DNA from: Synechococcus sp. BO 8801
GTDB taxonomy: Bacteria; Cyanobacteriota; Cyanobacteriia; PCC-6307; Cyanobiaceae
Length of the DNA stretch: 64,000 bases
Assembly (NCBI RefSeq): GCF_002252675.1
Contig: NZ_NQKY01000001.1
Location: forward strand, 141,315 to 205,314
Direction: 5' to 3'
In this document: positions 1 through 64,000 of the stretch, piece by piece
Numbering within the stretch: position 1 is the stretch's first letter
Layout of the letters: each line of letters opens with the position of its first letter
The notes under the pieces: generated by a model
The model's database searches: none
What the model saw: the letters and a program-made list of their open reading frames with translations, nothing else
What the model was told of the DNA's origin: nothing
Translations under genes and position numbers: made by a program

Positions 1-117
1 AGGCTACCACGCTTGCGTCTCAGACTGTTGATACAGAATCGTGAAACCACAGGTCTGCTTCACCTGGATCACGTAGTATCACGATGTCGTTATGACGCGA
101 GCCAGCGTCGCCCCCTG

Positions 118-1146
118 ATGACCGCCACCCTCTCCACCCCTGCTGCGGCGCCCCACCTGCGGGAAGACCTGCTGACCCCGCGCTTCTACACGACCCAGAT
201 CGCCAAGGCGGCCCGCACGGATCTGGAGCCGCAGCGGCCGGCCTTCGACGCGATGCTCGCCGAGATGGAGGCGGACTACAACCGCGACCACTTCGATCGC
301 AAGGCACCGCTGGACCGGCTCCGGGACCTGAGTCCTGAGGAGAAGGAGGCGTATGAGAGCTACCTGGTGCGCTCCTGCGTGTCGGAGTTCTCCGGTTTCC
401 TGCTGTTCAAGGAGCTTTCCCGGCGGCTCCTCCAGGCGCAGCGTCCCGAGATGGGGCGGCTGTTCCAGCTGATGGCCCGCGATGAGGCCCGCCATGCCGG
501 TTTCCTCAACCGGGCCCTGGTGGCCGAGGGCATCGAGATCGACCTGCCCAGCCTCAGCACCAAGCGGCCGATCACCTGGTTTCCCCTGAGCTGGGTGCTT
601 TACAGCGTCTTCCTGTCGGAGAAGATCGGCTACTGGCGGTACATCCTCATCGACCGCCATCTCAAGGCCCACCCCGACAGCAACTTCGCGCCGCTGTTCG
701 ATTTCTTCGAGCCCTGGTGCCAGGACGAGAATCGCCATGGCGACATCTTCAACATGCTGATCCGCTGCTGGCCGGCCCTGCGCCAGGGGCTGCGCGGCAA
801 GTTGCTGAGTCGCTTCTTCCTGTGGTCGGTGTTTCTCACCCACAGCCTCACGGTCTGTGAGCGCGGCGAGTTCTACGGGATCCTGGGGATGGACCCGGAG
901 GCCTTCGACGCCGAGGTGATGCGTCAGACCAACCGCACGGCCCGCCGGGCCTTCCCCTGGGTGTTCGATCTGGAATCCGGCGGCTTCATCGCCCTGCGGG
1001 ATCGCCTTGTCGCCTGCTTCCAGGAGATGGGCGCCGCCCGCCGCCAGGGGGCCGGCCCCTGGCGCCAGATCGGCCTGAGGCTGCGCTTCGGCGGGCTGCT
1101 GTGGCGGCAGTTCTGGCAGCCGATGGTGCGGGCGGAGGCGGGCTGA
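118..1146 (+). CDS. acsF: Mg-protoporphyrin IX monomethyl ester oxidative cyclase
   Basis: Aerobic cyclase that forms the isocyclic E ring of protochlorophyllide in chlorophyll synthesis, using O2 and a diiron centre. The 342-residue product shows the family motifs EFSGFLLFKEL (residues 90-100), a first diiron pair E123xxH126 in DEARH and a second E204xxH207 in DENRH. The ATG at 118 was chosen because the reading frame upstream to position 13 does not resemble the family and 342 residues is near the usual length. Cyanobacteria often carry two cyclases, one induced at low oxygen and encoded with a heme oxygenase and hemN. Heme oxygenase and hemN genes lie 3 kb downstream here, so this is probably the low-oxygen type, but that assignment rests on context. 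Confidence 0.92.
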   Translation: MTATLSTPAAAPHLREDLLTPRFYTTQIAKAARTDLEPQRPAFDAMLAEMEADYNRDHFDRKAPLDRLRDLSPEEKEAYESYLVRSCVSEFSGFLLFKELSRRLLQAQRPEMGRLFQLMARDEARHAGFLNRALVAEGIEIDLPSLSTKRPITWFPLSWVLYSVFLSEKIGYWRYILIDRHLKAHPDSNFAPLFDFFEPWCQDENRHGDIFNMLIRCWPALRQGLRGKLLSRFFLWSVFLTHSLTVCERGEFYGILGMDPEAFDAEVMRQTNRTARRAFPWVFDLESGGFIALRDRLVACFQEMGAARRQGAGPWRQIGLRLRFGGLLWRQFWQPMVRAEAG

Positions 1147-1222
1147 GCCCGGGCTGCCCGCGGCTTTCCCTGCGGCCTCCACCAGCGGATCGTTCAGCTC
1201 CTGTTCCCTTGCTTCCTCTCCC

Positions 1223-1912
1223 ATGCCCCAGCCCCATCTGAGCGCCGCCTACTGCGACGCCTACAGCCGCATCAACGCCCTGGTGATCGTGGGTGAGGGC
1301 CTGGCGGACAGCCACTTCCGCCTGCTGGCCGGCCTCCTTCCGGAGGACCGGGACGACCTGCTGCGGCTCGCCGCCATGGAGGGGCACCATGCCCGCGACT
1401 TCTCCGGCTGCGGCAGGCAGCTGGGGATCCGCCCGGATCTGCCGCTGGCGCGCCGGCTGTTTTCGCCGCTGCATCGCCTGTTCCGTGAGGCTGTGAGCAG
1501 CGGCGACCGCGTCAGCGCCCTGGTGATCCAGTGCCTGATCGTGGAAAGCTTCGCCGTGGCCGCCTACCGCTGCTACCAGCCGGTGGCCGACCCCTTCGCC
1601 GCGCCGATCATCGAGTCGGTGCTCACCGATGAGGCCGAACACCTCGAGTACGGCGGACGCTGGCTGGCGGCCTGGTTCCCGGAGGTGGCCGCACCGATCG
1701 CGGCCTGCTGCGAGCGCGCCCTGCCGATCGTGCTGGCCATGCTCCAGAGCGTCCGCGACGACCTGACCGCCATCGGCATCAATCCCACCGACCTGGTGGG
1801 CGAATTCGTGGGCTGCTTCCAGGCGGCGATTGAGATGGTGGGCTTCCCCCCGTCCCAGGCCCGCGCTCTGGTGGCGCGACTGGCTGGCCGGGCGGTGGAG
1901 GTGGCGGCCTAG
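1223..1912 (+). CDS. Aldehyde deformylating oxygenase-like diiron protein
   Basis: Homologue of cyanobacterial aldehyde deformylating oxygenase, which converts fatty aldehydes to alkanes. The 229-residue length matches the family (about 231). The N-terminal DAYSRINALVI motif is present, and all six expected diiron ligands can be seen: E25, E53, H56, E108, E137 and H140, each shifted by the same seven residues from the PCC 7942 enzyme as I recall it. Outside the ligands the sequence is divergent (for example SGCGRQLGI and TDEAEHL). The usual partner, acyl-ACP reductase, is not adjacent: acsF lies upstream, and the lactate dehydrogenase converges from downstream with one base between stop codons. 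It may therefore be a second, specialised copy. The fold is clear; the substrate is not. Confidence 0.8.
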   Translation: MPQPHLSAAYCDAYSRINALVIVGEGLADSHFRLLAGLLPEDRDDLLRLAAMEGHHARDFSGCGRQLGIRPDLPLARRLFSPLHRLFREAVSSGDRVSALVIQCLIVESFAVAAYRCYQPVADPFAAPIIESVLTDEAEHLEYGGRWLAAWFPEVAAPIAACCERALPIVLAMLQSVRDDLTAIGINPTDLVGEFVGCFQAAIEMVGFPPSQARALVARLAGRAVEVAA

Positions 1913-1913
1913 G

Positions 1914-2954
1914 TCAGAACCCCGCCTCATCGAGCATGCCGCGCAGCACCTCGGCGCTGTGGCGCAGCTGCCCCATCTCCTTCTCGGTCAGGGCCATCTG
2001 CACCAGGGCGGCGGCGCCGCTGTCGTTGACGATCGTGGGCAGGCTGAGGCAGACATCGGGCAGGCCGTAGTGGCCGTGGCTGCGGCTGCTCACCGTGAGC
2101 ATCTGGTCCTTGCTGCGCAGCACCGCCTCGACGATCTCGGCGGTGGCCAGCCCGATCGCCCAGGAGGTGCTGCCCTTGAGCCGGATGATCTCGTAGGCCG
2201 CCTGGCGCACTTCGGCGTGGAACAGCTCCTGAAGCTCAGGGTCCGCCAGGGTGCGGCTGCCTTCCCAGCCCCCATCCACCAGCCCGGAGCCAGCCACCGT
2301 CACCCGGCTCCAGACCGGCACCTCCGAATCGCCGTGTTCGCCGATCACCCAGGCCTGGACGTCGTGGGGATCGATGCCCAGCCGGCGACTGATGGCCATG
2401 CGGAAGCGGGCCGAATCGAGCACGGTGCCCGAGCCGATCACCCGGTGGGCGGGGAAGCCGCTCAGCTGGCCGGCGATGTGGGTGAGCACATCCACCGGGT
2501 TGCTCACCACCAGCAGCACCGCCCGGGGGCAGTGGAGGGCGATCGGCGGCACGAGCCTGCGGAACAGGTCCGCATTGCGCTCGATCAGCTCCCGCCGTGA
2601 CTGGCCCGGCTGCTGGGCCACGCCGGCGGTGATCACCACCAGATCGGCATCCCGTCCCTCGTCCTCCACGCTCCCGGCCCGCAGGTCGGTGCGGGGCAGA
2701 AATGGCAGGCCATGGCAGAGGTCCATCACCTCCCCCTCCAGCCGGTCATGGGCCACATCCACCAGCACCAGCTCCTCCTGGCAGCCCCTGTGCAGGATCG
2801 CCACGGCGCAGGCCATGCCCACGGCGCCGCAGCCCACGATCACGACCTTGCGGCCGGGGAGGGTGCGTCCCCGCGCCTGGGCGCCGGTGGGCAGGAGCAG
2901 GTTGCAGAAGGGGGCGGCGGAGGCGTCGCCGACGGCCGGGGTGAGATCAGGCAC
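1914..2954 (-). CDS. ldh: L-lactate dehydrogenase
   Basis: NAD-dependent L-lactate/malate dehydrogenase family enzyme of 346 residues that would reduce pyruvate to lactate and regenerate NAD+. Visible motifs are the Rossmann GCGAVG at 41-46, the substrate loop AQQPGQSR (a Gln in the position that distinguishes lactate from malate dehydrogenase), GSGTVLDSARFR at about 174-185 and the catalytic His207 in GEHGDSE. An N-terminal extension of about 30 residues precedes the usual start, so the true initiator may be internal. It converges on the ADO-like gene and sits between acsF and the heme oxygenase/hemN pair. A fermentative role at low oxygen fits this position, but that is inference. Confidence 0.88.
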   Translation of the reverse strand: MPDLTPAVGDASAAPFCNLLLPTGAQARGRTLPGRKVVIVGCGAVGMACAVAILHRGCQEELVLVDVAHDRLEGEVMDLCHGLPFLPRTDLRAGSVEDEGRDADLVVITAGVAQQPGQSRRELIERNADLFRRLVPPIALHCPRAVLLVVSNPVDVLTHIAGQLSGFPAHRVIGSGTVLDSARFRMAISRRLGIDPHDVQAWVIGEHGDSEVPVWSRVTVAGSGLVDGGWEGSRTLADPELQELFHAEVRQAAYEIIRLKGSTSWAIGLATAEIVEAVLRSKDQMLTVSSRSHGHYGLPDVCLSLPTIVNDSGAAALVQMALTEKEMGQLRHSAEVLRGMLDEAGF

Positions 2955-2995
2955 CGGCGGCAGGGGCCTGGGGGTGGCTCGGATGGGTTGTGGCG

Positions 2996-3034
2996 GTTGG
3001 GTTCGTTGCTGTTGGGTTCGTTGCTGTTGGGTTC
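2996..3034. repeat. 15-bp tandem repeat in the ldh upstream region
   Basis: Two full copies and a nine-base partial third copy of GTTGGGTTCGTTGCT, with no mismatch, starting at 2996, 3011 and 3026. The array lies about 40 bases upstream of the ldh start codon on the opposite strand, where the ldh leader or promoter is expected. Such short perfect arrays can change copy number by slippage. An effect on ldh expression is speculative. Confidence 0.8.
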
Positions 3035-3134
3035 ACTGCGCCTCCGCCCTGGGAATCGGGCCGTCAGCCCAACGGAAACACCCCGGAGCGTCGCTGTCAC
3101 GGCTCCGGGACCACAGCCGCGGGGAACACCCCCT

Positions 3135-3560
3135 CTATCCCCTGTCGGCGCGAGCGCTGCTGGTGGCGGTGTCGGCGGCCGGCGCCCGGGGCGGCAGTGC
3201 TGCCGCCCGCTCCTGCAGCCAGCCTGTCGGCAGAGCGAGCGTGCCTGCGCAGCCGCCGAAGCGCAGTTGCAGCCAGGTGATCACCGCCGCGTCGCCGGCC
3301 ACGATCGCTTCGATGGGCCCCTGTGGCCGCGTCCGCTCCTGGTCTTTCGCAGGGGGATGGCGGAAGGCCTGAGCCAGGCGCAGCTCCTCCACCAGATCCT
3401 GTCCCAGATACCAGAGCTCCACGTCCGCGCCCTTGCGCTGGCGGCGTTCCTCGATCAGTTCCCGCAGCTGGCCGTCCCCGCTGAGCTGCCCCAGTGGGGC
3501 CACCAGAAAGGAGAGGGAGCGCAGGGGCGCGGTGGGTGGGACCTGGGTGGTGGCGGACAT
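3135..3560 (-). CDS. Hypothetical protein, divergent from heme oxygenase
   Basis: Product of 141 residues from the ATG at 3560; the longer frame to 3701 is low-complexity and crosses the probable heme oxygenase promoter. The N-terminus (RSLSFLVAPLGQL) and a charged stretch ELIEERRQRKGADVELWYLG look like folded protein. No family was recognised and no membrane segment is obvious. The gene is divergent from the heme oxygenase with 149 bases between start codons, and is followed by ldh in the same orientation 180 bases on. A role in the same low-oxygen response is possible from position only. Confidence 0.55.
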   Translation of the reverse strand: MSATTQVPPTAPLRSLSFLVAPLGQLSGDGQLRELIEERRQRKGADVELWYLGQDLVEELRLAQAFRHPPAKDQERTRPQGPIEAIVAGDAAVITWLQLRFGGCAGTLALPTGWLQERAAALPPRAPAADTATSSARADRG

Positions 3561-3619
3561 GGCGGAGAGGGGTGCGGAGGGGATGGGGGCGGGGAGCGGA
3601 TGCGGAGGCTGCAACGATT

Positions 3620-3658
3620 TTGTTGCTGCAGAAGAATGGAACAACAGTACCGTTATAC
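3620..3658. promoter_or_regulatory. Candidate operator in the divergent heme oxygenase promoter
   Basis: The divergent intergenic region carries the short inverted repeat TGTTG (3621-3625) / CAACA (3642-3646) and the direct repeat ACCGT-N3-ACCGT overlapping a TTATAC that could be a -10 element. In Synechocystis the homologous low-oxygen gene set is controlled by the MarR-type activator ChlR. I cannot show that this is such a site; the arms are only five bases. Confidence 0.25.
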
Positions 3659-3709
3659 CGTAGGCAACAGCGCCCCTCGCGGGCCCGTTCTCCCCCAGCA
3701 CCGTTCCCC

Positions 3710-4399
3710 ATGACCACCGCCGTCCCTGTCGCCATCTCCGACCATGCCGGCCCCGCCGATGTGCTCGCCCGCAAGGGGTTCGGCCCCCGGGTGCGTCGCC
3801 TCCATGGCCGCATCGGTGCCGCCCACCACCAGGCCGAGGGCATGTCCTTCTCCCGGTCGCTGCTGGCGGGGCAGGCCCACCCCCGCCAGCTGGCGGCCCT
3901 GATCCGCGCCCTCGCCCCCGCCTACGGCCTGATCGAGGCCCGGGGCCCCCTGCTCGCGGCCGCCCTGGGAGCCGAGGGGTTCCCCTGGGCCGACCTGGCC
4001 CGCAGCCAGGCCCTGCACCAGGACATCGCCCGGCTGGCCGTTGTCCCGGCCACGCCCGCTTCCGCGGCGGCCGAGATCTGGCTGGAGCACCTGCAGCGCC
4101 TGGCCCAGCAGGCCCCGCACCGGTTCATGGCCCACGTCTACGTGCGCTACGGCGGCGACCTCTCCGGGGGCCAGCAACTGGCCGAGCAGGCCAACGCCAT
4201 CCTCGCGGACCAGGGCCTGCCGCCCCTGCAGTTCTGGCAGTTCCAGCGCCCCATCCCCGTGCTGAAGCAGGAGCTGCATGACGCCATCGAACGGATGGAC
4301 CTCAGCGCAGACGAGGAGCTGGAACTGCTGGAGGAATCGGTGATCGCCTTCCACGACACCCAGCGGTTGCTGGCGGAGCTGGGGGAGCTCGCCGCCTAG
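3710..4399 (+). CDS. ho2: Heme oxygenase (biliverdin-producing)
   Basis: Opens heme to biliverdin IX-alpha with ferredoxin electrons, the first step of phycobilin synthesis. The product from the ATG at 3710 has 229 residues, close to the usual cyanobacterial length of about 240. The proximal heme ligand region LHGRIGAAHHQAE aligns His39 with the axial histidine, and the distal helix motif GGDLSGGQ is intact. The gene is 76 bases upstream of hemN in the same direction, and acsF lies nearby. In other cyanobacteria the combination of second cyclase, second heme oxygenase and hemN is induced at low oxygen, so I label it the ho2 type, but sequence alone does not separate ho1 from ho2. Confidence 0.9.
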   Translation: MTTAVPVAISDHAGPADVLARKGFGPRVRRLHGRIGAAHHQAEGMSFSRSLLAGQAHPRQLAALIRALAPAYGLIEARGPLLAAALGAEGFPWADLARSQALHQDIARLAVVPATPASAAAEIWLEHLQRLAQQAPHRFMAHVYVRYGGDLSGGQQLAEQANAILADQGLPPLQFWQFQRPIPVLKQELHDAIERMDLSADEELELLEESVIAFHDTQRLLAELGELAA

Positions 4400-4475
4400 C
4401 CGCCCCGCGCGCCCCTGGCCGCACCGGCCGCCCCCCTCTCCCCTCTTGCTCCCGCCACGCTCCCATCCCCTCCCC

Positions 4476-5846
4476 ATGACCCCTGCGGCCACCGTTTCCC
4501 CCCGTCCCACCACCCCGATCGACCTGCTGCTCAAGCACGACCGGCCCGTTCCCCGCTACACGAGCTATCCCACGGCCGCCGCGTTCCACGGGGGCGTCAG
4601 CGCGGCCGATCTGGAGGTCCAGCTGGCCCGCCCCACCGACGCGCCGCTGTCGCTCTACGTGCACGTGCCCTTCTGCCGCAACGCCTGCTGGTTCTGCGGC
4701 TGCAACCGCATCACCACCGGCGCCGGCTCCAAGGTGGTGGATCCCTACCTGGAGGCCCTGGCCGCGGAACTGGAGCTGATCAGCCGCCACTCCGGCCAGC
4801 GCCGTCGCCTCGCCCAGCTGCACTGGGGCGGGGGTACCCCCAACTATCTGACGATCCCCGAGCGCCGGCGGCTCTGGGAGCTGATCGAGCGCCACTTCGA
4901 CCTGGAGAGCGATCTGGAGGCCTCCATCGAGGTGAATCCGGAGGCCCTCAGCCGCCAGGACGTGATGGAGCTGCGCCGTCTGGGCTTCACGCGGATCAGC
5001 TTCGGCATCCAGGATGCCGACCCCCTGGTGCAGAAGGCGGTGAACCGGGTGGTGCCGGTGGACCAGCTGCGCCGGGCCATGGGCTGGATGCGGGAGGCGG
5101 GTTTCGCCAGCGTCAACGTGGATCTGATCTGCGGTCTGCCGCTGCAGACGCCGGAGCGGTTCGACGCCACCCTGGCCCTGGTGCAGGACCTGCGCCCCGA
5201 CCGGGTGTCCCTGTTCTCCTTCGCCTACCTGCCCGAGCAGCTGCCCCTGCAGCGGAAAATCGCCGCCGAGGATCTGCCCAGCCAGCGCCAGCGACTGCAG
5301 ATGCTGGACAGTGCCGCCGCGCGCCTGGGCGGCTGCGGCTACGACGCCATCGGCATGGACCACTACGCCCTCTCCGGCGACAGCCTGGCCGTGGCGGCCA
5401 GAGAGGGGCGCCTGCACCGCAATTTTCAGGGGTACACCACCGGCGGGGAGCTGGAGCTGCTGGGGGTGGGTCCCACGGCGATCAGCCAGTTCCCCGGGCT
5501 CTTCAGCCAGAACCAGCGGGATCTCAAGGCCTATGCCGCCAGCATCGCCGCCGGCCAGCTGCCGGTGGAGCGGGGGCTGGTGGTGAGTGATCCGGAGGTG
5601 CTGGAGCGGCGGGAGCTGATCCGCCAGGTGATGTGCCATTTCCGGGTGGCGATCGACCCGGAGCGCTACGCCGCCGAGTGGACCGCCCTCGAGGACCTGG
5701 CCGACGACGGCCTGGTGCGGCTCAGCCAGGCCGATGGCCGGGGCCTGGTGGAGGTGACCGCCGCGGGTCGCTGGCTGATCCGCACCGTGGCGGCCGTGTT
5801 CGATCCCTCCCAGCGCCAGGCGGCCTCCGGCTCGCGGCTGATCTGA
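4476..5846 (+). CDS. hemN: Oxygen-independent coproporphyrinogen III oxidase
   Basis: Radical SAM enzyme converting coproporphyrinogen III to protoporphyrinogen IX without O2. The 456-residue protein starts at the ATG at 4476, giving the typical N-terminus with PRYTSYPTAAAFH (residues 27-38). The cluster-binding CX3CX2C is at C67, C71 and C74, followed by C76, as in authentic HemN rather than HemW. LHWGGGTPNYL and IEVNPE further support HemN. It follows the heme oxygenase by 76 bases and is probably co-transcribed. Being O2-independent, it complements the aerobic HemF under micro-oxic conditions. Confidence 0.93.
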   Translation: MTPAATVSPRPTTPIDLLLKHDRPVPRYTSYPTAAAFHGGVSAADLEVQLARPTDAPLSLYVHVPFCRNACWFCGCNRITTGAGSKVVDPYLEALAAELELISRHSGQRRRLAQLHWGGGTPNYLTIPERRRLWELIERHFDLESDLEASIEVNPEALSRQDVMELRRLGFTRISFGIQDADPLVQKAVNRVVPVDQLRRAMGWMREAGFASVNVDLICGLPLQTPERFDATLALVQDLRPDRVSLFSFAYLPEQLPLQRKIAAEDLPSQRQRLQMLDSAAARLGGCGYDAIGMDHYALSGDSLAVAAREGRLHRNFQGYTTGGELELLGVGPTAISQFPGLFSQNQRDLKAYAASIAAGQLPVERGLVVSDPEVLERRELIRQVMCHFRVAIDPERYAAEWTALEDLADDGLVRLSQADGRGLVEVTAAGRWLIRTVAAVFDPSQRQAASGSRLI

Positions 5847-5852
5847 GCCACC

Positions 5853-6575
5853 TCAGCAGGGTTCCAGCACGCAGTTGATCTTCAGCTCGAAGGGCACGGC
5901 GCTGGCGGGCAGTCGCAGCAGCTGGGCGGTGAGGGCGGCCAGGTCCTCGGGCTGGGTCATGGCGTCGGCGGGCAGGGCCGTCACCTGGGAGGCCATGGCG
6001 GTGTTGACCCAGCCCGGGCAGATCGCCGTCACCCGGATCCCGGCGTCCCAGCCCTCGTTGCGCATCGACTGGCAGAGGGCCATCAGGGCGAACTTGCTGC
6101 AGGGATAGGCCGCCAGGGAACCCTTCACCCGCTGGCCGCTCATCGACACCAGGGTGATCACCCGGCCGTCGCCGCTGGCCACCAGCGCCGGCCAGGCGGC
6201 CCGGGTGAGCCACCAGGGACCCATCAGATTGACGCGCCACAGGTCTTCGATCTCCCCTTCGCCGCCCGGCGCGAACAGCAGGCCCAGCCGGGAGAAAAGA
6301 CCGGCGCAGTGGATCACCCCGTCGATCGCGCCGAAGTGGGCCAGCGTCGCCGCCACCCAGGCCGTTGCCTGGCCGGGGTCGCGGGCGTCGTAGGGATGCA
6401 CCACCACCCGGTGGCCCCCCTGGCGGGCGGCCTCCCGCAGCGGGCCCTCCGCCAGGGCGGCGGGATCGCGCAGGCCGAGGCTGAGCCGATGCCCCTCGGC
6501 CAGGGCCCGTTCTGCGATCGCCCGGCCGATACCCCGGCTGGCGCCGCTGATCAGCAGGGTGCGGGTCTGCTCCAT
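5853..6575 (-). CDS. Short-chain dehydrogenase/reductase
   Basis: Classical SDR of 240 residues from the ATG at 6575; the upstream frame to 6713 is proline-rich and not SDR-like. The cofactor motif GASRGIG is at residues 11-17, and the catalytic residues are S144, Y157 and K161 (YPCSK). PGWVNTAMA follows in the usual place. The substrate cannot be deduced. It converges on hemN with six bases between the stops and lies downstream of the PII gene, from which it is separated by a terminator, so it is probably transcribed alone. Confidence 0.85.
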   Translation of the reverse strand: MEQTRTLLISGASRGIGRAIAERALAEGHRLSLGLRDPAALAEGPLREAARQGGHRVVVHPYDARDPGQATAWVAATLAHFGAIDGVIHCAGLFSRLGLLFAPGGEGEIEDLWRVNLMGPWWLTRAAWPALVASGDGRVITLVSMSGQRVKGSLAAYPCSKFALMALCQSMRNEGWDAGIRVTAICPGWVNTAMASQVTALPADAMTQPEDLAALTAQLLRLPASAVPFELKINCVLEPC

Positions 6576-6711
6576 GGCCGGCGACGGCGGCGGCGGGTCC
6601 GGAAATCCTGGCGGATGGCCGGGGCGGGGGCCTGCGGGACGGCTGCGGGAGACGGACTGGAGCCCCACAGAGGTCCGCCGGGATCCCATCAGGAGTCCGT
6701 CAGGTGCCGAC

Positions 6712-6742
6712 AAAAAAGGAGCTGACCGTGATGGCCAGCTCC
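6712..6742 (-). terminator. Intrinsic terminator downstream of the PII gene
   Basis: Read on the minus strand, GGAGCTG and CAGCTCC form a seven-base-pair stem with an 11-base loop followed by six T residues. It lies about 40 bases after the PII stop codon and should end the amt-PII transcript. Confidence 0.85.
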
Positions 6743-6783
6743 GGGTGGTGAACGGTGGACGCGCCGGTGTCTGCAGCCGCTGC

Positions 6784-7122
6784 TCAGAGGGTGGATTCGC
6801 CGGATTCGCCGGTGCGGATCCGGATCACCGATTCGACCGGGGTGACGAAGAGCTTGCCGTCGCCGATCTCACCGGTGTGGGCGGCTTGGGTGATGGCGGC
6901 GATCGCCGCGTCCAGCTTGGCGGTGGGAACGACGATCTCGATCCTTGCCTTGGGCAGGAACTCGACGGTGAACTCCGTTCCCCTGTAGCGCTCGACCTGG
7001 CCTTTCTGGCGACCGAATCCACGGGAGTCGGTGACCGTCATGCCGATGATGTCAAGGGCGACGAGGGCAGTCTTGATGGCATCCACCTTGGAGGGGCGGA
7101 CCATGGCCGTGATCATTTTCAT
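6784..7122 (-). CDS. glnB: PII nitrogen-regulatory protein, variant T-loop
   Basis: 112-residue PII signal protein that senses 2-oxoglutarate and ATP/ADP and controls transporters and enzymes by contact. RGFGRQKGQVERYRG, the B-loop TGEIGDGK and C-terminal RIRTGE are intact. Relative to the usual cyanobacterial GlnB, the T-loop residue S49 (phosphorylated in PCC 7942) is Thr49 and Y51 is Phe51. It is encoded 14 bases downstream of an ammonium transporter, the arrangement typical of GlnK, so it probably gates that transporter. A second, canonical GlnB elsewhere in the genome is likely but not visible here. Confidence 0.92.
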   Translation of the reverse strand: MKMITAMVRPSKVDAIKTALVALDIIGMTVTDSRGFGRQKGQVERYRGTEFTVEFLPKARIEIVVPTAKLDAAIAAITQAAHTGEIGDGKLFVTPVESVIRIRTGESGESTL

Positions 7123-7136
7123 GGAAGGTTTGGTCG

Positions 7137-8546
7137 TCAGTTGGTCATTGGATCGTACGCCTCTTCCCCGTGAGCCACGAAGTCGAGACCGCGCTCTTCC
7201 TCTTCAGGGCTGACGCGGAGTGGCATCAGGGCCCCGAGAATCCAGAGAATAATAGCCGTGCCGAGAGCGACAAATCCATAGGTGAGGATAACGGCTTTGA
7301 ACTGGGCGATGAACAGGCCGAAATTTCCTGATTCCTCAAGGATCTTGGCCGACAAGGGGAAGTAATCCGCAGGCACAAGCGCCTTGGAGGCAAGAATTCC
7401 GGTCAGCAGAGCGCCCACGGTCCCGCCCACTCCGTGGACCATGAAGGTGTCAAGGGAATCGTCGAACTGGATGGCGGCCTTCACCCTGACGGCAATGAAG
7501 CAGACCACCGCCGTGACGATGCCGATCAGGAGCGATTGCTCCATGTACACAAACCCTGCCGCCGGGGTGATGCCCACCAGGCCGGCAACGGCACCGGTGG
7601 CTGCTCCAACGGCCGTGGGTTTGCCGTCCTTGAACCATTCGATCAGGCACCAGGTGAGCAGGGCGGCCGAGGCGGAGGTGGTGGTGGTGAGGAAGGGATA
7701 CCCTGCCGTCTTGGAGGCGAACATGCTGGCTCCGTTGAAACCGAACCAGCCGAACCACAGCAGGCCTGCCCCCAGCAGGATGAAGGGCACGTTGTGGGGC
7801 GGGCGTTTGCTGTTGGGCCAGGTGGTGCGGGGGCCGATGATGGCCGCGGCCACGAGAGCCGCCACGCCGGAAGCGATGTGGACCACGGTGCCACCGGCGA
7901 AATCGATGGCGCCGATCGATCCGAACGGACCGATGAAACCGCCGCCCCAGACCATCTTGGCCATGGGGGAATAGATCAGCAGGCTCCAGATCAGGCAGAA
8001 CCAGAACCACGCCTTGAAGCTGACCCGCTCCACCAGGGCGCCTGAGATCAGGGCCGGCGTGATGATCGCGAACATGCCCTGGAACAGGGCGAAGGAGGTG
8101 GCACTGATCGGGAAGCCTGCCGCCAGGGGCTGGTCGCCGAGTTCACCGCCGACGCCATGCAGGAACATCGATCCCAGGCCACCGATGAAGGGGCTGCCGA
8201 AGCCGACGTCGAAGGCCAGGCTGTAGCCGATCACCACCCAGAGGACGCCGATGAGCCCCATCAGGAAGAAGCTCATCATCATGCAGTTCAGCACGTTCTT
8301 GGGCCGCGTGAAGCCGCCGTAGAAGAAGGCCAGGCCAGGGGTCATCAGCAGGACCAGGGCCGAACCGACCAGCATCAGGAGGGTGTCGGCCCCATCGGTG
8401 GGAGCCATGGCCAGGGCCGCCTTGGCCGAGCCGGCGAGCAGTGGACCGATGCCGGCCCCCACCGCCAGCAGAAAGAAGGCGATTTTCCTTAGCCGTTGAT
8501 CCTGAAGCCCAGCCAGAAAGCGGACGCGAAAGCGATCGAAGGTCAT
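7137..8546 (-). CDS. amtB: Ammonium transporter (Amt family)
   Basis: Inner-membrane ammonium channel, 469 residues from the ATG at 8546. The N-terminus is a basic stretch followed by a hydrophobic segment ending GSAKA, consistent with the cleaved signal peptide of cyanobacterial Amt1. Eleven hydrophobic segments follow, with family motifs such as FFYGGFTRPKNVLN, DFAGGTVVHI, WFGWFGFNG and the pore histidine motif DTFMVHGVGG. An alternative ATG lies at 8588. The downstream PII gene suggests post-translational gating. A GTN10AC motif and an inverted repeat upstream hint at nitrogen-responsive control. Confidence 0.93.
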   Translation of the reverse strand: MTFDRFRVRFLAGLQDQRLRKIAFFLLAVGAGIGPLLAGSAKAALAMAPTDGADTLLMLVGSALVLLMTPGLAFFYGGFTRPKNVLNCMMMSFFLMGLIGVLWVVIGYSLAFDVGFGSPFIGGLGSMFLHGVGGELGDQPLAAGFPISATSFALFQGMFAIITPALISGALVERVSFKAWFWFCLIWSLLIYSPMAKMVWGGGFIGPFGSIGAIDFAGGTVVHIASGVAALVAAAIIGPRTTWPNSKRPPHNVPFILLGAGLLWFGWFGFNGASMFASKTAGYPFLTTTTSASAALLTWCLIEWFKDGKPTAVGAATGAVAGLVGITPAAGFVYMEQSLLIGIVTAVVCFIAVRVKAAIQFDDSLDTFMVHGVGGTVGALLTGILASKALVPADYFPLSAKILEESGNFGLFIAQFKAVILTYGFVALGTAIILWILGALMPLRVSPEEEERGLDFVAHGEEAYDPMTN

Positions 8547-8598
8547 CAATGCGGATGACGTCGATGCACCAGTCGGTGATCCATGCATCGGGAAAGGG

Positions 8599-8629
8599 GG
8601 GTGAACCTTGGGAAAGGCAAATTTCACCC
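8599..8629 (-). promoter_or_regulatory. Inverted repeat in the amt leader
   Basis: GGGTGAA at 8599-8605 and TTCACCC at 8623-8629 are perfectly complementary over seven bases with a 17-base spacer, about 53 bases upstream of the chosen amt start. It could be an operator or a leader hairpin. Confidence 0.35.
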
Positions 8630-8653
8630 TCAGCGCTGGGGAAGGATGGTTGT

Positions 8654-8667
8654 GTAGCCAAACGAAC
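8654..8667. promoter_or_regulatory. Possible NtcA-binding site upstream of amt
   Basis: The 14-base sequence GTAGCCAAACGAAC matches the minimal NtcA rule GT-N10-AC, and one half matches the GTA of GTA-N8-TAC. It is about 110 bases upstream of the amt start. No convincing TAN3T -10 element was found at the expected distance, so this is tentative. Confidence 0.35.
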
Positions 8668-8697
8668 AAACAGGCCCTCCGGCCAGTGAACGGTCAC

Positions 8698-8722
8698 AAA
8701 AAAGCCGGGGCAGTGCCCCGGC
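8698..8722 (-). terminator. Intrinsic terminator of cpcB
   Basis: On the minus strand GCCGGGGC-ACT-GCCCCGGC forms an eight-base-pair GC stem with a three-base loop, followed by six T residues. It starts 26 bases after the cpcB stop codon, showing that the cpcB transcript ends here with no cpcA behind it. Confidence 0.92.
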
Positions 8723-8747
8723 GGGATGGTCGCGGCGGACGCTCAGA

Positions 8748-9266
8748 TCAGGCGACGGCGGCGGCGGCGCGATCGAAGTAGGTGCCCACTTCCGACATCA
8801 GGGCGGAGCAGTCGCCGGGGGTGATGCCGTTGCGATCATTGGCGATCGCGATGGCGGCGTCCTTCATCTTGCGGATGCCTTCGGCCACGGAGGCACCGGG
8901 CACGCCGAGGGCCAGGTAGGTCTCGCGCAGGCCGTTGAGGCAGCGATCCTCAAGCACGGAGGCATCGCCGGTGAAGATCGCGTAGGTGACATAGCGCAGA
9001 ACGATCTCCATGTCGCGCAGGCAGGCGGCCATGCGGCGGTGCGTGTAGGCGTTGCCGCCGGGGGCGATCAGGGCGGGTTGCTGGTCGAAGAGGTCGCGGG
9101 CGGCGTTGGTGACGATCTTGGAGGCGTTCGAGGTGATGCGGTTGACCGTGTCCATCCGCTTGTTGCTCTCGGCCACCATGGCGCCCAGGGCATCGATCTG
9201 GCCGGGGCTGAGGAATTCGCCGCGGGCGTCGGCCTGGGCGACGAGCTTGGTGAAGGCGTCGAACAT
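8748..9266 (-). CDS. cpcB: C-phycocyanin beta subunit, orphan copy
   Basis: 172-residue beta phycocyanin, a light-harvesting subunit of the phycobilisome rod. Both bilin-attachment cysteines are present: C82 in [10 protein letters not shown] and the C-terminal one (about C153) in [11 protein letters not shown]72, normally methylated, is conserved, but residue 76, usually Asn, is His (NAYTHRR). The sequence is otherwise very close to CpcB. A cpcA alpha gene normally follows within about 100 bases; here a strong terminator and then amt follow. It is therefore a stand-alone extra copy or a relocated gene. Its partner alpha subunit would have to come from elsewhere in the genome. Confidence 0.93.
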
Positions 9267-9382
9267 GGGGGCTGCTTGGAAGCGTGGATGTGAACTTTAG
9301 ATTCGCCGGCCGGGGTTGTGCGAGGTCCCGAAGCCAGCTCCCCTGGCAGCTTGACTAGGGTGATTGGCCCCAAAGCCTCTGC

Positions 9383-10663
9383 ATGGCCGGCCCCGCAAGC
9401 ATGCCTCCCGAGCCGATGGACTGGGGCGCGCTGGCCCTGGCCGCCGGGCCGGCGCCGAGCGATCCGACCGCAGGTCCCACCAGCCCCCAGGCCCGGTTGC
9501 GGCTGTTCGGTCGCCCGGAGTCTGAGGTCCGGGTCACGCTGTACCGCGACCACCACGCCTGGTGCCCCTACTGCCAGAAGGTCTGGCTGTGGCTGGAGGA
9601 GAAACAGGTTCCCCATCGCACCAGCAAGGTGACGATGTTCTGCTACGGGCGGAAGGAGCCCTGGTACACCGAGCGGGTCCCCAGCGGCATGCTGCCGGCC
9701 CTCGAGCTCGATGGTCGTCTGATCACCGAGAGCGACCGCATCCTCGAGGCCCTCGAGGAGAGCTTCGGCCCCCTGGGGCCGGCGATGCACTCGTCCGTGG
9801 CCCTGCCGCTGCGCCAGCTTGAGCGTCAGCTGTTCCGGGCCTGGTGCCAATGGCTCTGCGTCCCGGCCCGGGGGCCCGCCGATGAGGCCCGGGGCCGGGA
9901 GGGCTTCGATCGCTGGGCCGAACGGTTCGCGAGCGCCCTCGAGGCCGAGCCAGGACCGTTTCTGGTCGGGGAGCTGGGCACGGTGGACCTGATCTTCGTG
10001 CCCTACGTCGAGCGCATGAACGCCAGCCTGGCTTACTACAAGGGCTACCTGCTGCGGGAGCGCCATCCCGCCATCGATCGCTGGTTCCGGGCTCTCGAGG
10101 AGCGCTCCACCTACCTCGGTACCCAGAGCGACTTCCACACCCACGCCCACGACCTGCCTCCCCAGATGGGAGGGTGTTACGCCAGCGGCAGCGGCGAGCA
10201 GCGGAATCTCGCCGACCGCATCGACGCCGGCCCCTGGCCGATCGTGGCCCCACCCGGGTCCGATCCCGAGACCAGCCAGGGCGAGCCGGCCGACGCGGCC
10301 TCCGTGGCCCTGGCCCGGGTGCTCCGGCACCGTGGGCCCCTGCTGGCGCGCAATCCGCTCGGATCCGATGGCTTCGACCGACCGTTGCGCTGTGCCCTCA
10401 CCCGGCTGATCACCGGCCAGGATTGCCCGCCTCCCCCCGGGTCGGCCCGTGGCCTGCGCTACCTGAGGGATCGCATCAGCGTGCCCAGGGACATGCCGCT
10501 GCACGCGGCCCGCCTGCTGCGCCGCTCCCTGGAGGCCACGGCCCGTCTCGATCCGGCCGCTCCCTCGGCGGCGGGGGAGCCGATCCCGGTGCAGCATCGC
10601 CGCGACCAGGATCCGTCCCCCTTTCTTGCCGCCGCGAGCCGGCCCCTCGGCACCGCCCCCTAG
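9383..10663 (+). CDS. Glutathione S-transferase family protein
   Basis: 426-residue protein with an N-terminal thioredoxin-like GST domain carrying CPYC (AWCPYCQKVWLWLEE, about residues 59-73), the SGMLPALELDGRLITES cofactor loop, and an alpha-helical C-terminal domain (LVGELGTVDLIFVPYVERM). This CPYC-bearing class is known from cyanobacteria and plants as omega-like or thioltransferase-type GST. The last 150 or so residues are a low-conservation extension. Alternative ATGs at 9401 and 9416 are possible. Substrate unknown. It stands alone, divergent from cpcB and followed by the DUF2808 gene. Confidence 0.8.
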   Translation: MAGPASMPPEPMDWGALALAAGPAPSDPTAGPTSPQARLRLFGRPESEVRVTLYRDHHAWCPYCQKVWLWLEEKQVPHRTSKVTMFCYGRKEPWYTERVPSGMLPALELDGRLITESDRILEALEESFGPLGPAMHSSVALPLRQLERQLFRAWCQWLCVPARGPADEARGREGFDRWAERFASALEAEPGPFLVGELGTVDLIFVPYVERMNASLAYYKGYLLRERHPAIDRWFRALEERSTYLGTQSDFHTHAHDLPPQMGGCYASGSGEQRNLADRIDAGPWPIVAPPGSDPETSQGEPADAASVALARVLRHRGPLLARNPLGSDGFDRPLRCALTRLITGQDCPPPPGSARGLRYLRDRISVPRDMPLHAARLLRRSLEATARLDPAAPSAAGEPIPVQHRRDQDPSPFLAAASRPLGTAP

Positions 10664-10674
10664 CGTTGGCCTCG

Positions 10675-11268
10675 ATGGTGTTGGAGGCCATGGCAGGCAT
10701 TTCGGGTCGTGCTTCCCTGGCGGGCCTCAGCCGGGTGGTTCCGCCGCTGGCGGTGCTGAGCCTGGCCCTTGCGGCCGGCGCTCCCGCCGTCCAGGCCCTG
10801 GAACTGGGCGGTCGCACCCAGTTCGTGCGGGCCCCCTGGAAGGTCACCCTCACCAGCTACACCACCAACGTGGGCCAGTCGCCTGCGGAGTACTTCTTCA
10901 CCCTCAGCCTCGATGAGGGGGCGGGGGCCTCCCTCGGCGGCATGACCATCCAGCAGACCCGTGGTGCCGACTGGCAGTTCCCGTTTGCTGTCGAGCGGAC
11001 CCACGCCTTTCTCGGGGTGCCCCGCCGTGAGGGGCGCCGGATCCCGGTGCAGGCCGCGTTCGATCCTGCTGCCCGGCGCTTCGACCTCAGCTTCCCCGAG
11101 CCCGTCCCCCCCGGCGCGACGGTGACGGTGTCGCTGCGGCCCTGGTTCAACCCCGTCCAGGCCGACACCTATCTCTTCCAGGTGACGGCGATCCCTGCCG
11201 GCCCCGGGCCGGTGCCCAGTCCGGTGGGGGTGGGGACTTTGAGGATCTACCAGCCCAATGATTGGTGA
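10675..11268 (+). CDS. Exported DUF2808-type protein
   Basis: 197-residue protein with a signal peptide (hydrophobic segment from about residue 20, ending near QALEL) and a mature beta-rich domain with RAPWKVTLTSY, DWQFPFAVERTHAFLG and ATVTVSLRPWFNP, the pattern of the cyanobacterial DUF2808 family. Function unknown; likely periplasmic or cell-surface. An alternative ATG at 10690 has a GGAGG close upstream. It starts 11 bases after the GST gene and could be co-transcribed with it. Confidence 0.7.
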   Translation: MVLEAMAGISGRASLAGLSRVVPPLAVLSLALAAGAPAVQALELGGRTQFVRAPWKVTLTSYTTNVGQSPAEYFFTLSLDEGAGASLGGMTIQQTRGADWQFPFAVERTHAFLGVPRREGRRIPVQAAFDPAARRFDLSFPEPVPPGATVTVSLRPWFNPVQADTYLFQVTAIPAGPGPVPSPVGVGTLRIYQPNDW

Positions 11269-11315
11269 GTGAATCGGCCGGCGCGGCTGGGCACGCGCCA
11301 GGATGGGGACCCCTG

Positions 11316-11606
11316 ATGACGCCCACGATGCAGGCCAGCTGGAACGGAAAAGTGATCGCCAGCAGTGACGACATCGTGACGGTGGAAGGCAACGCCTACT
11401 TCCCGGCCGATGCGCTCGATGCAGCCTGGATCCGCCCCTCCAGCCACCGCTCCTTCTGCGGCTGGAAGGGAGAAGCGCACTATTACGACCTGATCGTCGA
11501 CGGCAAGGAGAATGCCAATGCCGTCTGGTACTACCCGGAGCCCAAGGAAGCGGCCAGCAACATCCGGGGGCGGGTGGCGTTCTGGAAGGGCGTGACGGTG
11601 GCCTGA
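11316..11606 (+). CDS. DUF427 domain protein
   Basis: 96-residue protein starting at the ATG at 11316. It carries the hallmarks of DUF427: WNGKVIASSDDIVTVEGNAYFP, then CGWKGEAHYYDLIVDGK and NAVWYYPEP. The family is small, cytoplasmic and of unknown function. It converges on the next gene with 22 bases between. Confidence 0.85.
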   Translation: MTPTMQASWNGKVIASSDDIVTVEGNAYFPADALDAAWIRPSSHRSFCGWKGEAHYYDLIVDGKENANAVWYYPEPKEAASNIRGRVAFWKGVTVA

Positions 11607-11628
11607 GGCCTTCTCAGCTTTCCGGGTA

Positions 11629-11928
11629 TCAGCTGCCTGGATAACGGAGGGTGCGCCACTCGCCGCTCAGGGTGCTCACCTCCACGCCGATGCCGACGGG
11701 ACCCTGCACGGGGCCGAATTCCTCCTGCCACCAATGCAGCGCCTCGCTCCAGGCGGCATCCAGGGAGTCGTAAAGGTCGTCGAGGATGGGATGGGGATCA
11801 CCCTGTTGATCCACCAGCCGGTAGGTGCGGCACGTCTGGACGTTGCTACGCGTCTGGGCGCTGCTGCGCGAGCGGGAGGACTGAGGTAAGGAGATCGCCA
11901 CGTCTTGCCTCGTATACAGGATTGGCAT
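11629..11928 (-). CDS. Small hypothetical protein
   Basis: 99 residues. The first 30 are Ser/Arg-rich and disordered-looking; the rest (TYRLVDQQGDPHPILDDLYDSLDAAWSEALHWW, shown in part) resembles a compact cyanobacterial family that I recognise only vaguely. It lies downstream of the monooxygenase on the same strand with a 33-base gap and could be the third gene of that unit. Function unknown. Confidence 0.55.
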   Translation of the reverse strand: MPILYTRQDVAISLPQSSRSRSSAQTRSNVQTCRTYRLVDQQGDPHPILDDLYDSLDAAWSEALHWWQEEFGPVQGPVGIGVEVSTLSGEWRTLRYPGS

Positions 11929-11961
11929 TCTGGCCCCTGTGCCAGATCCGAACTGTCACCT

Positions 11962-13122
11962 TCACAACATCTTTCGGTGTTGCTCCGCAACCGGCGTCGC
12001 TGCGGTATCGCGGGTCGGCGGGCGCTTCCGTCCCGTGCGATGGCTCACCTGGCGGCTGCGCTCCTGGTAGCGGTGGACCACCGGAAGGCGCTCCTCCTGG
12101 TAAGCCTGCAGCGCCAGCTGCGGTGTGGCGGCGGCGCCGGGCGCCAGCTGGCCCGCCAGGGCCACCGCATCCTCCAGCCCCGCCGTCATCCCCCGGGCCT
12201 GGGAGGAGCTCATGGCGTGGGCGGCATCGCCGATCAGGGCCACCCGCCCGTCGACGAGAGCGGGCAGGGGGTCGATGTCGAACGACCAGTTGGCCACCAC
12301 CCCCTCCGGAGCCGTGGCGGCGATCACCGCGGCCGCATCGGCGGGAAGCTTGGCGAGGGCGGCGGCGGGCACCCCCTCTTCCAGCAGCCTCTGCCGGGCC
12401 TCCCGGTCATCGGGGAGCTCCTCCTCCTGGAAGAAGCCCCAGTGGGTGCGCCCCCGCCCCTCCCCGTCGGGGCCCAGATCGAAGAAGTTGGCGTAGATGC
12501 CCCGGCCCCGGGCATAGACGAAGAAATCCCCGTCGGTGCAGAAGGTCGCGTCCGTCACCACCCCCCGCCAGACCCGATCCCCCAGGTACTGCAGGCGTCG
12601 CTCCGGGCAGAGCAGGGCCGCCACCCGGGAGAAGATCCCATCGGCCCCCACCAGCAGATCGCCCGTCCATTGGCGGCCATCGGCAAAGCGGGCCTCGACG
12701 CCGTCCTTGCTCTGGCTCCAGCCGACGAGTGCATGGTCGCCGTGGAAGGCGGCGGGATCGAGATGGCGCCAGAGGGCGTCGAGGATGGCGCGGCGGTGGA
12801 TCAGCAGGGAGGGCAGCTCCCCCGCCTGCCGTTCTGCCGGGCTGGCTTCGATCAGATCGCCCCTGAGGTTGCGGAACACGAACCGCTGCACGGGATGGCC
12901 GCCCGCCAGCAGGTCGTCGAGCAGGCCCGGGACGGCGGCGGCCGCCACCGCCTCCACACCGCTCTTCACCAGCAGGATGCCGCAGCCCTCGGTGCGCAGC
13001 CGCCCGGAGCGCTCGAACAGGGAGACGCGGTGGCCCTGGCGCTGCAGCATCAGGGCGAGCAGCAGGCCGGAACTGCCGGCCCCCACCACGGCGATGCGGA
13101 GGCCGGCGGGGGCGGAACTCAT
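11962..13122 (-). CDS. FAD-dependent monooxygenase
   Basis: 386-residue class A flavoprotein monooxygenase (the fold of p-hydroxybenzoate hydroxylase and zeaxanthin epoxidase). The N-terminal dinucleotide motif VGAGSSGLLLALML binds FAD, followed by the DG-type region LLVGADGIFSRV and the second FAD motif ALIGDAAHAMSSSQARGM. The ATG at 13122 overlaps the stop of the TerB-like gene by four bases, giving translational coupling. The substrate is not predictable; aromatic or isoprenoid substrates are usual. The C-terminus is basic (RKRPPTRD). Confidence 0.85.
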   Translation of the reverse strand: MSSAPAGLRIAVVGAGSSGLLLALMLQRQGHRVSLFERSGRLRTEGCGILLVKSGVEAVAAAAVPGLLDDLLAGGHPVQRFVFRNLRGDLIEASPAERQAGELPSLLIHRRAILDALWRHLDPAAFHGDHALVGWSQSKDGVEARFADGRQWTGDLLVGADGIFSRVAALLCPERRLQYLGDRVWRGVVTDATFCTDGDFFVYARGRGIYANFFDLGPDGEGRGRTHWGFFQEEELPDDREARQRLLEEGVPAAALAKLPADAAAVIAATAPEGVVANWSFDIDPLPALVDGRVALIGDAAHAMSSSQARGMTAGLEDAVALAGQLAPGAAATPQLALQAYQEERLPVVHRYQERSRQVSHRTGRKRPPTRDTAATPVAEQHRKML

Positions 13123-13571
13123 GCGCTCACGGCAGGCTCCAGGATGCTGGCATGGAGAACGTCCATCACCTCGAGGACCTTGGTGGTCTCCTCCGGGTCG
13201 AGGCGCAGGGTGCCGGCCAGGTCGGCGAGGATCGCCTGCTCCTGGTCCTCCAGGGGGCCGTCGGAGCGCATGATCTCCGCCGCCACCGCATAGGCCGTGT
13301 GCCGCTGCCGGTCGTCCAGCACCGCGGCCGCCTCCTCCATCAGGCCGATCGCCCCCTTGGCCCGCAGGCCCTGGAGCAGCGTGTCCATCAGGCTGATCAT
13401 CTCCTTGTCGCTCCTCCCCTTGAAGGGGGCGCGGTAGTCGAGGGCGTGGCGAAGGGCCCGTGTGCCCGCCATGGTGAGGGCCCCGTCCCAGGAGACGGCG
13501 GCGAGAGCGACCGCGGCGAAGGCCGTAGGTGCGTCCATGGACAACGTCGAAAGCATGGGAACACCCGTCAT
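13119..13571 (-). CDS. TerB-like tellurite-resistance family protein
   Basis: 150-residue, mostly helical protein. The C-terminal half (AYAVAAEIMRSDGPLEDQEQ, then LRLDPEETTKVLEVMDVLHA) matches the TerB/DjlA-type helical domain with its acidic metal-binding loop. It is the upstream gene of a pair with the FAD monooxygenase, with overlapping stop and start codons. TerB proteins are linked to metal stress and membrane signalling, but the cyanobacterial members are uncharacterised. Confidence 0.7.
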   Translation of the reverse strand: MTGVPMLSTLSMDAPTAFAAVALAAVSWDGALTMAGTRALRHALDYRAPFKGRSDKEMISLMDTLLQGLRAKGAIGLMEEAAAVLDDRQRHTAYAVAAEIMRSDGPLEDQEQAILADLAGTLRLDPEETTKVLEVMDVLHASILEPAVSA

Positions 13572-13648
13572 CGTTCGCTCCAGGGGTGCCTGTCAGTGGC
13601 CGATGTGACCGAATCCGGGAAAAGCTCCCCCTCGTCGCCGTCCGGTCC

Positions 13649-13885
13649 TCAGCGCTTCGGGGCTGCTCCACCGGCGGCACCGCCTTCGCGGCAGAGCTTC
13701 AGATAGAGGGCATCCGGCTCCTGATACCGGGCCGGGCGGCAGTCGTGCAGACGGGCCAGCTGCTGCCAGCAGACGGTCCGCTGCACGTTCTTGAGACTCT
13801 TGCCTTCCCGCACCAGCATCCGCATGGCCCGGCAGTAGGAGCCGTAGTGCTCGTCCAGGTCCGGGAGGTTGGCGGGAACGCTCAT
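13649..13885 (-). CDS. DUF3136-like small protein, copy 1
   Basis: 78 residues from the ATG at 13885. The core YGSYCRAMRMLVREGKSLKN followed by QRTVCW, LARLHDCRPARYQEPDALY matches the small protein at 34906-35184 across its length, so the two are paralogues. The family resembles DUF3136, known to me only from marine and freshwater picocyanobacteria; function unknown. It stands alone downstream of the glnN terminator. Confidence 0.75.
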   Translation of the reverse strand: MSVPANLPDLDEHYGSYCRAMRMLVREGKSLKNVQRTVCWQQLARLHDCRPARYQEPDALYLKLCREGGAAGGAAPKR

Positions 13886-13972
13886 CCAACGACTCCAGCA
13901 CCTCCCCTCGGCCAGCGACTGTGCCGATGGGAACCAAGCGTGCAGATCTTGAGATCTCCCCCCGTGGGGCCA

Positions 13973-14001
13973 AAAAAAGGAGGGCCCCGAAAGGCCCTCC
14001 C
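13973..14001 (-). terminator. Intrinsic terminator of glnN
   Basis: Minus-strand GGAGGGCC and GGCCCTCC form an eight-base-pair stem with a six-base loop, followed by seven T residues, 20 bases after the glnN stop codon. Confidence 0.93.
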
Positions 14002-14021
14002 CGCAGCGGAACGTGCGCCGT

Positions 14022-16190
14022 TCAGCGGATGAACAGCATCTCCTGGTAGGAGGGCAGGGGCCACAGGTTGTCGTCCACCAGGGCCTCGAGACCATCGACG
14101 GCCTCCCTCAGCTGGTGCATCAGCGGCATCAGGGTGTCGGCCGAGTAGCGCATGTGGGCGATGGTGCCGTGGGGGGCGTTGCTGATGGCGCTCTCGAGGG
14201 CACCGCTCAGTTCCATCAGTTTGGCGCTGAGGGACGCGACCTTGTGCTGGGTTTCCGGGGACACCTGGAGGCCCATGGAGGTCTGCAGTTGCAGGGAGCT
14301 GGCCAGCTCACCCAGGTAGCGCATGGCGGCCGGGTAGATCTGGGTCTGGGCGATCTGCACCGCCAGCTTGGCCTCGACGTCGATGGCGAGCACGTACTGC
14401 TCGGCGTAGACCTCGAAGCGGCTCTCCAGTTCCAGGGGGGTGAGCACACCCTGCTGGGCGAACAGGTCGCGCACTTCAGGCCGCTGCAGCACGGGCAGGG
14501 AATCGGCCGTGGTGGGCAGGTTTTCCAGGCCCCGCTCCTCCACGGCGATGCGGTGCCACTCGCTGGAGTAGCCGTCGCCGCCGAAGACCACGTTGCCGTG
14601 GTCGGTCATGATCTGCTTGAGCACGGAGAAGGCGGCGCCCGGCAGGCTTTCGCCGGCGGCCATCTTCTGCTCCAGCTGGTCGCTCACGTAGGCAAGCGAA
14701 TCGGCCAGGATCGTGTTCATGGCCACCAGGGGGCCCGCCACCGACTGGTTGGAGCCGACGGCCCGGAACTCGAAGCGGTTGCCGGTGAAGGCGAAGGGGG
14801 AGGTGCGGTTGCGGTCGCCGGGATCCTTGGGGAACTCGGGCAGGGTGTCGACACCCAGCTGCATCACGCCGGCATGGGTGGAGCCCGTCACGTCGCCTTC
14901 CTTGATCTGGCGGAAGACGTCCTCCAGCTGGCTGCCCAGGTAGACGGAGATGATCGCCGGGGGGGCTTCGTTGGCGCCGAGGCGGTGATCGTTGCCGGCG
15001 GTGGCCACCACGGCCCGCATCAGGGGGCCGAACTTGTGCACCCCGCGGATGACGGCGCCGCAGAACAGCAGGAACTGCATGTTCTCGTGGGGGGTGCTGC
15101 CGGGATCCAGCAGGTTGCCCTGGGTGGGGTTGCCCACCGACCAGTTGACGTGCTTGCCGGAGCCGTTGATGCCTTCGAAGGGCTTCTCATGGAGCAGGCA
15201 GTTCATGCCGTGGCGGCGTGCCGTGCTCTTGAGAATGGTCATGATCAGCTGCTGGTGATCGGTGGCCACGTTGGCCGCCTCGAAGAACGGGGCGATCTCG
15301 AACTGGCCCGGTGCCACCTCGTTGTGGCGGGTCTTGGCGGGGATCCCCAGCTTGTAGAGCTGACGCTCCACGTCCTGCATGTACACCTGCACCCGCAGGG
15401 GGATGGCGCCGAAGTAGTGGTCGTCGAATTGCTGGCCCTTGGCGGAGGGCTTGCCGAACAGGGTGCGGCCGGCCAGCAGCAGGTCGGGACGCAGGGGCAC
15501 GTAGGCGCTGTCGACCAGGAAGTACTCCTGTTCGGCGCCGCAGCTGGAGTTGACCGGGGCCACCTCGGTTTCGCCGAGCAGCCGCAGCAGGCGCTGGGCC
15601 TGCTTGTTCATGGCGGCGTTGGAGCGCAGCAGGGGGGTCTTCTTGTCGAGGGCCTCGCCGGTCCAGGAGATGAAGACGGTGGGGATGCAGAGGGTGAGAC
15701 CGTTGGGGGTCTCCATCAGGAAGGCCGGGCTGGTGATGTCCCAGGCGGTGTAGCCGCGGGCCTCGAAGGTGGTGCGGATGCCGCCACTGGGGAAGGAGGA
15801 GCCGTCGGGTTCGCCCTGCACCAGCACCTTGCCGGTGAACTCGGTGATCACGGAGCCGTCACCCTGCACCGAGATGAAGCCGTCGTGCTTCTCGGCGGTG
15901 GCGTTGGTCAGGGGATAGAAGACGTGGGCGTAGTAGAGGGCGCCGCGGCCGGTGGCCCATTCCTTCATCGCCTGGGCGACCACGTTGGCGACCGAGACGT
16001 CGAGCTTGCCGTTCTCCTTGATGGTGCGCTGAACGGACTTGAAGATCTCCTTGGGCAGGGCCGCCTTCATCTTGGCCAGGCTGAAAACGTCGCTGGCCCA
16101 GAGCTCATCCAGCGACTCGATGGGGGGGGTCACCACCGGAGGGCGCTGGTGAATCTCCTGAATGGCGGCGAAGCGTTGGGGGCTGGGCAT
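14022..16190 (-). CDS. glnN: Glutamine synthetase type III
   Basis: 722-residue GSIII, the dodecameric ATP-dependent ligase making glutamine from glutamate and ammonia. Recognisable features are [15 protein letters not shown] near the N-terminus, the active-site blocks [41 protein letters not shown] and [20 protein letters not shown], and length matching Synechocystis GlnN (about 724). The ATG at 16190 was preferred over an upstream TTG at 16223 because it gives the usual N-terminus. GlnN is typically induced by nitrogen starvation through NtcA; I did not find a clear NtcA site in the 100 bases upstream. Confidence 0.96.
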
Positions 16191-16295
16191 GGAAACAGCT
16201 TGGGTCGGCTGGAGGGTATCCAATCCTTGTGTCCTGCCCCATGGGTGGAGCCGTTGATACAGAACGGCAGGTTGCCCGCCGGCCCCCGGCGGCCC

Positions 16296-16724
16296 TCAGC
16301 GCAGGTAGGAGCGGATCGCGGGACGGCACCAGAACACCAGGGCCGCCAGGGTCAGGCCCCAGGCCAGGGGGGCGCCCACCGCCAGCAGGAGCCGTTCCTC
16401 CCCCACCAGCGCCAGCCGCACGATGCCGTAGGCCATCTCGATCGCCAGATCCAGCGACAGGGCCACGATCGCCAGCACCTGACCCCAGAGGCGCCACTTC
16501 AGCAGGGCGACGCAGGCCACCACCCCCAGGGCCACCGCCGGCAGCACGGCACTGGTGTAGACGACCACATTGGCCGTGCGCCAGAGGCTGGTGAGCAGGA
16601 TTGCCGCCAGGCCCAGCGGCAGGGCCAGCAGGTTGGCCACCAGACCGAGCCAGGCGAGCACGCGATAGCCGCGGGGCGGCTGCAGCTCCGCGAGGGCGGC
16701 AGGGGTCGGCGAGAGCGTCTGCAT
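16296..16724 (-). CDS. Four-helix membrane protein, unknown
   Basis: 142 residues from the ATG at 16724 with four hydrophobic segments (about residues 23-45, 53-75, 80-103 and 113-133) and short charged loops, ending in RPAIRSYLR. It is upstream of glnN on the same strand, 105 bases away. No family recognised. It may be co-transcribed with the next upstream gene, which ends 13 bases before its start. Confidence 0.6.
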   Translation of the reverse strand: MQTLSPTPAALAELQPPRGYRVLAWLGLVANLLALPLGLAAILLTSLWRTANVVVYTSAVLPAVALGVVACVALLKWRLWGQVLAIVALSLDLAIEMAYGIVRLALVGEERLLLAVGAPLAWGLTLAALVFWCRPAIRSYLR

Positions 16725-16737
16725 TCGGTCGATTCTC

Positions 16738-17103
16738 TCAGTTGCGGTCAGGCAAGGCGCCGTCCCTGTCGGATCGAAACACCAGGTCAAGGTCGGGCAT
16801 CACCTCGGCGGCGATCGCCACCAGGGTCTCGAACAGCTGCTTGGTGTGGGGCGCCCCCGCCCCCATGGCCTCCCGGCTCATCAGCACCAGTTCCAGCACG
16901 GGCCCATCCGCCTTGGCCTGCACGTCGGCGATCAGCTGCAGCCGCAGCGTCTCGTGCTCACCCCGGACCATGGCGCTGAGATGGGCGGGGGAGCGGTGCT
17001 CCACGTCGGCGTGGAACCGCAGCAACAGGGGATCCAGCCGACCGATGAGCTCCGTCGGCGGCAGGGGAGCCCGGGGCCTGAAGAGCAGCAGGAAGCGGGC
17101 CAT
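16738..17103 (-). CDS. Hypothetical protein
   Basis: 121 residues starting at ATG 17103. No signal peptide or membrane segment. The sequence alternates hydrophobic strands and amphipathic helices (LLLFRPRAPLPPTELIGRLD, then AAEVMPDLDLVFRSD near the C-terminus). Not recognised. It follows the pirin gene by 72 bases in the same direction and could be the tail of that operon. Confidence 0.55.
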   Translation of the reverse strand: MARFLLLFRPRAPLPPTELIGRLDPLLLRFHADVEHRSPAHLSAMVRGEHETLRLQLIADVQAKADGPVLELVLMSREAMGAGAPHTKQLFETLVAIAAEVMPDLDLVFRSDRDGALPDRN

Positions 17104-17175
17104 GACGTCAGGCTGTTCCCCCCATCCTGGGGCCGTGCCGGGGGGCGGCGCCCGCCGCGGCCCGCCGGGGGCCGC

Positions 17176-17868
17176 TCAGCGCAGTTCGAACAGGAGCACG
17201 TCCGCTCCGTCGGGGCCGGCCTGGAGGCTGTCCGGAGCGGCCGCCGGGAAGCCGAGGCCGTCGCCCCGCTGCAGCGGCCGGCCGAAGGCCGTGCCCTCCC
17301 CATCGATCACCTGAAGCCAGCCGGCAGCGTCGGAGGCGATGGCCAGCTCCAGCCGCTCGCCCGCGCCGGCCCGGGCTCGCCAGAGCCGCACCGGCCGGTT
17401 GATGGCCAGGGCCCCCTGGCGTCCATCCGGATCCAGCAGCGGCGTCCAGCCAGGTTGGAGCCGGAACGGCTCCTGGCGGTAGGCGGGGGGGTGGCCCGCC
17501 CGATCCGGCTCGATCCAGATCTGCAGCAGCCGGCAGGGGCTCTCGCCCTGATTCACCTCGCTGTGGACCACGCCGGTGCCGGCGCTCATCGCCTGCACCT
17601 CTCCGGCCCGCAGCACCTCGCTGTGGCCCATGGAGTCGTGGTGATTGAGCTGGCCATCCACCATCACCGTGACGATCTCCATGTCCCGGTGGGGATGCAT
17701 GCCGAAGCCGCGGCCGGCGGCGATGGTGTCGTCGTTGATCACCCGCAGCGGTCCGAACCCCATCCAGGCCGGATCGTGGTGGTGGGAAAAGGAGAAGCTG
17801 TGCCAGCTGTCCAGCCAGTCGAGACGGCTGTGGAAGCGCTCGGCGGCGGGTCGGAAGACAAGGGTCAT
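17176..17868 (-). CDS. Pirin family protein (quercetinase-like bicupin)
   Basis: 230-residue two-cupin protein. The N-terminal cupin shows the pirin metal site: GMHPHRDMEIVT with two histidines and GTGVVHSEVN with another. Bacterial pirins of this length (YhhW type) can oxidise quercetin in vitro and are often near reductases. It is the third gene of an apparent operon with the Old Yellow Enzyme and FMN reductase, nine bases after the latter, which suggests a role in detoxifying phenolic or quinone compounds. Confidence 0.88.
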   Translation of the reverse strand: MTLVFRPAAERFHSRLDWLDSWHSFSFSHHHDPAWMGFGPLRVINDDTIAAGRGFGMHPHRDMEIVTVMVDGQLNHHDSMGHSEVLRAGEVQAMSAGTGVVHSEVNQGESPCRLLQIWIEPDRAGHPPAYRQEPFRLQPGWTPLLDPDGRQGALAINRPVRLWRARAGAGERLELAIASDAAGWLQVIDGEGTAFGRPLQRGDGLGFPAAAPDSLQAGPDGADVLLFELR

Positions 17869-17877
17869 GGGGGGGGC

Positions 17878-18396
17878 TCAGGGTTGGATCAGTTCCATGC
17901 GCTGCAGCCGCTGCACGATGTCGTCGATGCTGCTGTCCTTGGCGGGATTGCTGCGGCTGCTGGAGAGCTGGCGACCCACCACGTGGGCTCCGAGGTGGGC
18001 CAGCTGGATGCGCAGCACGGCCAGCACTTCGACGCCGGGACCGCCGGAATGGGTGGCGATCGCGATCGGTCGACCGTTGAACAGGGTGCGGAAGCCGTCC
18101 CCCTGCACCGAGAGCCAGGCGATGGCGCTGGTCAGCACCGGTGGGAGGGAGCCGTTGTACTCGGGGGCGCAGATCACCCAGCGGGGGGCGGCCTCAAGCC
18201 TGCGGCTCAGCCCCTCCACCTCGGCGGGAAGGCCGGACTCCGCGTGGGTGCGGGGGTTGTAGAGCGGCAGGGACAGGGTGGTGAGGTCGAGCACCTCGGC
18301 GGCCATGGCGCGGGCGCGGCCGGCGGCGGCGAAACGCTCGGCGAGTTTCAGGTTCTCGCCGTTGCTGGCACTGAGCACCAGAAGATCGGGGGACAT
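17878..18396 (-). CDS. NAD(P)H-dependent FMN reductase
   Basis: 172-residue flavodoxin-fold reductase beginning MSPDLLVLSASNGENLKLAE, with the second motif APEYNGSLPPVLTSAIAWLS typical of chromate/azo/quinone reductases of the NADPH-dependent FMN reductase family. It would reduce FMN or quinones. Its start codon is one base downstream of the Old Yellow Enzyme stop, so the two are surely co-transcribed. Confidence 0.88.
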   Translation of the reverse strand: MSPDLLVLSASNGENLKLAERFAAAGRARAMAAEVLDLTTLSLPLYNPRTHAESGLPAEVEGLSRRLEAAPRWVICAPEYNGSLPPVLTSAIAWLSVQGDGFRTLFNGRPIAIATHSGGPGVEVLAVLRIQLAHLGAHVVGRQLSSSRSNPAKDSSIDDIVQRLQRMELIQP

Positions 18397-18397
18397 G

Positions 18398-19465
18398 TCA
18401 GGCGGATTCCAGGAAGGGGTAGTCGGTGTAGCCGGCCGGACCTGGGGAGTAGAAGGTGGCCGGGTCGGGGGACTGCAGGGGGGCGCCCAGGCGCAGGCGC
18501 TCGGGCAGGTCCGGGTTGGCCAGGAACGGCGTGCCGAAGGCCACCGCGTCGAGCTGGCCGGCGGCGATGGCGGCGTTGGCCTCCTCGGCCGTGTAGCCCA
18601 TGTTCCCCACCAGCACCCCGCTGAAGCCGGAACGGATCGGGGTGAGCACATCGCCGTGCTGCTGGCCGAGGAAGTCCCCCCGCATCACGTGCAAGTAATC
18701 CAGGCCGGTGCTCTCCAGCCGCTGGGCCAGCCAGCCCGACAGTCCGATGGGGTCGCTGTCGACCATGGCGTTGTAGCCGTTCAGCGGCGAGATCCGCAGG
18801 CCCACCAGGGGCGATTCGGCCCGGGCGGCCTCCAGCACCTCCAGCAGCAGCCGGGCCCGGTTGGCCACCGGCCCGCCGTAGGGACCCTGGCGCCGATTGC
18901 TGCCGTCCCGCAGGAAGGCGTCGAGCAGGTAGCCGTTGGCGCCATGCACCTCGACCCCGTCGAAGCCGGCGTCGATGGCGTTGCGGGTGGCCTGGCGGAA
19001 CCCCGCCACGATCGCGGGCAGTTCGTCGTCGGCCAGCTCCCGGGGGACGACATAGGGCTGTTTCCCTTCGGGGGTGTGCACCTCGTCGCCGGTGATCGCG
19101 ATCGGGCTCGGCCCCACGGGCTGGCGGCCATCGTTGAGCAGGGGGTGGCAGGCCCGCCCGCCATGCCAGATCTGCAGCACGATCCGCCCACCGGCGGCAT
19201 GGACCGCGTCGGTGGTGAGTCGCCAGCCCGCCACCTGGGCCGCCGAATGGATGCCGGGTTCGTGCCAGAAGGCCGAGTTGCCCTCCAGCACCATCGTGGC
19301 CTCGGCGATCAGCAGGCCGGCGCTGGCCCGCTGCTGGTAGTAGGTGGCCATCAGCGGGCCTGGAACGTGCTCCGGCTCGGCCCGGCATCGGGTGAGGGGG
19401 GCCATCAGCACCCGATTGGGCAGCTGCAGCGGGCCCACGCTCAGGGGGGTGAACAGGTCGCTCAT
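18398..19465 (-). CDS. Old Yellow Enzyme family alkene reductase
   Basis: 355-residue FMN enzyme of the NemA/OYE family reducing the C=C bond of electrophilic enones, maleimides and nitro compounds. Features are LFTPLSVGPLQLPNRVLMAP at the N-terminus, the active-site QIWHGGRACHP, EVHGANGYLLDAF and the FMN phosphate site GNMGYTAEEA. First gene of the OYE-FMN reductase-pirin unit. An HxlR-type regulator is divergently transcribed from the other side of the promoter and is the natural candidate controller, comparable to NemR or YodB-type electrophile responses. Confidence 0.9.
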   Translation of the reverse strand: MSDLFTPLSVGPLQLPNRVLMAPLTRCRAEPEHVPGPLMATYYQQRASAGLLIAEATMVLEGNSAFWHEPGIHSAAQVAGWRLTTDAVHAAGGRIVLQIWHGGRACHPLLNDGRQPVGPSPIAITGDEVHTPEGKQPYVVPRELADDELPAIVAGFRQATRNAIDAGFDGVEVHGANGYLLDAFLRDGSNRRQGPYGGPVANRARLLLEVLEAARAESPLVGLRISPLNGYNAMVDSDPIGLSGWLAQRLESTGLDYLHVMRGDFLGQQHGDVLTPIRSGFSGVLVGNMGYTAEEANAAIAAGQLDAVAFGTPFLANPDLPERLRLGAPLQSPDPATFYSPGPAGYTDYPFLESA

Positions 19466-19559
19466 GGGGCGGTGACCGACCGGCTGGAGCGGGGATGCCC
19501 CGGGCCGTAAGGGATTGTTAAGGTCATGGGGGGACTCTGGCGGACCCCCACCCTGACTG

Positions 19560-19579
19560 ACAAGAACGCACCCGCTTGT
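19560..19579. promoter_or_regulatory. Candidate HxlR operator
   Basis: Inverted repeat ACAAG-N10-CTTGT in the 146-base region between the Old Yellow Enzyme and HxlR start codons. HxlR regulators bind imperfect palindromes close to their own promoters. The arms are short, so this is only a candidate. Confidence 0.35.
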
Positions 19580-19611
19580 GCCTGGGGCACCTGCCGGTAA
19601 CCCCGATCCCT

Positions 19612-19968
19612 GTGACGGCCTCTCTCCCCGATTCCCTGGACTCCGATGGTTCCCAGCTCTGCCCGGCGGAGCTGGCCCTGCGGGTGATGCGCGGCCGATG
19701 GAAGCTGCTGATCCTCTGCCGGCTCCGGGAGGGTCCCCAGCGCTTCTCGGCCCTGCAGCGGTCCCTGGTGGGGGTGAGCCACAAGGTGCTCACGGCCCAG
19801 CTGCGGGAGCTGGAGGCCGATGCCGTCGTCTGCCGCCGCGTCTTCGGTGAGGTGCCGCCGAGGGTGGAGTACGACCTCAGCGAGCGGGGTCGGGCGCTCC
19901 TGCCCGTGCTGGAAGGTCTGCATGCCTGGGGAGCGGCAACCCCGACAGCGGTGGAAGCTGGGGAATGA
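19612..19968 (+). CDS. HxlR family transcriptional regulator
   Basis: 118 residues from the GTG at 19612. The winged helix is complete: CPAELALRVMRGRWKLLIL, then RFSALQRSLVGVSHKVLTAQ, LRELEADAVVCRR and PPRVEYDLSERG. The leading Cys residue (in QLCPAE) is the redox or electrophile sensor in many HxlR/YodB proteins. Divergent from the Old Yellow Enzyme operon, which it probably represses until thiol modification. Its last 92 bases overlap, on the opposite strand, the 3' end of the glycosyltransferase gene. Confidence 0.9.
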   Translation: MTASLPDSLDSDGSQLCPAELALRVMRGRWKLLILCRLREGPQRFSALQRSLVGVSHKVLTAQLRELEADAVVCRRVFGEVPPRVEYDLSERGRALLPVLEGLHAWGAATPTAVEAGE

Positions 19969-21877
19969 GGCTGCGGCGGAACCAGCTTTCCGGCTCCACC
20001 CGCTGCAGCGTGCGCAGCAGCACCAGGGGCAGGGTGCGGAGCTCGAAGGGTGCCCGCAGGGTCGGCCACAGCCCCTCGCGGCGGTAGAGCAGGGACTCCA
20101 GCTGATCCCGCTGCGGCGGGGTGAGCGGTCCCCAGACCCCGCCGATGGCACCGGCCTCCCGGGCCATCGCCAGGAACGGCAGCGCCAGACCCGGCACCAG
20201 CCCCTCCAGCCTGAGGCTGTCGGCCGCCTGCAGCACCAAAGCGTCCTCCGGGCTCTCCAGGCCGAGCTCGGCGCCCGTGGCACTCACCGCCCGCAGCCGC
20301 CCGTGCACCGTTCCGCCGCTGTGCTGCAGCCGCACCGGCACCGAGAGGGCAAACCAGGGAACCCCATCCCGGTGGGGCCGGTCCCAGCAGCTGCGGATCG
20401 CCAGCAGCAGCAGCAGGCCGTTGAGCAGGCTCCAGCCCAGCACCACCCCGACCGTGGCGGCCGAGACCGGCAGCAGCCCCTCCTGGCCGGCCATCAGCGG
20501 GAGGCGACCCGGTGCCAGGTTCCAGAGCGCCACCAGCTGCAGGGCCAGCAGGGCCAGCAGCGGCAGCAGCAGGCCCGCATCCGGGCCGGTGTCCCGGCCG
20601 ACCACCGCCTTTGGCGTGACCCGGAACCGCCGCGGCCGGCCCAGGGCCGTGGCGACCACGGCGGCACAGATCGGCACCAGGAAGATCCAGCGGTACAGCT
20701 CCGGCAGGATCGCGGCGCGGGCGTGGCCGCTCAGCCAGCGGGTGAGCAGCAGCTGGCTGAACACGAACGGCATGGCAACCGTGAGCAGGGCATCGCCGCT
20801 GAAGAGGATCGGGGCGATGCCCAGCAGGCCCAGGCTGAGCGGCGTGCAGAGCAGCACCAGCTGGGCGGGGAAGGTGAACCAGTGCAGGATGCCTTCGCTG
20901 TAGGCGAGCCGCTGCAGGGGGCTGAGCCCGGGGATGCGCAGCGGATCGGCTCCCGTGCGCAGGGTCTGGAGGGAACCGCTGCCCCAGCGGCAGCGCTGCC
21001 GCGCCATGGTCGCGGCCGTGAAGGGGGCGAGGCCGGCGCTCAGCTTCTCCGAGAGGTAGTGGTTGCGGTAGCCGGCGGCGGTGATCCGGATGCCGGTGGC
21101 CAGGTCCTCCGATGGGGTGGCCGTCTCGAAGCCGCCCACCCGCTCCAGCGCCTCGCGCCGCATCAGGAAGGAGGTGCCGGCGCAGACCACGGCATTGAGG
21201 TTCTGGCGGGTGGGCTGGATCCAGCGGTAGAAGCTTTCCTCGTCCGGCAGCAGCCAGCGCTCCAGGCGCAGATTGCGCATCACCGGATCGGCATTCATGT
21301 AGCTCTGGGGCGTCTGCACGAAGCCCACCGACGGGTCGGCGAACAGGCCGACCGTGCGGCGCAGGAAGGGTCGCAGCGGCACGACGTCGGCGTCGAAGAC
21401 CGCCACCAGCTCCCCTTGGCAGTGGCGCAGCCCGTGGTTGAGGTTGCCGGCCTTGGCATGGGCGTGCTCCCGGCGGGCGACATAGCGGCAGCCGAGGCGG
21501 TCGCAGAGTTCCGCCAGCTCCGGCCGGTCGCTGTCGTCGAGCAGCCAGACCGTGTGGCTGGGGTAGTCCATCGCCAGGCAGCCCCGCAGGCAGCGCTCCA
21601 CCAGCTCGACCGGTTCGCCGCAGCTGGGCACGAGCACGTCGACTGACGGGACGGGCGTGGGGATCGGACCTGCGGGGGGCGCCGGCCGTTCGGGCAGGAG
21701 CGTGAACCAGAGCTGCAGGAAGAACCCGGCCAGCAGGACCAGCTCCGCCGCCAGGGTCAGGAGGCTGAGGCTGGCGGCCAGCGGCGTGGCCAGGTTGAGG
21801 CTGGCGCTGAAGCGCCAGTTCAGATAACGGGCCCCCAGCAGTGTCAGCAGCAGAACGGCCCAGGGCAGGCGTGCCAT
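19877..21877 (-). CDS. Cellulose-synthase-like glycosyltransferase with PilZ domain
   Basis: 666-residue inner-membrane family 2 processive glycosyltransferase. Two N-terminal membrane segments precede the catalytic domain with VDVLVPSCGEP, the UDP-binding DDS, the AVFDADVVP DxD motif, TPSEDLATG and the QRCRW acceptor motif (RQRCRWGSGSLQ). Several transmembrane helices and a C-terminal PilZ-like segment follow (VPVRLQHSGGTVHG, then GAELGLES), suggesting c-di-GMP control as in BcsA. The polymer made is not certain. The C-terminal tail overlaps the convergent HxlR gene by 92 bases. Confidence 0.85.
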   Translation of the reverse strand: MARLPWAVLLLTLLGARYLNWRFSASLNLATPLAASLSLLTLAAELVLLAGFFLQLWFTLLPERPAPPAGPIPTPVPSVDVLVPSCGEPVELVERCLRGCLAMDYPSHTVWLLDDSDRPELAELCDRLGCRYVARREHAHAKAGNLNHGLRHCQGELVAVFDADVVPLRPFLRRTVGLFADPSVGFVQTPQSYMNADPVMRNLRLERWLLPDEESFYRWIQPTRQNLNAVVCAGTSFLMRREALERVGGFETATPSEDLATGIRITAAGYRNHYLSEKLSAGLAPFTAATMARQRCRWGSGSLQTLRTGADPLRIPGLSPLQRLAYSEGILHWFTFPAQLVLLCTPLSLGLLGIAPILFSGDALLTVAMPFVFSQLLLTRWLSGHARAAILPELYRWIFLVPICAAVVATALGRPRRFRVTPKAVVGRDTGPDAGLLLPLLALLALQLVALWNLAPGRLPLMAGQEGLLPVSAATVGVVLGWSLLNGLLLLLAIRSCWDRPHRDGVPWFALSVPVRLQHSGGTVHGRLRAVSATGAELGLESPEDALVLQAADSLRLEGLVPGLALPFLAMAREAGAIGGVWGPLTPPQRDQLESLLYRREGLWPTLRAPFELRTLPLVLLRTLQRVEPESWFRRSLIPQLPPLSGLPLPRHADLPARAGAPDPAR

Positions 21878-21974
21878 CGACCCGGACCAATTGTTAAGCA
21901 AATCTAGGCGGTTCTCCCGGCGCACCGGGATCGGGCCGGCCCATGGCCGCGGCCTCAGGTGCCACTGGCCCATG

Positions 21975-22005
21975 AAAAAGCCCGGCGTCCAGGATCGCCG
22001 GGCTT
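21975..22005 (-). terminator. Intrinsic terminator, minus strand
   Basis: On the minus strand AAGCCCGGCG-type arms form CGCCGGGCTT after an eight-base loop, followed by a run of T residues. It terminates a leftward transcript that must enter from the 22.0-22.6 kb gap or read through from the glnT-like gene, since the nearest minus-strand stop codon is 550 bases upstream. Confidence 0.85.
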
Positions 22006-22557
22006 GGGGTGGAACGATGACGTTCCTGACGTGGTTCGGGTTGTCTGATGTCGGTGGTGACTCCGGTTGAACGGTCGGTTAGACGGTTGACATTCGGAAG
22101 CGTTGACGATCAGAAGGGCTGACGATCGGGTCCTTGGGGACCGTGGATGGGTGATGGGGAGGGAGACGAGGATGCTCCTCCGCCATGGACGCGCCATCAA
22201 AGAGAGGTCAGCTGGGCTGGGGATCCATAGGGAGTCCCCTGGGGTGGGTTTCGGAGTCGGAGCTGCGGAGGGGAGGCACCTGGGGCCGAGGCATCCAGGA
22301 GCCGGTTTCCATGGACCCGTGGGCACCTGAACGATGCATCGGGTAATCGGCGAACGATCGGGAAACCGTTGTAGGGAACAAGACTGTTGGAGCAGGGGCC
22401 TGCCGTCAGCACACTCCTGACATCTGACCGGGCGGGGTGTCTTCCATCGCTGGAGCCTCCTGGTTTCTGAATTCACTCTCATCCCTCCCGGCCGCCCTGG
22501 CCATAGGCAATCGTGCTGGTCTTCGCCCGCGCAGGGCTGGGTCGCCTTCCTGGGCCC
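22006..22557. other. 550-base region without a convincing gene
   Basis: No reading frame here has cyanobacterial protein character. The sequence contains short repeats such as TTGACGATC / CTGACGATC at about 22103 and 22121, lower GC than its neighbours, and a terminator at its left end. It is either a long 3' untranslated region or holds an unannotated small RNA. Confidence 0.5.
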
Positions 22558-23805
22558 TCACTCGTCGTTGCGCTGGGCCACCAGGGCTTCGTAGGCGGTG
22601 CAGAACGGTTCCCCCAGGGAGTCCCGCAGCGGTGCGTCGTGGCGGAAGGCCTCAAGGGCATCGGCGTGACAGGTGGGCAGGGAGGCCGCCCCCGTCGGTG
22701 CCTCCACATAGGTGTTCAGATCGCTGCGGGGGCCGGGCTCGAGCCGCCGTTCGATGCCGTCCAGACCCGCCGCCAGCACCGCCGCCTGGAGCAGGTAGGG
22801 GTTGGCGGCGCCGTCGCCGAGACGCAGCTCGATCCGCTGGTCGTCGGGGATGCGCACCATGTGGGTGCGGTTGTTGCCGCCGTAGCTGATCCAGGAGGGG
22901 GACCAGGTGGCGCCGGAACTGGTGACGGAACGTGCCAGGCGCCGGTAGCTGCCGGCCACCGGATTGGTGAGGGCGCACAGGGCCGGGGCGTGGGCCAGCA
23001 GGCCGGCGAGAAACCGGTAGGCCACCTCCGACAGGCCCTTCTCCCCGGCAGGGTCGTGGAACACATTGCGCCCCCCTTCGTCCCAGAGCGAGGCGTGCAG
23101 GTGGGCGCCGTTGCCGGTGAGGGCCGGGATCGGCTTGGGCTGGAAGCTCACCCGCACCCCATGGCGTTCCGCCAGGGCGGCCGCCATCACGCGGAAGAAG
23201 GCGTGGCGGTCGGCGGTCAGCAGCGATTCGGCGTAGGTCCAGTTCAGTTCGAACTGGCCATTGGCGTCCTCGTGATCGGCCTGGTACGGCCCCCAGCCGA
23301 GGCTCTCCATGCCGTCCAGCAGTTCGCTGATCAGCGGGTAGTGGCGCATCAGGGCCAGCTGGTCGTAGCAGGGCTTGGACTGCCGGTCGAGGCCATCGGC
23401 GATGGCGTCCCGTTCCGGGTCCATCAGGAAGAACTCCGCCTCGACGCCGCTGCGGAACTGCAGGCCCATGGCCGCCGCCCGGGCGATCTGACGCTGGAGC
23501 ACCCGGCGCGGCGACTGCTCCAGCACCTGGCCCTCCACCTGCAGATCGGTGGCCACCCAGGCCACGTCCGGCTGCCAGGGGAGCACCATCAGGCTGGTGA
23601 CATCGGGGATCGCCAGCACGTCCGGATCGGCCGGGGTCATGTCGAGCCAGGCGGCGAAACCGGCGAAGCCGGCCCCGGATCGGGCCAGTTCGGCCGCCGC
23701 GGCCGCCGGCACCAGCTTGGCCCGCTGCACCCCGAACAGGTCGCAGAAGGAGAAGAGGAAGTGGCGGATGCCATGGGTGGCGGCGAAGCGGGCCAGATCG
23801 GTCAT
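22558..23805 (-). CDS. glnT: Glutamine-synthetase-family ligase (GlnT-like), copy 1
   Basis: 415-residue GS-fold enzyme of the class called type III glutamate-ammonia ligase or GlnT, distinct from both GSI (GlnA) and GSIII (GlnN). Motifs are FLFSFCDLFGVQRAKLVP near the N-terminus, VLPWQPDVAWVATDL, the metal-site GVEAEFFLMD, GQFELNWTYAESLL, NGAHLHASLWDEGG and GGNNRTHMVRIP. Members include gamma-glutamylmethylamide and gamma-glutamyl-amine synthetases, so the acceptor may be an amine rather than ammonia. It resembles the copy at 30961-32325. Downstream partner in a unit with an alpha/beta hydrolase and a membrane desaturase. Confidence 0.85.
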   Translation of the reverse strand: MTDLARFAATHGIRHFLFSFCDLFGVQRAKLVPAAAAAELARSGAGFAGFAAWLDMTPADPDVLAIPDVTSLMVLPWQPDVAWVATDLQVEGQVLEQSPRRVLQRQIARAAAMGLQFRSGVEAEFFLMDPERDAIADGLDRQSKPCYDQLALMRHYPLISELLDGMESLGWGPYQADHEDANGQFELNWTYAESLLTADRHAFFRVMAAALAERHGVRVSFQPKPIPALTGNGAHLHASLWDEGGRNVFHDPAGEKGLSEVAYRFLAGLLAHAPALCALTNPVAGSYRRLARSVTSSGATWSPSWISYGGNNRTHMVRIPDDQRIELRLGDGAANPYLLQAAVLAAGLDGIERRLEPGPRSDLNTYVEAPTGAASLPTCHADALEAFRHDAPLRDSLGEPFCTAYEALVAQRNDE

Positions 23806-23867
23806 CGGGGGTGGTGAGGGGTGAGGCGGGTGTGGGGGCGGCGAGTGGGGGCTGGCCGGAGGCGATC

Positions 23868-23925
23868 CGTCAGCGCAGAGCCGTCAGTCGGCGCAGAGGC
23901 GTCAGTCAGTGCAGAGCCGATCCAC
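23868..23925. repeat. Imperfect tandem repeat between glnT-like gene and hydrolase
   Basis: Three imperfect copies of a roughly 18-base unit of the form CGTCAGTCGGCGCAGAGC, running from the intergenic spacer into the last codons of the hydrolase. No function can be assigned. Confidence 0.5.
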
Positions 23926-24987
23926 GGCGGCCCGCAGCTGGCGCTGCTCGGCCGGCGCGTCGCGGGGATTGCCGGCCCGGTGGCCCAGGTCGGACTCCAG
24001 AACCTCGAAGTGGGCACCGCGGATCAGGGCGGCCTCGGCCTGGCAGTCGTCGGGGGTGAAATAGAGGTCGTGGCGGCCGGCGATCACGGCGGTGCGGGCC
24101 CGGATCCGGCCCAGGGCCGCGGCCAGGTCGGCATCGGGATCGCCTTGGCTCGTGGCTTCTGGATCGCCATCGGCAGCACCATCGCCAGGGGCATCGGCCG
24201 CGCTGATCCCGGCGGCGGCTGCCACGTCGTTCGCCAGCCAGACATCGAGCATGGCCAGCAGGTCATGGGGGTCGTGGCGGCGGTAAGCCGGCAGCCAGGC
24301 CTGCTCCACGTAGGCCTCGACGCTGGCGTAGCCCAGCTGGCGATGGGCGCCGCGGCGATAGAAGGGCTGGCTGGCGGCCCAGCTGGCGTAGATCAGGGCG
24401 AAGGTGCGCAACCCCTGCTCCGGTACGCCCCGGAAGCAGCGCCCATCCCAGTGGGGATCGGCGGTGAGGGCCTGGCGCAGGCTGAGCAGGAACACCCGGT
24501 TGTGGGCCGTGGTGCGCGCCGTGCCGCAGACGCAGCAGATCCGCCGGGTCCGCTCCGGCTCCAGCACGGCCCAGTGGTAGGCCTGCTGGGCCCCCATCGA
24601 CCAGCCGTAGATCAGGGCCGGTGCGCCCACCTGGAAGACCTCCTCCAGCAGCCGGCGCTGGGCGGCCACGTTGTCACGGTGGTCGACGGGCCAGGAGCCG
24701 GCCACCAGGCCGGCTCCTGAGTTGCTGGGACTGGTGGAGCGGCCATTGCCGAACTGGCTGACCAGCACCACGCACCAGCGCTCCGGATCGAGGATCGGCC
24801 CCACCACCCAGTCGATGTCCTCGGGCCAGGCGCCATAGGAGCTCGGGTAGAGCACCAGGTTGGAGCGGTCTTCTGCCAGCGTTCCGTAGACCCGATAGTC
24901 GAGCCAGGCGGCGGGAAGGATCCCGCCGGCGGCGAGGGGAAAGTCCCCGAGCGCGAAGCGGCGCGGGGGGGCGGGGCTTGGGGGCAA
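23902..24987 (-). CDS. Alpha/beta hydrolase, homoserine O-acetyltransferase-like
   Basis: Protein of about 361 residues if begun at the TTG at 24987; the true start is uncertain because no ATG lies near the conserved N-terminus (RRFALGDFPLAAGG). The catalytic triad is visible: nucleophile Ser in YGWSMGAQQAYHW, Asp in AGRHDLYFTPDD and His in SDLGHRAGNP. The block LVLYPSSYG and VSQFGNGRSTSPSN places it with MetX-like acyltransferases or hydrolases of unassigned function. It sits 11 bases after the desaturase and 96 bases before the GlnT-like gene, all on the minus strand. An Ala/Asp-rich insertion (SAADAPGDGAADGDPE) interrupts the cap region. Confidence 0.75.
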   Translation of the reverse strand: MPPSPAPPRRFALGDFPLAAGGILPAAWLDYRVYGTLAEDRSNLVLYPSSYGAWPEDIDWVVGPILDPERWCVVLVSQFGNGRSTSPSNSGAGLVAGSWPVDHRDNVAAQRRLLEEVFQVGAPALIYGWSMGAQQAYHWAVLEPERTRRICCVCGTARTTAHNRVFLLSLRQALTADPHWDGRCFRGVPEQGLRTFALIYASWAASQPFYRRGAHRQLGYASVEAYVEQAWLPAYRRHDPHDLLAMLDVWLANDVAAAAGISAADAPGDGAADGDPEATSQGDPDADLAAALGRIRARTAVIAGRHDLYFTPDDCQAEAALIRGAHFEVLESDLGHRAGNPRDAPAEQRQLRAAVDRLCTD

Positions 24988-24998
24988 GGGAGCGGGGT

Positions 24999-26039
24999 TC
25001 AGGGGAGGGCGAGTCGGGCGGGATCGCGCAGGAAGTCGCGGTGCACCGCCAGGTACCCCTGCCCCGTGTGAACCAGATGGGGCGCCAGATGGCCATGGGC
25101 CTCGGCGAGGGCGTGGAAGGGCACCGAGGGGTAGAGGTGGTGCTCGACGTGGAAGGGCATGTCCCACATCAGCCAGCGCAGGGGCGGCAGCGTCAGGGTG
25201 GTGCGGGTGTTGCTGAGGCCGTCCGTGTCGGTGCTGCAACCCCCGTGCTCGGCCATCAGCACGAAGCGCAGCAGCGGCTGGCCGACGGCCAGGGGCAGCA
25301 GCCAGAACCAGAACATGGCACTGTTGCCCTGCCAGAGGGAGGCGACCAGCAGGACGGCGTAGACGGCGACCTGGATCCGGATCGAACGGGTGACGGCCGC
25401 GGCCGCCTCGGCGGGAAGGTAGGGCCTGCCGCCGAAGTCACCGCGCAGGCCGGCGGCATGGCCGCGCAGCTTGCCGATCCACCAGGGAAGCCCGCTGAGC
25501 TCGAGCAGATAACCGGCCAGGCTGCTGGGGGGGGCGTCCTCCAGCTCCGGATCGAGGCCCGGCTGGTGGGTGTAGCGATGGTGCCACTGGTGGTAGCGGC
25601 GGTAGTAATCGGCGTTGTAGAAGCTCAGCAGACCGGCCCACCAGGCCACGGCGTCGTTGAGGCCCTTACCGGCGAAGGCGGTGCGGTGGCCGCATTCGTG
25701 CATGGCGCAGAAGCCGAAGGCCAGGCCCCAGCCCAGCAGCAGCAGGCCCACCAGCCGCAGGCCAAAGAACGCTGCGGTGGGTAGGGCGGGAGACATCGGC
25801 CATCCCCAGAGCACGGCCCCCAGCCCCAGCACGGTGAGGTGAAAGGCCAGCCGGCGCCAGCCGGGCCCGTCCCGTCGCTCGTTGAGGCGCTGCAGCAGCG
25901 GAGCGGACAGCAGCGGCGCAGCGGCGCCCGGGCCGGCCGCCGGTGGCGCGGAGGGTGGGGAGGCGGTCACGAAGGTCGCCGTTGGTCGGCGGAGGGAGAC
26001 GTCGTCGACCCACTGTCCCGCTCGGGGTCCGCCGGACAC
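24999..26039 (-). CDS. Membrane fatty-acid desaturase-type diiron enzyme
   Basis: 346-residue integral membrane protein of the fatty acid desaturase/hydroxylase superfamily. Three histidine boxes are present: HECGH (114-118), HQWHHRYTH (150-158) and FHVEHHLYP near the C-terminus, with hydrophobic segments around them. It could desaturate or hydroxylate a lipid, carotenoid or other hydrophobic substrate with O2. The GTG at 26039 is the outermost start; a GTG at 25970 would remove a disordered leader and is equally plausible. It heads a three-gene unit with the hydrolase and the GlnT-like ligase, divergent from the epimerase gene. Confidence 0.82.
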   Translation of the reverse strand: MSGGPRAGQWVDDVSLRRPTATFVTASPPSAPPAAGPGAAAPLLSAPLLQRLNERRDGPGWRRLAFHLTVLGLGAVLWGWPMSPALPTAAFFGLRLVGLLLLGWGLAFGFCAMHECGHRTAFAGKGLNDAVAWWAGLLSFYNADYYRRYHQWHHRYTHQPGLDPELEDAPPSSLAGYLLELSGLPWWIGKLRGHAAGLRGDFGGRPYLPAEAAAAVTRSIRIQVAVYAVLLVASLWQGNSAMFWFWLLPLAVGQPLLRFVLMAEHGGCSTDTDGLSNTRTTLTLPPLRWLMWDMPFHVEHHLYPSVPFHALAEAHGHLAPHLVHTGQGYLAVHRDFLRDPARLALP

Positions 26040-26040
26040 C

Positions 26041-26053
26041 GTTCGTCACGAAC
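26041..26053. promoter_or_regulatory. Perfect palindrome in divergent promoter
   Basis: GTTCGT-C-ACGAAC, a 13-base perfect palindrome between the desaturase unit and the epimerase gene. A related half-site, TTCGTGACC on the minus strand, recurs near 25966. Its size and position suit a dimeric repressor site. Confidence 0.45.
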
Positions 26054-26096
26054 ACTCCCACCGGGTGTGGCGCCCTGTGGGGATGGTTACGCGCTG

Positions 26097-27002
26097 ATGC
26101 CCCGCGGCAGGGAAGAGTGGGACCTGCGTCGTGCAGGCCCGGTGCCTTCCCTGCTGTTCTTCTCGCTCTGGGGCTTCGAGGGCCCCCTCGCCATGGCCCT
26201 GGAGACGGCGGAAGGGGGGGGCTTCGACGGGCTGGAGCTGAACATTCACCATCCCTCCCTTGTCGGCGACCCGGACGGACCCGCCCGCCTGCTGTCGTCC
26301 GGCAGGCCCCTGGTGCTGGAGGTGGTCACCGGTGGGGATTACGTGCCGCAGCTGGCCGTCACGCCGGCGCAGCACCTGGCGGAACTGGAGGACCAGCTCA
26401 ACCGCTGCGCCGACCTCCGCCCCCACCGGGTGACTGTGCTCACCGGCAGCGATGCCTGGCCCCTGGAGCGGCAACTGACCTTCCTGGCCGAGGCCCAGGC
26501 CCTGGCGGCAGCCAGCGGCCTGCCGGTGAGCTTCGAAACCCACCGGTCCCGCTGCCTGGGGATGCCCTGGACGATCGCGCCGCTGCTGGAGGCCGTGCCC
26601 GGGCTGCGGCTCACGGCCGACCTTAGCCATTGGTGCGTGGTGGCCGAACGGCTGATGACCCCGGATCTGGAGCCGGTGCGGTTGATGGCCGAGCGGGTCG
26701 ACCACATCCATGCCCGGGTGGGCCATGCCCAGGGTCCCCAGGTGTCCCACCCCTTCGCCCCTGAGCACGCGGAGGCGCTGGCGGCCCATCGGGCCTGCTG
26801 GCGCCTGTTCACCGAGAGGGCGCTCCAGCGCGGGGCGCCGCCGCCCAGCTTCACTCCCGAATTCGGACCGGATGGCTACATGCCCACCCTGCCCTTCACT
26901 GACCGCCCGGTGGCCGATCTGCTGACGGTCAACACGGCGATGGCGCAGTGGTTACGGAGTCAGCTGTTAGCCGACGACAGCGATAAGATGTGTTCATCCT
27001 GA
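26097..27002 (+). CDS. Sugar phosphate isomerase/epimerase family TIM barrel
   Basis: 301 residues from the ATG at 26097. The xylose-isomerase-like/AP-endonuclease-2 fold is indicated by FDGLELNIHHPSL, VSFETHRSR, LTADLSHWCVVAERL, VDHIHARVGHAQGPQ and FTPEFGPDGYMP, which carry the expected metal-binding Glu, Asp, His and Glu. The substrate is unknown; family members act on keto-sugars, inosose or hydroxypyruvate. Divergent from the desaturase unit with 57 bases between outer start codons. Confidence 0.82.
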   Translation: MPRGREEWDLRRAGPVPSLLFFSLWGFEGPLAMALETAEGGGFDGLELNIHHPSLVGDPDGPARLLSSGRPLVLEVVTGGDYVPQLAVTPAQHLAELEDQLNRCADLRPHRVTVLTGSDAWPLERQLTFLAEAQALAAASGLPVSFETHRSRCLGMPWTIAPLLEAVPGLRLTADLSHWCVVAERLMTPDLEPVRLMAERVDHIHARVGHAQGPQVSHPFAPEHAEALAAHRACWRLFTERALQRGAPPPSFTPEFGPDGYMPTLPFTDRPVADLLTVNTAMAQWLRSQLLADDSDKMCSS

Positions 27003-27018
27003 ACAGAGCTACGTCGTG

Positions 27019-27234
27019 ATGAACGTGATCGACGCCCCGACCGCCACACCGTCGGCCAACCATTCCAGCGAAGGGTCCGATCCCCGCCAGGCCACCCTGG
27101 TCGCTTCGCTGCGCGCCCGCTACGCCATCGCCGAGCAGCGCCAGGACGCCGATGCCAAACGTGCCCTGTTCAAGGAGGCCGTTTATCTGGGCATCCGCCC
27201 CGACGCGTACCAGGGCTCCAGCAGCGCCGCGTAG
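27019..27234 (+). CDS. Small hypothetical protein
   Basis: 71 residues from the ATG at 27019. The second half LVASLRARYAIAEQRQDADA then KRALFKEAVYLGIRPD is an amphipathic helical segment of a type common in picocyanobacteria. It begins 16 bases after the epimerase stop and its last 52 bases overlap the 3' end of the convergent Rieske gene. Function unknown. Confidence 0.6.
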   Translation: MNVIDAPTATPSANHSSEGSDPRQATLVASLRARYAIAEQRQDADAKRALFKEAVYLGIRPDAYQGSSSAA

Positions 27235-28232
27235 ATCGCCTGCTGATGCAGGATCCGGGCCTCCAGCCTGTGCGGGGGGCCGGTGCGGAACCCATCCCCG
27301 TAGCCCCGCTGCGCCGACTCCACCAGGTCCCGGTCCTCGGCCAGGAAGTGGACCATCTCCGCCATCAGCTCCTCCCCTTCGGCCTGGCGTGAGGCGGGGC
27401 CCAGCAGCCACACCTGCATGCGGCAGGTGTCCAGTTTCTCGGGCAGGAACTGGATCATCGCCATCCGTCCGTCGGGCCACAGCAGCAGGTGGTTCCACGG
27501 CGGCAGGCCAAAGGTGAGGAACTCACCCTCCGCCTCGGGCCAGGGGGTGGCCAGCACGTTGGCCCAGGTGCCGAAGCGATGGCGGTAGTCGCGCACCGGG
27601 CCCTGCAGCCGATGCAGGGTGGTGGGATGGGCGATGGCGACGTGGTAGTCGTCGAGGGTGTTGTCGTGGGCGATCTTCCAGTTGCAGGCGAGCCCCCGTT
27701 CGTGGAAGGCCAGGGGCAACAGGGTTCGGGCGAGGGCTTCGGAGGCTTCCTGCAGCGGCAGATCGAGCTGGTCGTCGAGGGGGATCGGATCGGCCCCCAG
27801 GGCCACCCAGATCAGGGAGGCGCGCACCTGGCAGCCGAGGCCCTCGAGTGGCCAGGCACCGCGATCGAAGGGGTCGACGAACTCCCCTTCCCGGGCGGCC
27901 GCCAGCAGCGTGCCGCCCAGGTCGTAGGTCCAGCCGTGGTAGGGGCACACCAGCCTCCGGCAGGCCACGCTGCCCTCAGCCGGCTCGCGAAAGGCCACGG
28001 CTCGGTGGGGGCAGCGGTTGCGGAAGGCCCGCACGACGCCATCACTGCCGTGGCAGAGCAGCACGGGCAGGCCCAGCAGCTCCAGCGCCCGCACATGCCC
28101 CTGCGGAAGATCGGCGGCGGCGGCGACGGGGTGCCAGAAGCGGCTGGCGTAGTGCTCGCGCTCCAGGGCGGCCACGGACACCGAGCCGTACAGCTCCGTT
28201 GGCAGAAAGGCGGCCCGGGTGGCGGTGTCCAT
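27183..28232 (-). CDS. Rieske [2Fe-2S] ring-hydroxylating-type oxygenase
   Basis: 349-residue oxygenase alpha subunit from the ATG at 28232. The Rieske ligands are C74, H76, C96 and H99 (CPHR ... CPYHGW). The catalytic domain has the mononuclear iron site in NWKIAHDNTLDDYHVAIAHP, with H197 and H202 as likely iron ligands and an Asp at 194-195 linking the two centres. Such enzymes hydroxylate or N/O-demethylate small molecules and need a reductase, which is not encoded here. It is the last gene of the riboswitch-led guanidine operon, 34 bases after the ABC ATPase, so an oxidative step on a guanidine derivative is a reasonable guess. Confidence 0.87.
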   Translation of the reverse strand: MDTATRAAFLPTELYGSVSVAALEREHYASRFWHPVAAAADLPQGHVRALELLGLPVLLCHGSDGVVRAFRNRCPHRAVAFREPAEGSVACRRLVCPYHGWTYDLGGTLLAAAREGEFVDPFDRGAWPLEGLGCQVRASLIWVALGADPIPLDDQLDLPLQEASEALARTLLPLAFHERGLACNWKIAHDNTLDDYHVAIAHPTTLHRLQGPVRDYRHRFGTWANVLATPWPEAEGEFLTFGLPPWNHLLLWPDGRMAMIQFLPEKLDTCRMQVWLLGPASRQAEGEELMAEMVHFLAEDRDLVESAQRGYGDGFRTGPPHRLEARILHQQAIYAALLEPWYASGRMPR

Positions 28233-28266
28233 GGAACGAACGGTCAGGGCAGGGCGGAGTGAACGC

Positions 28267-29034
28267 TCAGAGCAGGGAGCCATCCAGGCTGCGCAGGCGG
28301 CTGGCGAGTTCCTCGCGCAGTTCCAGGAAGGGCTGGGACACGCGCAGGTGGCGCAGGTCGGAGCGGTCCAGCTGGACGTCGACGGTGTGGACGATCCTGC
28401 CGGGCCGCGGCGCCATGATGTGGACGGTGCCGGCGAGCAGCAGCGCCTCCTCGATGTCGTGGGTGATCAGCAGGGCGGTGAGCCCGGTGCGCTTCCAGAG
28501 GTCGTGGAGGAACTCCTGCATCGATTCGCGGATCTGCAGATCCAGCGCCCCGAACGGTTCGTCCAGCAGCAGCACCTTCGGCTCGGTGGCCAGGGCCCGG
28601 GCGATGGCCACCCGCTGCTGCATGCCCCCCGAGAGTTCCCGCGGCAGCAGCCGGGCCGCGTCGGCCAGCCCGACCACGTCGAGGAAGTAGGCGGTCCGCT
28701 CGCGGATCTCCGCCTTGCCCCGTCCCTGGAGGGACAGGCCGAAGGCGACGTTCTGGGCCGCCGTGAGCCAGGGGTAGAGGCTGTATTTCTGGAACACCAT
28801 GCCGCGGTCGGAGCCGGGGCGCCGGACCGGCACGCCATCGAGGTGGATGGTGCCCTCGCTGGGCCGCTCGAGGCCGGCGATCAGCCGCATCACGGTGGAC
28901 TTGCCGGATCCCGAACTGCCGACCAGAGCCATGAACTGACCCGAAAACAGCTCGAAAGAGATGGTTTCGAGAACGAGCTTGCGATCCCGCCCCTCGCCGA
29001 AGCTCTTGGAAACCTGGGAAACCTGGAGATGCAT
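28267..29034 (-). CDS. ABC importer ATP-binding protein (guanidine operon)
   Basis: 255-residue ATPase of the nitrate/sulfonate/taurine importer family. Walker A is GSSGSGKST, the signature is LSGGMQQR, Walker B is VLLLDEPFGALD and the switch His is in LLITHDIEEAL. It would power the permease encoded five bases upstream. Sulfonate-type importers are also the type found next to guanidine hydrolase in Synechocystis, so guanidine or a relative is the likely cargo. Confidence 0.93.
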   Translation of the reverse strand: MHLQVSQVSKSFGEGRDRKLVLETISFELFSGQFMALVGSSGSGKSTVMRLIAGLERPSEGTIHLDGVPVRRPGSDRGMVFQKYSLYPWLTAAQNVAFGLSLQGRGKAEIRERTAYFLDVVGLADAARLLPRELSGGMQQRVAIARALATEPKVLLLDEPFGALDLQIRESMQEFLHDLWKRTGLTALLITHDIEEALLLAGTVHIMAPRPGRIVHTVDVQLDRSDLRHLRVSQPFLELREELASRLRSLDGSLL

Positions 29035-29039
29035 GAGAT

Positions 29040-29816
29040 TCAGTTGGCCCAGGAACAGGCCCGTCGCATCAGAAACCGGAAACCCAGATCGATCATCAGA
29101 CCGATGAGTCCGATAACGATCAGCCCGACAAAGATCTCATCGGTGCGCAGGAATCGCTGGGCCAGGCTGATGCGTTTGCCCAGGCCCTCGTTGGCGGCCA
29201 CCAGTTCGGCGACGATCACGAGGTTCCAGGCCGAGGCCATGTTGATGCGGTAGGTGTCGAGCACCTGGGGGGCGATGTAGGGAGCCACCACCCGGGTGAG
29301 GATGGGAAGGCCCCGGCCCCCCAGGGTGAGGGCCGTTTCCACCAGTTCGGAGGGAACGAACTTCACCGCATCCATGATCATCAGGGTGTTGAAGAAGAAG
29401 GTGCCGATGAAGATGAGCATCACCTTCGGCAGCTCCTCGAGGCCGAAATAAATGATCAGCAGGGGGATGAAGGCCGGCGCCGGCATGTACCGGATCAGCG
29501 CCATCAGGGGTTCCAGAAAGTGGCAGATGGTGCGGTTCGTGCCCATGGCGATGCCGATCGGCAGGGCCAGCCCTGCCGAGATCGCGAAGCCGATGAAGAC
29601 CCGCTTGATGCTGGCCACCGCATCCGCCACCAGGATTCCGCGCTGGAACTGGTCGGTTCCCGCCAACCACACCGCTCCAGGGCCCGGCAGGAAGAGCTTG
29701 TCGACCATGCCGCTGGCGGTGACCAGCCACCACACCAGGAAGACGGTGAGGATGCCGAGCACCCCCAAGACCCAGGGGTGGCTGAGGAAGCGACGCAGGG
29801 CGGGGGACCGGGCCAT
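29040..29816 (-). CDS. ABC importer permease (guanidine operon)
   Basis: 258-residue inner-membrane permease of the BPD_transp_1 (SsuC/TauC/NrtB) family with about six hydrophobic segments and an EAA-like cytoplasmic loop in the region ELVETALTLGGRGLPILTRV. The ATG at 29816 is preferred to a TTG nine bases upstream. It starts five bases after the binding-protein stop codon and ends five bases before the ATPase start, a compact importer cassette. Confidence 0.92.
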   Translation of the reverse strand: MARSPALRRFLSHPWVLGVLGILTVFLVWWLVTASGMVDKLFLPGPGAVWLAGTDQFQRGILVADAVASIKRVFIGFAISAGLALPIGIAMGTNRTICHFLEPLMALIRYMPAPAFIPLLIIYFGLEELPKVMLIFIGTFFFNTLMIMDAVKFVPSELVETALTLGGRGLPILTRVVAPYIAPQVLDTYRINMASAWNLVIVAELVAANEGLGKRISLAQRFLRTDEIFVGLIVIGLIGLMIDLGFRFLMRRACSWAN

Positions 29817-29821
29817 GGTGC

Positions 29822-30832
29822 TCAACGGGCGTTGTCGACAAACTGGGAGTTCAGCAGGTTGGTGAGGTCAGGCTTGGTTTTGGCCAGGCCCGTCTCCACC
29901 AGGAAGACGCTGATCTGTTCGGCGGCATAGGGCAGCGACAGCATCGTGGTGCCCGGCTTGAAGTTGCTGCGGTTTTCCTCCAGGGTCTGGATGGTGGTGC
30001 CGGCGTTGTACTCCTTGAACTCGGCTTCGCTGACGCCGGAGCGTTCCACCAGGATCGGCAGGGTGCCGGCGGGGTCGTCCTTGATCGTCTTGAGGGTGGC
30101 GAACCAGGCGTTGACGATCTTCTGGACCTTCTCGGGATTCTTGGCGACGAATTCCGTGCGGCAGACGAGCAGATCGCTGATCGCCCCGGGGTGATCCTTG
30201 GAGGTGGCCAGGGCCCGGCTGCCCGGTCGCTTCAGGGCCTGGGTGGTGAAGGGGGCATAGACGCCGGCGGCGTCCACCTTGCCTGCGGCGAAGGCCGCGG
30301 CGGCGGCGCCGGTTTCGAGGGGAACGAAGGTGATGTCCTTGGCGGAGAGACCCGCATCCTTGAGCACCTTGAGCAGCAGGAAGTGGTCGACGGTGCCTTC
30401 CTCGGCGGCGACCTTCTTGCCCTTCAGCTCGGGGATCGACTTGATCTCCGCCGCGGCGATGATCTGGTCATTGCCCGTGGAGAAATCGTTCTGGAGCACC
30501 ACCTGGAGATCGGCCCCACCCGCCACGGAACTGATGGTGTCGTTGAGGGTCTGGCTGTTGCAATCCAGCTGACCGGCGTTGAGGGCGTTGATCGAATCGA
30601 GATAGCCGTCGAACCACTGCATCGAGGCCGCCACCCCCTGCTCCTTGAACAGCTCCTTGACCTCGGTGACCTTCCAGGGGAACCAGCCCGGCCAGGCGCT
30701 GTAGCCGATCTTGACGGGCGCCTCCTGGCTCGCAGGCTGCTGGCAACCGGCCAGCAATCCTCCCCCGAGAGCGGCCATCAGGGTGAGGGCGACGGCCCGG
30801 CGTTGACGACGGAACAAGGTGGCTTTCAACAT
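29822..30832 (-). CDS. ABC importer substrate-binding lipoprotein (guanidine operon)
   Basis: 336 residues from the ATG at 30832. The N-terminus has a basic region, a hydrophobic segment and the lipobox LLAGC, so it is a lipoprotein tethered outside the inner membrane. The mature part (VKIGYSAWPGWFPWKVTEVKELF shown in part, GTVDHFLLLKVLKDAGL, ALATSKDHPG) is an NMT1/SsuA-type bilobal receptor. The frame continues upstream without family similarity. A hairpin in the 128-base spacer to the GlnT-like gene may allow separate expression. Its ligand is inferred from the operon to be guanidine or a substituted guanidine. Confidence 0.9.
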   Translation of the reverse strand: MLKATLFRRQRRAVALTLMAALGGGLLAGCQQPASQEAPVKIGYSAWPGWFPWKVTEVKELFKEQGVAASMQWFDGYLDSINALNAGQLDCNSQTLNDTISSVAGGADLQVVLQNDFSTGNDQIIAAAEIKSIPELKGKKVAAEEGTVDHFLLLKVLKDAGLSAKDITFVPLETGAAAAAFAAGKVDAAGVYAPFTTQALKRPGSRALATSKDHPGAISDLLVCRTEFVAKNPEKVQKIVNAWFATLKTIKDDPAGTLPILVERSGVSEAEFKEYNAGTTIQTLEENRSNFKPGTTMLSLPYAAEQISVFLVETGLAKTKPDLTNLLNSQFVDNAR

Positions 30833-30873
30833 CAGGGAAATCGGGGAAAGGGTGGTGCCTGCGCAGATGGAGA

Positions 30874-30897
30874 GGGTCGCGTCTTTGACGCGATCCC
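30874..30897 (-). other. Stem-loop in the glnT-binding protein spacer
   Basis: TCGCGTC-TTT-GACGCGA (30877-30893 on the plus strand) forms a seven-base-pair stem extended by partial GGG/CCC pairing, without a T run. It could stabilise or mark processing of the importer mRNA rather than terminate it. Confidence 0.5.
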
Positions 30898-30960
30898 AGA
30901 TGGATGCTGGGTTCGGTTCCGTGGGGTTGTTGGGTGAAGGGAGCCCCCCGTTGGAGAGGG

Positions 30961-32325
30961 TCAGAAGAACTCCAGATAACGCTGCTGTTCCCATTCGGAG
31001 ACAGCAGAGTGGTAGGACTCCCACTCTTCACGTTTGTAGGAGATAAACGCCTTGAACATGGCATCACCGAATACGCTTTCGGCAAGTGGATCCGCCGCGA
31101 AGGCCTCCACCGCCTCGCCGAGGGTTCGGGGCAGCATGTTCAGGCCCCGCTCGGCCCGTTCCGCCGCGCTGAGTGTGTAGGCATTCACCAGGTTGGGAGC
31201 GCCGGGATCGAGTTGTTCGCGAATCCCCTCCAGGCCGGCGGCCAGCATCAGGGCCCCACCCAGGTACGGGTTGCAGGAGATGTCGGCCGCCCGGCATTCC
31301 ACCCGGCCGCCGGGAGAGGGAATGCGCAGCATGTTGGTGCGGTTGTTGTTGCCGTAGCAGACGAACACCGGTGCCCAGGTGAACCCCGACATGCTCCCTT
31401 GGGCGACGAGGCGCTTGTAGCTGTTGACCGTCGGGGCGATCACGGCGCAGATGGCGGGGGCGTGCCGGAGCACACCGGCAATGAAGTGCTCCGCCAGCCG
31501 GGTGACCTCCCCGGGGGTCGCCTCGGGCGTGGCGAACAGGTTCACCCCGGTCTGAAGGTCCGCCAGGGACATGTTGAAGTGGGCGCCGCTGCCGGTGCGG
31601 TCGCCGAAGGGCTTGGGCATGAAGGTGGCCAGCAGCCCGTGCCGATGGGCGATCTCCTTGGCCATCAGCTTGAAGAAGGTCAGCCGGTCGGCCATGGTGA
31701 GCACGTCGGCGTAGTCGAAGTCGGTCTCGAACTGGCCGGGGCCGTCCTCGTGGTCGAAGGAATAGACCCCCCACCCCAGGCCGTTCATCGCCTGCACCAG
31801 CTCGTCCAGCCAGGGCAGGTTGTCGAGCAGGCCGCGCACGTCGTAGGCGGGTTTGTCGAGGGTGTCGCGGTCGCTGAAGGGGACCCAGCCCCCCGCCGCC
31901 CCCTTCTTCAGCACAAAGAACTCGGTCTCGATGCCGAGGTTGAAGCGGAAGCCCATGGCGGCGGCCTCCTGGCGCACCCGGCCCAGGATGTGGCGGCTGC
32001 AGGCGTCGAAGGGGCGGCCGTGCAGGTGCAGATCGCTGGCGAACCAGGCCACCTCCGGCTGCCAGGGGAGCACGGTGACGCTGGCGGGATCGGGGACCGC
32101 GGCCACCTCGTCGTCGCTCACCTCCTGGGGCACGCCGTCGAGGGCCGCGCCGGTGAACAGTTCGGAGCCGGCCATCATCTGGCCGAGGTGTTCGAGGGGC
32201 ACGGCCTTGGCCTTGCTCACCCCGTGCAGGTCCACGAAGCTGGCCAGGGCGTAGCGGACGCCCTTCGCGCGCAGGTCGGCCTGCAGGGCCGAGGTGGAAT
32301 CGGAGGCGGGATGCTGGTGACTCAT
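30961..32325 (-). CDS. glnT: Glutamine-synthetase-family ligase (GlnT-like), copy 2
   Basis: 454-residue GS-fold ligase of the type III glutamate-ammonia ligase class. Motifs include VRYALASFVDLHGVSKAKAVP, VLPWQPEVAWFASDL, the metal-site GIETEFFVLKK, GQFETDFDYADVLTMADR, SGAHFNMSLADLQTG and NNNRTNMLRIPSPGGRVE. Its ATG shares one base with the hypB-like stop codon (TGATG), so the two are translationally coupled and it belongs to the guanidine operon. It might re-assimilate ammonia released by GdmH, or gamma-glutamylate an amine. The family alone does not decide. Confidence 0.88.
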   Translation of the reverse strand: MSHQHPASDSTSALQADLRAKGVRYALASFVDLHGVSKAKAVPLEHLGQMMAGSELFTGAALDGVPQEVSDDEVAAVPDPASVTVLPWQPEVAWFASDLHLHGRPFDACSRHILGRVRQEAAAMGFRFNLGIETEFFVLKKGAAGGWVPFSDRDTLDKPAYDVRGLLDNLPWLDELVQAMNGLGWGVYSFDHEDGPGQFETDFDYADVLTMADRLTFFKLMAKEIAHRHGLLATFMPKPFGDRTGSGAHFNMSLADLQTGVNLFATPEATPGEVTRLAEHFIAGVLRHAPAICAVIAPTVNSYKRLVAQGSMSGFTWAPVFVCYGNNNRTNMLRIPSPGGRVECRAADISCNPYLGGALMLAAGLEGIREQLDPGAPNLVNAYTLSAAERAERGLNMLPRTLGEAVEAFAADPLAESVFGDAMFKAFISYKREEWESYHSAVSEWEQQRYLEFF

Positions 32326-33026
32326 CAGGCGTGCAGCAGGGCGGGGGAGATCTGAACGGCCTGGCGCTGGGCGTCGAGCCAGTCGTGCCAGGCCTCAAAG
32401 CCCTCTCCGGTGGTGGCGGAGAGGCGGAACACGGCGGTGCGGGGGTTCACCTGGCGGATGTGGGCCTCGATCCGCTCCACATCCACCGGCAGGTGGGGCA
32501 GCAGATCCACCTTGGTGATCAGCACGCAGTCGGCTTCCCGGAACATCACCGGGTACTTGAGCGGCTTGTCGTCCCCCTCGGTGACGCTGAGGAGCGCCAC
32601 CTTGCGGTGCTCACCGATGGCGAACTCGGCGGGGCAGACCAGGTTGCCCACGTTTTCCACCCAGAGGATGTCCAGGGCGGCGGGATCGAGCCGCTGGCGG
32701 AGCAGCTTCAGGCCGCCGCTGACCATGGCGGCATCCAGGTGGCAGGCACGGCCGGTGGTGATCGGCACCACCGGAATCCCCACGGCCTCCAGCCGCTCAG
32801 CGTCGAGCAGGGTGGTCATGTCGCCTTCCAGGACGGCCATGGCCCAGCGGCCGGCGAGGGCGGCGAGGCTGCGCTCCAGCAGGGAGGTCTTGCCGGCGCC
32901 GGGGCTGCTCATGACGTTGAGGCAGAGCAGGTTCCAGGCGTCGAAGTGCTCGCGGTTGTGGTCGGCCCGGTGCTGGTTGGCCGCCAGCAGATTCAGACCG
33001 AGGCTGTCTTCGAGGGGCATGTGCAT
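32325..33026 (-). CDS. hypB: HypB-like nickel-delivery GTPase (guanidine operon)
   Basis: 233-residue GTPase of the HypB/UreG class. The P-loop is [13 protein letters not shown], followed by [12 protein letters not shown], the metal-site [19 protein letters not shown] and the guanine-specificity TKVDLL. No hydrogenase gene is nearby; in Synechocystis a HypA/HypB-like pair next to guanidine hydrolase loads Ni2+ into it, and the position here, two genes after gdmH, matches. An ATG at 33020 is an alternative start. The N-terminal Ni-binding CXXCGC of true HypB is absent. Confidence 0.92.
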
Positions 33027-33032
33027 GGCGGA

Positions 33033-33428
33033 TCAGCAGGCGGCTGTGGGACGGGAAGCAGTGGATGGGGCGGTATCGAAGCCGTAGGCGACCGAACGGA
33101 TCCGCAGTTCGCGGCCGCTGACGATCTCCTCCATCGGGTGGTGGCAGCAGGGGGAGCGGAAGCCGTCGGCTTGAACGGGGCTGTAGGTGGCCTGGCAGCG
33201 GACGCAGCGCCCCACCAGGGGCACCGACTCGATCACCAGCTCGGCGCCGTCGAGCCAGCTGCCCTTGACGGCATCGGCCCAGGTGACCACCAGCTGGTCG
33301 GGTTCGACGCAGGTGAAGGTGCCCACTTCGAGATGGACCCGATCCACCGCCGGCACCCGGGGAGCGTGCTGCTGCTTCCACTCGTTCATGGACAGCAGCA
33401 GGCAGCGCGTCATGTCGACTTCATGCAT
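33033..33428 (-). CDS. hypA: HypA-like nickel chaperone (guanidine operon)
   Basis: 131-residue HypA/HybF family protein. The N-terminal MHE supplies the nickel site (Met1 amino group, His2, Glu3). The zinc domain has one CXXC (CVRC) and a second pair in SPCCHH, a variation on the usual CPXC. It lies three bases after gdmH and six bases before the hypB-like gene. It probably hands Ni2+ to the guanidine hydrolase together with the HypB-like GTPase rather than to a hydrogenase, none of whose structural genes is in the window. Confidence 0.9.
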   Translation of the reverse strand: MHEVDMTRCLLLSMNEWKQQHAPRVPAVDRVHLEVGTFTCVEPDQLVVTWADAVKGSWLDGAELVIESVPLVGRCVRCQATYSPVQADGFRSPCCHHPMEEIVSGRELRIRSVAYGFDTAPSTASRPTAAC

Positions 33429-33431
33429 GCC

Positions 33432-34646
33432 CTATCTCCAGGCGCGGTCGACCTGCATGTTGCAGTCCTTGGAGAGCCAGGCGGGGGCTGACTTGCGGGG
33501 CAGCTGGCCGCTCACCACCAGGTGGGCCATGGTGTCGCAGATGACCCGGGTGGCCATCAGGGAGGTCATGTCGCTGACGTCGTAGGGGGGGGAGACCTCC
33601 ACCACCTCGAGGCCGCAGACGGGCACGTTGCGCACGATCAGCTCCAGCAGCTTGAGGGCCTCGCGCGGCAGCAGGCCGCCGGGCTCGGGCCAGCCGGTGC
33701 CCGGCACGAAGCCGGCATCGATGCAGTCGATGTCGAAGGAGATGTAGACGCAGTCGGTGCCGTCGGTGGCGCGCTCGATGGCGTATTTGGCCGCCGCCTC
33801 CAGGCCCATGTCGCAGATGTCGGTGACGGTGAGCACGTTGGTGCCCCGCTCGCGGCAGACCTTCACCCCTTCCCGCGGCACCTGCCAGCCGCCGATGCCC
33901 AGTTGCACCAGGTTCTCGGCCGGGGCGTTGGCCATGTTGGTCGCGTGGAACCACGGGGTGGTGTGCATGCGCTCGTCCAGGTCGGTCTCCTGGGTGTCGA
34001 CGTGGCGATCGAAGTGGATGATGCCCACCTTCTTGTCGCCGAGATGGCGGCAGACGCCCCGGACGGTGGGGAAGCCGATCGAGTGGTCGCCGCCCAGGAT
34101 GATCGGGAAGGCGCCGCTGGCGAAGACGTGGGCGATGCCCTTGGAGATCTGATCGAAGCTCTTCTCGTTATTCGCGGGGATGGTGAAGATGTCACCCACG
34201 TCGCAGAGGGTGATCTGCTCGCGCAGGTCGACCCCCATCTCGTAGTTGTAGGGGGTGTACAGCGCTGAAATGCGCCGGATGCCCTGGGGACCGAAGCGGG
34301 TGCCGGGCCGGTAGGTGGTGCCGCTGTCGTGGGGAACCCCCACCACCGCCACGTCGAACTCCCCAACCCGGTTCACGTCCTCCAGGTAGGGGGCCTTCAT
34401 GAAGGTGTTGATGCCGGCGTAGTGGGGCAGCTCACCGCGGGAGAAGGTGGAGATGCGCCGGTCGACGATGCTCTCGGCGGCCTCCAGGCCATGGCGAAGG
34501 CCCTGGTCGACCTCCTGCTGCCAGCCGGTCAGGGGAAGGGCGGCTTCCTTCTCGAGGGCCCTGGCCCCTTCACTGCCGGCGGGGTGGCGCCCCCGGTCGA
34601 AGGCCTCGGCCGCATCGGCCTGGCTGCCGCTGGACGGATCGTTCAT
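33432..34646 (-). CDS. gdmH: Ni-dependent guanidine hydrolase (ureohydrolase family)
   Basis: 404-residue ureohydrolase, annotated as agmatinase (SpeB) in many genomes but closest by eye to the Synechocystis guanidine hydrolase GdmH, which splits guanidine into urea and ammonia. The metal-binding motifs are GGDHS (H188), HFDRHVDT (D213, H215, D217) and SFDIDCID (D305, D307). The HFDRHVDTQETDLDERMHTT region and the long N-terminal extension are features of that group. The ATG at 34646 follows an AGAGG ribosome-binding site. A guanidine-I riboswitch immediately upstream and HypA/HypB-like genes downstream make the assignment strong. A urease to use the urea is not in the window. Confidence 0.94.
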   Translation of the reverse strand: MNDPSSGSQADAAEAFDRGRHPAGSEGARALEKEAALPLTGWQQEVDQGLRHGLEAAESIVDRRISTFSRGELPHYAGINTFMKAPYLEDVNRVGEFDVAVVGVPHDSGTTYRPGTRFGPQGIRRISALYTPYNYEMGVDLREQITLCDVGDIFTIPANNEKSFDQISKGIAHVFASGAFPIILGGDHSIGFPTVRGVCRHLGDKKVGIIHFDRHVDTQETDLDERMHTTPWFHATNMANAPAENLVQLGIGGWQVPREGVKVCRERGTNVLTVTDICDMGLEAAAKYAIERATDGTDCVYISFDIDCIDAGFVPGTGWPEPGGLLPREALKLLELIVRNVPVCGLEVVEVSPPYDVSDMTSLMATRVICDTMAHLVVSGQLPRKSAPAWLSKDCNMQVDRAWR

Positions 34647-34671
34647 TCGGACCTCTGGGCACGGTGGGAAT

Positions 34672-34836
34672 GGGGCGGTCTCCCGGGCTTTTGTCCCTCC
34701 GTGCCACACACCGGTGAGAACTGGGTTCTCGGATTCGGTGGGTGCGCTTCTCTCGGACCAGGCATCCCTCCGCCTGCTGGCAGTGCCAGGAATGGCAGTG
34801 CGAGCAATGGGGGACCGGAACCCTAGAAGCAATTTC
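34672..34836 (-). promoter_or_regulatory. Guanidine-I (ykkC class) riboswitch
   Basis: Read on the minus strand, the leader contains the conserved blocks of the ykkC RNA in order and spacing: CTAGGGTTCCGG (about 34813-34826), CTGGTCCGAGAG (about 34752-34763), GGCACGG and the 3' signature GGGACAAAAGCCCGGGAG (34680-34697). The 3' end is 25-30 bases before the gdmH ATG. The RNA class binds guanidinium and turns on downstream genes. The expression platform is probably translational: a downstream CCGTGCC (34658-34664) is fully complementary to the aptamer GGCACGG (34699-34705) and lies next to the ribosome-binding site. Confidence 0.95.
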
Positions 34837-34905
34837 CGCCTTGGGATCCTGAAGGCCCCCGGGCGGGACGGTTGTGACGGTTGCTACGGGATCGGTGCGG
34901 TCGCC

Positions 34906-35184
34906 TCAGGAAGGACAGGGGAGACCGGCCGCCTTGCGGTTGGTCTCGCGGCGCAGCAGCAGAAAGAGGTAGTCCGGGTCCTTGTACTGGCTCGGCAGGC
35001 ACTGGTGCAGCTGCTCGAGCCGGTGCCAGCAGACCGTGCGCTGGATCTTCTTGAGGGTTCGACCTTCCCGGACCAGCAGCCGCAGGGCCTTGCAGTACAT
35101 CGAATAGTTGGCCTCCAGTTCACCGATGGTGACTTTCGGGATCGTGACCTTCGGTAGGGACGCTGGAAGCGATCGGGCGGTCAT
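34906..35184 (-). CDS. DUF3136-like small protein, copy 2
   Basis: 92 residues from the ATG at 35184. The core IGELEANYSMYCKALRLLVR then RTLKKIQRTVCWHRLEQLH, CLPSQYKDPDYLF is the same family as the 78-residue protein at 13649-13885 and closer to what I recall of DUF3136. The leader PKVTIPKVTIGE has a duplicated KVTI. It lies just upstream of the riboswitch on the same strand but, with no terminator seen, the connection to the guanidine operon is unclear. Function unknown. Confidence 0.75.
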   Translation of the reverse strand: MTARSLPASLPKVTIPKVTIGELEANYSMYCKALRLLVREGRTLKKIQRTVCWHRLEQLHQCLPSQYKDPDYLFLLLRRETNRKAAGLPCPS

Positions 35185-35390
35185 CGGCCATCCTTCGGGG
35201 CAGGCCCCGCAGAGATGCATCCACTGTCGTCCATGGCCGGCCGGGGCGCGCCCCCCATCCGGGGACATTCCCGCCCCGGGCGTCCCCCGGCCGGAGGGGG
35301 ACGCCATGGGGGTTCGCTGACCCGGACGGCACAGGGGGGTGGCGGCCCTTCCGATTCAGTTAAGGTTTGGTCAGCAGAGGAATGCCCGGC

Positions 35391-35549
35391 ATGTACAAGG
35401 ACCATCCCGTCATGAACGCGCTGCTGGAGCAGCTCCGCTCCCTCAACGAGCAGTACAGCGACCTGCCCAACGAACTCAACCGTTACCGCGTCGTCCGCCA
35501 GGAGCAGCTGATTGCCCAGTGGGCCCCCGGCCTCAGCGTCGCCGTCTGA
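35391..35549 (+). CDS. Small NRYR-type protein, tandem copy 1
   Basis: 52 residues from the ATG at 35391, with GAGG about nine bases upstream. The sequence runs HPVMNALLEQLRSLNEQYSD then NELNRYRVVRQEQLIAQW. It is a paralogue of the next gene (shared HPV, L-rich helix, NRYR.VRQEQLIAQW). Probably a short helical hairpin; no family recognised. The pair looks like a local tandem duplication. Confidence 0.7.
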   Translation: MYKDHPVMNALLEQLRSLNEQYSDLPNELNRYRVVRQEQLIAQWAPGLSVAV

Positions 35550-35620
35550 GTCTCGCCCTGGCCAGGGCGGCCCGATGGCCCCCCGTCCCCACCCCCTGTT
35601 GAAGCCTCACCCGTGAGGTG

Positions 35621-35827
35621 ATGAACAAGAACCACCCCGTCTACCACTCCCTGGTCGCCAGGCTGGAGAGCCTCCGGGATCAGTACCGGCACCATCCCTG
35701 CGAGCGGAACCGCTACCGGCTGGTGCGGCAGGAACAGCTGATCGCCCAGTGGGTGGCCGCCTCCGACCTGCCCTCTCCGAGCCTCTCCCCCATGGGGGGC
35801 GGCGCGTCGGCACCGGCGCCAACATGA
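35621..35827 (+). CDS. Small NRYR-type protein, tandem copy 2
   Basis: 68 residues from the ATG at 35621. It repeats the pattern of the preceding gene (HPVYHSLVARLESLRDQYRH, then ERNRYRLVRQEQLIAQW) and adds a Pro/Ser-rich tail. The 71-base spacing and clear similarity indicate tandem duplication. Function unknown. Confidence 0.7.
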   Translation: MNKNHPVYHSLVARLESLRDQYRHHPCERNRYRLVRQEQLIAQWVAASDLPSPSLSPMGGGASAPAPT

Positions 35828-35932
35828 AGAAAATCTCTCGCTTTGCCGTCGGGTGTTCCTTGTTGCTCTCGGGAGCCCATCCATCGGCTATTCCGTAGAC
35901 AGCACACCCCTGTCGGCTGTACGGGCAAAGGT

Positions 35933-36913
35933 ATGGGCAAAGGTTCGGGTAAAGGTCCTGGCAAAGGCCATGACAAAAAGGAAAAGGGAAGTCTCAAGAT
36001 CAAGACCCTGACGATCAAGCCGCCGAAGGCGAAAGAATCCCGAAGCCTCGGCTCTTCCGCCGTGAGCGAGTCGGACCTCTACAGGCCCTCTCCGATCTTC
36101 GACGACCTCGCCAACCATTCCGAGGGACGCCCTCCCAAGCTGGATCGCAAGTTCTACGAGAAGGAACTGGCCCGGCTCCAGGTGGAGCTGGTGAAGATGC
36201 AGTACTGGGCGAAGCATGTGGGGTACCGCATGATCCTGCTGTTCGAGGGCCGGGATGCGGCCGGCAAGGGCGGCACCATCAAGCGCATCACCGAGCCGCT
36301 CAACCCAAGGGGCTGCAACGTGGTGGCCCTCGGCACCCCCTCCGACCAGCAGAAGACCCAGTGGTACTTCCAGCGCTATGTCGAGAATTTCCCCTCCGCC
36401 GGGGAGATCGTCCTGTTCGACCGCAGCTGGTATAACCGGGCCGGCGTCGAGAAGGTGATGGGCTTCTGCACGCCGGAGCAAGTGAATGAATTCATGCTCT
36501 CCTGCCCGGAGTTCGAGCGCATGCTGGTGCGCAGCGGCATCACCCTGATCAAGTACTGGTTCTCCGTCAGCGACGACGAGCAGGAGGCCCGTTTCCGCTC
36601 CCGGCTGGAGGATCCGGCCCGCCGCTGGAAGCTCAGCCCGATGGACCTGGAATCCCGGGACCGCTGGGTGGAGTTCTCCCGGGCCAAGGATGAGATGTTC
36701 GCCCACACCAACATCCCGGAGGCCCCCTGGTTCACCGTTGAGGCCAATGACAAGCGCCGGGCCAGGCTCAACTGCATCCGTCACCTGCTCAGCAAGGTCC
36801 CCTACGAGGACATGACACCCAAGGCGATCGAACTGCCCCCCCGCAAGAGCGGTGCCGACTACCAGCGTCCCCCGATGAACGAACAGTTCTTCGTGCCCAA
36901 CGCCTATCCCTGA
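35933..36913 (+). CDS. ppk2: Polyphosphate kinase 2
   Basis: 326-residue PPK2-family enzyme transferring phosphate between polyphosphate and nucleoside di- or monophosphates. Walker A is GRDAAGKGG (106-114), Walker B is LFDRSWYNRAG (D163, R164), and the lid region includes EEQ-like DDEQEARFRSRLEDP and the RWKLSPMDLESRDRW block typical of PPK2. The ATG at 35933 precedes a low-complexity GKG-rich leader (GKGSGKGPGKGHDKK), encoded by GGNAAAGG repeats that also extend upstream of the start. Class I versus III was not resolved. It converges on the CPBP protease with ten bases of overlap. Confidence 0.92.
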   Translation: MGKGSGKGPGKGHDKKEKGSLKIKTLTIKPPKAKESRSLGSSAVSESDLYRPSPIFDDLANHSEGRPPKLDRKFYEKELARLQVELVKMQYWAKHVGYRMILLFEGRDAAGKGGTIKRITEPLNPRGCNVVALGTPSDQQKTQWYFQRYVENFPSAGEIVLFDRSWYNRAGVEKVMGFCTPEQVNEFMLSCPEFERMLVRSGITLIKYWFSVSDDEQEARFRSRLEDPARRWKLSPMDLESRDRWVEFSRAKDEMFAHTNIPEAPWFTVEANDKRRARLNCIRHLLSKVPYEDMTPKAIELPPRKSGADYQRPPMNEQFFVPNAYP

Positions 36914-39285
36914 GCCCCCTCGACCAGCCAGCGGCGGCCCCCGAGCAGCTCCAGCCAGACCAGCACCACCAGCCAGTGGATCAGCACCGGGGCCGCGATG
37001 GACCCGGTGAGCTGGTAGGCAGCCACGCACGTCACCCCCAGCAGGGCGGCCAGGAGCAGGAAGCGGCCGTCGTCGAAGAGCTTGCGGCCCCGGCGGTACC
37101 AGAGCCGGCCGGCCAGCGGATGCCAGGCGACGAAGAGCCCCACGCTCAGGGCCCCCCAGGCGAAGGTGTCCGCCATGCCGAGACCTTCCAAGGCGTGGGG
37201 CAGCAGGGCGGCCCGGAACAGGGTCTCCTCGACCAGGGCCGGGGTCAGCAGCAGGGCCGGGGCCTGGCGCAGCAGCAGCCAGGGCCGCACCGCTGAAGCC
37301 GTCGCCGGCAGGAAGCCGCTGCGGCGCCCCAGCGGCAGGGCGATGGCGGCGTAGGCCCCCAGCAGCAGGGCCGCCAGGGCCAGGCCGGCTCCACCGAGGG
37401 GCGTGAAGAAGGCATCCATCAGCCGGGGCAGGGCCAGCCCCACCACGGGCAGCTGACCGAGGAGCTGGGTCGGCGCCAGGGGGGCCAGGCGCCGGTCGGC
37501 GCCGGGGAGCTGGTTGGTGCGCAGCACATGGAGCGGGTCCCCGTGGCGCAGGAACACCCGGGCCATCTCGTCGTGGGCGCGGCGGGGCAGCATCGATCGC
37601 CAGCTGAGCAGTCCATCCCAGAGGCTGGGGCTGGCCCGGAAGCGGTCCGGTGCATCGCCGGGGCGGTCCATCAGCGAGGCGTTGTGGCGCCAGTCGGCGC
37701 GGACCATGCCGAAGGGGGTCAGCAGGGCATCGAGGGAGCGGGCCAGGGAGGCGAGCCGGGGCAGATCGGTGCCGTCGAGCTCGCGGCGGCGGCGCCGCAG
37801 CTGGTCGATGGCGATCCAGAGGGCCTGGCTGGAATCCTGCACGCAGGAGATGGCCGGGGACACCAGCGAGACGCCGCCGCCGTCGCCGCTGCGGTAGCGG
37901 GCCATCAGCACCTCCGCCTGGATCGCCAGTTCCTCCAGCAGCAGGGGGTCGGTGCGCACCAGCACGTCCGAGATCGGCCGCGTCCCGAGCCAGCCCCGCT
38001 GCAGGTTGCCGGTGTAGGCGCTCCAGTCCTGGCTGCCCGAGACGATGCCGTTGGGATTGTTGGCGTAGATCTGGTGGTAGCGCAGGTCGAAACGGGGCTC
38101 CCCGGTGAAGGGATCGATCACGATCCGGGCGGCACCGAAGGCGAAGTGGCCCGTCACCGTGAAGCCGCTGATCGGCTCGCCATCGGGCCCGCCGATGCCG
38201 CCGAAGTTGTGGATCAACAGGGAACGGTCGCCGGGTTGCCAGGGGGCGTGCTCCCCATCGGGATTCATGCTCACCCGGCTGAAGCGGCCGCGCCGGGTCT
38301 GGTCGTCGCTCCAGTTGATCCGGCTGATCGCGTTGAGGCCGGCGGCGGTGCCCCGCAGAACCCGGTCGCTCTCCAGGCGGGTGAGGTGGCGGGGTTCCAG
38401 GGCCTGGGCGGTGAAGGTCCCGTCGCTGTCCGGGGCGCCGTAGAGGTACCAGCCGTCGCTGCCGACGGGGGACTCCAGCAGTCCCTGCGGATCGAAGAAG
38501 CGCCGGCCATGGCGGTCGGGGGGCTGGCGGGGCAGTCGCACCGTCTCGATCGGGCCGACGAAGTCCCCCTGGCCCCGGTCGTAGTGCTGGACCTGGAAGC
38601 GCTCCGGGTCGGCAGGGTCGCGGGAGAGTAATCGCACCAGAGCCACCCAGCGGCCCGTGCTCTGCAGGGGCGGGCGAGCGATCCGAAGCACGGTGTCCCC
38701 GTCCCGCCGCTCGACGTCCACCTCCTCGAGCGCCACGGTGATGTCGTCGTGGGGATGGGCCCCCGCCAGCGTCTGCAGCGGCCCGACATCGTTGCGCCCA
38801 TCCAGGCGGGTGGGCACCACATTGCCCTGCTGCGCCGCCAGCCGGGCCTGGGTCCCGAGCCGCACCGGCGTGCTCACCTTGCCCACCAGGGCCCGCAGCA
38901 TTGGCTCGTCCCGCCAGCCCAGCCGCAGGCGCTGGCCGACCAGGGCGTCGTGGCCCGCCGGGGCCTGCTCCAGCTCCAGCCACACCCAGTCGCCGCCGCC
39001 CCGGGCCATCTCGGCCGCTGCGGGAAGGATCAGGCGCCCGAACCAGTCGCCATGGGGTCGGTAGAGGGCCGGATCCGGCCGACGTTCCAGCGGATAGTGC
39101 TCCGGACGGTTGAAGGGGGCCTGCCAGGCCAGGTCGTAGCTGGTGGGCGGTGGGGGGGGCGGCGCGCCCAGGGCACCCCTGGCCAGGGGCAGGACCAGCA
39201 GCACCATGGCCAGAACGGCCGTCAGAAGGGTCAGCCGGCGGCGGCGGTCAGGGCGAGGCCGCCCGGGCTTGGCAGGTGGCGGCAT
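36904..39285 (-). CDS. Large exported-domain protein with C-terminal CPBP protease domain
   Basis: 793-residue protein. An N-terminal signal-anchor (about residues 17-40) is followed by about 550 residues of non-membrane sequence of unknown fold with repeated aromatic and GDGGG-type loops, then about six C-terminal hydrophobic segments forming a CPBP (CAAX/bacteriocin-processing-like) intramembrane protease. The catalytic signature EETLFR is at 686-691, with supporting histidines near 722 (WHPLAG) and 770 (VLIHWL). Fusion to so large an extracytoplasmic domain is unusual. The substrate is unknown. It ends within the last codons of ppk2 on the other strand. Confidence 0.75.
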   Translation of the reverse strand: MPPPAKPGRPRPDRRRRLTLLTAVLAMVLLVLPLARGALGAPPPPPPTSYDLAWQAPFNRPEHYPLERRPDPALYRPHGDWFGRLILPAAAEMARGGGDWVWLELEQAPAGHDALVGQRLRLGWRDEPMLRALVGKVSTPVRLGTQARLAAQQGNVVPTRLDGRNDVGPLQTLAGAHPHDDITVALEEVDVERRDGDTVLRIARPPLQSTGRWVALVRLLSRDPADPERFQVQHYDRGQGDFVGPIETVRLPRQPPDRHGRRFFDPQGLLESPVGSDGWYLYGAPDSDGTFTAQALEPRHLTRLESDRVLRGTAAGLNAISRINWSDDQTRRGRFSRVSMNPDGEHAPWQPGDRSLLIHNFGGIGGPDGEPISGFTVTGHFAFGAARIVIDPFTGEPRFDLRYHQIYANNPNGIVSGSQDWSAYTGNLQRGWLGTRPISDVLVRTDPLLLEELAIQAEVLMARYRSGDGGGVSLVSPAISCVQDSSQALWIAIDQLRRRRRELDGTDLPRLASLARSLDALLTPFGMVRADWRHNASLMDRPGDAPDRFRASPSLWDGLLSWRSMLPRRAHDEMARVFLRHGDPLHVLRTNQLPGADRRLAPLAPTQLLGQLPVVGLALPRLMDAFFTPLGGAGLALAALLLGAYAAIALPLGRRSGFLPATASAVRPWLLLRQAPALLLTPALVEETLFRAALLPHALEGLGMADTFAWGALSVGLFVAWHPLAGRLWYRRGRKLFDDGRFLLLAALLGVTCVAAYQLTGSIAAPVLIHWLVVLVWLELLGGRRWLVEGAQG

Positions 39286-39291
39286 GGGGTC

Positions 39292-39873
39292 CTAACCGCC
39301 GCTTTCCCGGTGGATCGCCAGGGCCGCCAGCACGCCGCCGGCGAAACCGGAGGCGTGGCCGATCCAGCTCACCCCCGGGGGACTCAGGAACGGCAGCAGG
39401 CTGGGCAGCGCCCCCCCGTAGGCGAACAGCGCGGTGAGCGACAGCAGGATCGAGAGGGGGCGGCGCTCCAGCCAGCCGATCAGCAGCAGGTAGCCCAGCA
39501 GTCCGTAGATGACCCCGGAGAGGCCGTGGCTGGCCTGGTGCCAGAACAGCCAGACGGGGATGGCCGTGGCGTAGACCCCCAGCCACACGGCCAGGTAATC
39601 GCCCCGGCTCTTGGCCAGCACCAGCCAGGACAGGGGCAGGAACCAGAGGCTGTTGCTGATCAGGTGGCCGAAGCCTCCATGGCTGAAGGGGGCGGTGAGC
39701 ACCCCGAGGAAGGGCCCCCCCGGCACCATCGGCAGGTTCCAGCGGCCTCCGAAGAAGACCTGGTCGATGATCTCCTGGACCCAGGGCACCGCCAGGATCA
39801 GCACCGGCAGCACGGCCATGCCCTTCAGACGGGACAGGCTGCGGTCGAGCCGCTGGGCAAGGGATCCGGCCAT
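39292..39873 (-). CDS. Rhomboid family intramembrane serine protease
   Basis: 193-residue polytopic membrane protein with six hydrophobic segments. The catalytic dyad is visible: S119 in GLSGVIYG and H173 in IGHASGFAGG. The HGGFGHLISN loop with the oxyanion-helping His and Asn is also present. It cleaves membrane helices of unknown partners. Upstream neighbour of the CPBP protease by six bases, so the two intramembrane proteases are probably in one operon. Confidence 0.9.
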   Translation of the reverse strand: MAGSLAQRLDRSLSRLKGMAVLPVLILAVPWVQEIIDQVFFGGRWNLPMVPGGPFLGVLTAPFSHGGFGHLISNSLWFLPLSWLVLAKSRGDYLAVWLGVYATAIPVWLFWHQASHGLSGVIYGLLGYLLLIGWLERRPLSILLSLTALFAYGGALPSLLPFLSPPGVSWIGHASGFAGGVLAALAIHRESGG

Positions 39874-39909
39874 GGCCGCAGGCGAACCGGCAGTGCGTGT
39901 CGGCCTGTC

Positions 39910-40854
39910 CTAGCTCCCCAGCGGACCGCTCAGCAGCCACCACCACAGCGGAACCGAGACCAGGGCCAGGGCGGTGCTCCAGAGAACCAGCGACGCCACC
40001 CCATCGGCCGCCTGCCGCCGCCCGGCTCCGGCGGTCTCCTGCCGCCCGGCAGCGGCCGCTTCCGTGAGCAGCAGCACCGAGATGGCGGTGGGGGCCGCCG
40101 CCTGCAGCACCACCGCGTCCCGCAACGGGGAGGGCAGCCCCAGCAGGCCGGCCAGGAGCAGCATGGCCGCCGGGAGCACCACCAGCTTGCCCACCAGGGG
40201 CGCCAGCAGGGCCGAACCGCCGGCGGGGCCGGCCGTGCCCGCCGGGCGGCGCCGGAGCATGAGGCCCAGCCGCATCCCCACCAGGGCCAGGGCCACCAGG
40301 ACCACCAGCCGGGCCGGCCACCACAGCCATTGGGCCAGTACCGCGCTCCAGGGGGTCTGGTGCAGGAGCACGGCCAGCGCCAGTCCCCGCATGGCCGGGC
40401 TGGTGGCCAGCACCCGCAGCTGGCGGCGCACGCCGGTGGCGCGCCGGTCCACCAGCAGCGGACCGAGGCTCCAGGTGATCAGCGTGGCCATCAGATCGAA
40501 GGCGATCGTGAAGCCGATGGCCTCGGGGGGAAGCAGGGCCAGGGCCACGGGCAGCCCCCAGTAGGCGGTGTTGCCCACGACGCAGCCCAGTTGCAGGCTG
40601 CCCTCAGGGATGCACCGGCCCAGGGCCGGCAGGCGCAGCAGCAGCAGGCCCAGGCCCGAGGCGGCCGCCGCCATCAGGGCCGCCGTGAGCAGCTCGGCCT
40701 GGAAGCCCGACCGCAGCAGCAGGGCCACCAGGCTGATGGGAATGCCCCAGGTGATCAGCGGCGGGGCCAGCCGTCCCGGCAGCCCGGGGAACCGCATCCC
40801 CAGCAGCAGTCCGAGGCCCAGGCAGGGGATCAGTTCGAGCAGGAACCGCAGCAC
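39910..40854 (-). CDS. AEC family transporter
   Basis: 314-residue membrane protein with about ten hydrophobic segments in two halves. GNTAYWGLPVALALLPPEA in the first half and QAAAPTAISVLLLTEAAA in the second are the conserved glycine/proline-rich motifs of the auxin efflux carrier family. The family exports organic anions such as malate; the substrate here is unknown. It lies 36 bases upstream of the rhomboid gene on the same strand. Confidence 0.82.
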   Translation of the reverse strand: MLRFLLELIPCLGLGLLLGMRFPGLPGRLAPPLITWGIPISLVALLLRSGFQAELLTAALMAAAASGLGLLLLRLPALGRCIPEGSLQLGCVVGNTAYWGLPVALALLPPEAIGFTIAFDLMATLITWSLGPLLVDRRATGVRRQLRVLATSPAMRGLALAVLLHQTPWSAVLAQWLWWPARLVVLVALALVGMRLGLMLRRRPAGTAGPAGGSALLAPLVGKLVVLPAAMLLLAGLLGLPSPLRDAVVLQAAAPTAISVLLLTEAAAAGRQETAGAGRRQAADGVASLVLWSTALALVSVPLWWWLLSGPLGS

Positions 40855-40949
40855 CAGCCCTCCACCGCACCCCTGGCGTACCCACCATGGCGGTCCCCGG
40901 CCTGCGGCGCTGCCTAGGGTCGTCGCTTCCCCAGATGCCCAGGTCTTCG

Positions 40950-41756
40950 ATGCAATCCCCCATGCGCTCCGGTGCCGACAACGGCTTCGGCGGGCTCTGG
41001 CAGCTGGTCTTCGCCGCCGTGCTCGCCGGCCTGGTGCTGCTGACCCAGACGGTGTTCATCGTGCCGGCGGGCAGCGTGGCCGTGGTCACCACCCTCGGCA
41101 AGGTCACCGGTGAGCCGCGGCAGCCCGGGGCCAACTTCAAGATCCCCCTGGCCCAGAACACCTCCCTCTTCGATGTGCGCACCCAGGTGCGGCCGGAGCA
41201 GTTCTCCACCCTCACCAAGGACCTGCAGGTGATCCAGGCCACCGCCACCGTGAAGTACGCCATGAAGCCCGCCGAAGCGGGTCGCATCTACGAGACGATC
41301 GCCACCGACGACCAGCAGATCTATCCGCGGGTGATCCAGCCCTCCCTGCTGAAGGCCCTCAAGTCGGTGTTCTCCCAGTACGAACTGGTGACGATCGCCA
41401 CCGAGTGGAACTCCATCTCCGAACTGGTGCAGGAGAAGGTGGCCGAGGAACTGCGCAAGTTCGACTACGTGACCGTCCAGGGCCTGGACCTCACCGGCCT
41501 GCAGATCGCCGAGGAGTACCGCGCCGCGATCGAGCAGAAGCAGATCGCCGAGCAACAGTTGCTGCGGGCCCAGACGGAGGTGCTGATCGCCGAGCAGGAG
41601 GCCAAGCGGTACCAGACCCTCAATTCCAGCCTCGACGACCAGGTGCTCTACAAGCTGTTTCTGGATAAATGGGATGGGCAGACCTCGGTGGTGCCGGCCC
41701 TGCCGGGGGCGGCCGGGGGCGGCGGCAGCCCGGTGATCGTCAACGGCCGCCGCTGA
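40950..41756 (+). CDS. Prohibitin/SPFH domain membrane protein
   Basis: 268 residues from the ATG at 40950. A single N-terminal membrane helix (about 16-36) precedes the SPFH domain (GSVAVVTTLGKVTGEPRQPG shown in part, then LFDVRTQVRPEQFSTLTKDLQ) and a coiled-coil rich in Glu and Gln (EEYRAAIEQKQIAEQQ). It resembles cyanobacterial prohibitin homologues such as slr1106. These form membrane rings thought to scaffold or protect membrane proteins. It is followed 12 bases later by the 2-oxoglutarate oxygenase, so co-transcription is likely. Confidence 0.87.
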   Translation: MQSPMRSGADNGFGGLWQLVFAAVLAGLVLLTQTVFIVPAGSVAVVTTLGKVTGEPRQPGANFKIPLAQNTSLFDVRTQVRPEQFSTLTKDLQVIQATATVKYAMKPAEAGRIYETIATDDQQIYPRVIQPSLLKALKSVFSQYELVTIATEWNSISELVQEKVAEELRKFDYVTVQGLDLTGLQIAEEYRAAIEQKQIAEQQLLRAQTEVLIAEQEAKRYQTLNSSLDDQVLYKLFLDKWDGQTSVVPALPGAAGGGGSPVIVNGRR

Positions 41757-41768
41757 GCGGGACGCCCG

Positions 41769-42725
41769 ATGGACGAGGGAATTCTCGATGTCGATCTGCT
41801 GGCCTTCGAACGGGGCGACGCGAGGGCCCGCGACGCCGTCGTCGATGGGGTGAGGCGCAGCCTGGCCAACGGCTTCGTCTACACCAGCAGCGATCTGCCC
41901 GTTGACCTGCTGGACTCCGCCTACGGGCTCCTGCAGCGGTTCTTCGCCCTCGAGCCCGACACCAAGCGGCGCTTCCGGGCGCCCGGCGCCAGCGGTCAGA
42001 CCGGTTACACGGAGGTGCTGGTGGAGACGGCCGCCGGCAGCGATCACCCGGACTGGAAGGAGATGCTGAACTGGGCCGACCCGCTGCCCGCCGGCCATCC
42101 CCTGCGGCTCCGTTTCCCGGCGTTCTATCCCGAGCCGGTCCTGCCGGAGGCGGCCGTTCCCGGCATCACCGCCGTGCTGGGGGAGTTCCACCGGGCGATC
42201 GCCGATCTCCAGCGGCGCTTTCTGCGGGTGATCGCCGTGGGCATGGGCTGCGGTGATGGCTTCTTCGAGGAGATGGTGCGGGAGGCCCCCACCCTCACCC
42301 GGGCCCTGCGCTACCCCCCCATGGCCCAGGCACCGGGGGAGGGGCATGTCTGGGCGGCGGCCCATGGGGACATCAATCTGATCACAGCCCTGCCGAGGGC
42401 CACCGGGCCGGGGCTGCAGGTGCGCGTGGCCGGGGAATGGGTGGAGGCGGCTCCGCCGGAGGGCCGGGTGATCATCAACACGGGGCTGATGTTGGAGCGT
42501 CTCTCCAACGGCCGCATCCCCACCGGCTGGCATCGGGTGGTGGCGCCGCCGGGGGCCACCGATGAGCGCTTCAGCGTCGTGCAGTTCTGCCATGCCAGAC
42601 CATGGACGGTCCTGGCGCCGGTGCCCTCCTGCTGCGGCCCGGATCAGCCGCAGCGTTACAGCGCCATATCCGCTGCAGACGCCCTCGAAGAGGTGCTTTA
42701 CCGCATCAATCTGCTCGAGAACTGA
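41769..42725 (+). CDS. 2-oxoglutarate/Fe(II)-dependent dioxygenase (isopenicillin N synthase family)
   Basis: 318-residue double-stranded beta-helix oxygenase. The iron facial triad is H199, D201 (AAHGDINLITAL) and H255 (TGWHRVV), and the 2-oxoglutarate carboxylate site is R267-F-S269. The N-terminal DIOX_N-like region with RFFALEPDTKRRF is also typical. Plants and bacteria use this fold for diverse hydroxylations and cyclisations; the substrate here is not predictable. The last 20 bases overlap the convergent small gene. Confidence 0.87.
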   Translation: MDEGILDVDLLAFERGDARARDAVVDGVRRSLANGFVYTSSDLPVDLLDSAYGLLQRFFALEPDTKRRFRAPGASGQTGYTEVLVETAAGSDHPDWKEMLNWADPLPAGHPLRLRFPAFYPEPVLPEAAVPGITAVLGEFHRAIADLQRRFLRVIAVGMGCGDGFFEEMVREAPTLTRALRYPPMAQAPGEGHVWAAAHGDINLITALPRATGPGLQVRVAGEWVEAAPPEGRVIINTGLMLERLSNGRIPTGWHRVVAPPGATDERFSVVQFCHARPWTVLAPVPSCCGPDQPQRYSAISAADALEEVLYRINLLEN

Positions 42726-43005
42726 GCATTCGCTGGCGAGGATAGCGGTCGTTCAGAAGGCCGCCGTCACCCATGAGTTCAACGATCCAGGGTGCCGGGA
42801 TTCTCTCGATGTCGCCGGTGTCGATGTTGAGCACCTGGGCGAAATCGGCCGGGGTCGGACCGCTGAGCTCGCAGATCCGGCCGATGAACCACGGCCTGCC
42901 GGCCATGGCCACCACGGCAAGGTGCCCGGCTCGCGCCTCCCGGAAGCGCTGGGGGTTGGCCCGCCTCAGGGGGGCCACCGCTGGATCGATCTGGCCGGGC
43001 GCCAT
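42706..43005 (-). CDS. DUF3104-like small protein
   Basis: 99 residues from the ATG at 43005. The pattern HLAVVAMAGRPWFIGRICEL then FAQVLNIDTGDIERIPAPWI resembles the picocyanobacterial DUF3104 type, a small beta-barrel-like domain of unknown function. It overlaps the 3' end of the dioxygenase gene by 20 bases on the other strand and is divergent from the Hlip gene. Confidence 0.6.
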   Translation of the reverse strand: MAPGQIDPAVAPLRRANPQRFREARAGHLAVVAMAGRPWFIGRICELSGPTPADFAQVLNIDTGDIERIPAPWIVELMGDGGLLNDRYPRQRMLSSRAD

Positions 43006-43103
43006 GGCAGACCTCTGGTACGCCTGTACTATAACCGGATCGCTTCGGCGCGCCACCGGTCTGCGGGAGCCCCATAGGCTGGGCCCACCCAGAGGCGGAA
43101 TCC

Positions 43104-43385
43104 GTGGACGAAGGCAGCAGAGGCGAAGGCAGCACACTGGAGACCGGCGCGAACGAGCGCAACACGGCCGCGGGCGGCCAGGCCTTTCAATACGAGCCCC
43201 TCGAGCGCTTCGGGGAAGGCCTCACCACCGCCCGCCCCTGGAACCGGGCCGCCCTGGCGGGGGTCGAGCGTCTCAACGGGCGGGTGGCGATGATCGGATT
43301 CCTGGCGGCTCTGATCGGCGAGGAGCTCACCGGCAGGGGGATTGTCGGTCAGCTGGGCCTGATGCTGCGCTGGTTGCTGGGCTGA
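43104..43385 (+). CDS. High-light-inducible protein (Hlip)
   Basis: 93 residues from a GTG at 43104, preceded by AGAGG. A hydrophilic N-terminus is followed by one chlorophyll-binding helix with the motif ERLNGRVAMIGFLAALIGEE, matching the LHC-like ExxNxRxAMxG signature. Hlips bind chlorophyll and carotenoid as dimers and protect photosystem assembly under stress. The gene precedes the sucrose cluster by 73 bases; it may or may not be co-transcribed. Confidence 0.9.
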   Translation: MDEGSRGEGSTLETGANERNTAAGGQAFQYEPLERFGEGLTTARPWNRAALAGVERLNGRVAMIGFLAALIGEELTGRGIVGQLGLMLRWLLG

Positions 43386-43458
43386 GGCCCCTGTACCAGG
43401 GCGATCGTCCCTGGCCGAAGCCATCCTCACCAGCCGGCCATCCCCGACGGGAATCGTG

Positions 43459-45600
43459 ATGGCCGCAGCCGCTGGCAGCCCCCTCTACATCCTGATGATC
43501 AGCCTCCATGGCCTGATCCGTGGAGAGAATCTGGAGCTCGGCCGTGACGCCGATACCGGCGGGCAGACGAAATACGTGGTGGAACTGACCAGGGCCCTGG
43601 CCCGCCAGCCAGCGGTTGCCCAGGTGGATCTGGTCACGCGCTGCATCAAGGATGCTGACGTCTCGAAGGACTACGGCAAGCCGATCGAGGTTCTGGATGC
43701 CAACGCACGCATCCTTCGGCTTCCTGCAGGACCGGATCTCTACATCCCCAAGGAAGAGCTCTGGGGCCATCTCGATGCCTTCACCGATGAGCTCTTCAGC
43801 TGGCTCCATCATCAGCCGCGACGGCCGGACATTCTTCACAGCCATTACGCCGATGCCGGTTATGTCGGTGTTCGCCTGTCCCATCTCACGGGTCTGCCGC
43901 TGATTCACACCGGCCACTCCCTCGGCAGGGACAAGCTGCGCCGGCTTCTGGCCCTCGGTCTGTCCGTGGAGGAGATTCAGAAGCGTTATCGGATGGCCGA
44001 GCGAATCAGTGCCGAAGAAGATGTGCTGAACAGTGCCAGCCTTGTGATCACCAGCACCCACAATGAGATTGAAGACCAATACGAACTCTACGACTGCTAC
44101 ACCCCTGAGAAGATGTCGGTCATCCCCCCGGGCACCGACCTCAATCAGTTCCATCCACCGACACCCGAGGATGGCCCGGTCGCCTTTGCCGGCACCCTTG
44201 CCAAGTATCTCCGGGAGCCTGAGAAGCCGATGATTCTGGCCCTCTCAAGGCCGGATGAGCGCAAGAACATCGTCACCCTCCTGGAGGCCTACGGCAAGTC
44301 AAAGCGCCTGCAGAAGCTGGCCAATCTTGTGATTGTTGCCGGGAATCGAAATGACATCCGTGAGCTGAACGAGGGCGCCCAGCAGGTTCTCACCGAGCTG
44401 CTTCTTGTCATCGACTGCCATGAGCTCAATGGCCTGGTGGCCCTCCCCAAGCACCATGCCCCCAGTGATGTGGCTGAGATCTATCGACTGGCCGCCTCCT
44501 CACGAGGGGTTTTCGTCAACCCGGCCCTCACTGAACCCTTCGGGCTCACCCTGCTCGAGGCGGCGGCCAGTGGACTGCCGCTCGTGGCGACGGAAGTCGG
44601 TGGACCCGTCGACATCATCGGCAATTGCAGGAATGGTCTGCTGATTGATCCTCTTGATGAAGCATCGATTGCCGGCGCCTTGCTGATGATTCTCGAAGAC
44701 GATGCTGTGTGGTCAACCTTTTCCAGCAACGGCCTGACGACGATTGCCAGGTTCTATTCCTGGGAAGCCCATGCCAACCGGTATCTGAAACTGGTGGAGG
44801 ATCTGATCGTTCAGAAGCGAGTCGTGGCCCGTCCGGCCCCGCTGGCGAAGCCGCCCGCCGTTCAGACAAGAACCCGCGCCATCTTCACCGCCATCGACAA
44901 CACCCTTCTGGGTGATCCGGAGGCCCTCTCCCGCTTCGTGAAGCTGATGAGGGAGCAGCACCGCAGGGTTCTGTTCGGGATTGCCACCGGACGACGGCTC
45001 AACTCGGTGCTCAAGCTCCTGAAGATTCATGCTATCCCTATGCCCGATGTGCTGATCACAAGCCTGGGAACCGAGATCTATACCCCACCCCAGTTGACGA
45101 CGGACATCTCCTGGATCCACCATATTGATCATCTCTGGACACCCCAGGCTCTCAAACGCCTGATGGATCCACTGCCCGGTCTGACCCTGCAGGCGAAGGA
45201 ACATCAGAGCCGATTCAAGCTCTCCTATTTCTATGATCCCCAGCAGGCGCCTGCCATGGAGGAGATTCTCACCCTGCTGCGGCAGCATGAGCTCTCTGCC
45301 CATACCAGCCTCTCGTTCGGCCAGTTTCTTGACTTCGTTCCGGCCCGCGCCTCCAAGGGCCAGGCCCTGCGCTATGTCGCCAACCAGTGGAAGATTCCCC
45401 TGCAGCATGTTCTGGTGAACGGTGGATCCCGTGATGATGAAGACATGCTCCGTGGCCAGACCCTTGGCGTGGTGGTCGACAGCCCCCATCGTCAGGAACT
45501 GGCCCAGCTCAGTGACGCCGAACGGGTCTATTTCTCTGCCAGATCCCATGCCGCTGGAATCCTCGAGGCCATCGACCACTATGACTTCTTCGGGCGATGA
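43459..45600 (+). CDS. spsA: Sucrose-phosphate synthase with inactive phosphatase-like domain
   Basis: 713 residues from the ATG at 43459. The N-terminal GT4 domain (about 1-470) shows ISLHGLIRGENLELGRDADT, LIHTGHSLGRDK, SRPDERKNIVTLLEAYG and the nucleotide-sugar site ALTEPFGLTLLEAAA. The C-terminal HAD domain (about 475-713) resembles sucrose-phosphate phosphatase, but its nucleophile motif reads AIDNTLL where active enzymes have DLDNT or DLDRT. The Asp nucleophile is thus Ala, so the domain is probably structural. It transfers glucose to fructose 6-phosphate. First gene of the sps-spp-frk-ams cluster, with lower GC than its neighbours. Confidence 0.95.
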   Translation: MAAAAGSPLYILMISLHGLIRGENLELGRDADTGGQTKYVVELTRALARQPAVAQVDLVTRCIKDADVSKDYGKPIEVLDANARILRLPAGPDLYIPKEELWGHLDAFTDELFSWLHHQPRRPDILHSHYADAGYVGVRLSHLTGLPLIHTGHSLGRDKLRRLLALGLSVEEIQKRYRMAERISAEEDVLNSASLVITSTHNEIEDQYELYDCYTPEKMSVIPPGTDLNQFHPPTPEDGPVAFAGTLAKYLREPEKPMILALSRPDERKNIVTLLEAYGKSKRLQKLANLVIVAGNRNDIRELNEGAQQVLTELLLVIDCHELNGLVALPKHHAPSDVAEIYRLAASSRGVFVNPALTEPFGLTLLEAAASGLPLVATEVGGPVDIIGNCRNGLLIDPLDEASIAGALLMILEDDAVWSTFSSNGLTTIARFYSWEAHANRYLKLVEDLIVQKRVVARPAPLAKPPAVQTRTRAIFTAIDNTLLGDPEALSRFVKLMREQHRRVLFGIATGRRLNSVLKLLKIHAIPMPDVLITSLGTEIYTPPQLTTDISWIHHIDHLWTPQALKRLMDPLPGLTLQAKEHQSRFKLSYFYDPQQAPAMEEILTLLRQHELSAHTSLSFGQFLDFVPARASKGQALRYVANQWKIPLQHVLVNGGSRDDEDMLRGQTLGVVVDSPHRQELAQLSDAERVYFSARSHAAGILEAIDHYDFFGR

Positions 45601-45622
45601 GCAGTCCCCGCACCTCCCGCTG

Positions 45623-46459
45623 ATGCGACGTCTGCTGCTCTGCACGGACCTGGATCGCACCCTGCTTCCCAATGGTGAGCTGCCCGAATCGGAGGGGGCC
45701 CGAGCCATGCTCGCCAGGGTGCTCCGCCAGTCGGGGTTCTCGCTGGCCTATGTCAGCGGCCGGCATCTGGCCTTGATCGAGCAATCGATTCGGGACTATG
45801 ACCTGCCCCAGCCGGACTGGATCATCGGCGACGTCGGCAGTTCCATCCACGTCAGGGACGGCGATGGCTGGTTCCTTCTGGACGCCTGGTCGCGGTACAT
45901 CGCCGCAGATTGGCAGGGCTGTTCCGCGGGCCAGCTGGGCGCCCTTCTGGGAGGATGTCCCGGCCTGGTGCTGCAGCCCGAGGACAGGCAGAACGCCCAC
46001 AAGCTCAGTTTCTTCCTTTCACCGCTGGCCGATCTCCCCGCCCTCACCAGGGCCATCCACGCCTGCCTTGAGCCCCTGGCGATCGCGACCACGCTCATCT
46101 TCAGCAACGATGAGTCGTCGCGTGTCGGTCTGTTGGATGTCCTGCCGCAGCGGGCCGGAAAGCTCCATGCGGTCGAGTTTCTGATGCGGGAGCAGGGCTT
46201 TTCAGCTGAACAGACGCTCTATGCCGGTGACAGCGGCAATGATCTCTGCGTGCTCACCAGCGGGCTGCCGGCCGTGCTGGTTGCCAATGCCCATCCGGAT
46301 GTGGCCGAGCAGGCTGTGCGGGAGTCGGCCCGAAAAGGTACGTCTGAGTTTTTGTATCTTGCCAGAGGTGGCTTTCTGGGCATGAACGGCAACTACAGTG
46401 CCGGCATCCTGGAAGGGATCGGCCATTTTCATGCCGAAGCCATTCCGGAGCTGGATTGA
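45623..46459 (+). CDS. sppA: Sucrose-6-phosphate phosphatase
   Basis: 278-residue HAD phosphatase from the ATG at 45623; an earlier ATG at 45581 that overlaps the sps end is possible. The intact nucleophile motif is CTDLDRTLLPNG, followed by YVSGRHLALI, GDVGSSIHV, HKLSFFL and GDSGNDLCVL, all typical of sucrose-phosphate phosphatases. It releases free sucrose from sucrose 6-phosphate made by the preceding enzyme, whose own phosphatase-like domain lacks the nucleophile. Confidence 0.94.
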   Translation: MRRLLLCTDLDRTLLPNGELPESEGARAMLARVLRQSGFSLAYVSGRHLALIEQSIRDYDLPQPDWIIGDVGSSIHVRDGDGWFLLDAWSRYIAADWQGCSAGQLGALLGGCPGLVLQPEDRQNAHKLSFFLSPLADLPALTRAIHACLEPLAIATTLIFSNDESSRVGLLDVLPQRAGKLHAVEFLMREQGFSAEQTLYAGDSGNDLCVLTSGLPAVLVANAHPDVAEQAVRESARKGTSEFLYLARGGFLGMNGNYSAGILEGIGHFHAEAIPELD

Positions 46460-46462
46460 ACG

Positions 46463-47386
46463 ATGCCGACGCGATGTCCGATCACCGTCTTTGGAGAAGT
46501 TCTGTTTGATTGTTTTCCGGATGGCACCGAAGTTCTTGGTGGTGCGCCCTTCAATGTGGCCTGGCACCTCAGGGGTTTTGGTCTCTCTCCCCGACTTGTC
46601 AGCCGGGTCGGCGGGGATGCCAGGGGCGAGCGGATCCGCTCCGCCATGGGGCGCTGGGGCCTGGATGCTTCCGCTCTGCAGACCGACCCGATCCATGCCA
46701 CCGGCCGGGTGAGCGTCACCCTCGTCGATGGCGAGCCCTGCTACGCGATCGTGTCGGGCAGCGCCTACGACTTCATCGATCCGCCCGAACCATCCTTAGT
46801 TTCGGGCACGGGCCTCCTGTATCACGGCACCCTGGCCCTTCGCCATCCCCCCTCGGCGGCTGCCCTGGCGTCCCTGAAGTCACTGCACCAAGGTCCGATC
46901 GTCCTGGATGTGAACCTGCGCCGTCCCTGGTGGTCGATCGAGACGGTTCTGCCCCTGGTGGACGATGCCGATCACGTCAAGCTCAATGCGGCGGAGCTGG
47001 CCCTGCTGAGCAACGACGCGCCGCCCGAGGACGACGCGCCCCCCGAGGACGATCGGGACGCCCTGGCCGCCTCCATGCACCGTTTTGCCGAGCGCCACCG
47101 GCTGGAGACCCTGGTGGTCACCCGCGGTGCCCTCGGTGTCCTGCACTGGCGTGGCGGCGCGATCGTTTCCGTCGCCGCCGCCGCCGCTGGCCCCGTCGTC
47201 GACACGGTGGGTGCGGGGGATGGGTTCGCCGCCGTCCTGCTGCTGGGGCTCAGCCAGGGTTGGCCATGGGCCGAGACCGTCGCCCGTGCCGGCGATTTCG
47301 CCGCGGCCCTGGTGTCACAGCGGGGTGCCACCATCGATGACCCGTCGGTCTACACGCAGTTTCTGGCGTCATGGGGGGTTGGCTGA
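46463..47386 (+). CDS. frkA: Fructokinase (PfkB family)
   Basis: 307-residue ribokinase-family sugar kinase. The N-terminal GEVLFDCFPDG and GGAPFNVAWHL, and the C-terminal anion-hole and base motif DTVGAGDGFAA, are complete. A direct duplication PPEDDAPPEDD (about residues 190-200) inserts a small acidic loop absent from relatives. It begins three bases after sppA. It would phosphorylate the fructose released when amylosucrase splits sucrose, returning it to metabolism as fructose 6-phosphate. Confidence 0.92.
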   Translation: MPTRCPITVFGEVLFDCFPDGTEVLGGAPFNVAWHLRGFGLSPRLVSRVGGDARGERIRSAMGRWGLDASALQTDPIHATGRVSVTLVDGEPCYAIVSGSAYDFIDPPEPSLVSGTGLLYHGTLALRHPPSAAALASLKSLHQGPIVLDVNLRRPWWSIETVLPLVDDADHVKLNAAELALLSNDAPPEDDAPPEDDRDALAASMHRFAERHRLETLVVTRGALGVLHWRGGAIVSVAAAAAGPVVDTVGAGDGFAAVLLLGLSQGWPWAETVARAGDFAAALVSQRGATIDDPSVYTQFLASWGVG

Positions 47387-47390
47387 TCCG

Positions 47391-49343
47391 ATGTACGAAC
47401 AGATTTCCCACTCCCTGCTGAATTCCATCCTGGATGATCTGCGTCCAGAGATCCGACGCCAGGACTTGCGTCACTTCTACACAAGGCTGGGCGCCAACTT
47501 CTACGCCATCCATTCGTTGTTCGTCACCCTCTATGGCCATCGTGACGACTTCAAGTTCCAGCTTCTGCGCCTGGTCGAAACCATGGCCCGTGGCTACATC
47601 GACCGTTCGCCAGATCTTGAAGCGCTCGATATCCTGAGGGAGGATGACCATAACTGGTTTCTCTCCCAGAAGTGGGTGGGGATGGCCGTTTACTCCAACG
47701 GCTTCGCCGAGAGCCTCCCTGATTTGGTCAATAAGATCAGCTACTTCCAGGAGCTGGGGATCAACATGGTGCACATCCTTCCGATCCTGATGTGCCCAGC
47801 CGGAAAGAGCGACGGTGGCTATGCGATCAGTGACTTCCGCCGCATCGATGCCAGGGTCGGCACGCTTGATGACCTGCGCAGGATTGCCGACGAGTTCAGA
47901 AATCGTGAGATTCTGCTCGTGCTGGATATCGTGCTGAACCACACATCGGATGAGCACGAATGGGCCCAGCGTGCCATGGACGGTGAACAACATTATCAGG
48001 ATTATTACCACGTCTTTGACAACCGGGATATTCCTGATGTCTTCGAGCAGAGCATGCCCGAGGTGTTCCCCGAGAGCGATCCGGGCAACTTCACCTGGAA
48101 TGGGGAGATGCAGAAGTGGGTGATGACGGTCTTCCACGAATACCAGTGGGACCTCAACTACTCCAACCCGGCGGTGTTCATCGAAATGCTCGATGTGCTG
48201 CTGTTCTGGGCCAACCAGGGTGTGGATGTTCTTCGGCTCGATGCCGTTGCCTTTCTCTGGAAGAAGCTTGGCACCAGCTGCCAGAACGAACGCAAGGCCC
48301 ACCTCATCCTGCAGTTGATGAAGGACTGCTGCCAGGTGACCGCGCCGGGTGTCCTGTTCATCGCCGAGGCCATCGTGGCCCCCACCGAAATCACCAAATA
48401 CTTCGGTGAAGACGCCATCGTGGCCAAGGAATGTGAGATTGCCTACAACGCCACCCTCATGGCCTTGCTCTGGGACGGTGTGGCCACCCGCAACACCCGA
48501 CTCCTCTGCCAGGGCCTCAAGAGCCTGCCCAACAAGCTGGAGCGGGCCACCTGGCTGAACTACGTCCGCTGCCATGACGACATCGGCTTCGGTTTCGATG
48601 ACACTGACATCGAACAGGTGGGCTACGACCCCCGCGCCCACCGGCGCTTTCTGATTGAGTATTTCAAGGGGGATTTCGATGCGATTCCCCGCGGGCTCAT
48701 CTTCATGCCCAACGACACCACGGGTGATGCGCGAATCTGCGGTTCCCTGGCCTCCCTCGTCGGTCTGGAGTCGGCCCTCGAATCGAAGGATCAGCAGCTG
48801 ATCGCCACCGCCATCAGCCGCATCCTGCTGATGCATGGGGTCATCCTGTCGTTCGGGGGTATCCCGCTCATCTACAACGGCGATGCCCTTGGTGTGCTGA
48901 ACGATTACAGCTTCTACGCCGACCCCAGCAAGTGCAATGACACCCGCTGGGTGCATCGCCCAAAGATCGACTGGACCAGGGCCGAGCTCCGATGGAAGCA
49001 GGGGACCGTGGAGCATACAATCTTTTCGGCGATGAAGAAGATGATCGCCATCCGCAAGGAAATCTCAGCCTTTGCCGATTTCAACAACCGCCAGATCCTG
49101 CCCCTGGAGAACGACCATCTGCTGGCCTTTGTGCGGACCAACCACCTGCGGCCATCGGAGCTGGTGCTGGTGGTGGCCAACTTCAACGACCAGCCCCGGT
49201 TCTTCGATCTCGAAAGCCTGGTGCCGCCGGTCTTCAGCAGCCACGATGGACTGGTCGATCTTCACTCGGGCCGCCGGCCGTCCCAGTCCGGCAGTCGCAT
49301 CGTGCTGCAGGCTTACCAGTTCTACTGGCTGACCAAGACCTGA
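47391..49343 (+). CDS. amsA: Amylosucrase (GH13)
   Basis: 650-residue GH13 enzyme that breaks sucrose and transfers glucose to a glucan, releasing fructose. Catalytic residues can be placed: the nucleophile Asp in VLRLDAVAFLWK, the acid/base Glu in LFIAEAIV and the stabiliser Asp in CHDDIGFGF. The helical N-terminal domain, the INMVHILPILMCP barrel strand and the LDIVLNHTS block are typical of amylosucrase rather than sucrose phosphorylase. Last gene of the sucrose cluster, five bases after fructokinase, as in the PCC 7002 sucrose cluster. Confidence 0.92.
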   Translation: MYEQISHSLLNSILDDLRPEIRRQDLRHFYTRLGANFYAIHSLFVTLYGHRDDFKFQLLRLVETMARGYIDRSPDLEALDILREDDHNWFLSQKWVGMAVYSNGFAESLPDLVNKISYFQELGINMVHILPILMCPAGKSDGGYAISDFRRIDARVGTLDDLRRIADEFRNREILLVLDIVLNHTSDEHEWAQRAMDGEQHYQDYYHVFDNRDIPDVFEQSMPEVFPESDPGNFTWNGEMQKWVMTVFHEYQWDLNYSNPAVFIEMLDVLLFWANQGVDVLRLDAVAFLWKKLGTSCQNERKAHLILQLMKDCCQVTAPGVLFIAEAIVAPTEITKYFGEDAIVAKECEIAYNATLMALLWDGVATRNTRLLCQGLKSLPNKLERATWLNYVRCHDDIGFGFDDTDIEQVGYDPRAHRRFLIEYFKGDFDAIPRGLIFMPNDTTGDARICGSLASLVGLESALESKDQQLIATAISRILLMHGVILSFGGIPLIYNGDALGVLNDYSFYADPSKCNDTRWVHRPKIDWTRAELRWKQGTVEHTIFSAMKKMIAIRKEISAFADFNNRQILPLENDHLLAFVRTNHLRPSELVLVVANFNDQPRFFDLESLVPPVFSSHDGLVDLHSGRRPSQSGSRIVLQAYQFYWLTKT

Positions 49344-49381
49344 GCGCCCGATTCTCCCCCCGCCCGACGCTTCCCCTGCCC

Positions 49382-50350
49382 ATGCGCGTCGTCACCCCCG
49401 TTCTGCTGGCCCTGCTGCTGGCTTCTGCGGCGGTGGCCGTCACCGTGTCGGTGCAGCCGCCCCCCAGCGGCAGCACCCCCGCAGCGTCCACTCCAGCCGC
49501 GACAACACCCGCGACGCCGGAGCCATCGCCGCCGCAGCCGGCCCCGCGCGCCTATCCCCGGCTGCCGGCGGACCCAGCCGCCATCGCCTCCCAGCTGGCC
49601 GTCGCCGAGCTGGCCCTCCGCTCCGCCGACACCCCGGCCGAACTCCTGGGCGAGCTGGGACACCGCCAGCAGGTCATCTATCGCAGGCTCGCCACCGATC
49701 CGGCCCTGGCCACCCGGGTGCGGGCCTTCCTGCCGGTCCGCTGGCAGGGGGTGATGGATCGCCACGTGGCGGCACGCCGGGAGTTTCTGGCCATGCATCG
49801 GGGGGGGCGGCGCCCGGCCGTCGTTCCCGCCTGGCGCATCATTCCGCCGGAGCCCGCCGCCGACCTGCTGCGCTACTACCGGGAGGCGTCCGCCGCCACC
49901 GGCATCCCCTGGGAGGTCCTGGCCGCCATCAACCTGGTTGAAACGGGCATGGGCCGCATCGATGGCGTCTCCGTCGCTGACGCCCGGGGCCCCATGCAGT
50001 TTCTCCCCACCACCTGGGCCCAGCCGGGCGTCGGCAAGGGCGACATCCGCGATCCCGAAGACGCGATCCACGCCGCGGCCCGCTACCTGGTGCGCCGCGG
50101 TGGCCTGCGGGACATCCGCCGGGGGCTCTGGGGCTACAACAACAGCCGGCATTACGTCCGGGCCGTGCTGCTCTACGCGGAGCTGCTGCGCATGGATCCC
50201 CAGGCCTTCACGGGTCTCTACCACTGGGAGATCCATTACGCCTCCTCCGCCGGCGACCTCTGGCTGCCGGTGGGCTACAACCAGCCCCGCCCCCTTCCGG
50301 TCGCCACCTACCTGAAGCGCTTCCCAGCCTCGGCCCCTCCAGGACCCTGA
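49382..50350 (+). CDS. Lytic transglycosylase-like exported protein
   Basis: 322-residue protein with a signal peptide (MRVVTPVLLALLLASAAVAV), a Ser/Thr/Pro/Ala-rich linker and a C-terminal SLT domain. The catalytic Glu is E187 in AAINLVETGMG, followed by ARGPMQFLPTTWA and AARYLVRRGGL, the goose-lysozyme-like pattern. It would cleave peptidoglycan glycan strands in the periplasm. It follows amylosucrase by 38 bases but belongs to a different process. Confidence 0.87.
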   Translation: MRVVTPVLLALLLASAAVAVTVSVQPPPSGSTPAASTPAATTPATPEPSPPQPAPRAYPRLPADPAAIASQLAVAELALRSADTPAELLGELGHRQQVIYRRLATDPALATRVRAFLPVRWQGVMDRHVAARREFLAMHRGGRRPAVVPAWRIIPPEPAADLLRYYREASAATGIPWEVLAAINLVETGMGRIDGVSVADARGPMQFLPTTWAQPGVGKGDIRDPEDAIHAAARYLVRRGGLRDIRRGLWGYNNSRHYVRAVLLYAELLRMDPQAFTGLYHWEIHYASSAGDLWLPVGYNQPRPLPVATYLKRFPASAPPGP

Positions 50351-50400
50351 GGGGCCTGCCAGCATGGGTTCCCGCTGGGCTCCGATGACCCGGCTTTCCC

Positions 50401-51042
50401 ATGACTCAGCGGCCCATGACCCAGCTGCAAGCGATCAACATCGCCAAGGTGACCACGATCGTGGGGCTGCTGGTGCCGGCCCTGGTGCTGGGCCTGGACT
50501 CCGGGCGGGTCGCGATCTACCTCGCCCTCCACATCAGCTACTGCCTCTGGTGGTTGCTGGAGGAGGTGCTGTTCCCCTGGCGCACCACCCAGCTCTTCAC
50601 CGAGCTGGTTTCGCCGCTGCAGGCCGCTGCGGTGGTGCTCTACGTCGGGGTGTTCTACGCCGTGCCCGGCTGGCTGGCCATGGCCAATCCGGTGCCCATC
50701 GGCCCGCTGACGATCGCCCTGGGGCTCAGCCTCTACATCTTCGGATCGCTGCTGAACACGGCGGCCGATGTGCAGAAGGGCACCGCCAAGGACCTGGGGG
50801 CCACCCTGGTGGCGGATGGGGCCTGGCGCCGCGTCCGCCATGTCAACTACCTGGGCGACCTGCTCCGCTACAGCAGCTTCGCGGTGATCGCCGGTTCGCC
50901 GTGGGCCTGGCTGCTGCCCGCCTCGGTGCTGGCGCTGTACCTCCCTCGCATGATCCGCAAGGAAGCCTCCATGGCCGAGCGCTATCCCGCTTTCGAGGCC
51001 TATCGCCAGAGCAGCTGGTGGCTGCTGCCCGGGCTCGTCTAG
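50401..51042 (+). CDS. Membrane methyltransferase of the ICMT/phospholipid methyltransferase type
   Basis: 213-residue membrane protein with about five hydrophobic segments. The C-terminal block LVADGAWRRVRHVNYLGDLL and EAYRQSSWWLLPG are the SAM-binding motifs of the isoprenylcysteine carboxyl methyltransferase / DUF1295 group. The substrate is unknown. It starts 50 bases after the transglycosylase gene. Confidence 0.75.
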   Translation: MTQRPMTQLQAINIAKVTTIVGLLVPALVLGLDSGRVAIYLALHISYCLWWLLEEVLFPWRTTQLFTELVSPLQAAAVVLYVGVFYAVPGWLAMANPVPIGPLTIALGLSLYIFGSLLNTAADVQKGTAKDLGATLVADGAWRRVRHVNYLGDLLRYSSFAVIAGSPWAWLLPASVLALYLPRMIRKEASMAERYPAFEAYRQSSWWLLPGLV

Positions 51043-51081
51043 CGCTGCAGGGCAAGCGGAGCAGGGCTCGGAAGCCTGGCC

Positions 51082-51486
51082 TCAGCCGAGACCCCTGCCG
51101 AGCAGCACATCCCGGGCGCCATTGACCGCCTGCATCGTGGCGTGGCGGCCGCCGCGGTCGGGGTGATGCTCGGCGGCGGCCCTCTTCCAGGCCACGGTCA
51201 CATCGGCTTCCCGCAGCCGGCCCGCCAGCGCCAGCCCGAGACGGGCCCTGGCCTCGATGGCCTCCAGGCTGGGGCTTCGGCCCAGGGGGCCGTGGTCGGC
51301 GGCGGAGAGGCCCGTGCCCTTCTTGCGGCGCCCCTTGGTGCCGGAGGCCTTGCCCTGGCCGCGGGGGCGTGAGGCTGCAAAGCCCTTGCCGAGCGGCTCC
51401 TCGGATCGGTCCGAGGGAGCGCTGTCGGGCTGCTCCGGCCGCAGGGAGACCAGGGTCAGACGGGGGTCAAGCAGGGTGCGAGCCAT
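51082..51486 (-). CDS. Small J-domain protein
   Basis: 134 residues. The N-terminal two thirds are basic and disordered (RGQGKASGTKGRRKKG). The C-terminal 65 residues form a J-like domain with ADVTVAWKRAAAEHHPDRGG containing the HPD motif that stimulates DnaK ATPase, then ATMQAVNGARDVLL. It lacks the other DnaJ domains. A partner DnaK is not in the window. Confidence 0.8.
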   Translation of the reverse strand: MARTLLDPRLTLVSLRPEQPDSAPSDRSEEPLGKGFAASRPRGQGKASGTKGRRKKGTGLSAADHGPLGRSPSLEAIEARARLGLALAGRLREADVTVAWKRAAAEHHPDRGGRHATMQAVNGARDVLLGRGLG

Positions 51487-51547
51487 GGGTTCAGATGCCA
51501 GCCCGACCGTTGCGTTGATGAGGTTGGGTTGAGAGGGTGGTCGCGAC

Positions 51548-51784
51548 TCAGGCCGCGACGTCGAGGCCGGGGGCCGGATCGATGCTCAGTTCGGCGAGCA
51601 GGTCGCTGGAGAGCAGATCGGCGGCGAGGAGATCGGTGGCCAGAAGATCCGTGGCCGCCGCATCGGCCATCTCGGGAGCCACCATCGCTGCGGGGGCCTG
51701 GTCGTGGCCGCCGGCCATCGCCGGAGCGAGAAACGCCATGGCCAGACCCACCATCAGGGCGAAGAGGAAGGTAAGGGCTCTCAT
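51548..51784 (-). CDS. Small exported protein with DLL repeats
   Basis: 78 residues from the ATG at 51784. A clear signal peptide (RALTFLFALMVGLAMAFLAPAMA) precedes a mature peptide of about 55 residues dominated by four consecutive pentads of the form xxDLL (ATDLL ATDLL AADLL SSDLL). The DNA shows matching 15-base imperfect repeats at about 51587-51660. No family recognised; the repeats predict an amphipathic acidic helix. Confidence 0.6.
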   Translation of the reverse strand: MRALTFLFALMVGLAMAFLAPAMAGGHDQAPAAMVAPEMADAAATDLLATDLLAADLLSSDLLAELSIDPAPGLDVAA

Positions 51785-51828
51785 TGGCCAAGGACAGAAT
51801 CTCCACAGTCCTAACACCGCTCCGCCCC

Positions 51829-52323
51829 ATGTCGCTCTCGGGAGGAGAAGATGGCCCGATGGAGCGCAGCGAAACCTCCCCCGCCCCGGCCATCGCCTAC
51901 GCGGGATTCCGGGTCCGTACGGCGGCCTCGCTGATCGATTCGGTGCTGATGCTGATCATCACCGCCCCCCTGCCGCTCCTGGTTTTCATCGTGCCGGACG
52001 AGACGGCGGTGCTGGTTCTCAGCACGGTGGTGTCGGCCCTGGTGGTGATCCTGTTCTGGCGCTGGAAGCAGGGCACGCCCGGCAAGTTGATGCTGCGCCT
52101 GAGAATCGTCGATGCCGGAACCGGCGGCGAGCCCGGCCTGCGTCAGTGGTGCCTGCGCTATGGGGGCTACATCCTCTCGACCCTGCCCCTGCTTCTCGGC
52201 TTCCTCTGGATCGCCTGGGATCCCCGTCGCCAGGGCTGGCACGACAAGCTCGCCGGCACGGTGGTGATCCGTGTGCCCCGTCGCGCGACCGGGGCCGGGA
52301 ACGCTGGTGCTGGACCTCCCTGA
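51829..52323 (+). CDS. RDD family membrane protein
   Basis: 164 residues from the ATG at 51829 (an ATG at 51859 is also possible). AYAGFRVRTAASLIDSVLML is the family-defining R-x-x-A-x-x-x-D segment, followed by WRWKQGTPGKLMLRLRIVDA and the C-terminal DPRRQGWHDKLAGTVVI. Three to four hydrophobic segments. RDD proteins are thought to be small transporters; function unproven. Confidence 0.85.
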   Translation: MSLSGGEDGPMERSETSPAPAIAYAGFRVRTAASLIDSVLMLIITAPLPLLVFIVPDETAVLVLSTVVSALVVILFWRWKQGTPGKLMLRLRIVDAGTGGEPGLRQWCLRYGGYILSTLPLLLGFLWIAWDPRRQGWHDKLAGTVVIRVPRRATGAGNAGAGPP

Positions 52324-52341
52324 CATCCGTCCCCTGCGGCC

Positions 52342-53049
52342 ATGACAGCTCCCTCCCCCGATCCCCTCGATGAGGCCATCGCCGCCCGCCGCGCCCAGGA
52401 CCCCCTGGTGGGGGCCCGGATCGGTGCCGAAGAGATCAGCCGCCGGCTCCTGAAGGCCATGGCGTCCGACCGGGGCGTGCACGTCGAATCGCTGCTGGCG
52501 GTCTGCGGTGCCCTGGCGGGCCAGGCCTGTCAGGCCGGTGTGCGGGCCCGGTCCAGGGCGGCCGGCCTGGCGGAGCTTTCGGGACTGCACGTTGTCGGCA
52601 CCGGGGACGGGGGCTCCTGCCTGGTGGGCGAGGGGCTGGTCCAGGCCCTGTTCAACGATCCCTATTCCACCTGGGGCCTGGCCGCCGGTGCCGCCCAGCA
52701 GGCGGGCTGCACGGCCCTGCCGGACCCGACGGCACTGTGGCGCCACGGGATGGAGCACCTCGGCCAGGGGGACTTCGGCGTGCCCCAGGTGCCCGACGCC
52801 CACCAGCCGTCACCCGAATCCCTGCAGTCTCTGCCGAGCCTCTGGCCGGCCCTGCTGCCGCTGGCCCGGCGGTTCTGCCCCGAAGCGGTGGAGTGGCCGA
52901 TCCTGTACGGCCTGGTGGCCCAGAAGGCGATCACCATGGGCCGGGAGGTGATCGATCCCTGCCTGGCGCTGCGGATCGTGATGGACACCGCCATCGCCAG
53001 CGCCATGGTGGTGCTGCCCCAGAGCCCGGAGCCCGCCAGCGCTCCCTGA
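52342..53049 (+). CDS. Conserved hypothetical protein
   Basis: 235 residues, soluble, helix-rich. ARIGAEEISRRLLKAMASDRGVHVES (shown in part), LLAVCGALAGQACQAG and LVGEGLVQALFN suggest an alpha-helical fold. A family of this kind occurs in many bacteria, but I do not know its function. It starts 18 bases after the RDD gene and is probably co-transcribed with it. Confidence 0.65.
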   Translation: MTAPSPDPLDEAIAARRAQDPLVGARIGAEEISRRLLKAMASDRGVHVESLLAVCGALAGQACQAGVRARSRAAGLAELSGLHVVGTGDGGSCLVGEGLVQALFNDPYSTWGLAAGAAQQAGCTALPDPTALWRHGMEHLGQGDFGVPQVPDAHQPSPESLQSLPSLWPALLPLARRFCPEAVEWPILYGLVAQKAITMGREVIDPCLALRIVMDTAIASAMVVLPQSPEPASAP

Positions 53050-53149
53050 CCGTGCCGGGCTCGACGGGCATCCGCGTCCCGACATCCCCGTCTTGGCAGC
53101 GGCGGCCAGGGGCGTTACCAAGGCCTTCACGGTCCCTTGCAGCAGGCGG

Positions 53150-53827
53150 ATGGACTCCCGCTTCCCACGGTTTCTGACGGCGCTGGCCCTGCCCTGGCTG
53201 GTGTCCCTGGCGCCCCTGCCCCTGCTGGCGATGGGGGAGCCGCCGCCCCGGCCCTTGGAGATTCCCCTGGAGGTGCCGGTGGGGGACCTGGGGCAGAACG
53301 ACCGTCTGCCGGATCCACTGCGGTCCCGCTACAAGCCGGCACCGGTGGGGGCGTTCCCGGTGCCCCAGGCCGGGGCCCTGGGCTATCCCCTCGGCCTGCA
53401 GCCCAGCGAGCAGGCCCCGTTCGGCTGGCGGCTGGCCGACTCGCGCAACGCCTGGCGCATGCACACCGGCCTCGATCTGATCGCCCCGGAGGGCACGCCG
53501 GTGTTCGCCGTGCTGCCGGGCACCGTGCGGCTGGTGGATGAGGTGGGTGGCTACGGCCTGCTCGTGGTGATCGACCACGGCCTCGGCTGGCAGAGCCTTT
53601 ACGCCCACCTGCTGGATGTGGCGGTTCTGCCCGGGGAGAGCCTGGTGGCGGGGCAGCCCATCGGCCGGGTGGGCAGCAGTGGCTCGGCCACCACGGCCCA
53701 TCTGCACTTTGAGTGGCGCCAGATGCGCCAGGGACGGCTGGTGGCTGTGGACCCCTCGCCGCTGCTGCAGACGATCGGCACCGGCCCCTCCGTGGCGGGC
53801 CGGGCGCCCTTGCCGCCGCTGCCCTGA
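53150..53827 (+). CDS. M23 family metallopeptidase
   Basis: 225-residue exported peptidase from the ATG at 53150. The N-terminal hydrophobic segment (about 8-28) is a signal peptide. The LytM/M23 zinc motifs are H105xxxD109 (HTGLD) and H184-L-H186 (AHLHFEW), with DHGLGWQSLYAHL in between. It would cut peptidoglycan cross-links. Together with the lytic transglycosylase 3 kb away it suggests local wall remodelling. Confidence 0.88.
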   Translation: MDSRFPRFLTALALPWLVSLAPLPLLAMGEPPPRPLEIPLEVPVGDLGQNDRLPDPLRSRYKPAPVGAFPVPQAGALGYPLGLQPSEQAPFGWRLADSRNAWRMHTGLDLIAPEGTPVFAVLPGTVRLVDEVGGYGLLVVIDHGLGWQSLYAHLLDVAVLPGESLVAGQPIGRVGSSGSATTAHLHFEWRQMRQGRLVAVDPSPLLQTIGTGPSVAGRAPLPPLP

Positions 53828-53853
53828 GCCAGGGTGTCGGCGGGCCTCGCCAT

Positions 53854-54312
53854 TCAGGCGTGGTCGGGATCCAGCGGCAGGCGCTTCAGGGCCAGGGCCA
53901 GGCGCCGCGCTGCCAGCAGCAGGGGATACAGGCGGCGGCTGCGGGACGGTCCGTCGAACAGCGGAATCAGCAGTTGCAGCAGGGGATCACTGGGCCGCAT
54001 CAGGGCGCAGAGCTGCCGCACGGCCTCCGCCCCGTGCCAGGCCCTCTCCCCCTGGAGCAGGACCGCCCCCTGGGCCAGCGGCAGGCCCCGCTCCCGCAGG
54101 TCATGGCGCAGGGCCGCATCGGCCCGCCCATCGACGATCTGCAGATGGGGGATCCCGCCGCGCAGTTCGCTGCTGAGGGCGAAGTGACGGCAGAACGGAC
54201 AGCCCCCGTCGTAGACGAGGCGCAGGGTCTGCGGGGCGACGAGCCCCAGGGTCTGCGGAGCCGGATCGGGCGGTGGGGATGGGGGGGCGCCCATCGCGGC
54301 AGGGGGGATCAA
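53854..54312 (-). CDS. DCC family thiol-disulfide oxidoreductase-like protein
   Basis: 152-residue protein (possibly starting at the second ATG, 54294) with the defining LVYDGGCPFCRHF motif, CPFC being a candidate redox pair, and an arm rich in leucine at the C-terminus (LLLAARRLALALK). DUF393/DCC proteins have a predicted thioredoxin-like fold; substrates unknown. Convergent with the M23 peptidase gene. Confidence 0.82.
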   Translation of the reverse strand: MIPPAAMGAPPSPPPDPAPQTLGLVAPQTLRLVYDGGCPFCRHFALSSELRGGIPHLQIVDGRADAALRHDLRERGLPLAQGAVLLQGERAWHGAEAVRQLCALMRPSDPLLQLLIPLFDGPSRSRRLYPLLLAARRLALALKRLPLDPDHA

Positions 54313-54447
54313 GGGTGGGCGGCCGAGACCTCGGCAGCGTGATCGGAAGATTCGATTCTGGCGCCGGCGGCAGAAGAGCGGCGCAGGGGCGTCGAAGGAT
54401 CGATTTCACCAAGTCCTGACAGGTGGCTGGATTCTGTGATCCTCGGC

Positions 54448-54470
54448 ACCGTTCGATTCCTCAGAACGGT
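54448..54470. promoter_or_regulatory. Inverted repeat upstream of small gene
   Basis: ACCGTTC (54448-54454) and GAACGGT (54464-54470) are perfect seven-base arms separated by nine bases, ending 18 bases before the next start codon. There is no T run, so it is more likely an operator or leader hairpin than a terminator. Confidence 0.4.
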
Positions 54471-54488
54471 TAGATCCTCTGCCAATGG

Positions 54489-54803
54489 ATGACTGGAAAG
54501 ATGCTCACACCAACCACCCGTCTGAGGCTCCAGGAGATCATCGGCAGGATTGCCGATTCCCGCCCGGTCAGCCTCCATGAGCGCATCTATGTTCAGAAGT
54601 TCGCTGATCGCGATGCCAGTGTCTGGAGCTGGTTGCGGCGGGCCCAGCGAACCCAGCAACGGGGTGAGCCCGAATCGGAACTCGATCGCTTCACGGGCTC
54701 GCTGGATCTGGGCGACCCTTGTGACAGCGGCGGATTCGATCCCGGCCGGGACGATCTGGGCGACTGGTTCAGCGGAGCTCCGAATTGGCTCAGGCGCAGT
54801 TGA
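54489..54803 (+). CDS. Small hypothetical protein
   Basis: 104 residues. The segment VSLHERIYVQKFADRDASVW then WLRRAQRTQQ looks conserved and folded; the C-terminal third is acidic with Gly/Asp. A start at 54501 is equally possible. No family recognised, though similar short proteins occur in picocyanobacteria. A palindrome lies directly upstream. Confidence 0.6.
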   Translation: MTGKMLTPTTRLRLQEIIGRIADSRPVSLHERIYVQKFADRDASVWSWLRRAQRTQQRGEPESELDRFTGSLDLGDPCDSGGFDPGRDDLGDWFSGAPNWLRRS

Positions 54804-54920
54804 GTCGCCCTTAAGCGGTAGAAACACTCATTGCCGATTCTTCGTCGCATCGGCAACCGACATGCCGTAGGGACCGTGTGTTGATGCCATGGTCAGGTCT
54901 CAGCCAGGTCGGAGGGCACC

Positions 54921-55238
54921 ATGGACGCCTTACTTTGTAGCTATCGCAACTGTTCGGAACGGATGCGGATCATCCGCTGCTGTGGGCCCGAGGATTTCTT
55001 CCTCGAACGTGTTGTCTTCCCCTTTGAAGTGCTCACTTTCCATTGCCCGCCCGCCACGGATGTGGAGATCTGGGCGCGGGATTCGGTGGGTGTCGTCCTC
55101 AGCGAACAGCTCCCCGCCGACGCCCTGGCCATGCAGCAGAGTGAGGTGTCGCCCCGTCCGGAATGGCTGCCCCAGGTTCCCAGCCGAGCGGTGGGGGTGA
55201 GGGGCAACGCCAGCTCGGTCTGCCTTCTGCCCCACTGA
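54921..55238 (+). CDS. DUF1830 family protein
   Basis: 105 residues with a good GGAGG ribosome-binding site. The block CSYRNCSERMRIIRCCGPED then FFLERVVFPFEVLTFHCP and VEIW is the cyanobacterial DUF1830 pattern, with five cysteines in the first 45 residues. Function unknown. The downstream deacetylase start codon lies inside this gene in another frame. Confidence 0.85.
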   Translation: MDALLCSYRNCSERMRIIRCCGPEDFFLERVVFPFEVLTFHCPPATDVEIWARDSVGVVLSEQLPADALAMQQSEVSPRPEWLPQVPSRAVGVRGNASSVCLLPH

Positions 55239-56215
55239 TTTCTGCCCCGCCGTCGCCAGCCGCGGACGTCGGCATCGTCTGCAGCGCCAGCTACCGCGAC
55301 CACATCACCGGCCCCTGGCATCCGGAGTGCCCCGCCCGGGTCGATGCCGTGATCCAGGGCCTGGAGCGGGCTGGTCTGCTGGCCCGCTGCCGGATCCTTC
55401 CACCGCGCCCGGCCACGGACGCGGAGCTGCTGCGCTGCCACGCCCCGGGGTATCTGCAGCGGGTCAAGGAGGACATCCAGGCGGGCCGTGACCAGCTCTC
55501 CACCGGTGACACCGCCATCAGCCCCCACTCGGAGCGCACGGCGCGGCTGGCGGCGGGGGGGGTGCTGGCGGCGGTGGAGGCCGTCATGGAGCATCGGGTC
55601 CGCCGGGCCTATGCGGTTGTCAGGCCCCCTGGGCACCATGCCAGTGCGGCGCGGGGCATGGGCTTCTGCATCTACAACAACGTGGCCGTCGCCGCCCGCC
55701 ACCTGCAGGCGGTCCATGGTCTCGAGAAGATCCTGGTCGTCGACTGGGACGTGCACCACGGCAACGGCACCCAGGACATTTTCTGGAGCGACCCCTCGGT
55801 GCTGTTCTTCAGCAGCCATCAGGCGCCGCTCTATCCGGGGTCGGGCACCCGCCAGGAGCGGGGGGAGGGGGCCGGGGCCGGCACCACCCGCAACTGCCCA
55901 CTGCCGGCCGGAACGTCTGGGCCCGAGCTGGTGGCCGCCTGGCGGGAGGAGCTCCTGCCGCTGGCGGAAGCCTTCGCCCCGGACTTCGTGCTGATCTCGG
56001 CCGGTTTCGATTCCAGGGCCGGCGATCCCCTGGGGGATTTCTTGCTGCAGGACGGGGATTTCACGGCCCTGACCCAGCTGCTGCTCACCATTGCCGCCGA
56101 CCATGCCCAGGGCCGTCTGGTGTCCGCCCTGGAGGGCGGCTACGACCTGAAGGGCCTGGCGTCGGCCAGTGTCGCCCACGTGGCCTGCCTGCTGGGGGAC
56201 AGCGGGCCGCGCTGA
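55163..56215 (+). CDS. Histone deacetylase / acetoin-utilisation family amidohydrolase
   Basis: 350-residue zinc hydrolase of the HDAC/AcuC/acetylpolyamine amidohydrolase superfamily. Key residues are visible: the histidine pair in RPPGHHA, the zinc site in VVDWDVHHGNGTQD and the second Asp in ISAGFDSRAGDPLG, then LEGGYDL. It removes acetyl groups from lysines or small amines. The ATG at 55163 makes it overlap the DUF1830 gene by 76 bases; there is no later start before the conserved region. Confidence 0.9.
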   Translation: MAAPGSQPSGGGEGQRQLGLPSAPLISAPPSPAADVGIVCSASYRDHITGPWHPECPARVDAVIQGLERAGLLARCRILPPRPATDAELLRCHAPGYLQRVKEDIQAGRDQLSTGDTAISPHSERTARLAAGGVLAAVEAVMEHRVRRAYAVVRPPGHHASAARGMGFCIYNNVAVAARHLQAVHGLEKILVVDWDVHHGNGTQDIFWSDPSVLFFSSHQAPLYPGSGTRQERGEGAGAGTTRNCPLPAGTSGPELVAAWREELLPLAEAFAPDFVLISAGFDSRAGDPLGDFLLQDGDFTALTQLLLTIAADHAQGRLVSALEGGYDLKGLASASVAHVACLLGDSGPR

Positions 56216-56643
56216 CCACGCCACCAGAACCAGGCCTCGCGGTTGATCAGCAGGCCGATCAGCACCATCGCCAGCATCAGCACGATCTGGTCGGCCCGGG
56301 CGTCCGGCACCAGGATGTCGGCGGCCAGGTGGGGCAGGTTGGTGAGGGTATAGACAACGCTCAGCCAGAAATGGGCAGAGCGCCAGTGGCGCCAGCGGCG
56401 CGGCTGGCCCGGATCACTGGCGGCGTAGGCGATCAGCACGACCGCAGCCAGGGGCACCAGGAAGTACGCCAGCATGGCGCCGAACAGCAGCGGCAGCCGG
56501 GAGGCCGCCACATGGCCATGGATCTCCGGGGAGATCCCGTGGAACAGGGGCATCAGGCCCAGTTCCACATGGAACAGCATCGCCAGCAGCCAGGCGATCC
56601 AGAGGCTGCGCAGACGCAGGGCGTGGTCGACAACGGTGGCCAT
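56140..56643 (-). CDS. Membrane protein, unknown
   Basis: 167 residues from the ATG at 56643 with four hydrophobic segments (SLWIAWLLAMLFHVELGL and others) and conserved-looking His residues. No family recognised. Its 3' end overlaps the deacetylase gene by 76 bases on the opposite strand. Confidence 0.6.
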   Translation of the reverse strand: MATVVDHALRLRSLWIAWLLAMLFHVELGLMPLFHGISPEIHGHVAASRLPLLFGAMLAYFLVPLAAVVLIAYAASDPGQPRRWRHWRSAHFWLSVVYTLTNLPHLAADILVPDARADQIVLMLAMVLIGLLINREAWFWWRGQRGPLSPSRQATWATLADARPFRS

Positions 56644-56786
56644 GGGGACGTTCCAGGGCCCCCTGAGTCTGGGCAGCCCCGCCGGCGACGCGTGCGGAAT
56701 GGCTCGGTTCTTGATGGGCCGGTTCGTTGCCAGGCTCCTTACATTGGGCGGACGGTCCATGGGTCCTTCCCCCCAGGCTGCTTGTG

Positions 56787-57368
56787 ATGACCTCCACGAC
56801 CTCCTCCCTGCCCAGCACCGCGGTGGCCACCGGGCCCGCCGGGAGGCCCATGGCCCAGCCCATGGATGCCGGGCTGCTGGAGGGTCTGCAGGACCACCTG
56901 GGTCTGGAGCGCAAGGCCAGCGCCGCCTACTGGGCCATGGCCCTCTGGTTCGCCGAGCGGGAACTGCGTGGCTTCGCCGCCCACCTCATGGCCGAGTCCC
57001 GTGGCGAACAGCAGCATGCCGGCCTGCTGGCCGATTACCTGATCGCCCGCGGCCAGACGGTGGACCTCGGGGAGCTGCCCGCCCCCTGTCAGCGCTGGAA
57101 CGACTTCGAGTCTGTGCTCGCGGATGCCTTCCGCCTCGAGGCCGATGTCACCACGTCCCTGCAGCTCCTCTATTCCATGGCCGAGCGCGCCGGCGACGTG
57201 CGCACCACCGTCTTCCTCGACCCGATGATCCAGGGCCAGATCGCCGCCGAGAACGGCGCGGCCCACCTGCTCGGTCGGGTGCGCTTCGGGCGCCAGGAGG
57301 CTGCCTCCATGCTGCTGATCGATGGGGAACTGGCTGCGGCCCAGGCTCCGGTCGCTGCTCAGGTCTGA
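56787..57368 (+). CDS. Ferritin
   Basis: 193 residues from the ATG at 56787. Four-helix ferritin with ferroxidase ligands: Glu in LERKASAAYWAMALWF, ESRGEQQH (ExxH), Glu in FRLEADVTTSLQ and a Gln/Glu region in MIQGQIAAENG. The AYWAMALWF helix matches the cyanobacterial ferritin type. It stores iron as a ferric mineral. The nearby Crp/Fnr regulator and Fur-box-like sites suggest iron-dependent expression in this area. Confidence 0.9.
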   Translation: MTSTTSSLPSTAVATGPAGRPMAQPMDAGLLEGLQDHLGLERKASAAYWAMALWFAERELRGFAAHLMAESRGEQQHAGLLADYLIARGQTVDLGELPAPCQRWNDFESVLADAFRLEADVTTSLQLLYSMAERAGDVRTTVFLDPMIQGQIAAENGAAHLLGRVRFGRQEAASMLLIDGELAAAQAPVAAQV

Positions 57369-57401
57369 ACCCTCGGGCACCGGCCCCCTTCCCCCGGCGG
57401 A

Positions 57402-57674
57402 TCAGGCGGCCAGGGGCCGGCTGGTGATCTCCAGCAGAAAGGCGGCGCCGAGGGGATCGCGTAGGGGCAGACGCGTCAGTGCATGGGCCTGGCGCTGCAG
57501 TTCCAGGCGGCGTTGCTCGAGTCGGCGGGTTTCACGGCCAAGCCTCAGGCGGAGCCGTTCGTCGCGGCAGGCGGCCCCTTGCCCCTTCAGCCGCTGCCAG
57601 CTCTGGCGCACGGCGGCCATGTCGCGGCAGAGGCTGCCGATGAGACTGTCGCCGGTGTGGATCGGGGCGGCCAT
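57402..57674 (-). CDS. Small hypothetical helical protein
   Basis: 90 residues, Arg/Leu-rich, predicted long helix or coiled coil (RLRLGRETRRLEQRRLELQR). It begins six bases after the Crp/Fnr regulator stop and is probably co-transcribed. Function unknown. Confidence 0.6.
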   Translation of the reverse strand: MAAPIHTGDSLIGSLCRDMAAVRQSWQRLKGQGAACRDERLRLRLGRETRRLEQRRLELQRQAHALTRLPLRDPLGAAFLLEITSRPLAA

Positions 57675-57680
57675 CGCGGA

Positions 57681-58274
57681 TCAGGCCGCCAGGGGTGCGC
57701 CATCCACCAGGGCCGGTGCCAGGCGCAGGCTGGTCTCGCCGCTGGGGACCTGCATCAGGTCGGCGGCGCGGATGCGGGAGATCAGCCGGGTGGTGGTGAC
57801 GCGGGTGGTGCCGATCAGCTCCCCGATGCGCTCATGGGTGAGGCGGAAGGGGAGGTCGCACCAGGGGCCGCAGCGGCGCCCCAGGCGGCGCACCAGCAGG
57901 GAGAGCAGGGCATGGAGACGCTGCTCGGCGCTGCCGAGGTGGCGGATGCGCAGCAGCTGCAGGGTCCACTCGTTGACCGGATCGAAGCCATGGCCTTCGA
58001 GGGGCTCGGCATCGCTGCGGAAGCAGAGGGGGGTGAGGGCCTCGACGCAGACACCCTCGCTGCAGAGACGGTCGGTGCGGAGCTGGTCACCGGGCTGCAG
58101 GAAGGCCAGGGTCATGCCCTCGGTCTCCTCGCAGGGGCAGTAGACGCGGGCGATGCCGTCGAGGACCTCGAGGCAGGAGCCGCCGGGGCGTGGGGTGGGG
58201 TCAAGCAGAACCGTCTGACCGGCGGGCATGCGCACGGCACTGACGGGATCGTCGGGGAGGAAGCGGTAGCGCAT
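57681..58274 (-). CDS. Crp/Fnr family transcriptional regulator
   Basis: 197-residue regulator with an N-terminal cupin-like barrel (about 1-105) and a C-terminal winged helix, where RLTHERIGELIGTTRVTTTR is the recognition helix. Eight cysteines occur, including a CPC pair at C46/C48 and C34, C71, C76, C84, C135 and C139, which could serve redox or metal sensing, although the classical Fnr cysteine spacing is not seen. It lies convergent to the ferritin gene with a helical gene between. The upstream region carries two Fur-box-like sites. Confidence 0.85.
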   Translation of the reverse strand: MRYRFLPDDPVSAVRMPAGQTVLLDPTPRPGGSCLEVLDGIARVYCPCEETEGMTLAFLQPGDQLRTDRLCSEGVCVEALTPLCFRSDAEPLEGHGFDPVNEWTLQLLRIRHLGSAEQRLHALLSLLVRRLGRRCGPWCDLPFRLTHERIGELIGTTRVTTTRLISRIRAADLMQVPSGETSLRLAPALVDGAPLAA

Positions 58275-58294
58275 CGGGCGAAGGGAGGGGCCTT

Positions 58295-58352
58295 ATTGCG
58301 AATGGCTCTCAACCTAGACGCCCCACCGGCACTTTTGCAAGCGATTCTCAAT
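58295..58352. promoter_or_regulatory. Two Fur-box-like motifs in a divergent promoter
   Basis: ATTGCGAATGGCTCTCAA (58295-58312) and TTTGCAAGCGATTCTCAAT (58334-58352) resemble each other and the TGAGAATNATTCTCA form of the Fur box, in the 140-base region between the Crp/Fnr gene and the plus-strand gene at 58415. Both sit where a repressor could cover divergent promoters. Confidence 0.4.
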
Positions 58353-58414
58353 AGCAGCTGGTGATTGCGAGGCGGGGGTCATTAGCGTCGAGAGCTGCTT
58401 TCAGAGGCGCTGCC

Positions 58415-58933
58415 GTGATCCCCGATGCCCCATGGCTGCTCGAACGGGAACGCCGCTGTCGCCGGGAGGGCAGCGGCCTGACGACGGCGGATCTGGTCGG
58501 CTGCTGGCGACTCGAGCGGATCTGGAACAAGGGGAGCCGGGAGCCGGCCTCGGTGGCCGCCGGCCTGCTGCGGGGGCTGGCGGCCCGGCTGCGGCTGTCC
58601 GCGGACGGGGCTGCTCCGGAGGCTGGGGGCCTGCGGCTGGCCAACAGCGTGCGCCTCGGTGCCCTGGAGCTCCGCTTCGAGGGTGTGGGCCGTCTGGAGG
58701 GCCGCCGCCCCCTGCTGGTCTTCAGCTTCGAGCGCCTGCTGCTGCTGCTGGGCGGGCGGGTGCTGATCGAACGGGCCCTGCCCCAGCCCGATCCGCTGCG
58801 CCGGCCCTTCTTCGCCCTGATCGCCGCCGAACGCCCGCACTGGCTGGCGGCCCGGGGCCGCGGCGGCGGCCTCGCCCTGTGGCTCCTTGAGGGGACGACG
58901 GGCGAAAATGAGGTTAGGGTGAACGAAAATTGA
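58415..58933 (+). CDS. Conserved hypothetical protein, possibly PAP/fibrillin-like
   Basis: 172 residues from a GTG at 58415; an earlier GTG at 58361 is possible. LVGCWRLERIWNKG near the N-terminus and RRPFFALIAAERPHWLAARG then RGGGLALWLL at the C-terminus resemble the lipid-associated (plastoglobulin/fibrillin) pattern, a lipocalin-like fold binding hydrophobic molecules. The likeness is weak. The gene is divergent from the Crp/Fnr regulator and shares its Fur-box-like promoter region. Confidence 0.5.
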   Translation: MIPDAPWLLERERRCRREGSGLTTADLVGCWRLERIWNKGSREPASVAAGLLRGLAARLRLSADGAAPEAGGLRLANSVRLGALELRFEGVGRLEGRRPLLVFSFERLLLLLGGRVLIERALPQPDPLRRPFFALIAAERPHWLAARGRGGGLALWLLEGTTGENEVRVNEN

Positions 58934-58949
58934 ATAAAAGGTTGGAACC

Positions 58950-59579
58950 ATGGTTGAGTCAGCAACGGCCCTGCAGGACTGGTTGCTCCTGAGGGCGCAG
59001 GACGGCAGCACGGCCACCCTCCCGGACAACCTCTCGCGGGCCTTCCAGGCCAACGACCTCAGCCTGCTGCCGGTGTTCGTGGCCCACGCCTGGCAGGAGC
59101 ACCTCCGGGCGGAGGCGGACCGCGGACGGCGGCAAGCCACCGAGGCCCAGCAGCAGGATCGCGCGGCCGCCTTCCATGCCCAGCTCGGCCTCGATGCCCA
59201 GGCCGACGGCGACCTGGCCCTGCAGCTGGGCCGGGCGGTGGACCGCGGCCTCAGCGCCTGCCGCTGCGAGCTTCACCTCACGGCCCAGTCGATGCCGGAT
59301 GGTCTGCGCTGGTTTCGCCTGGAGATCAGGGACAGCCCCGCCGACCCCGGGGGGCAGCAGGAGACGGTCCAGGTGCTCCCCGTCGCCGGTGAATCCCAGG
59401 CCCTGACCATCCGCGCCGCCATCCATGCGGTTCTTGAGGAACGCGGCTGGCAGGCCAGCGCCGAGCCGGGGCTCTTCCACCTCCAGGGTCCCCAGCTGGC
59501 GGCCCTGGTGGCGATTCTGAAGCGGCTGGCCGTGCCGGAATCCGAGGCCCTGACGGATCTGATGGCGCGGCCGGCCTGA
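58950..59579 (+). CDS. Hypothetical protein
   Basis: 209 residues with ATG at 58950 and a purine-rich site (AGGTTGGAACC) before it. Helical N-terminus (LQDWLLLRAQDGSTATLPDN) and a C-terminal mixed domain. No family recognised. It starts 17 bases after the preceding gene and is likely in its operon. Confidence 0.6.
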   Translation: MVESATALQDWLLLRAQDGSTATLPDNLSRAFQANDLSLLPVFVAHAWQEHLRAEADRGRRQATEAQQQDRAAAFHAQLGLDAQADGDLALQLGRAVDRGLSACRCELHLTAQSMPDGLRWFRLEIRDSPADPGGQQETVQVLPVAGESQALTIRAAIHAVLEERGWQASAEPGLFHLQGPQLAALVAILKRLAVPESEALTDLMARPA

Positions 59580-59615
59580 GCTCCGGCTTGCCGGCCCGCC
59601 CCCCGGATGGCGCTG

Positions 59616-60221
59616 TCAGGGGCTGGCCGGCGGGCCGGGTTCCTGCATCCGCTCGAGGTTGGCGCCGAGGTCGGATTCGAGAAACTCCTTCACCACATGG
59701 CCCATGCCGCTGAGCCCCGCCAGGGCCGATTGCAGGGCCGGCAGGTTGATGGCGATCTCCTCGTTGGGGTAGGCCCGCAGGAATCCCACCGCCGAGAGCG
59801 TTCCCGAGCCGGACTCGATCCCCAGGATCGTCGCTGACCGCAGCGCCACCATGCCCACCTGTGGCGCCCTCAGCGGATAGAGGATGCCGGACAGCCGCTC
59901 CAGGGCGTTCTCGCCGAAGCGGGTGCTGAGCAGCCGGGTGGTCAGCGCCAGCGGCAGCGTCACCCGGTGGTTCAGCAGCCTGCCGACCTCGGCGGGGTCC
60001 TTGCCGCCCAGCCGCAGGGCATCCCCCAGCAGGCCCACGGCCTCACCGGTCCGGGCCAGCCGTTCCAGGTCGGCGACGGGGATCGAACGGCGAAACGCTC
60101 CGCTGACGAAGACCACCTGCTCAGCGGCCTCGGCCGCCGGCCCGGCCAGGATCAGCAGGGCCGCCAAGCCGGTGGCGCCCCAGGCGTGGGCCGTTGAGGG
60201 CAGGGAAGGCAGGGGGGGCAT
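59616..60221 (-). CDS. DUF1400-domain exported protein
   Basis: 201-residue protein with a signal peptide (LAALLILAGPAAEAAEQ) and a single domain matching the N-terminal DUF1400 region of cyanobacterial hydrolases: FRRSIPVADLERLARTGE, VTLPLALTTRLLSTRFGENA and LRAYPNEEIAINLPAL. It lacks the catalytic alpha/beta hydrolase domain present in the next gene upstream. Probably periplasmic; function unknown. Confidence 0.75.
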   Translation of the reverse strand: MPPLPSLPSTAHAWGATGLAALLILAGPAAEAAEQVVFVSGAFRRSIPVADLERLARTGEAVGLLGDALRLGGKDPAEVGRLLNHRVTLPLALTTRLLSTRFGENALERLSGILYPLRAPQVGMVALRSATILGIESGSGTLSAVGFLRAYPNEEIAINLPALQSALAGLSGMGHVVKEFLESDLGANLERMQEPGPPASP

Positions 60222-60285
60222 CGATCGGGTGGCCGGATCCTTGGGCGCCGGATCAAGTGTGGGTCAGACGACAGGCACCGGCGCT

Positions 60286-61824
60286 TCAGGGGTTCCAACT
60301 CGCCAGCCGGTCGCTCACGTCGACCAGGGGGAGGCCGTCACCCCCCCAGCCACCCGGGGGTAGCAGGGCCGGGGCTCCGGGCCCGGGGGCGACGGCGGGG
60401 CCGGCGGCGAAGGCCCCGTTCACCCAGGCCAGCAGCAGTCCCCGCAGGGGTCCGCCGCCCTGGTCATAGGGGGAGCCCATGTTGAAGTGATCACCGCCGC
60501 CTGCCAGGACCAGCCGATGGCCGTCCTTCCCCAGGCGGGCGACCCGGGCCATAGGAGCGATGGCTTCGGGACCGGGTGGCACCACCCAGTCACGGCTGCC
60601 GCTCACCACCAGCACCCGCCCCTGGAAGACGGGGATGGTTCCGGTCTCGAACAGGAGCGACATCGGCGGACTCACCGCCACGGCGGCCTTCACCCGCGGA
60701 TCGGCCAGGACGGCCTGGTCGATGGCGCCCAGGAAGCTGCACTGCAGCACCCAGCTCAGGTTGCGCTGGGGATCCTGCAGATTGCTGCAGCGTTTCTGCA
60801 GTTGCTGGGAGGTGGGTCGGGCGCCCGCCAGCTGCAGGGCCGTGGTGGCCCCCCAGGACTGGCCCAGCACCACCACCGAACCGGTGTCCAGTCCGCCCGG
60901 AAGACCCAGCTTCCCGGCGGCCGCCGCATCGATCAGGGCAGAGATGTCGAGGGGGCGCAGGCGCAGCTCCGCCGGACCGGGCGGCGGCACCTTGCCGGAG
61001 AGCATGGCCTGCTGCTGGGTGCGGTCACTGCCGGGGTGGCGGGGCAGCAGCACCGTGTAGCCGTGGCTGGCCAGGTGCCGTGCCCAGCCCTCAAAGCTCT
61101 CGGGCCCGTCCCAGAGGCCATGGGAAATGGCCACCAGCCGGCCGGAGGCCTGCTGGGTCGGGCGGATCACCACCACCTCAAGGGGCTGGGGCCGGTAGGT
61201 CACCGGCAGGGTCAGGGTGTCGCGCCGCACGGGCAGGGGGCCCGGATCCCGCAGGGAGGGGGCCGGCGTCGCTGCCGTCCCCCCCTCCAGCAGACGGTGC
61301 GCCGACAGCAGCTGGGCGTTCATCCGCTGGAGCAGGAACAGGCCCTTGCCCACATCGACGCTGGCGGTCCTGCCCGGCACGGCCTCCAGCACCCCCAGCA
61401 TCGTCAGGGGCCCGCGGCCGGCGGCCCGGTCCAGCACCTTCAGCACCGTGTCGCTGGACACGTCGGCCGGCAGACCGTCGACCCCCCCGAGGGAGGAGAG
61501 CAGCAGCAGGGCCTGCTGGGCCAGGGGGGACGGGACGACCTGGCGGGCCACGTCCAGGGCCTGCAGGGGCAGGGGGGCATTGAACAGATCCACCAGGGAG
61601 CGCCCGATGGCGCCCCGGGTGGCCTGGTCGAGTTCGGCCAGGTCGCTGTTGCCGGCGAGCAGGGCCCCGGGATCGCTCAGTTCCGCCAGCCGGATCGAGA
61701 ACGTGGTCTCGACCAGGGGCAGCTTCAGCTCGATCGTCTCGAGGGCCCGGGCCGGCGGCACAGCGGCCAGGCCTGCGGCGAGCGCCAGGCCCAGAGCGGC
61801 CAGGGACGGAGAGATCCGCATCAC
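60286..61824 (-). CDS. Exported alpha/beta hydrolase with DUF1400 N-terminus
   Basis: 512-residue protein. A signal peptide (AALGLALAAGLAAVPPARA) and a DUF1400 region (TTFSIRLAELSDPGALL) precede an alpha/beta hydrolase with VAISHGLWDGPESFEGWARH, nucleophile Ser in VLGQSWGATTALQLAG, Asp in VVSGSRDWVVPPG and His in LAGGGDHFNMG. Related to platelet-activating-factor acetylhydrolase-like or dienelactone hydrolase-like enzymes. It lies 64 bases upstream of the DUF1400-only protein, suggesting a duplicated and split pair. Confidence 0.85.
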   Translation of the reverse strand: MMRISPSLAALGLALAAGLAAVPPARALETIELKLPLVETTFSIRLAELSDPGALLAGNSDLAELDQATRGAIGRSLVDLFNAPLPLQALDVARQVVPSPLAQQALLLLSSLGGVDGLPADVSSDTVLKVLDRAAGRGPLTMLGVLEAVPGRTASVDVGKGLFLLQRMNAQLLSAHRLLEGGTAATPAPSLRDPGPLPVRRDTLTLPVTYRPQPLEVVVIRPTQQASGRLVAISHGLWDGPESFEGWARHLASHGYTVLLPRHPGSDRTQQQAMLSGKVPPPGPAELRLRPLDISALIDAAAAGKLGLPGGLDTGSVVVLGQSWGATTALQLAGARPTSQQLQKRCSNLQDPQRNLSWVLQCSFLGAIDQAVLADPRVKAAVAVSPPMSLLFETGTIPVFQGRVLVVSGSRDWVVPPGPEAIAPMARVARLGKDGHRLVLAGGGDHFNMGSPYDQGGGPLRGLLLAWVNGAFAAGPAVAPGPGAPALLPPGGWGGDGLPLVDVSDRLASWNP

Positions 61825-61891
61825 CAGAGCAACTCCGCTGTGGGGGGCGCATCCTGGCAGAAATGAACGGCCATGACCCGCCCCGTGGGCC

Positions 61892-62698
61892 TCATTCCAC
61901 GTCGTCGTGGGCGAAGCGGTTGTAGAGGAAGTCGAGGGCGGTGTTGCGCAGCTCGTAGTACTTGGGATCCTCCATGATGTCCTCCCGGTTGCGGGGCCGG
62001 GGGAAGTCGATCGGCATCACCTCGCCGATGGAGGCGGCCGGGCCGTTGGTCATCATCACCAGCCGATCGGCGAGGAACAGGGCCTCATCGATGTCGTGGG
62101 TGATCATCAGCACGGTGCATTTCTGGGTGTTCCAGATCTGCAGCAGCTCCTCCTGCAGCTCCTCCTTGGTGATCGCATCGAGGGCCCCGAAGGGTTCATC
62201 GAGGATCAGCACCTCCGGGCGGATGGCCAGGGCGCGGGCGATGGCCACCCGCTGCTTCATGCCACCGGAGAGTTGGGGAATGCGCTTGTCCATGGCCTTC
62301 TCCAGGCCCACCATCGCCAGATGGTCCACGGCGATCTCGCGCTTCTCGCGGCTGGAGAGGTCGGGCTTCACCTCGTCAATGGCCAGATAGACGTTCTCGT
62401 AGGCCGTCATCCAGGGCAGCAGGGCGTATCCCTGAAAGACCACCATCCGATCGGGCCCGGGCTTCTCGATCGGCCTGCCGTTGAGCAGCACCTGGCCGGC
62501 GGTGGGTGTCGAAAAGCCGGAGACCATGTTCAGCAGGGTGGACTTGCCGCAGCCGGAATGGCCGATGACGCAGATGAATTCCCCCTGCTCGACCTGCAGG
62601 TTGATGTTGTCCAGCACCGGGTAGGGGCCGGTGGGGGTGGGGTAGACCTTGCCCAGGCCTTCGAAACGCAGCAGGGGCTGGGTGGCGGTGGTGATCAT
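61892..62698 (-). CDS. nrtD: Nitrate-type ABC transporter ATPase NrtD
   Basis: 268-residue ATPase of the nitrate/nitrite (or bicarbonate, cyanate) importer. Walker A GHSGCGKSTLLN, signature LSGGMKQR, Walker B VLILDEPFGALD and the H-loop MITHDIDEAL are all present. The C-terminal PIDFPRPRNREDIMEDPKYY is typical of NrtD. It pairs with the NrtC fusion protein upstream, 27 bases away, as in nrtABCD operons. Confidence 0.9.
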   Translation of the reverse strand: MITTATQPLLRFEGLGKVYPTPTGPYPVLDNINLQVEQGEFICVIGHSGCGKSTLLNMVSGFSTPTAGQVLLNGRPIEKPGPDRMVVFQGYALLPWMTAYENVYLAIDEVKPDLSSREKREIAVDHLAMVGLEKAMDKRIPQLSGGMKQRVAIARALAIRPEVLILDEPFGALDAITKEELQEELLQIWNTQKCTVLMITHDIDEALFLADRLVMMTNGPAASIGEVMPIDFPRPRNREDIMEDPKYYELRNTALDFLYNRFAHDDVE

Positions 62699-62725
62699 GG
62701 GAGGAAGGGGCGGAGGGACGGCGGA

Positions 62726-64000
62726 TCAGACGCTGATGGCACGGGGCTGGCCGATGGGGATTTCGGCGACGCTGAAATCGCGGTGCAGGGACACATCGTT
62801 GAGGTAGCCGATCGGGTCCTCGGGGTTGAAGGGGCGGCCGTCGAACAGTTCGATGCCCTGGCGCTGATAGCTCACGTCGTCCAGACCCAACTCGCGGGCG
62901 GCGGTGCTGAACACCCCCACGCTGCAGACCCGCTCGAGGATCTCCACGTAGTTGCGGGGGAAGGGGATCTCGGCCCAGCGGGCCAGCTGGGTGAGGATCC
63001 AGAGGTGCTCGCTGCGGCTGGGCCGGTTCAGCCCCGCTCCGTAGAACAGGTGGTGCGGTTCGCCGTGGGGAGCGAAGGAGCCGGAATCGCCCTGCTGGCC
63101 GCTGAAGCGGATCAGATCGGCTTTGATCCCCAGATAGCGGCGGTCACTGAGCAGTTCGCTCATTTCCGCCCAGTGGGCGGGATCGGCGCAGTAGCGGCAG
63201 GCTTCCAGCAGGGCCTTGGTGAGGGCGATGTAGGTGTTGGGGTAGCTCTGGGCCCAGTCCTCGCGGGCGCCGAGCACCTTGCCGGGATGGCCCGACCAGA
63301 TCTCCAGATCCCCCACGATCGGCACACCATGACTGCTGCTGGCGGCCCGGAAGTTCCAGGGTTCGCCGATGCAGTAGCCGTCGATGGAGCCGTCCTTGAG
63401 GTCGGCGAGCATCTGGGCCGGCGGCAGGGTCTGCAGGTGCACGTCCTTGTCGGGGTCGATGCCGTTGGCCGCCAGCCAGTAGCGCAGCAGCAGGTTGTGC
63501 ATGGAGGCGGGATGGACGATGCCGATCCGGTGGGGCTCCCGCTCGTGGCTGCCCAACCAGGCGCGGTAGTCCTCCACCGTGCTGACGCCCTGTTCCGCCA
63601 GTCGTTTGGCGAGGGTCACCTCGTTGCCGTTGCGGCTGATGGTGAGGGAGGACACGATCGGCAGCGGCTCGCTGCCGTGGCCGCCGGCCGTCATCCAGGT
63701 GGGCATGCCCGAGGGCATCATCGCCGCGTCGAGGGTCTTGTCGACCAGACCGTCGACCACACCCCGCCAGCTGGTCTCCCGCACCAGCTGCACGTCGTCG
63801 AGACCGTGCTTGGTGAAGAACCCCTTGGCCTCCGCCACCGCCAGGGGGGCGCAGGCGGCCAGGGGAATGAAGCCCAGGTCGAGATTCACCTTTTCAAGGC
63901 CGTGGCGGGCCAGCACCTTGTGGGGGCGCGCCTGCCACTGCTTCACCCGCTTCTGGCGGTTGAGGAAGTAGATGATCTCCGAACGCAGGCTGTAGTAGCT
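62726..64000 (-). CDS. nrtC: Nitrate-type ABC transporter NrtC, 5' end beyond the window
   Basis: C-terminal portion of the NrtC fusion of an ATPase and a substrate-binding-protein-like regulatory domain; the frame is open to the right edge. Visible is the linker with EIIYFLNRQKRVKQW, then a domain like NrtA (VNLDLGFIPLAACAPLAVAE, ETSWRGVVDGLVDKTLDAAM, IGEPWNFRAA, FPRNYVEILERVC). This domain in NrtC senses nitrate or nitrite and mediates inhibition by ammonium. The ATPase half and the permease and binding protein genes would lie further right. Confidence 0.9.
   Translation of the reverse strand, partial: SYYSLRSEIIYFLNRQKRVKQWQARPHKVLARHGLEKVNLDLGFIPLAACAPLAVAEAKGFFTKHGLDDVQLVRETSWRGVVDGLVDKTLDAAMMPSGMPTWMTAGGHGSEPLPIVSSLTISRNGNEVTLAKRLAEQGVSTVEDYRAWLGSHEREPHRIGIVHPASMHNLLLRYWLAANGIDPDKDVHLQTLPPAQMLADLKDGSIDGYCIGEPWNFRAASSSHGVPIVGDLEIWSGHPGKVLGAREDWAQSYPNTYIALTKALLEACRYCADPAHWAEMSELLSDRRYLGIKADLIRFSGQQGDSGSFAPHGEPHHLFYGAGLNRPSRSEHLWILTQLARWAEIPFPRNYVEILERVCSVGVFSTAARELGLDDVSYQRQGIELFDGRPFNPEDPIGYLNDVSLHRDFSVAEIPIGQPRAISV

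Follow-up and report, generated by a model that had tools for sequence, protein, structure and literature searches.

A solitary cpcB gene between amt and a GST gene

We looked at a stretch of 64,000 nucleotides from Synechococcus sp. BO 8801 (the window), in which a solitary cpcB gene lies on the reverse strand at 8748-9266. Its open reading frame starts with ATG, is intact with zero internal stops and encodes a protein of 172 aa. This protein scores 325.5 bits against NCBIfam TIGR01339 (cutoff 279.3), which places it among the C-phycocyanin beta subunits, and its closest solved structure is the C-phycocyanin beta chain 4h0m_B. Asn72 is present, as are Cys82 and Cys153, which we take to be the bilin attachment sites of CpcB in this numbering. 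On the upstream side stands a divergent glutathione S-transferase-like (GST) gene (9383-10663, forward strand). Directly downstream no cpcA was found; amt follows instead, an ammonium transporter gene forming a separate unit (7137-8669, reverse strand), whose true start is uncertain, with ATG candidates at 8588 and 8546. Next to it is a gene for a PII family protein (6784-7122, reverse strand). The first-pass annotation had described a cpcB without cpcA and with a terminator close behind it, and this was borne out, the predicted terminator starting about 25 nt past the stop codon.

Elsewhere in the genome assembly we found two tandem cpcBA operons, both on contig C43, each with cpcB followed by cpcA. 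The two cpcA protein sequences are identical, and no cpcA beyond them was detected in the assembly at E <= 1e-35. Since there are two other cpcB genes, each with its cpcA, the lone copy is not the only cpcB serving as main phycocyanin, an outcome that the first-pass annotation had allowed for. Lone CpcB resembles the products of these operons in protein family, bilin cysteines and His76, and is 92% identical to the CpcB encoded by the genome's own cpcBA. In contrast, the lone gene comes without cpcA and without a Shine-Dalgarno-like leader, lies on another contig, and has a different upstream region and a terminator of its own. His at residue 76 had been proposed as the mark of a special subunit, but both cpcBA copies of the window genome, and hence its main CpcB, carry it as well, as do 43 of the 61 cpcBA rows examined across the family.

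Distribution of the lone gene in the family

We classified cpcB copies in related genomes, a copy being accepted when the match extended over 140 residues at 60% identity, a filter that leaves fragments with fewer than 140 matched residues outside. Matches were obtained in 34 of 40 genomes in one search and in 151 of 300 in another, and 68 genomes were fetched, some matches per genome remaining unfetched. A true lone cpcB was present in 49 of the 68 family genomes fetched and classified; as these were picked mostly for multiple or high-identity copies, the ratio is no family frequency. The other 19 had no true lone copy in the fetched DNA. Identical coding sequences of one class within one genome were counted once. 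Loci L001-L040 and L139-L158 were left out of the classification, and 78 named loci lie outside the counts, four of which served as tree outgroups; L121 among them could not be translated. Two apparent lone copies at contig ends (L051 and L195) were removed from the lone set, and one cpcBA row that also adjoins a GST gene (G163) was kept as cpcBA.

All 49 lone copies have 172 codons and an ATG start, and Cys82, Cys153 and Asn72 are invariant in them. A GST gene stands next to 33 of the 49; that of G227 is the same gene as adjoins the window copy. In G214 and G226, which belong to one genus, the upstream match is to the window ORF that comes after GST, and in one other genus no GST match was found beside the lone gene. 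Lone copies occur in 15 of the 22 genomes positive for cpeB (E <= 1e-70) and in 34 of the 46 negative ones. A link to the absence of phycoerythrin was rejected in this non-random sample (Fisher p 0.77).

Flanking signals of the lone gene

Upstream of cpcB, the window carries a candidate promoter, CTCGC ... TAAAGT with the latter -10-like (9294-9324, reverse strand), which matches the motif CTCGC-N16-21-TANNNT. Within 130 nt upstream, this motif was found in 42 of 49 lone copies and in none of the 61 cpcBA rows, with a shuffled mean of 0.3 of 49 and a maximum of 4; these counts are post hoc, CTCGCA having been taken from the genus alignment and later loosened to CTCGC, so that definition and counting used one set of sequences, with the shuffles and the cpcBA rows as the only controls. 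The stricter first form, CTCGCA, occurred in 15 of 33 GST-linked rows and in none of the 18 remaining apparent lone rows. The looser motif is missing from seven lone copies, those of G205, G157, G215, G047, G297, G226 and G214, four of which belong to the five that look converted (see below). The leader differs too: the last 18 nt before the ATG contain a Shine-Dalgarno-like sequence in 48 of 61 cpcBA rows and in none of the 49 true lone copies. We infer that 9294-9324 functions as a promoter. A regulon based on the strict form CTCGC-N17-20-CTAAAGT was rejected, as this form matched once in the genome versus twice for a reversed control pattern, and looser forms were deemed too degenerate for a genome-wide search.

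Downstream, the predicted intrinsic terminator (8698-8722, reverse strand) has the form GCCGGGGC-ACT-GCCCCGGC followed by T6, with a stem of 8 G-C pairs and a loop of 3 (8722-8704) and the T6 at 8703-8698. For the window alone the statistics are weak (2 terminators found in 6500-9600 versus 1.7 in shuffles; fold z-score -0.99). Across the genus, a perfect stem and T-run within 60 nt after the stop was found in 16 of 17 lone copies versus a shuffled mean of 0.05 of 17, and the stems vary in sequence with pairing kept by compensating changes. Judged from these alignments, the terminator behind lone cpcB is conserved in the genus far beyond chance. Outside the genus the same rule retrieved 3 of 32 other lone copies and none of the 61 cpcBA rows. 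Since it is rare in other lone copies, the predicted terminator is a feature of the window genus and not of the whole family.

Selection, phylogeny and signs of gene conversion

Lone cpcB is under purifying selection. Most differences between the lone and cpcBA copies of one genome are silent, and dN/dS between these copies, a pairwise and not a branch-specific estimate, was 0.05-0.26 wherever above zero, with the exception of G227 (0.38-0.47). A phylogenetic comparison with canonical CpcB, proposed in the first-pass annotation, placed the lone copies of the window genus in a clade of their own (14 rows, SH-aLRT 98) in a quick tree with 46 of 89 inner branches weak. When the 14 lone proteins were compared with 10 cpcBA-type rows (one cut at a contig end) from 9 of the same genomes, seven fixed differences were found, at positions 8, 20, 21, 29, 40, 155 and 160, mostly conservative. 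Of the 15 phycoerythrin-bearing genomes with a lone copy, 11 also had a fetched cpcBA, and in each of these 11 the two proteins were only 84-94% identical.

A different pattern was seen in five genomes (G157, G101, G047, G214 and G226), where the lone coding sequence is almost the same as that of the genome's own cpcBA (pS 0-0.04) and more distant from the nearest other lone copy (pS 0.116-0.285). In the three of these whose flanks were compared (G157, G101 and G226), the upstream region is unlike that of cpcBA, and so is the DNA from about 10 nt past the stop onwards. Coding sequences that are nearly identical between different flanks point to gene conversion, and the simplest reading is that the local cpcBA has overwritten the lone coding part and left the flanks in place; alternatively, a recent re-duplication may have landed in the same spot. 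By the same pS comparison no conversion of this kind was seen in the window genome, where the lone gene is at pS 0.35 from its own cpcBA and 0.13 from the nearest lone copy. The grouping of all 33 GST-linked lone copies as a single protein clade was rejected (p 0.0001) when an AU test was applied to the quick tree, as would be expected from local conversion of coding sequences. A single origin of these copies would thus rest on their shared place and upstream motif, not on the protein tree.

The neighbouring nitrogen genes

The first-pass annotation had connected the lone gene with nitrogen through amt and PII, and in most fetched members of the genus the three genes are indeed adjacent and on the same strand, as might be expected if lone cpcB were nitrogen-responsive and controlled together with them. 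However, the predicted terminator separates cpcB from amt in 16 of 17 genus members. Beyond it, before amt, lies an NtcA-like box, GTTCGTTTGGCTAC (8654-8667, reverse strand), which stands 22 nt before GAGGGT (8626-8631). The NtcA site pattern is given as GTAN8/9TAC in the passage of PMC5767323 that concerns it. All 17 genus members have a box of the form GTN9TAC in the stretch from the terminator to amt (shuffled mean 0.76, maximum 4), although only 1 of the 17 boxes has A as the third base of its first half-site; 22 nt beyond the box a -10-like hexamer was found in 17 of 17, the allowed -10 pattern being loose. In the 160 nt upstream of cpcB the box was found in none of the 17, a result that chance also gives (expectation 0.28), so that lone cpcB of the genus lacks the upstream GTAN8TAC-type site of an NtcA-controlled gene. 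Nor are the neighbours constant: amt is short or displaced in several relatives that retain lone cpcB, the PII match is on the opposite strand in 8 of 49, and 24 of 49 have no match to the window Amt or PII protein within 3 kb of fetched DNA, a search that misses distant or unfetched genes. NblA is the phycobilisome-degradation factor of nitrogen starvation; it was found in none of 16 genus genomes by a search that retrieved it in 6 of 8 genomes belonging to other families. We therefore regard joint nitrogen control of cpcB, amt and PII as highly improbable. A nitrogen-sparing composition was likewise rejected, as side-chain nitrogen (58.1 versus 59.7 per protein) and sulphur (10.0 versus 9.7) show no meaningful difference between lone and cpcBA-encoded CpcB.

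At four loci (L057, L197, L200 and L132) amt beside the lone gene yields only short or fragmentary matches, cpcB is intact and PII is 590-779 nt from cpcB. From these short matches and the closeness of PII, amt seems to be reduced there while cpcB stays intact.

What the lone gene may be for

Alpha and beta subunits are present in a 1:1 ratio in phycobilisome rods; one would therefore not expect a separately controlled gene for beta alone to be kept so widely. One explanation is that lone CpcB is a beta subunit of specialised structure that takes up a definite position within the phycobilisome, such as a basal or terminal hexamer. The separate clade with its seven fixed differences in the genus speaks for this, as do several phycoerythrin strains in which the lone copy carries His76 and clusters with other lone copies while the cpcBA type has Ser76, which looks as if the rod set had been replaced around the lone gene; the 6-16% difference between lone and rod proteins in the 11 phycoerythrin genomes keeps the explanation in play. 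On the other hand, in five genomes the lone coding sequence is almost the same as that of the local cpcBA, the seven substitutions seem to be conservative and leave the chromophore sites unchanged, and in the window genome His76 is common to both types. We consider such a subunit unlikely, although deserving of some weight. The near-identity in five genomes also speaks against a diverged photoreceptor or sensor outside light harvesting, and both bilin sites are conserved; the solitary gene without an alpha partner of its own and with its own upstream region would suit such a role, and an AplA-like function is among the ideas put forward by Six et al. 2007 (PMC2246261) where they discuss the extra gene, yet we hold it to be very improbable. 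It is also improbable that the gene is a redundant duplication relic that serves no particular function. The window genome does have two other cpcB copies, and loss may be tolerated, judging from the 19 of 68 genomes without a true lone copy in fetched DNA. But a relic would hardly be 172 codons long in 49 of 49 cases, under purifying selection, with a shared upstream motif and a genus-wide terminator; no broken copy of at least 140 matched residues was seen among the genome loci, shorter pieces occurring only at contig ends.

Since the extra cpcB is real, is flanked by signals of its own and is retained by selection, some specialisation of its expression is likely. To this extent the first-pass idea of a specialised beta subunit stood, and its supports in His76 and in the amt/PII nitrogen link fell away. 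What we observe is an intact gene under purifying selection, with separate flanking signals and near-identity to the local cpcBA in five genomes. The reading that we favour, and hold to be about evenly poised between right and wrong, is that lone cpcB is an independently transcribed and separately regulated second source of ordinary phycocyanin beta; it is favoured because most lineages share the separate upstream region and not a distinct protein. Lone CpcB, keeping both bilin cysteines, would probably pair with the CpcA that the two cpcBA operons supply and so enter the phycobilisome rods. The gene would be retained for its separate expression, from its own promoter region, with a leader that is not Shine-Dalgarno-like and, in the genus, its terminator; this expression would probably be weaker than that of cpcBA, and the cell could in this way adjust the supply of beta independently of alpha.

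The lower level is weakly suggested by two features of the coding sequence that hint at smaller amounts than cpcBA: silent change is faster in the lone gene (mean pS 0.27 versus 0.143 for cpcBA in the same 9 genomes), and its third-position GC is higher (0.88-0.94 in 8 of 9, with G183 at 0.83, versus 0.81-0.84), the latter argument being weak since the neighbouring genes in the window span 0.82-0.92. Two findings stand against the second-source reading, namely that the lone proteins of the genus are not identical to those of cpcBA, with their own clade and fixed differences, and that the two types are only 84-94% identical in the 11 phycoerythrin genomes. More tentatively, and with somewhat less than even confidence, we suggest that the lone gene is a regulatory duplicate, in which selection would keep the promoter and leader while in several lineages conversion would keep the coding part interchangeable with the local cpcBA. 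If so, the cell would have an alpha-independent beta supply, and much of the picocyanobacterial family would have a step, in the assembly or turnover of phycobilisomes, that involves beta alone. The distribution, the motif and the near-identity to cpcBA pose a clean genetic question, whether it is the protein or the promoter that is needed.

Relation to published solitary cpcB genes

The existence of a lone cpcB has been in print since 2007, and the window genome adds a member. In the part of their paper devoted to it, Six et al. 2007 (PMC2246261) describe an additional cpcB outside the rod region, with no additional cpcA, in WH5701 and RS9917, almost identical to the other copies in RS9917 and divergent in WH5701; there they propose a possible functional change or an AplA-like role and leave the question open. 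The window gene has the same arrangement, outside the rod region, without an extra cpcA and with two cpcBA elsewhere, and theirs likewise accompanies two identical cpcBA operons. In contrast to that account, which concerns two blue-green strains without phycoerythrin, lone copies were found here also in 15 of 22 phycoerythrin-bearing fetched genomes, with a shared upstream motif and a terminator in the genus. In a table of Druce et al. 2023 (PMC10161378), taking its columns in the order that appears intended, five new freshwater Synechococcus drafts have one CpcB more than CpcA, as expected from a lone cpcB, and the text around this surplus gives no locus, neighbours or regulation. Among the main texts searched, the relevant part of Six et al. 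2007 was the only direct description found. New here are the presence in 49 of the 68 genomes fetched, whether or not they have phycoerythrin, the purifying selection, the non-Shine-Dalgarno leader, the shared upstream motif and the signs of gene conversion in five genomes.

Other phycocyanin loci in the fetched genomes

Five genomes with a lone cpcB had no cpcA at E <= 1e-35 (G004, G011, G149, G177 and G204); in G149, tandem repeats lost in assembly are a likely explanation. The single-contig genome G226 carries six near-identical tandem cpcBA operons (L235, C1:529202-547402). Further divergent cpcBA operons, with CpcB about 78% identical to the lone copy, were seen at L043:15040, L044:4206, L045:15605 and L048:752, and in G008, G017 and G022 they lie about 8-10 kb from lone cpcB. 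Near cpcBA in phycoerythrin-bearing genomes we also observed an ORF distantly resembling phycobiliproteins, part of which aligns with CpcB at about 28-34% identity (L168:2195, L172:5248, L198:2168, L184:1189 and L212:1083). Finally, L123 (CALPNT020000008.1), a short locus among the 78 outside the counts, carries a cyanobacterial cpcB in a record titled as a Bifidobacterium breve MAG, so the title or the bin of this record is probably wrong.
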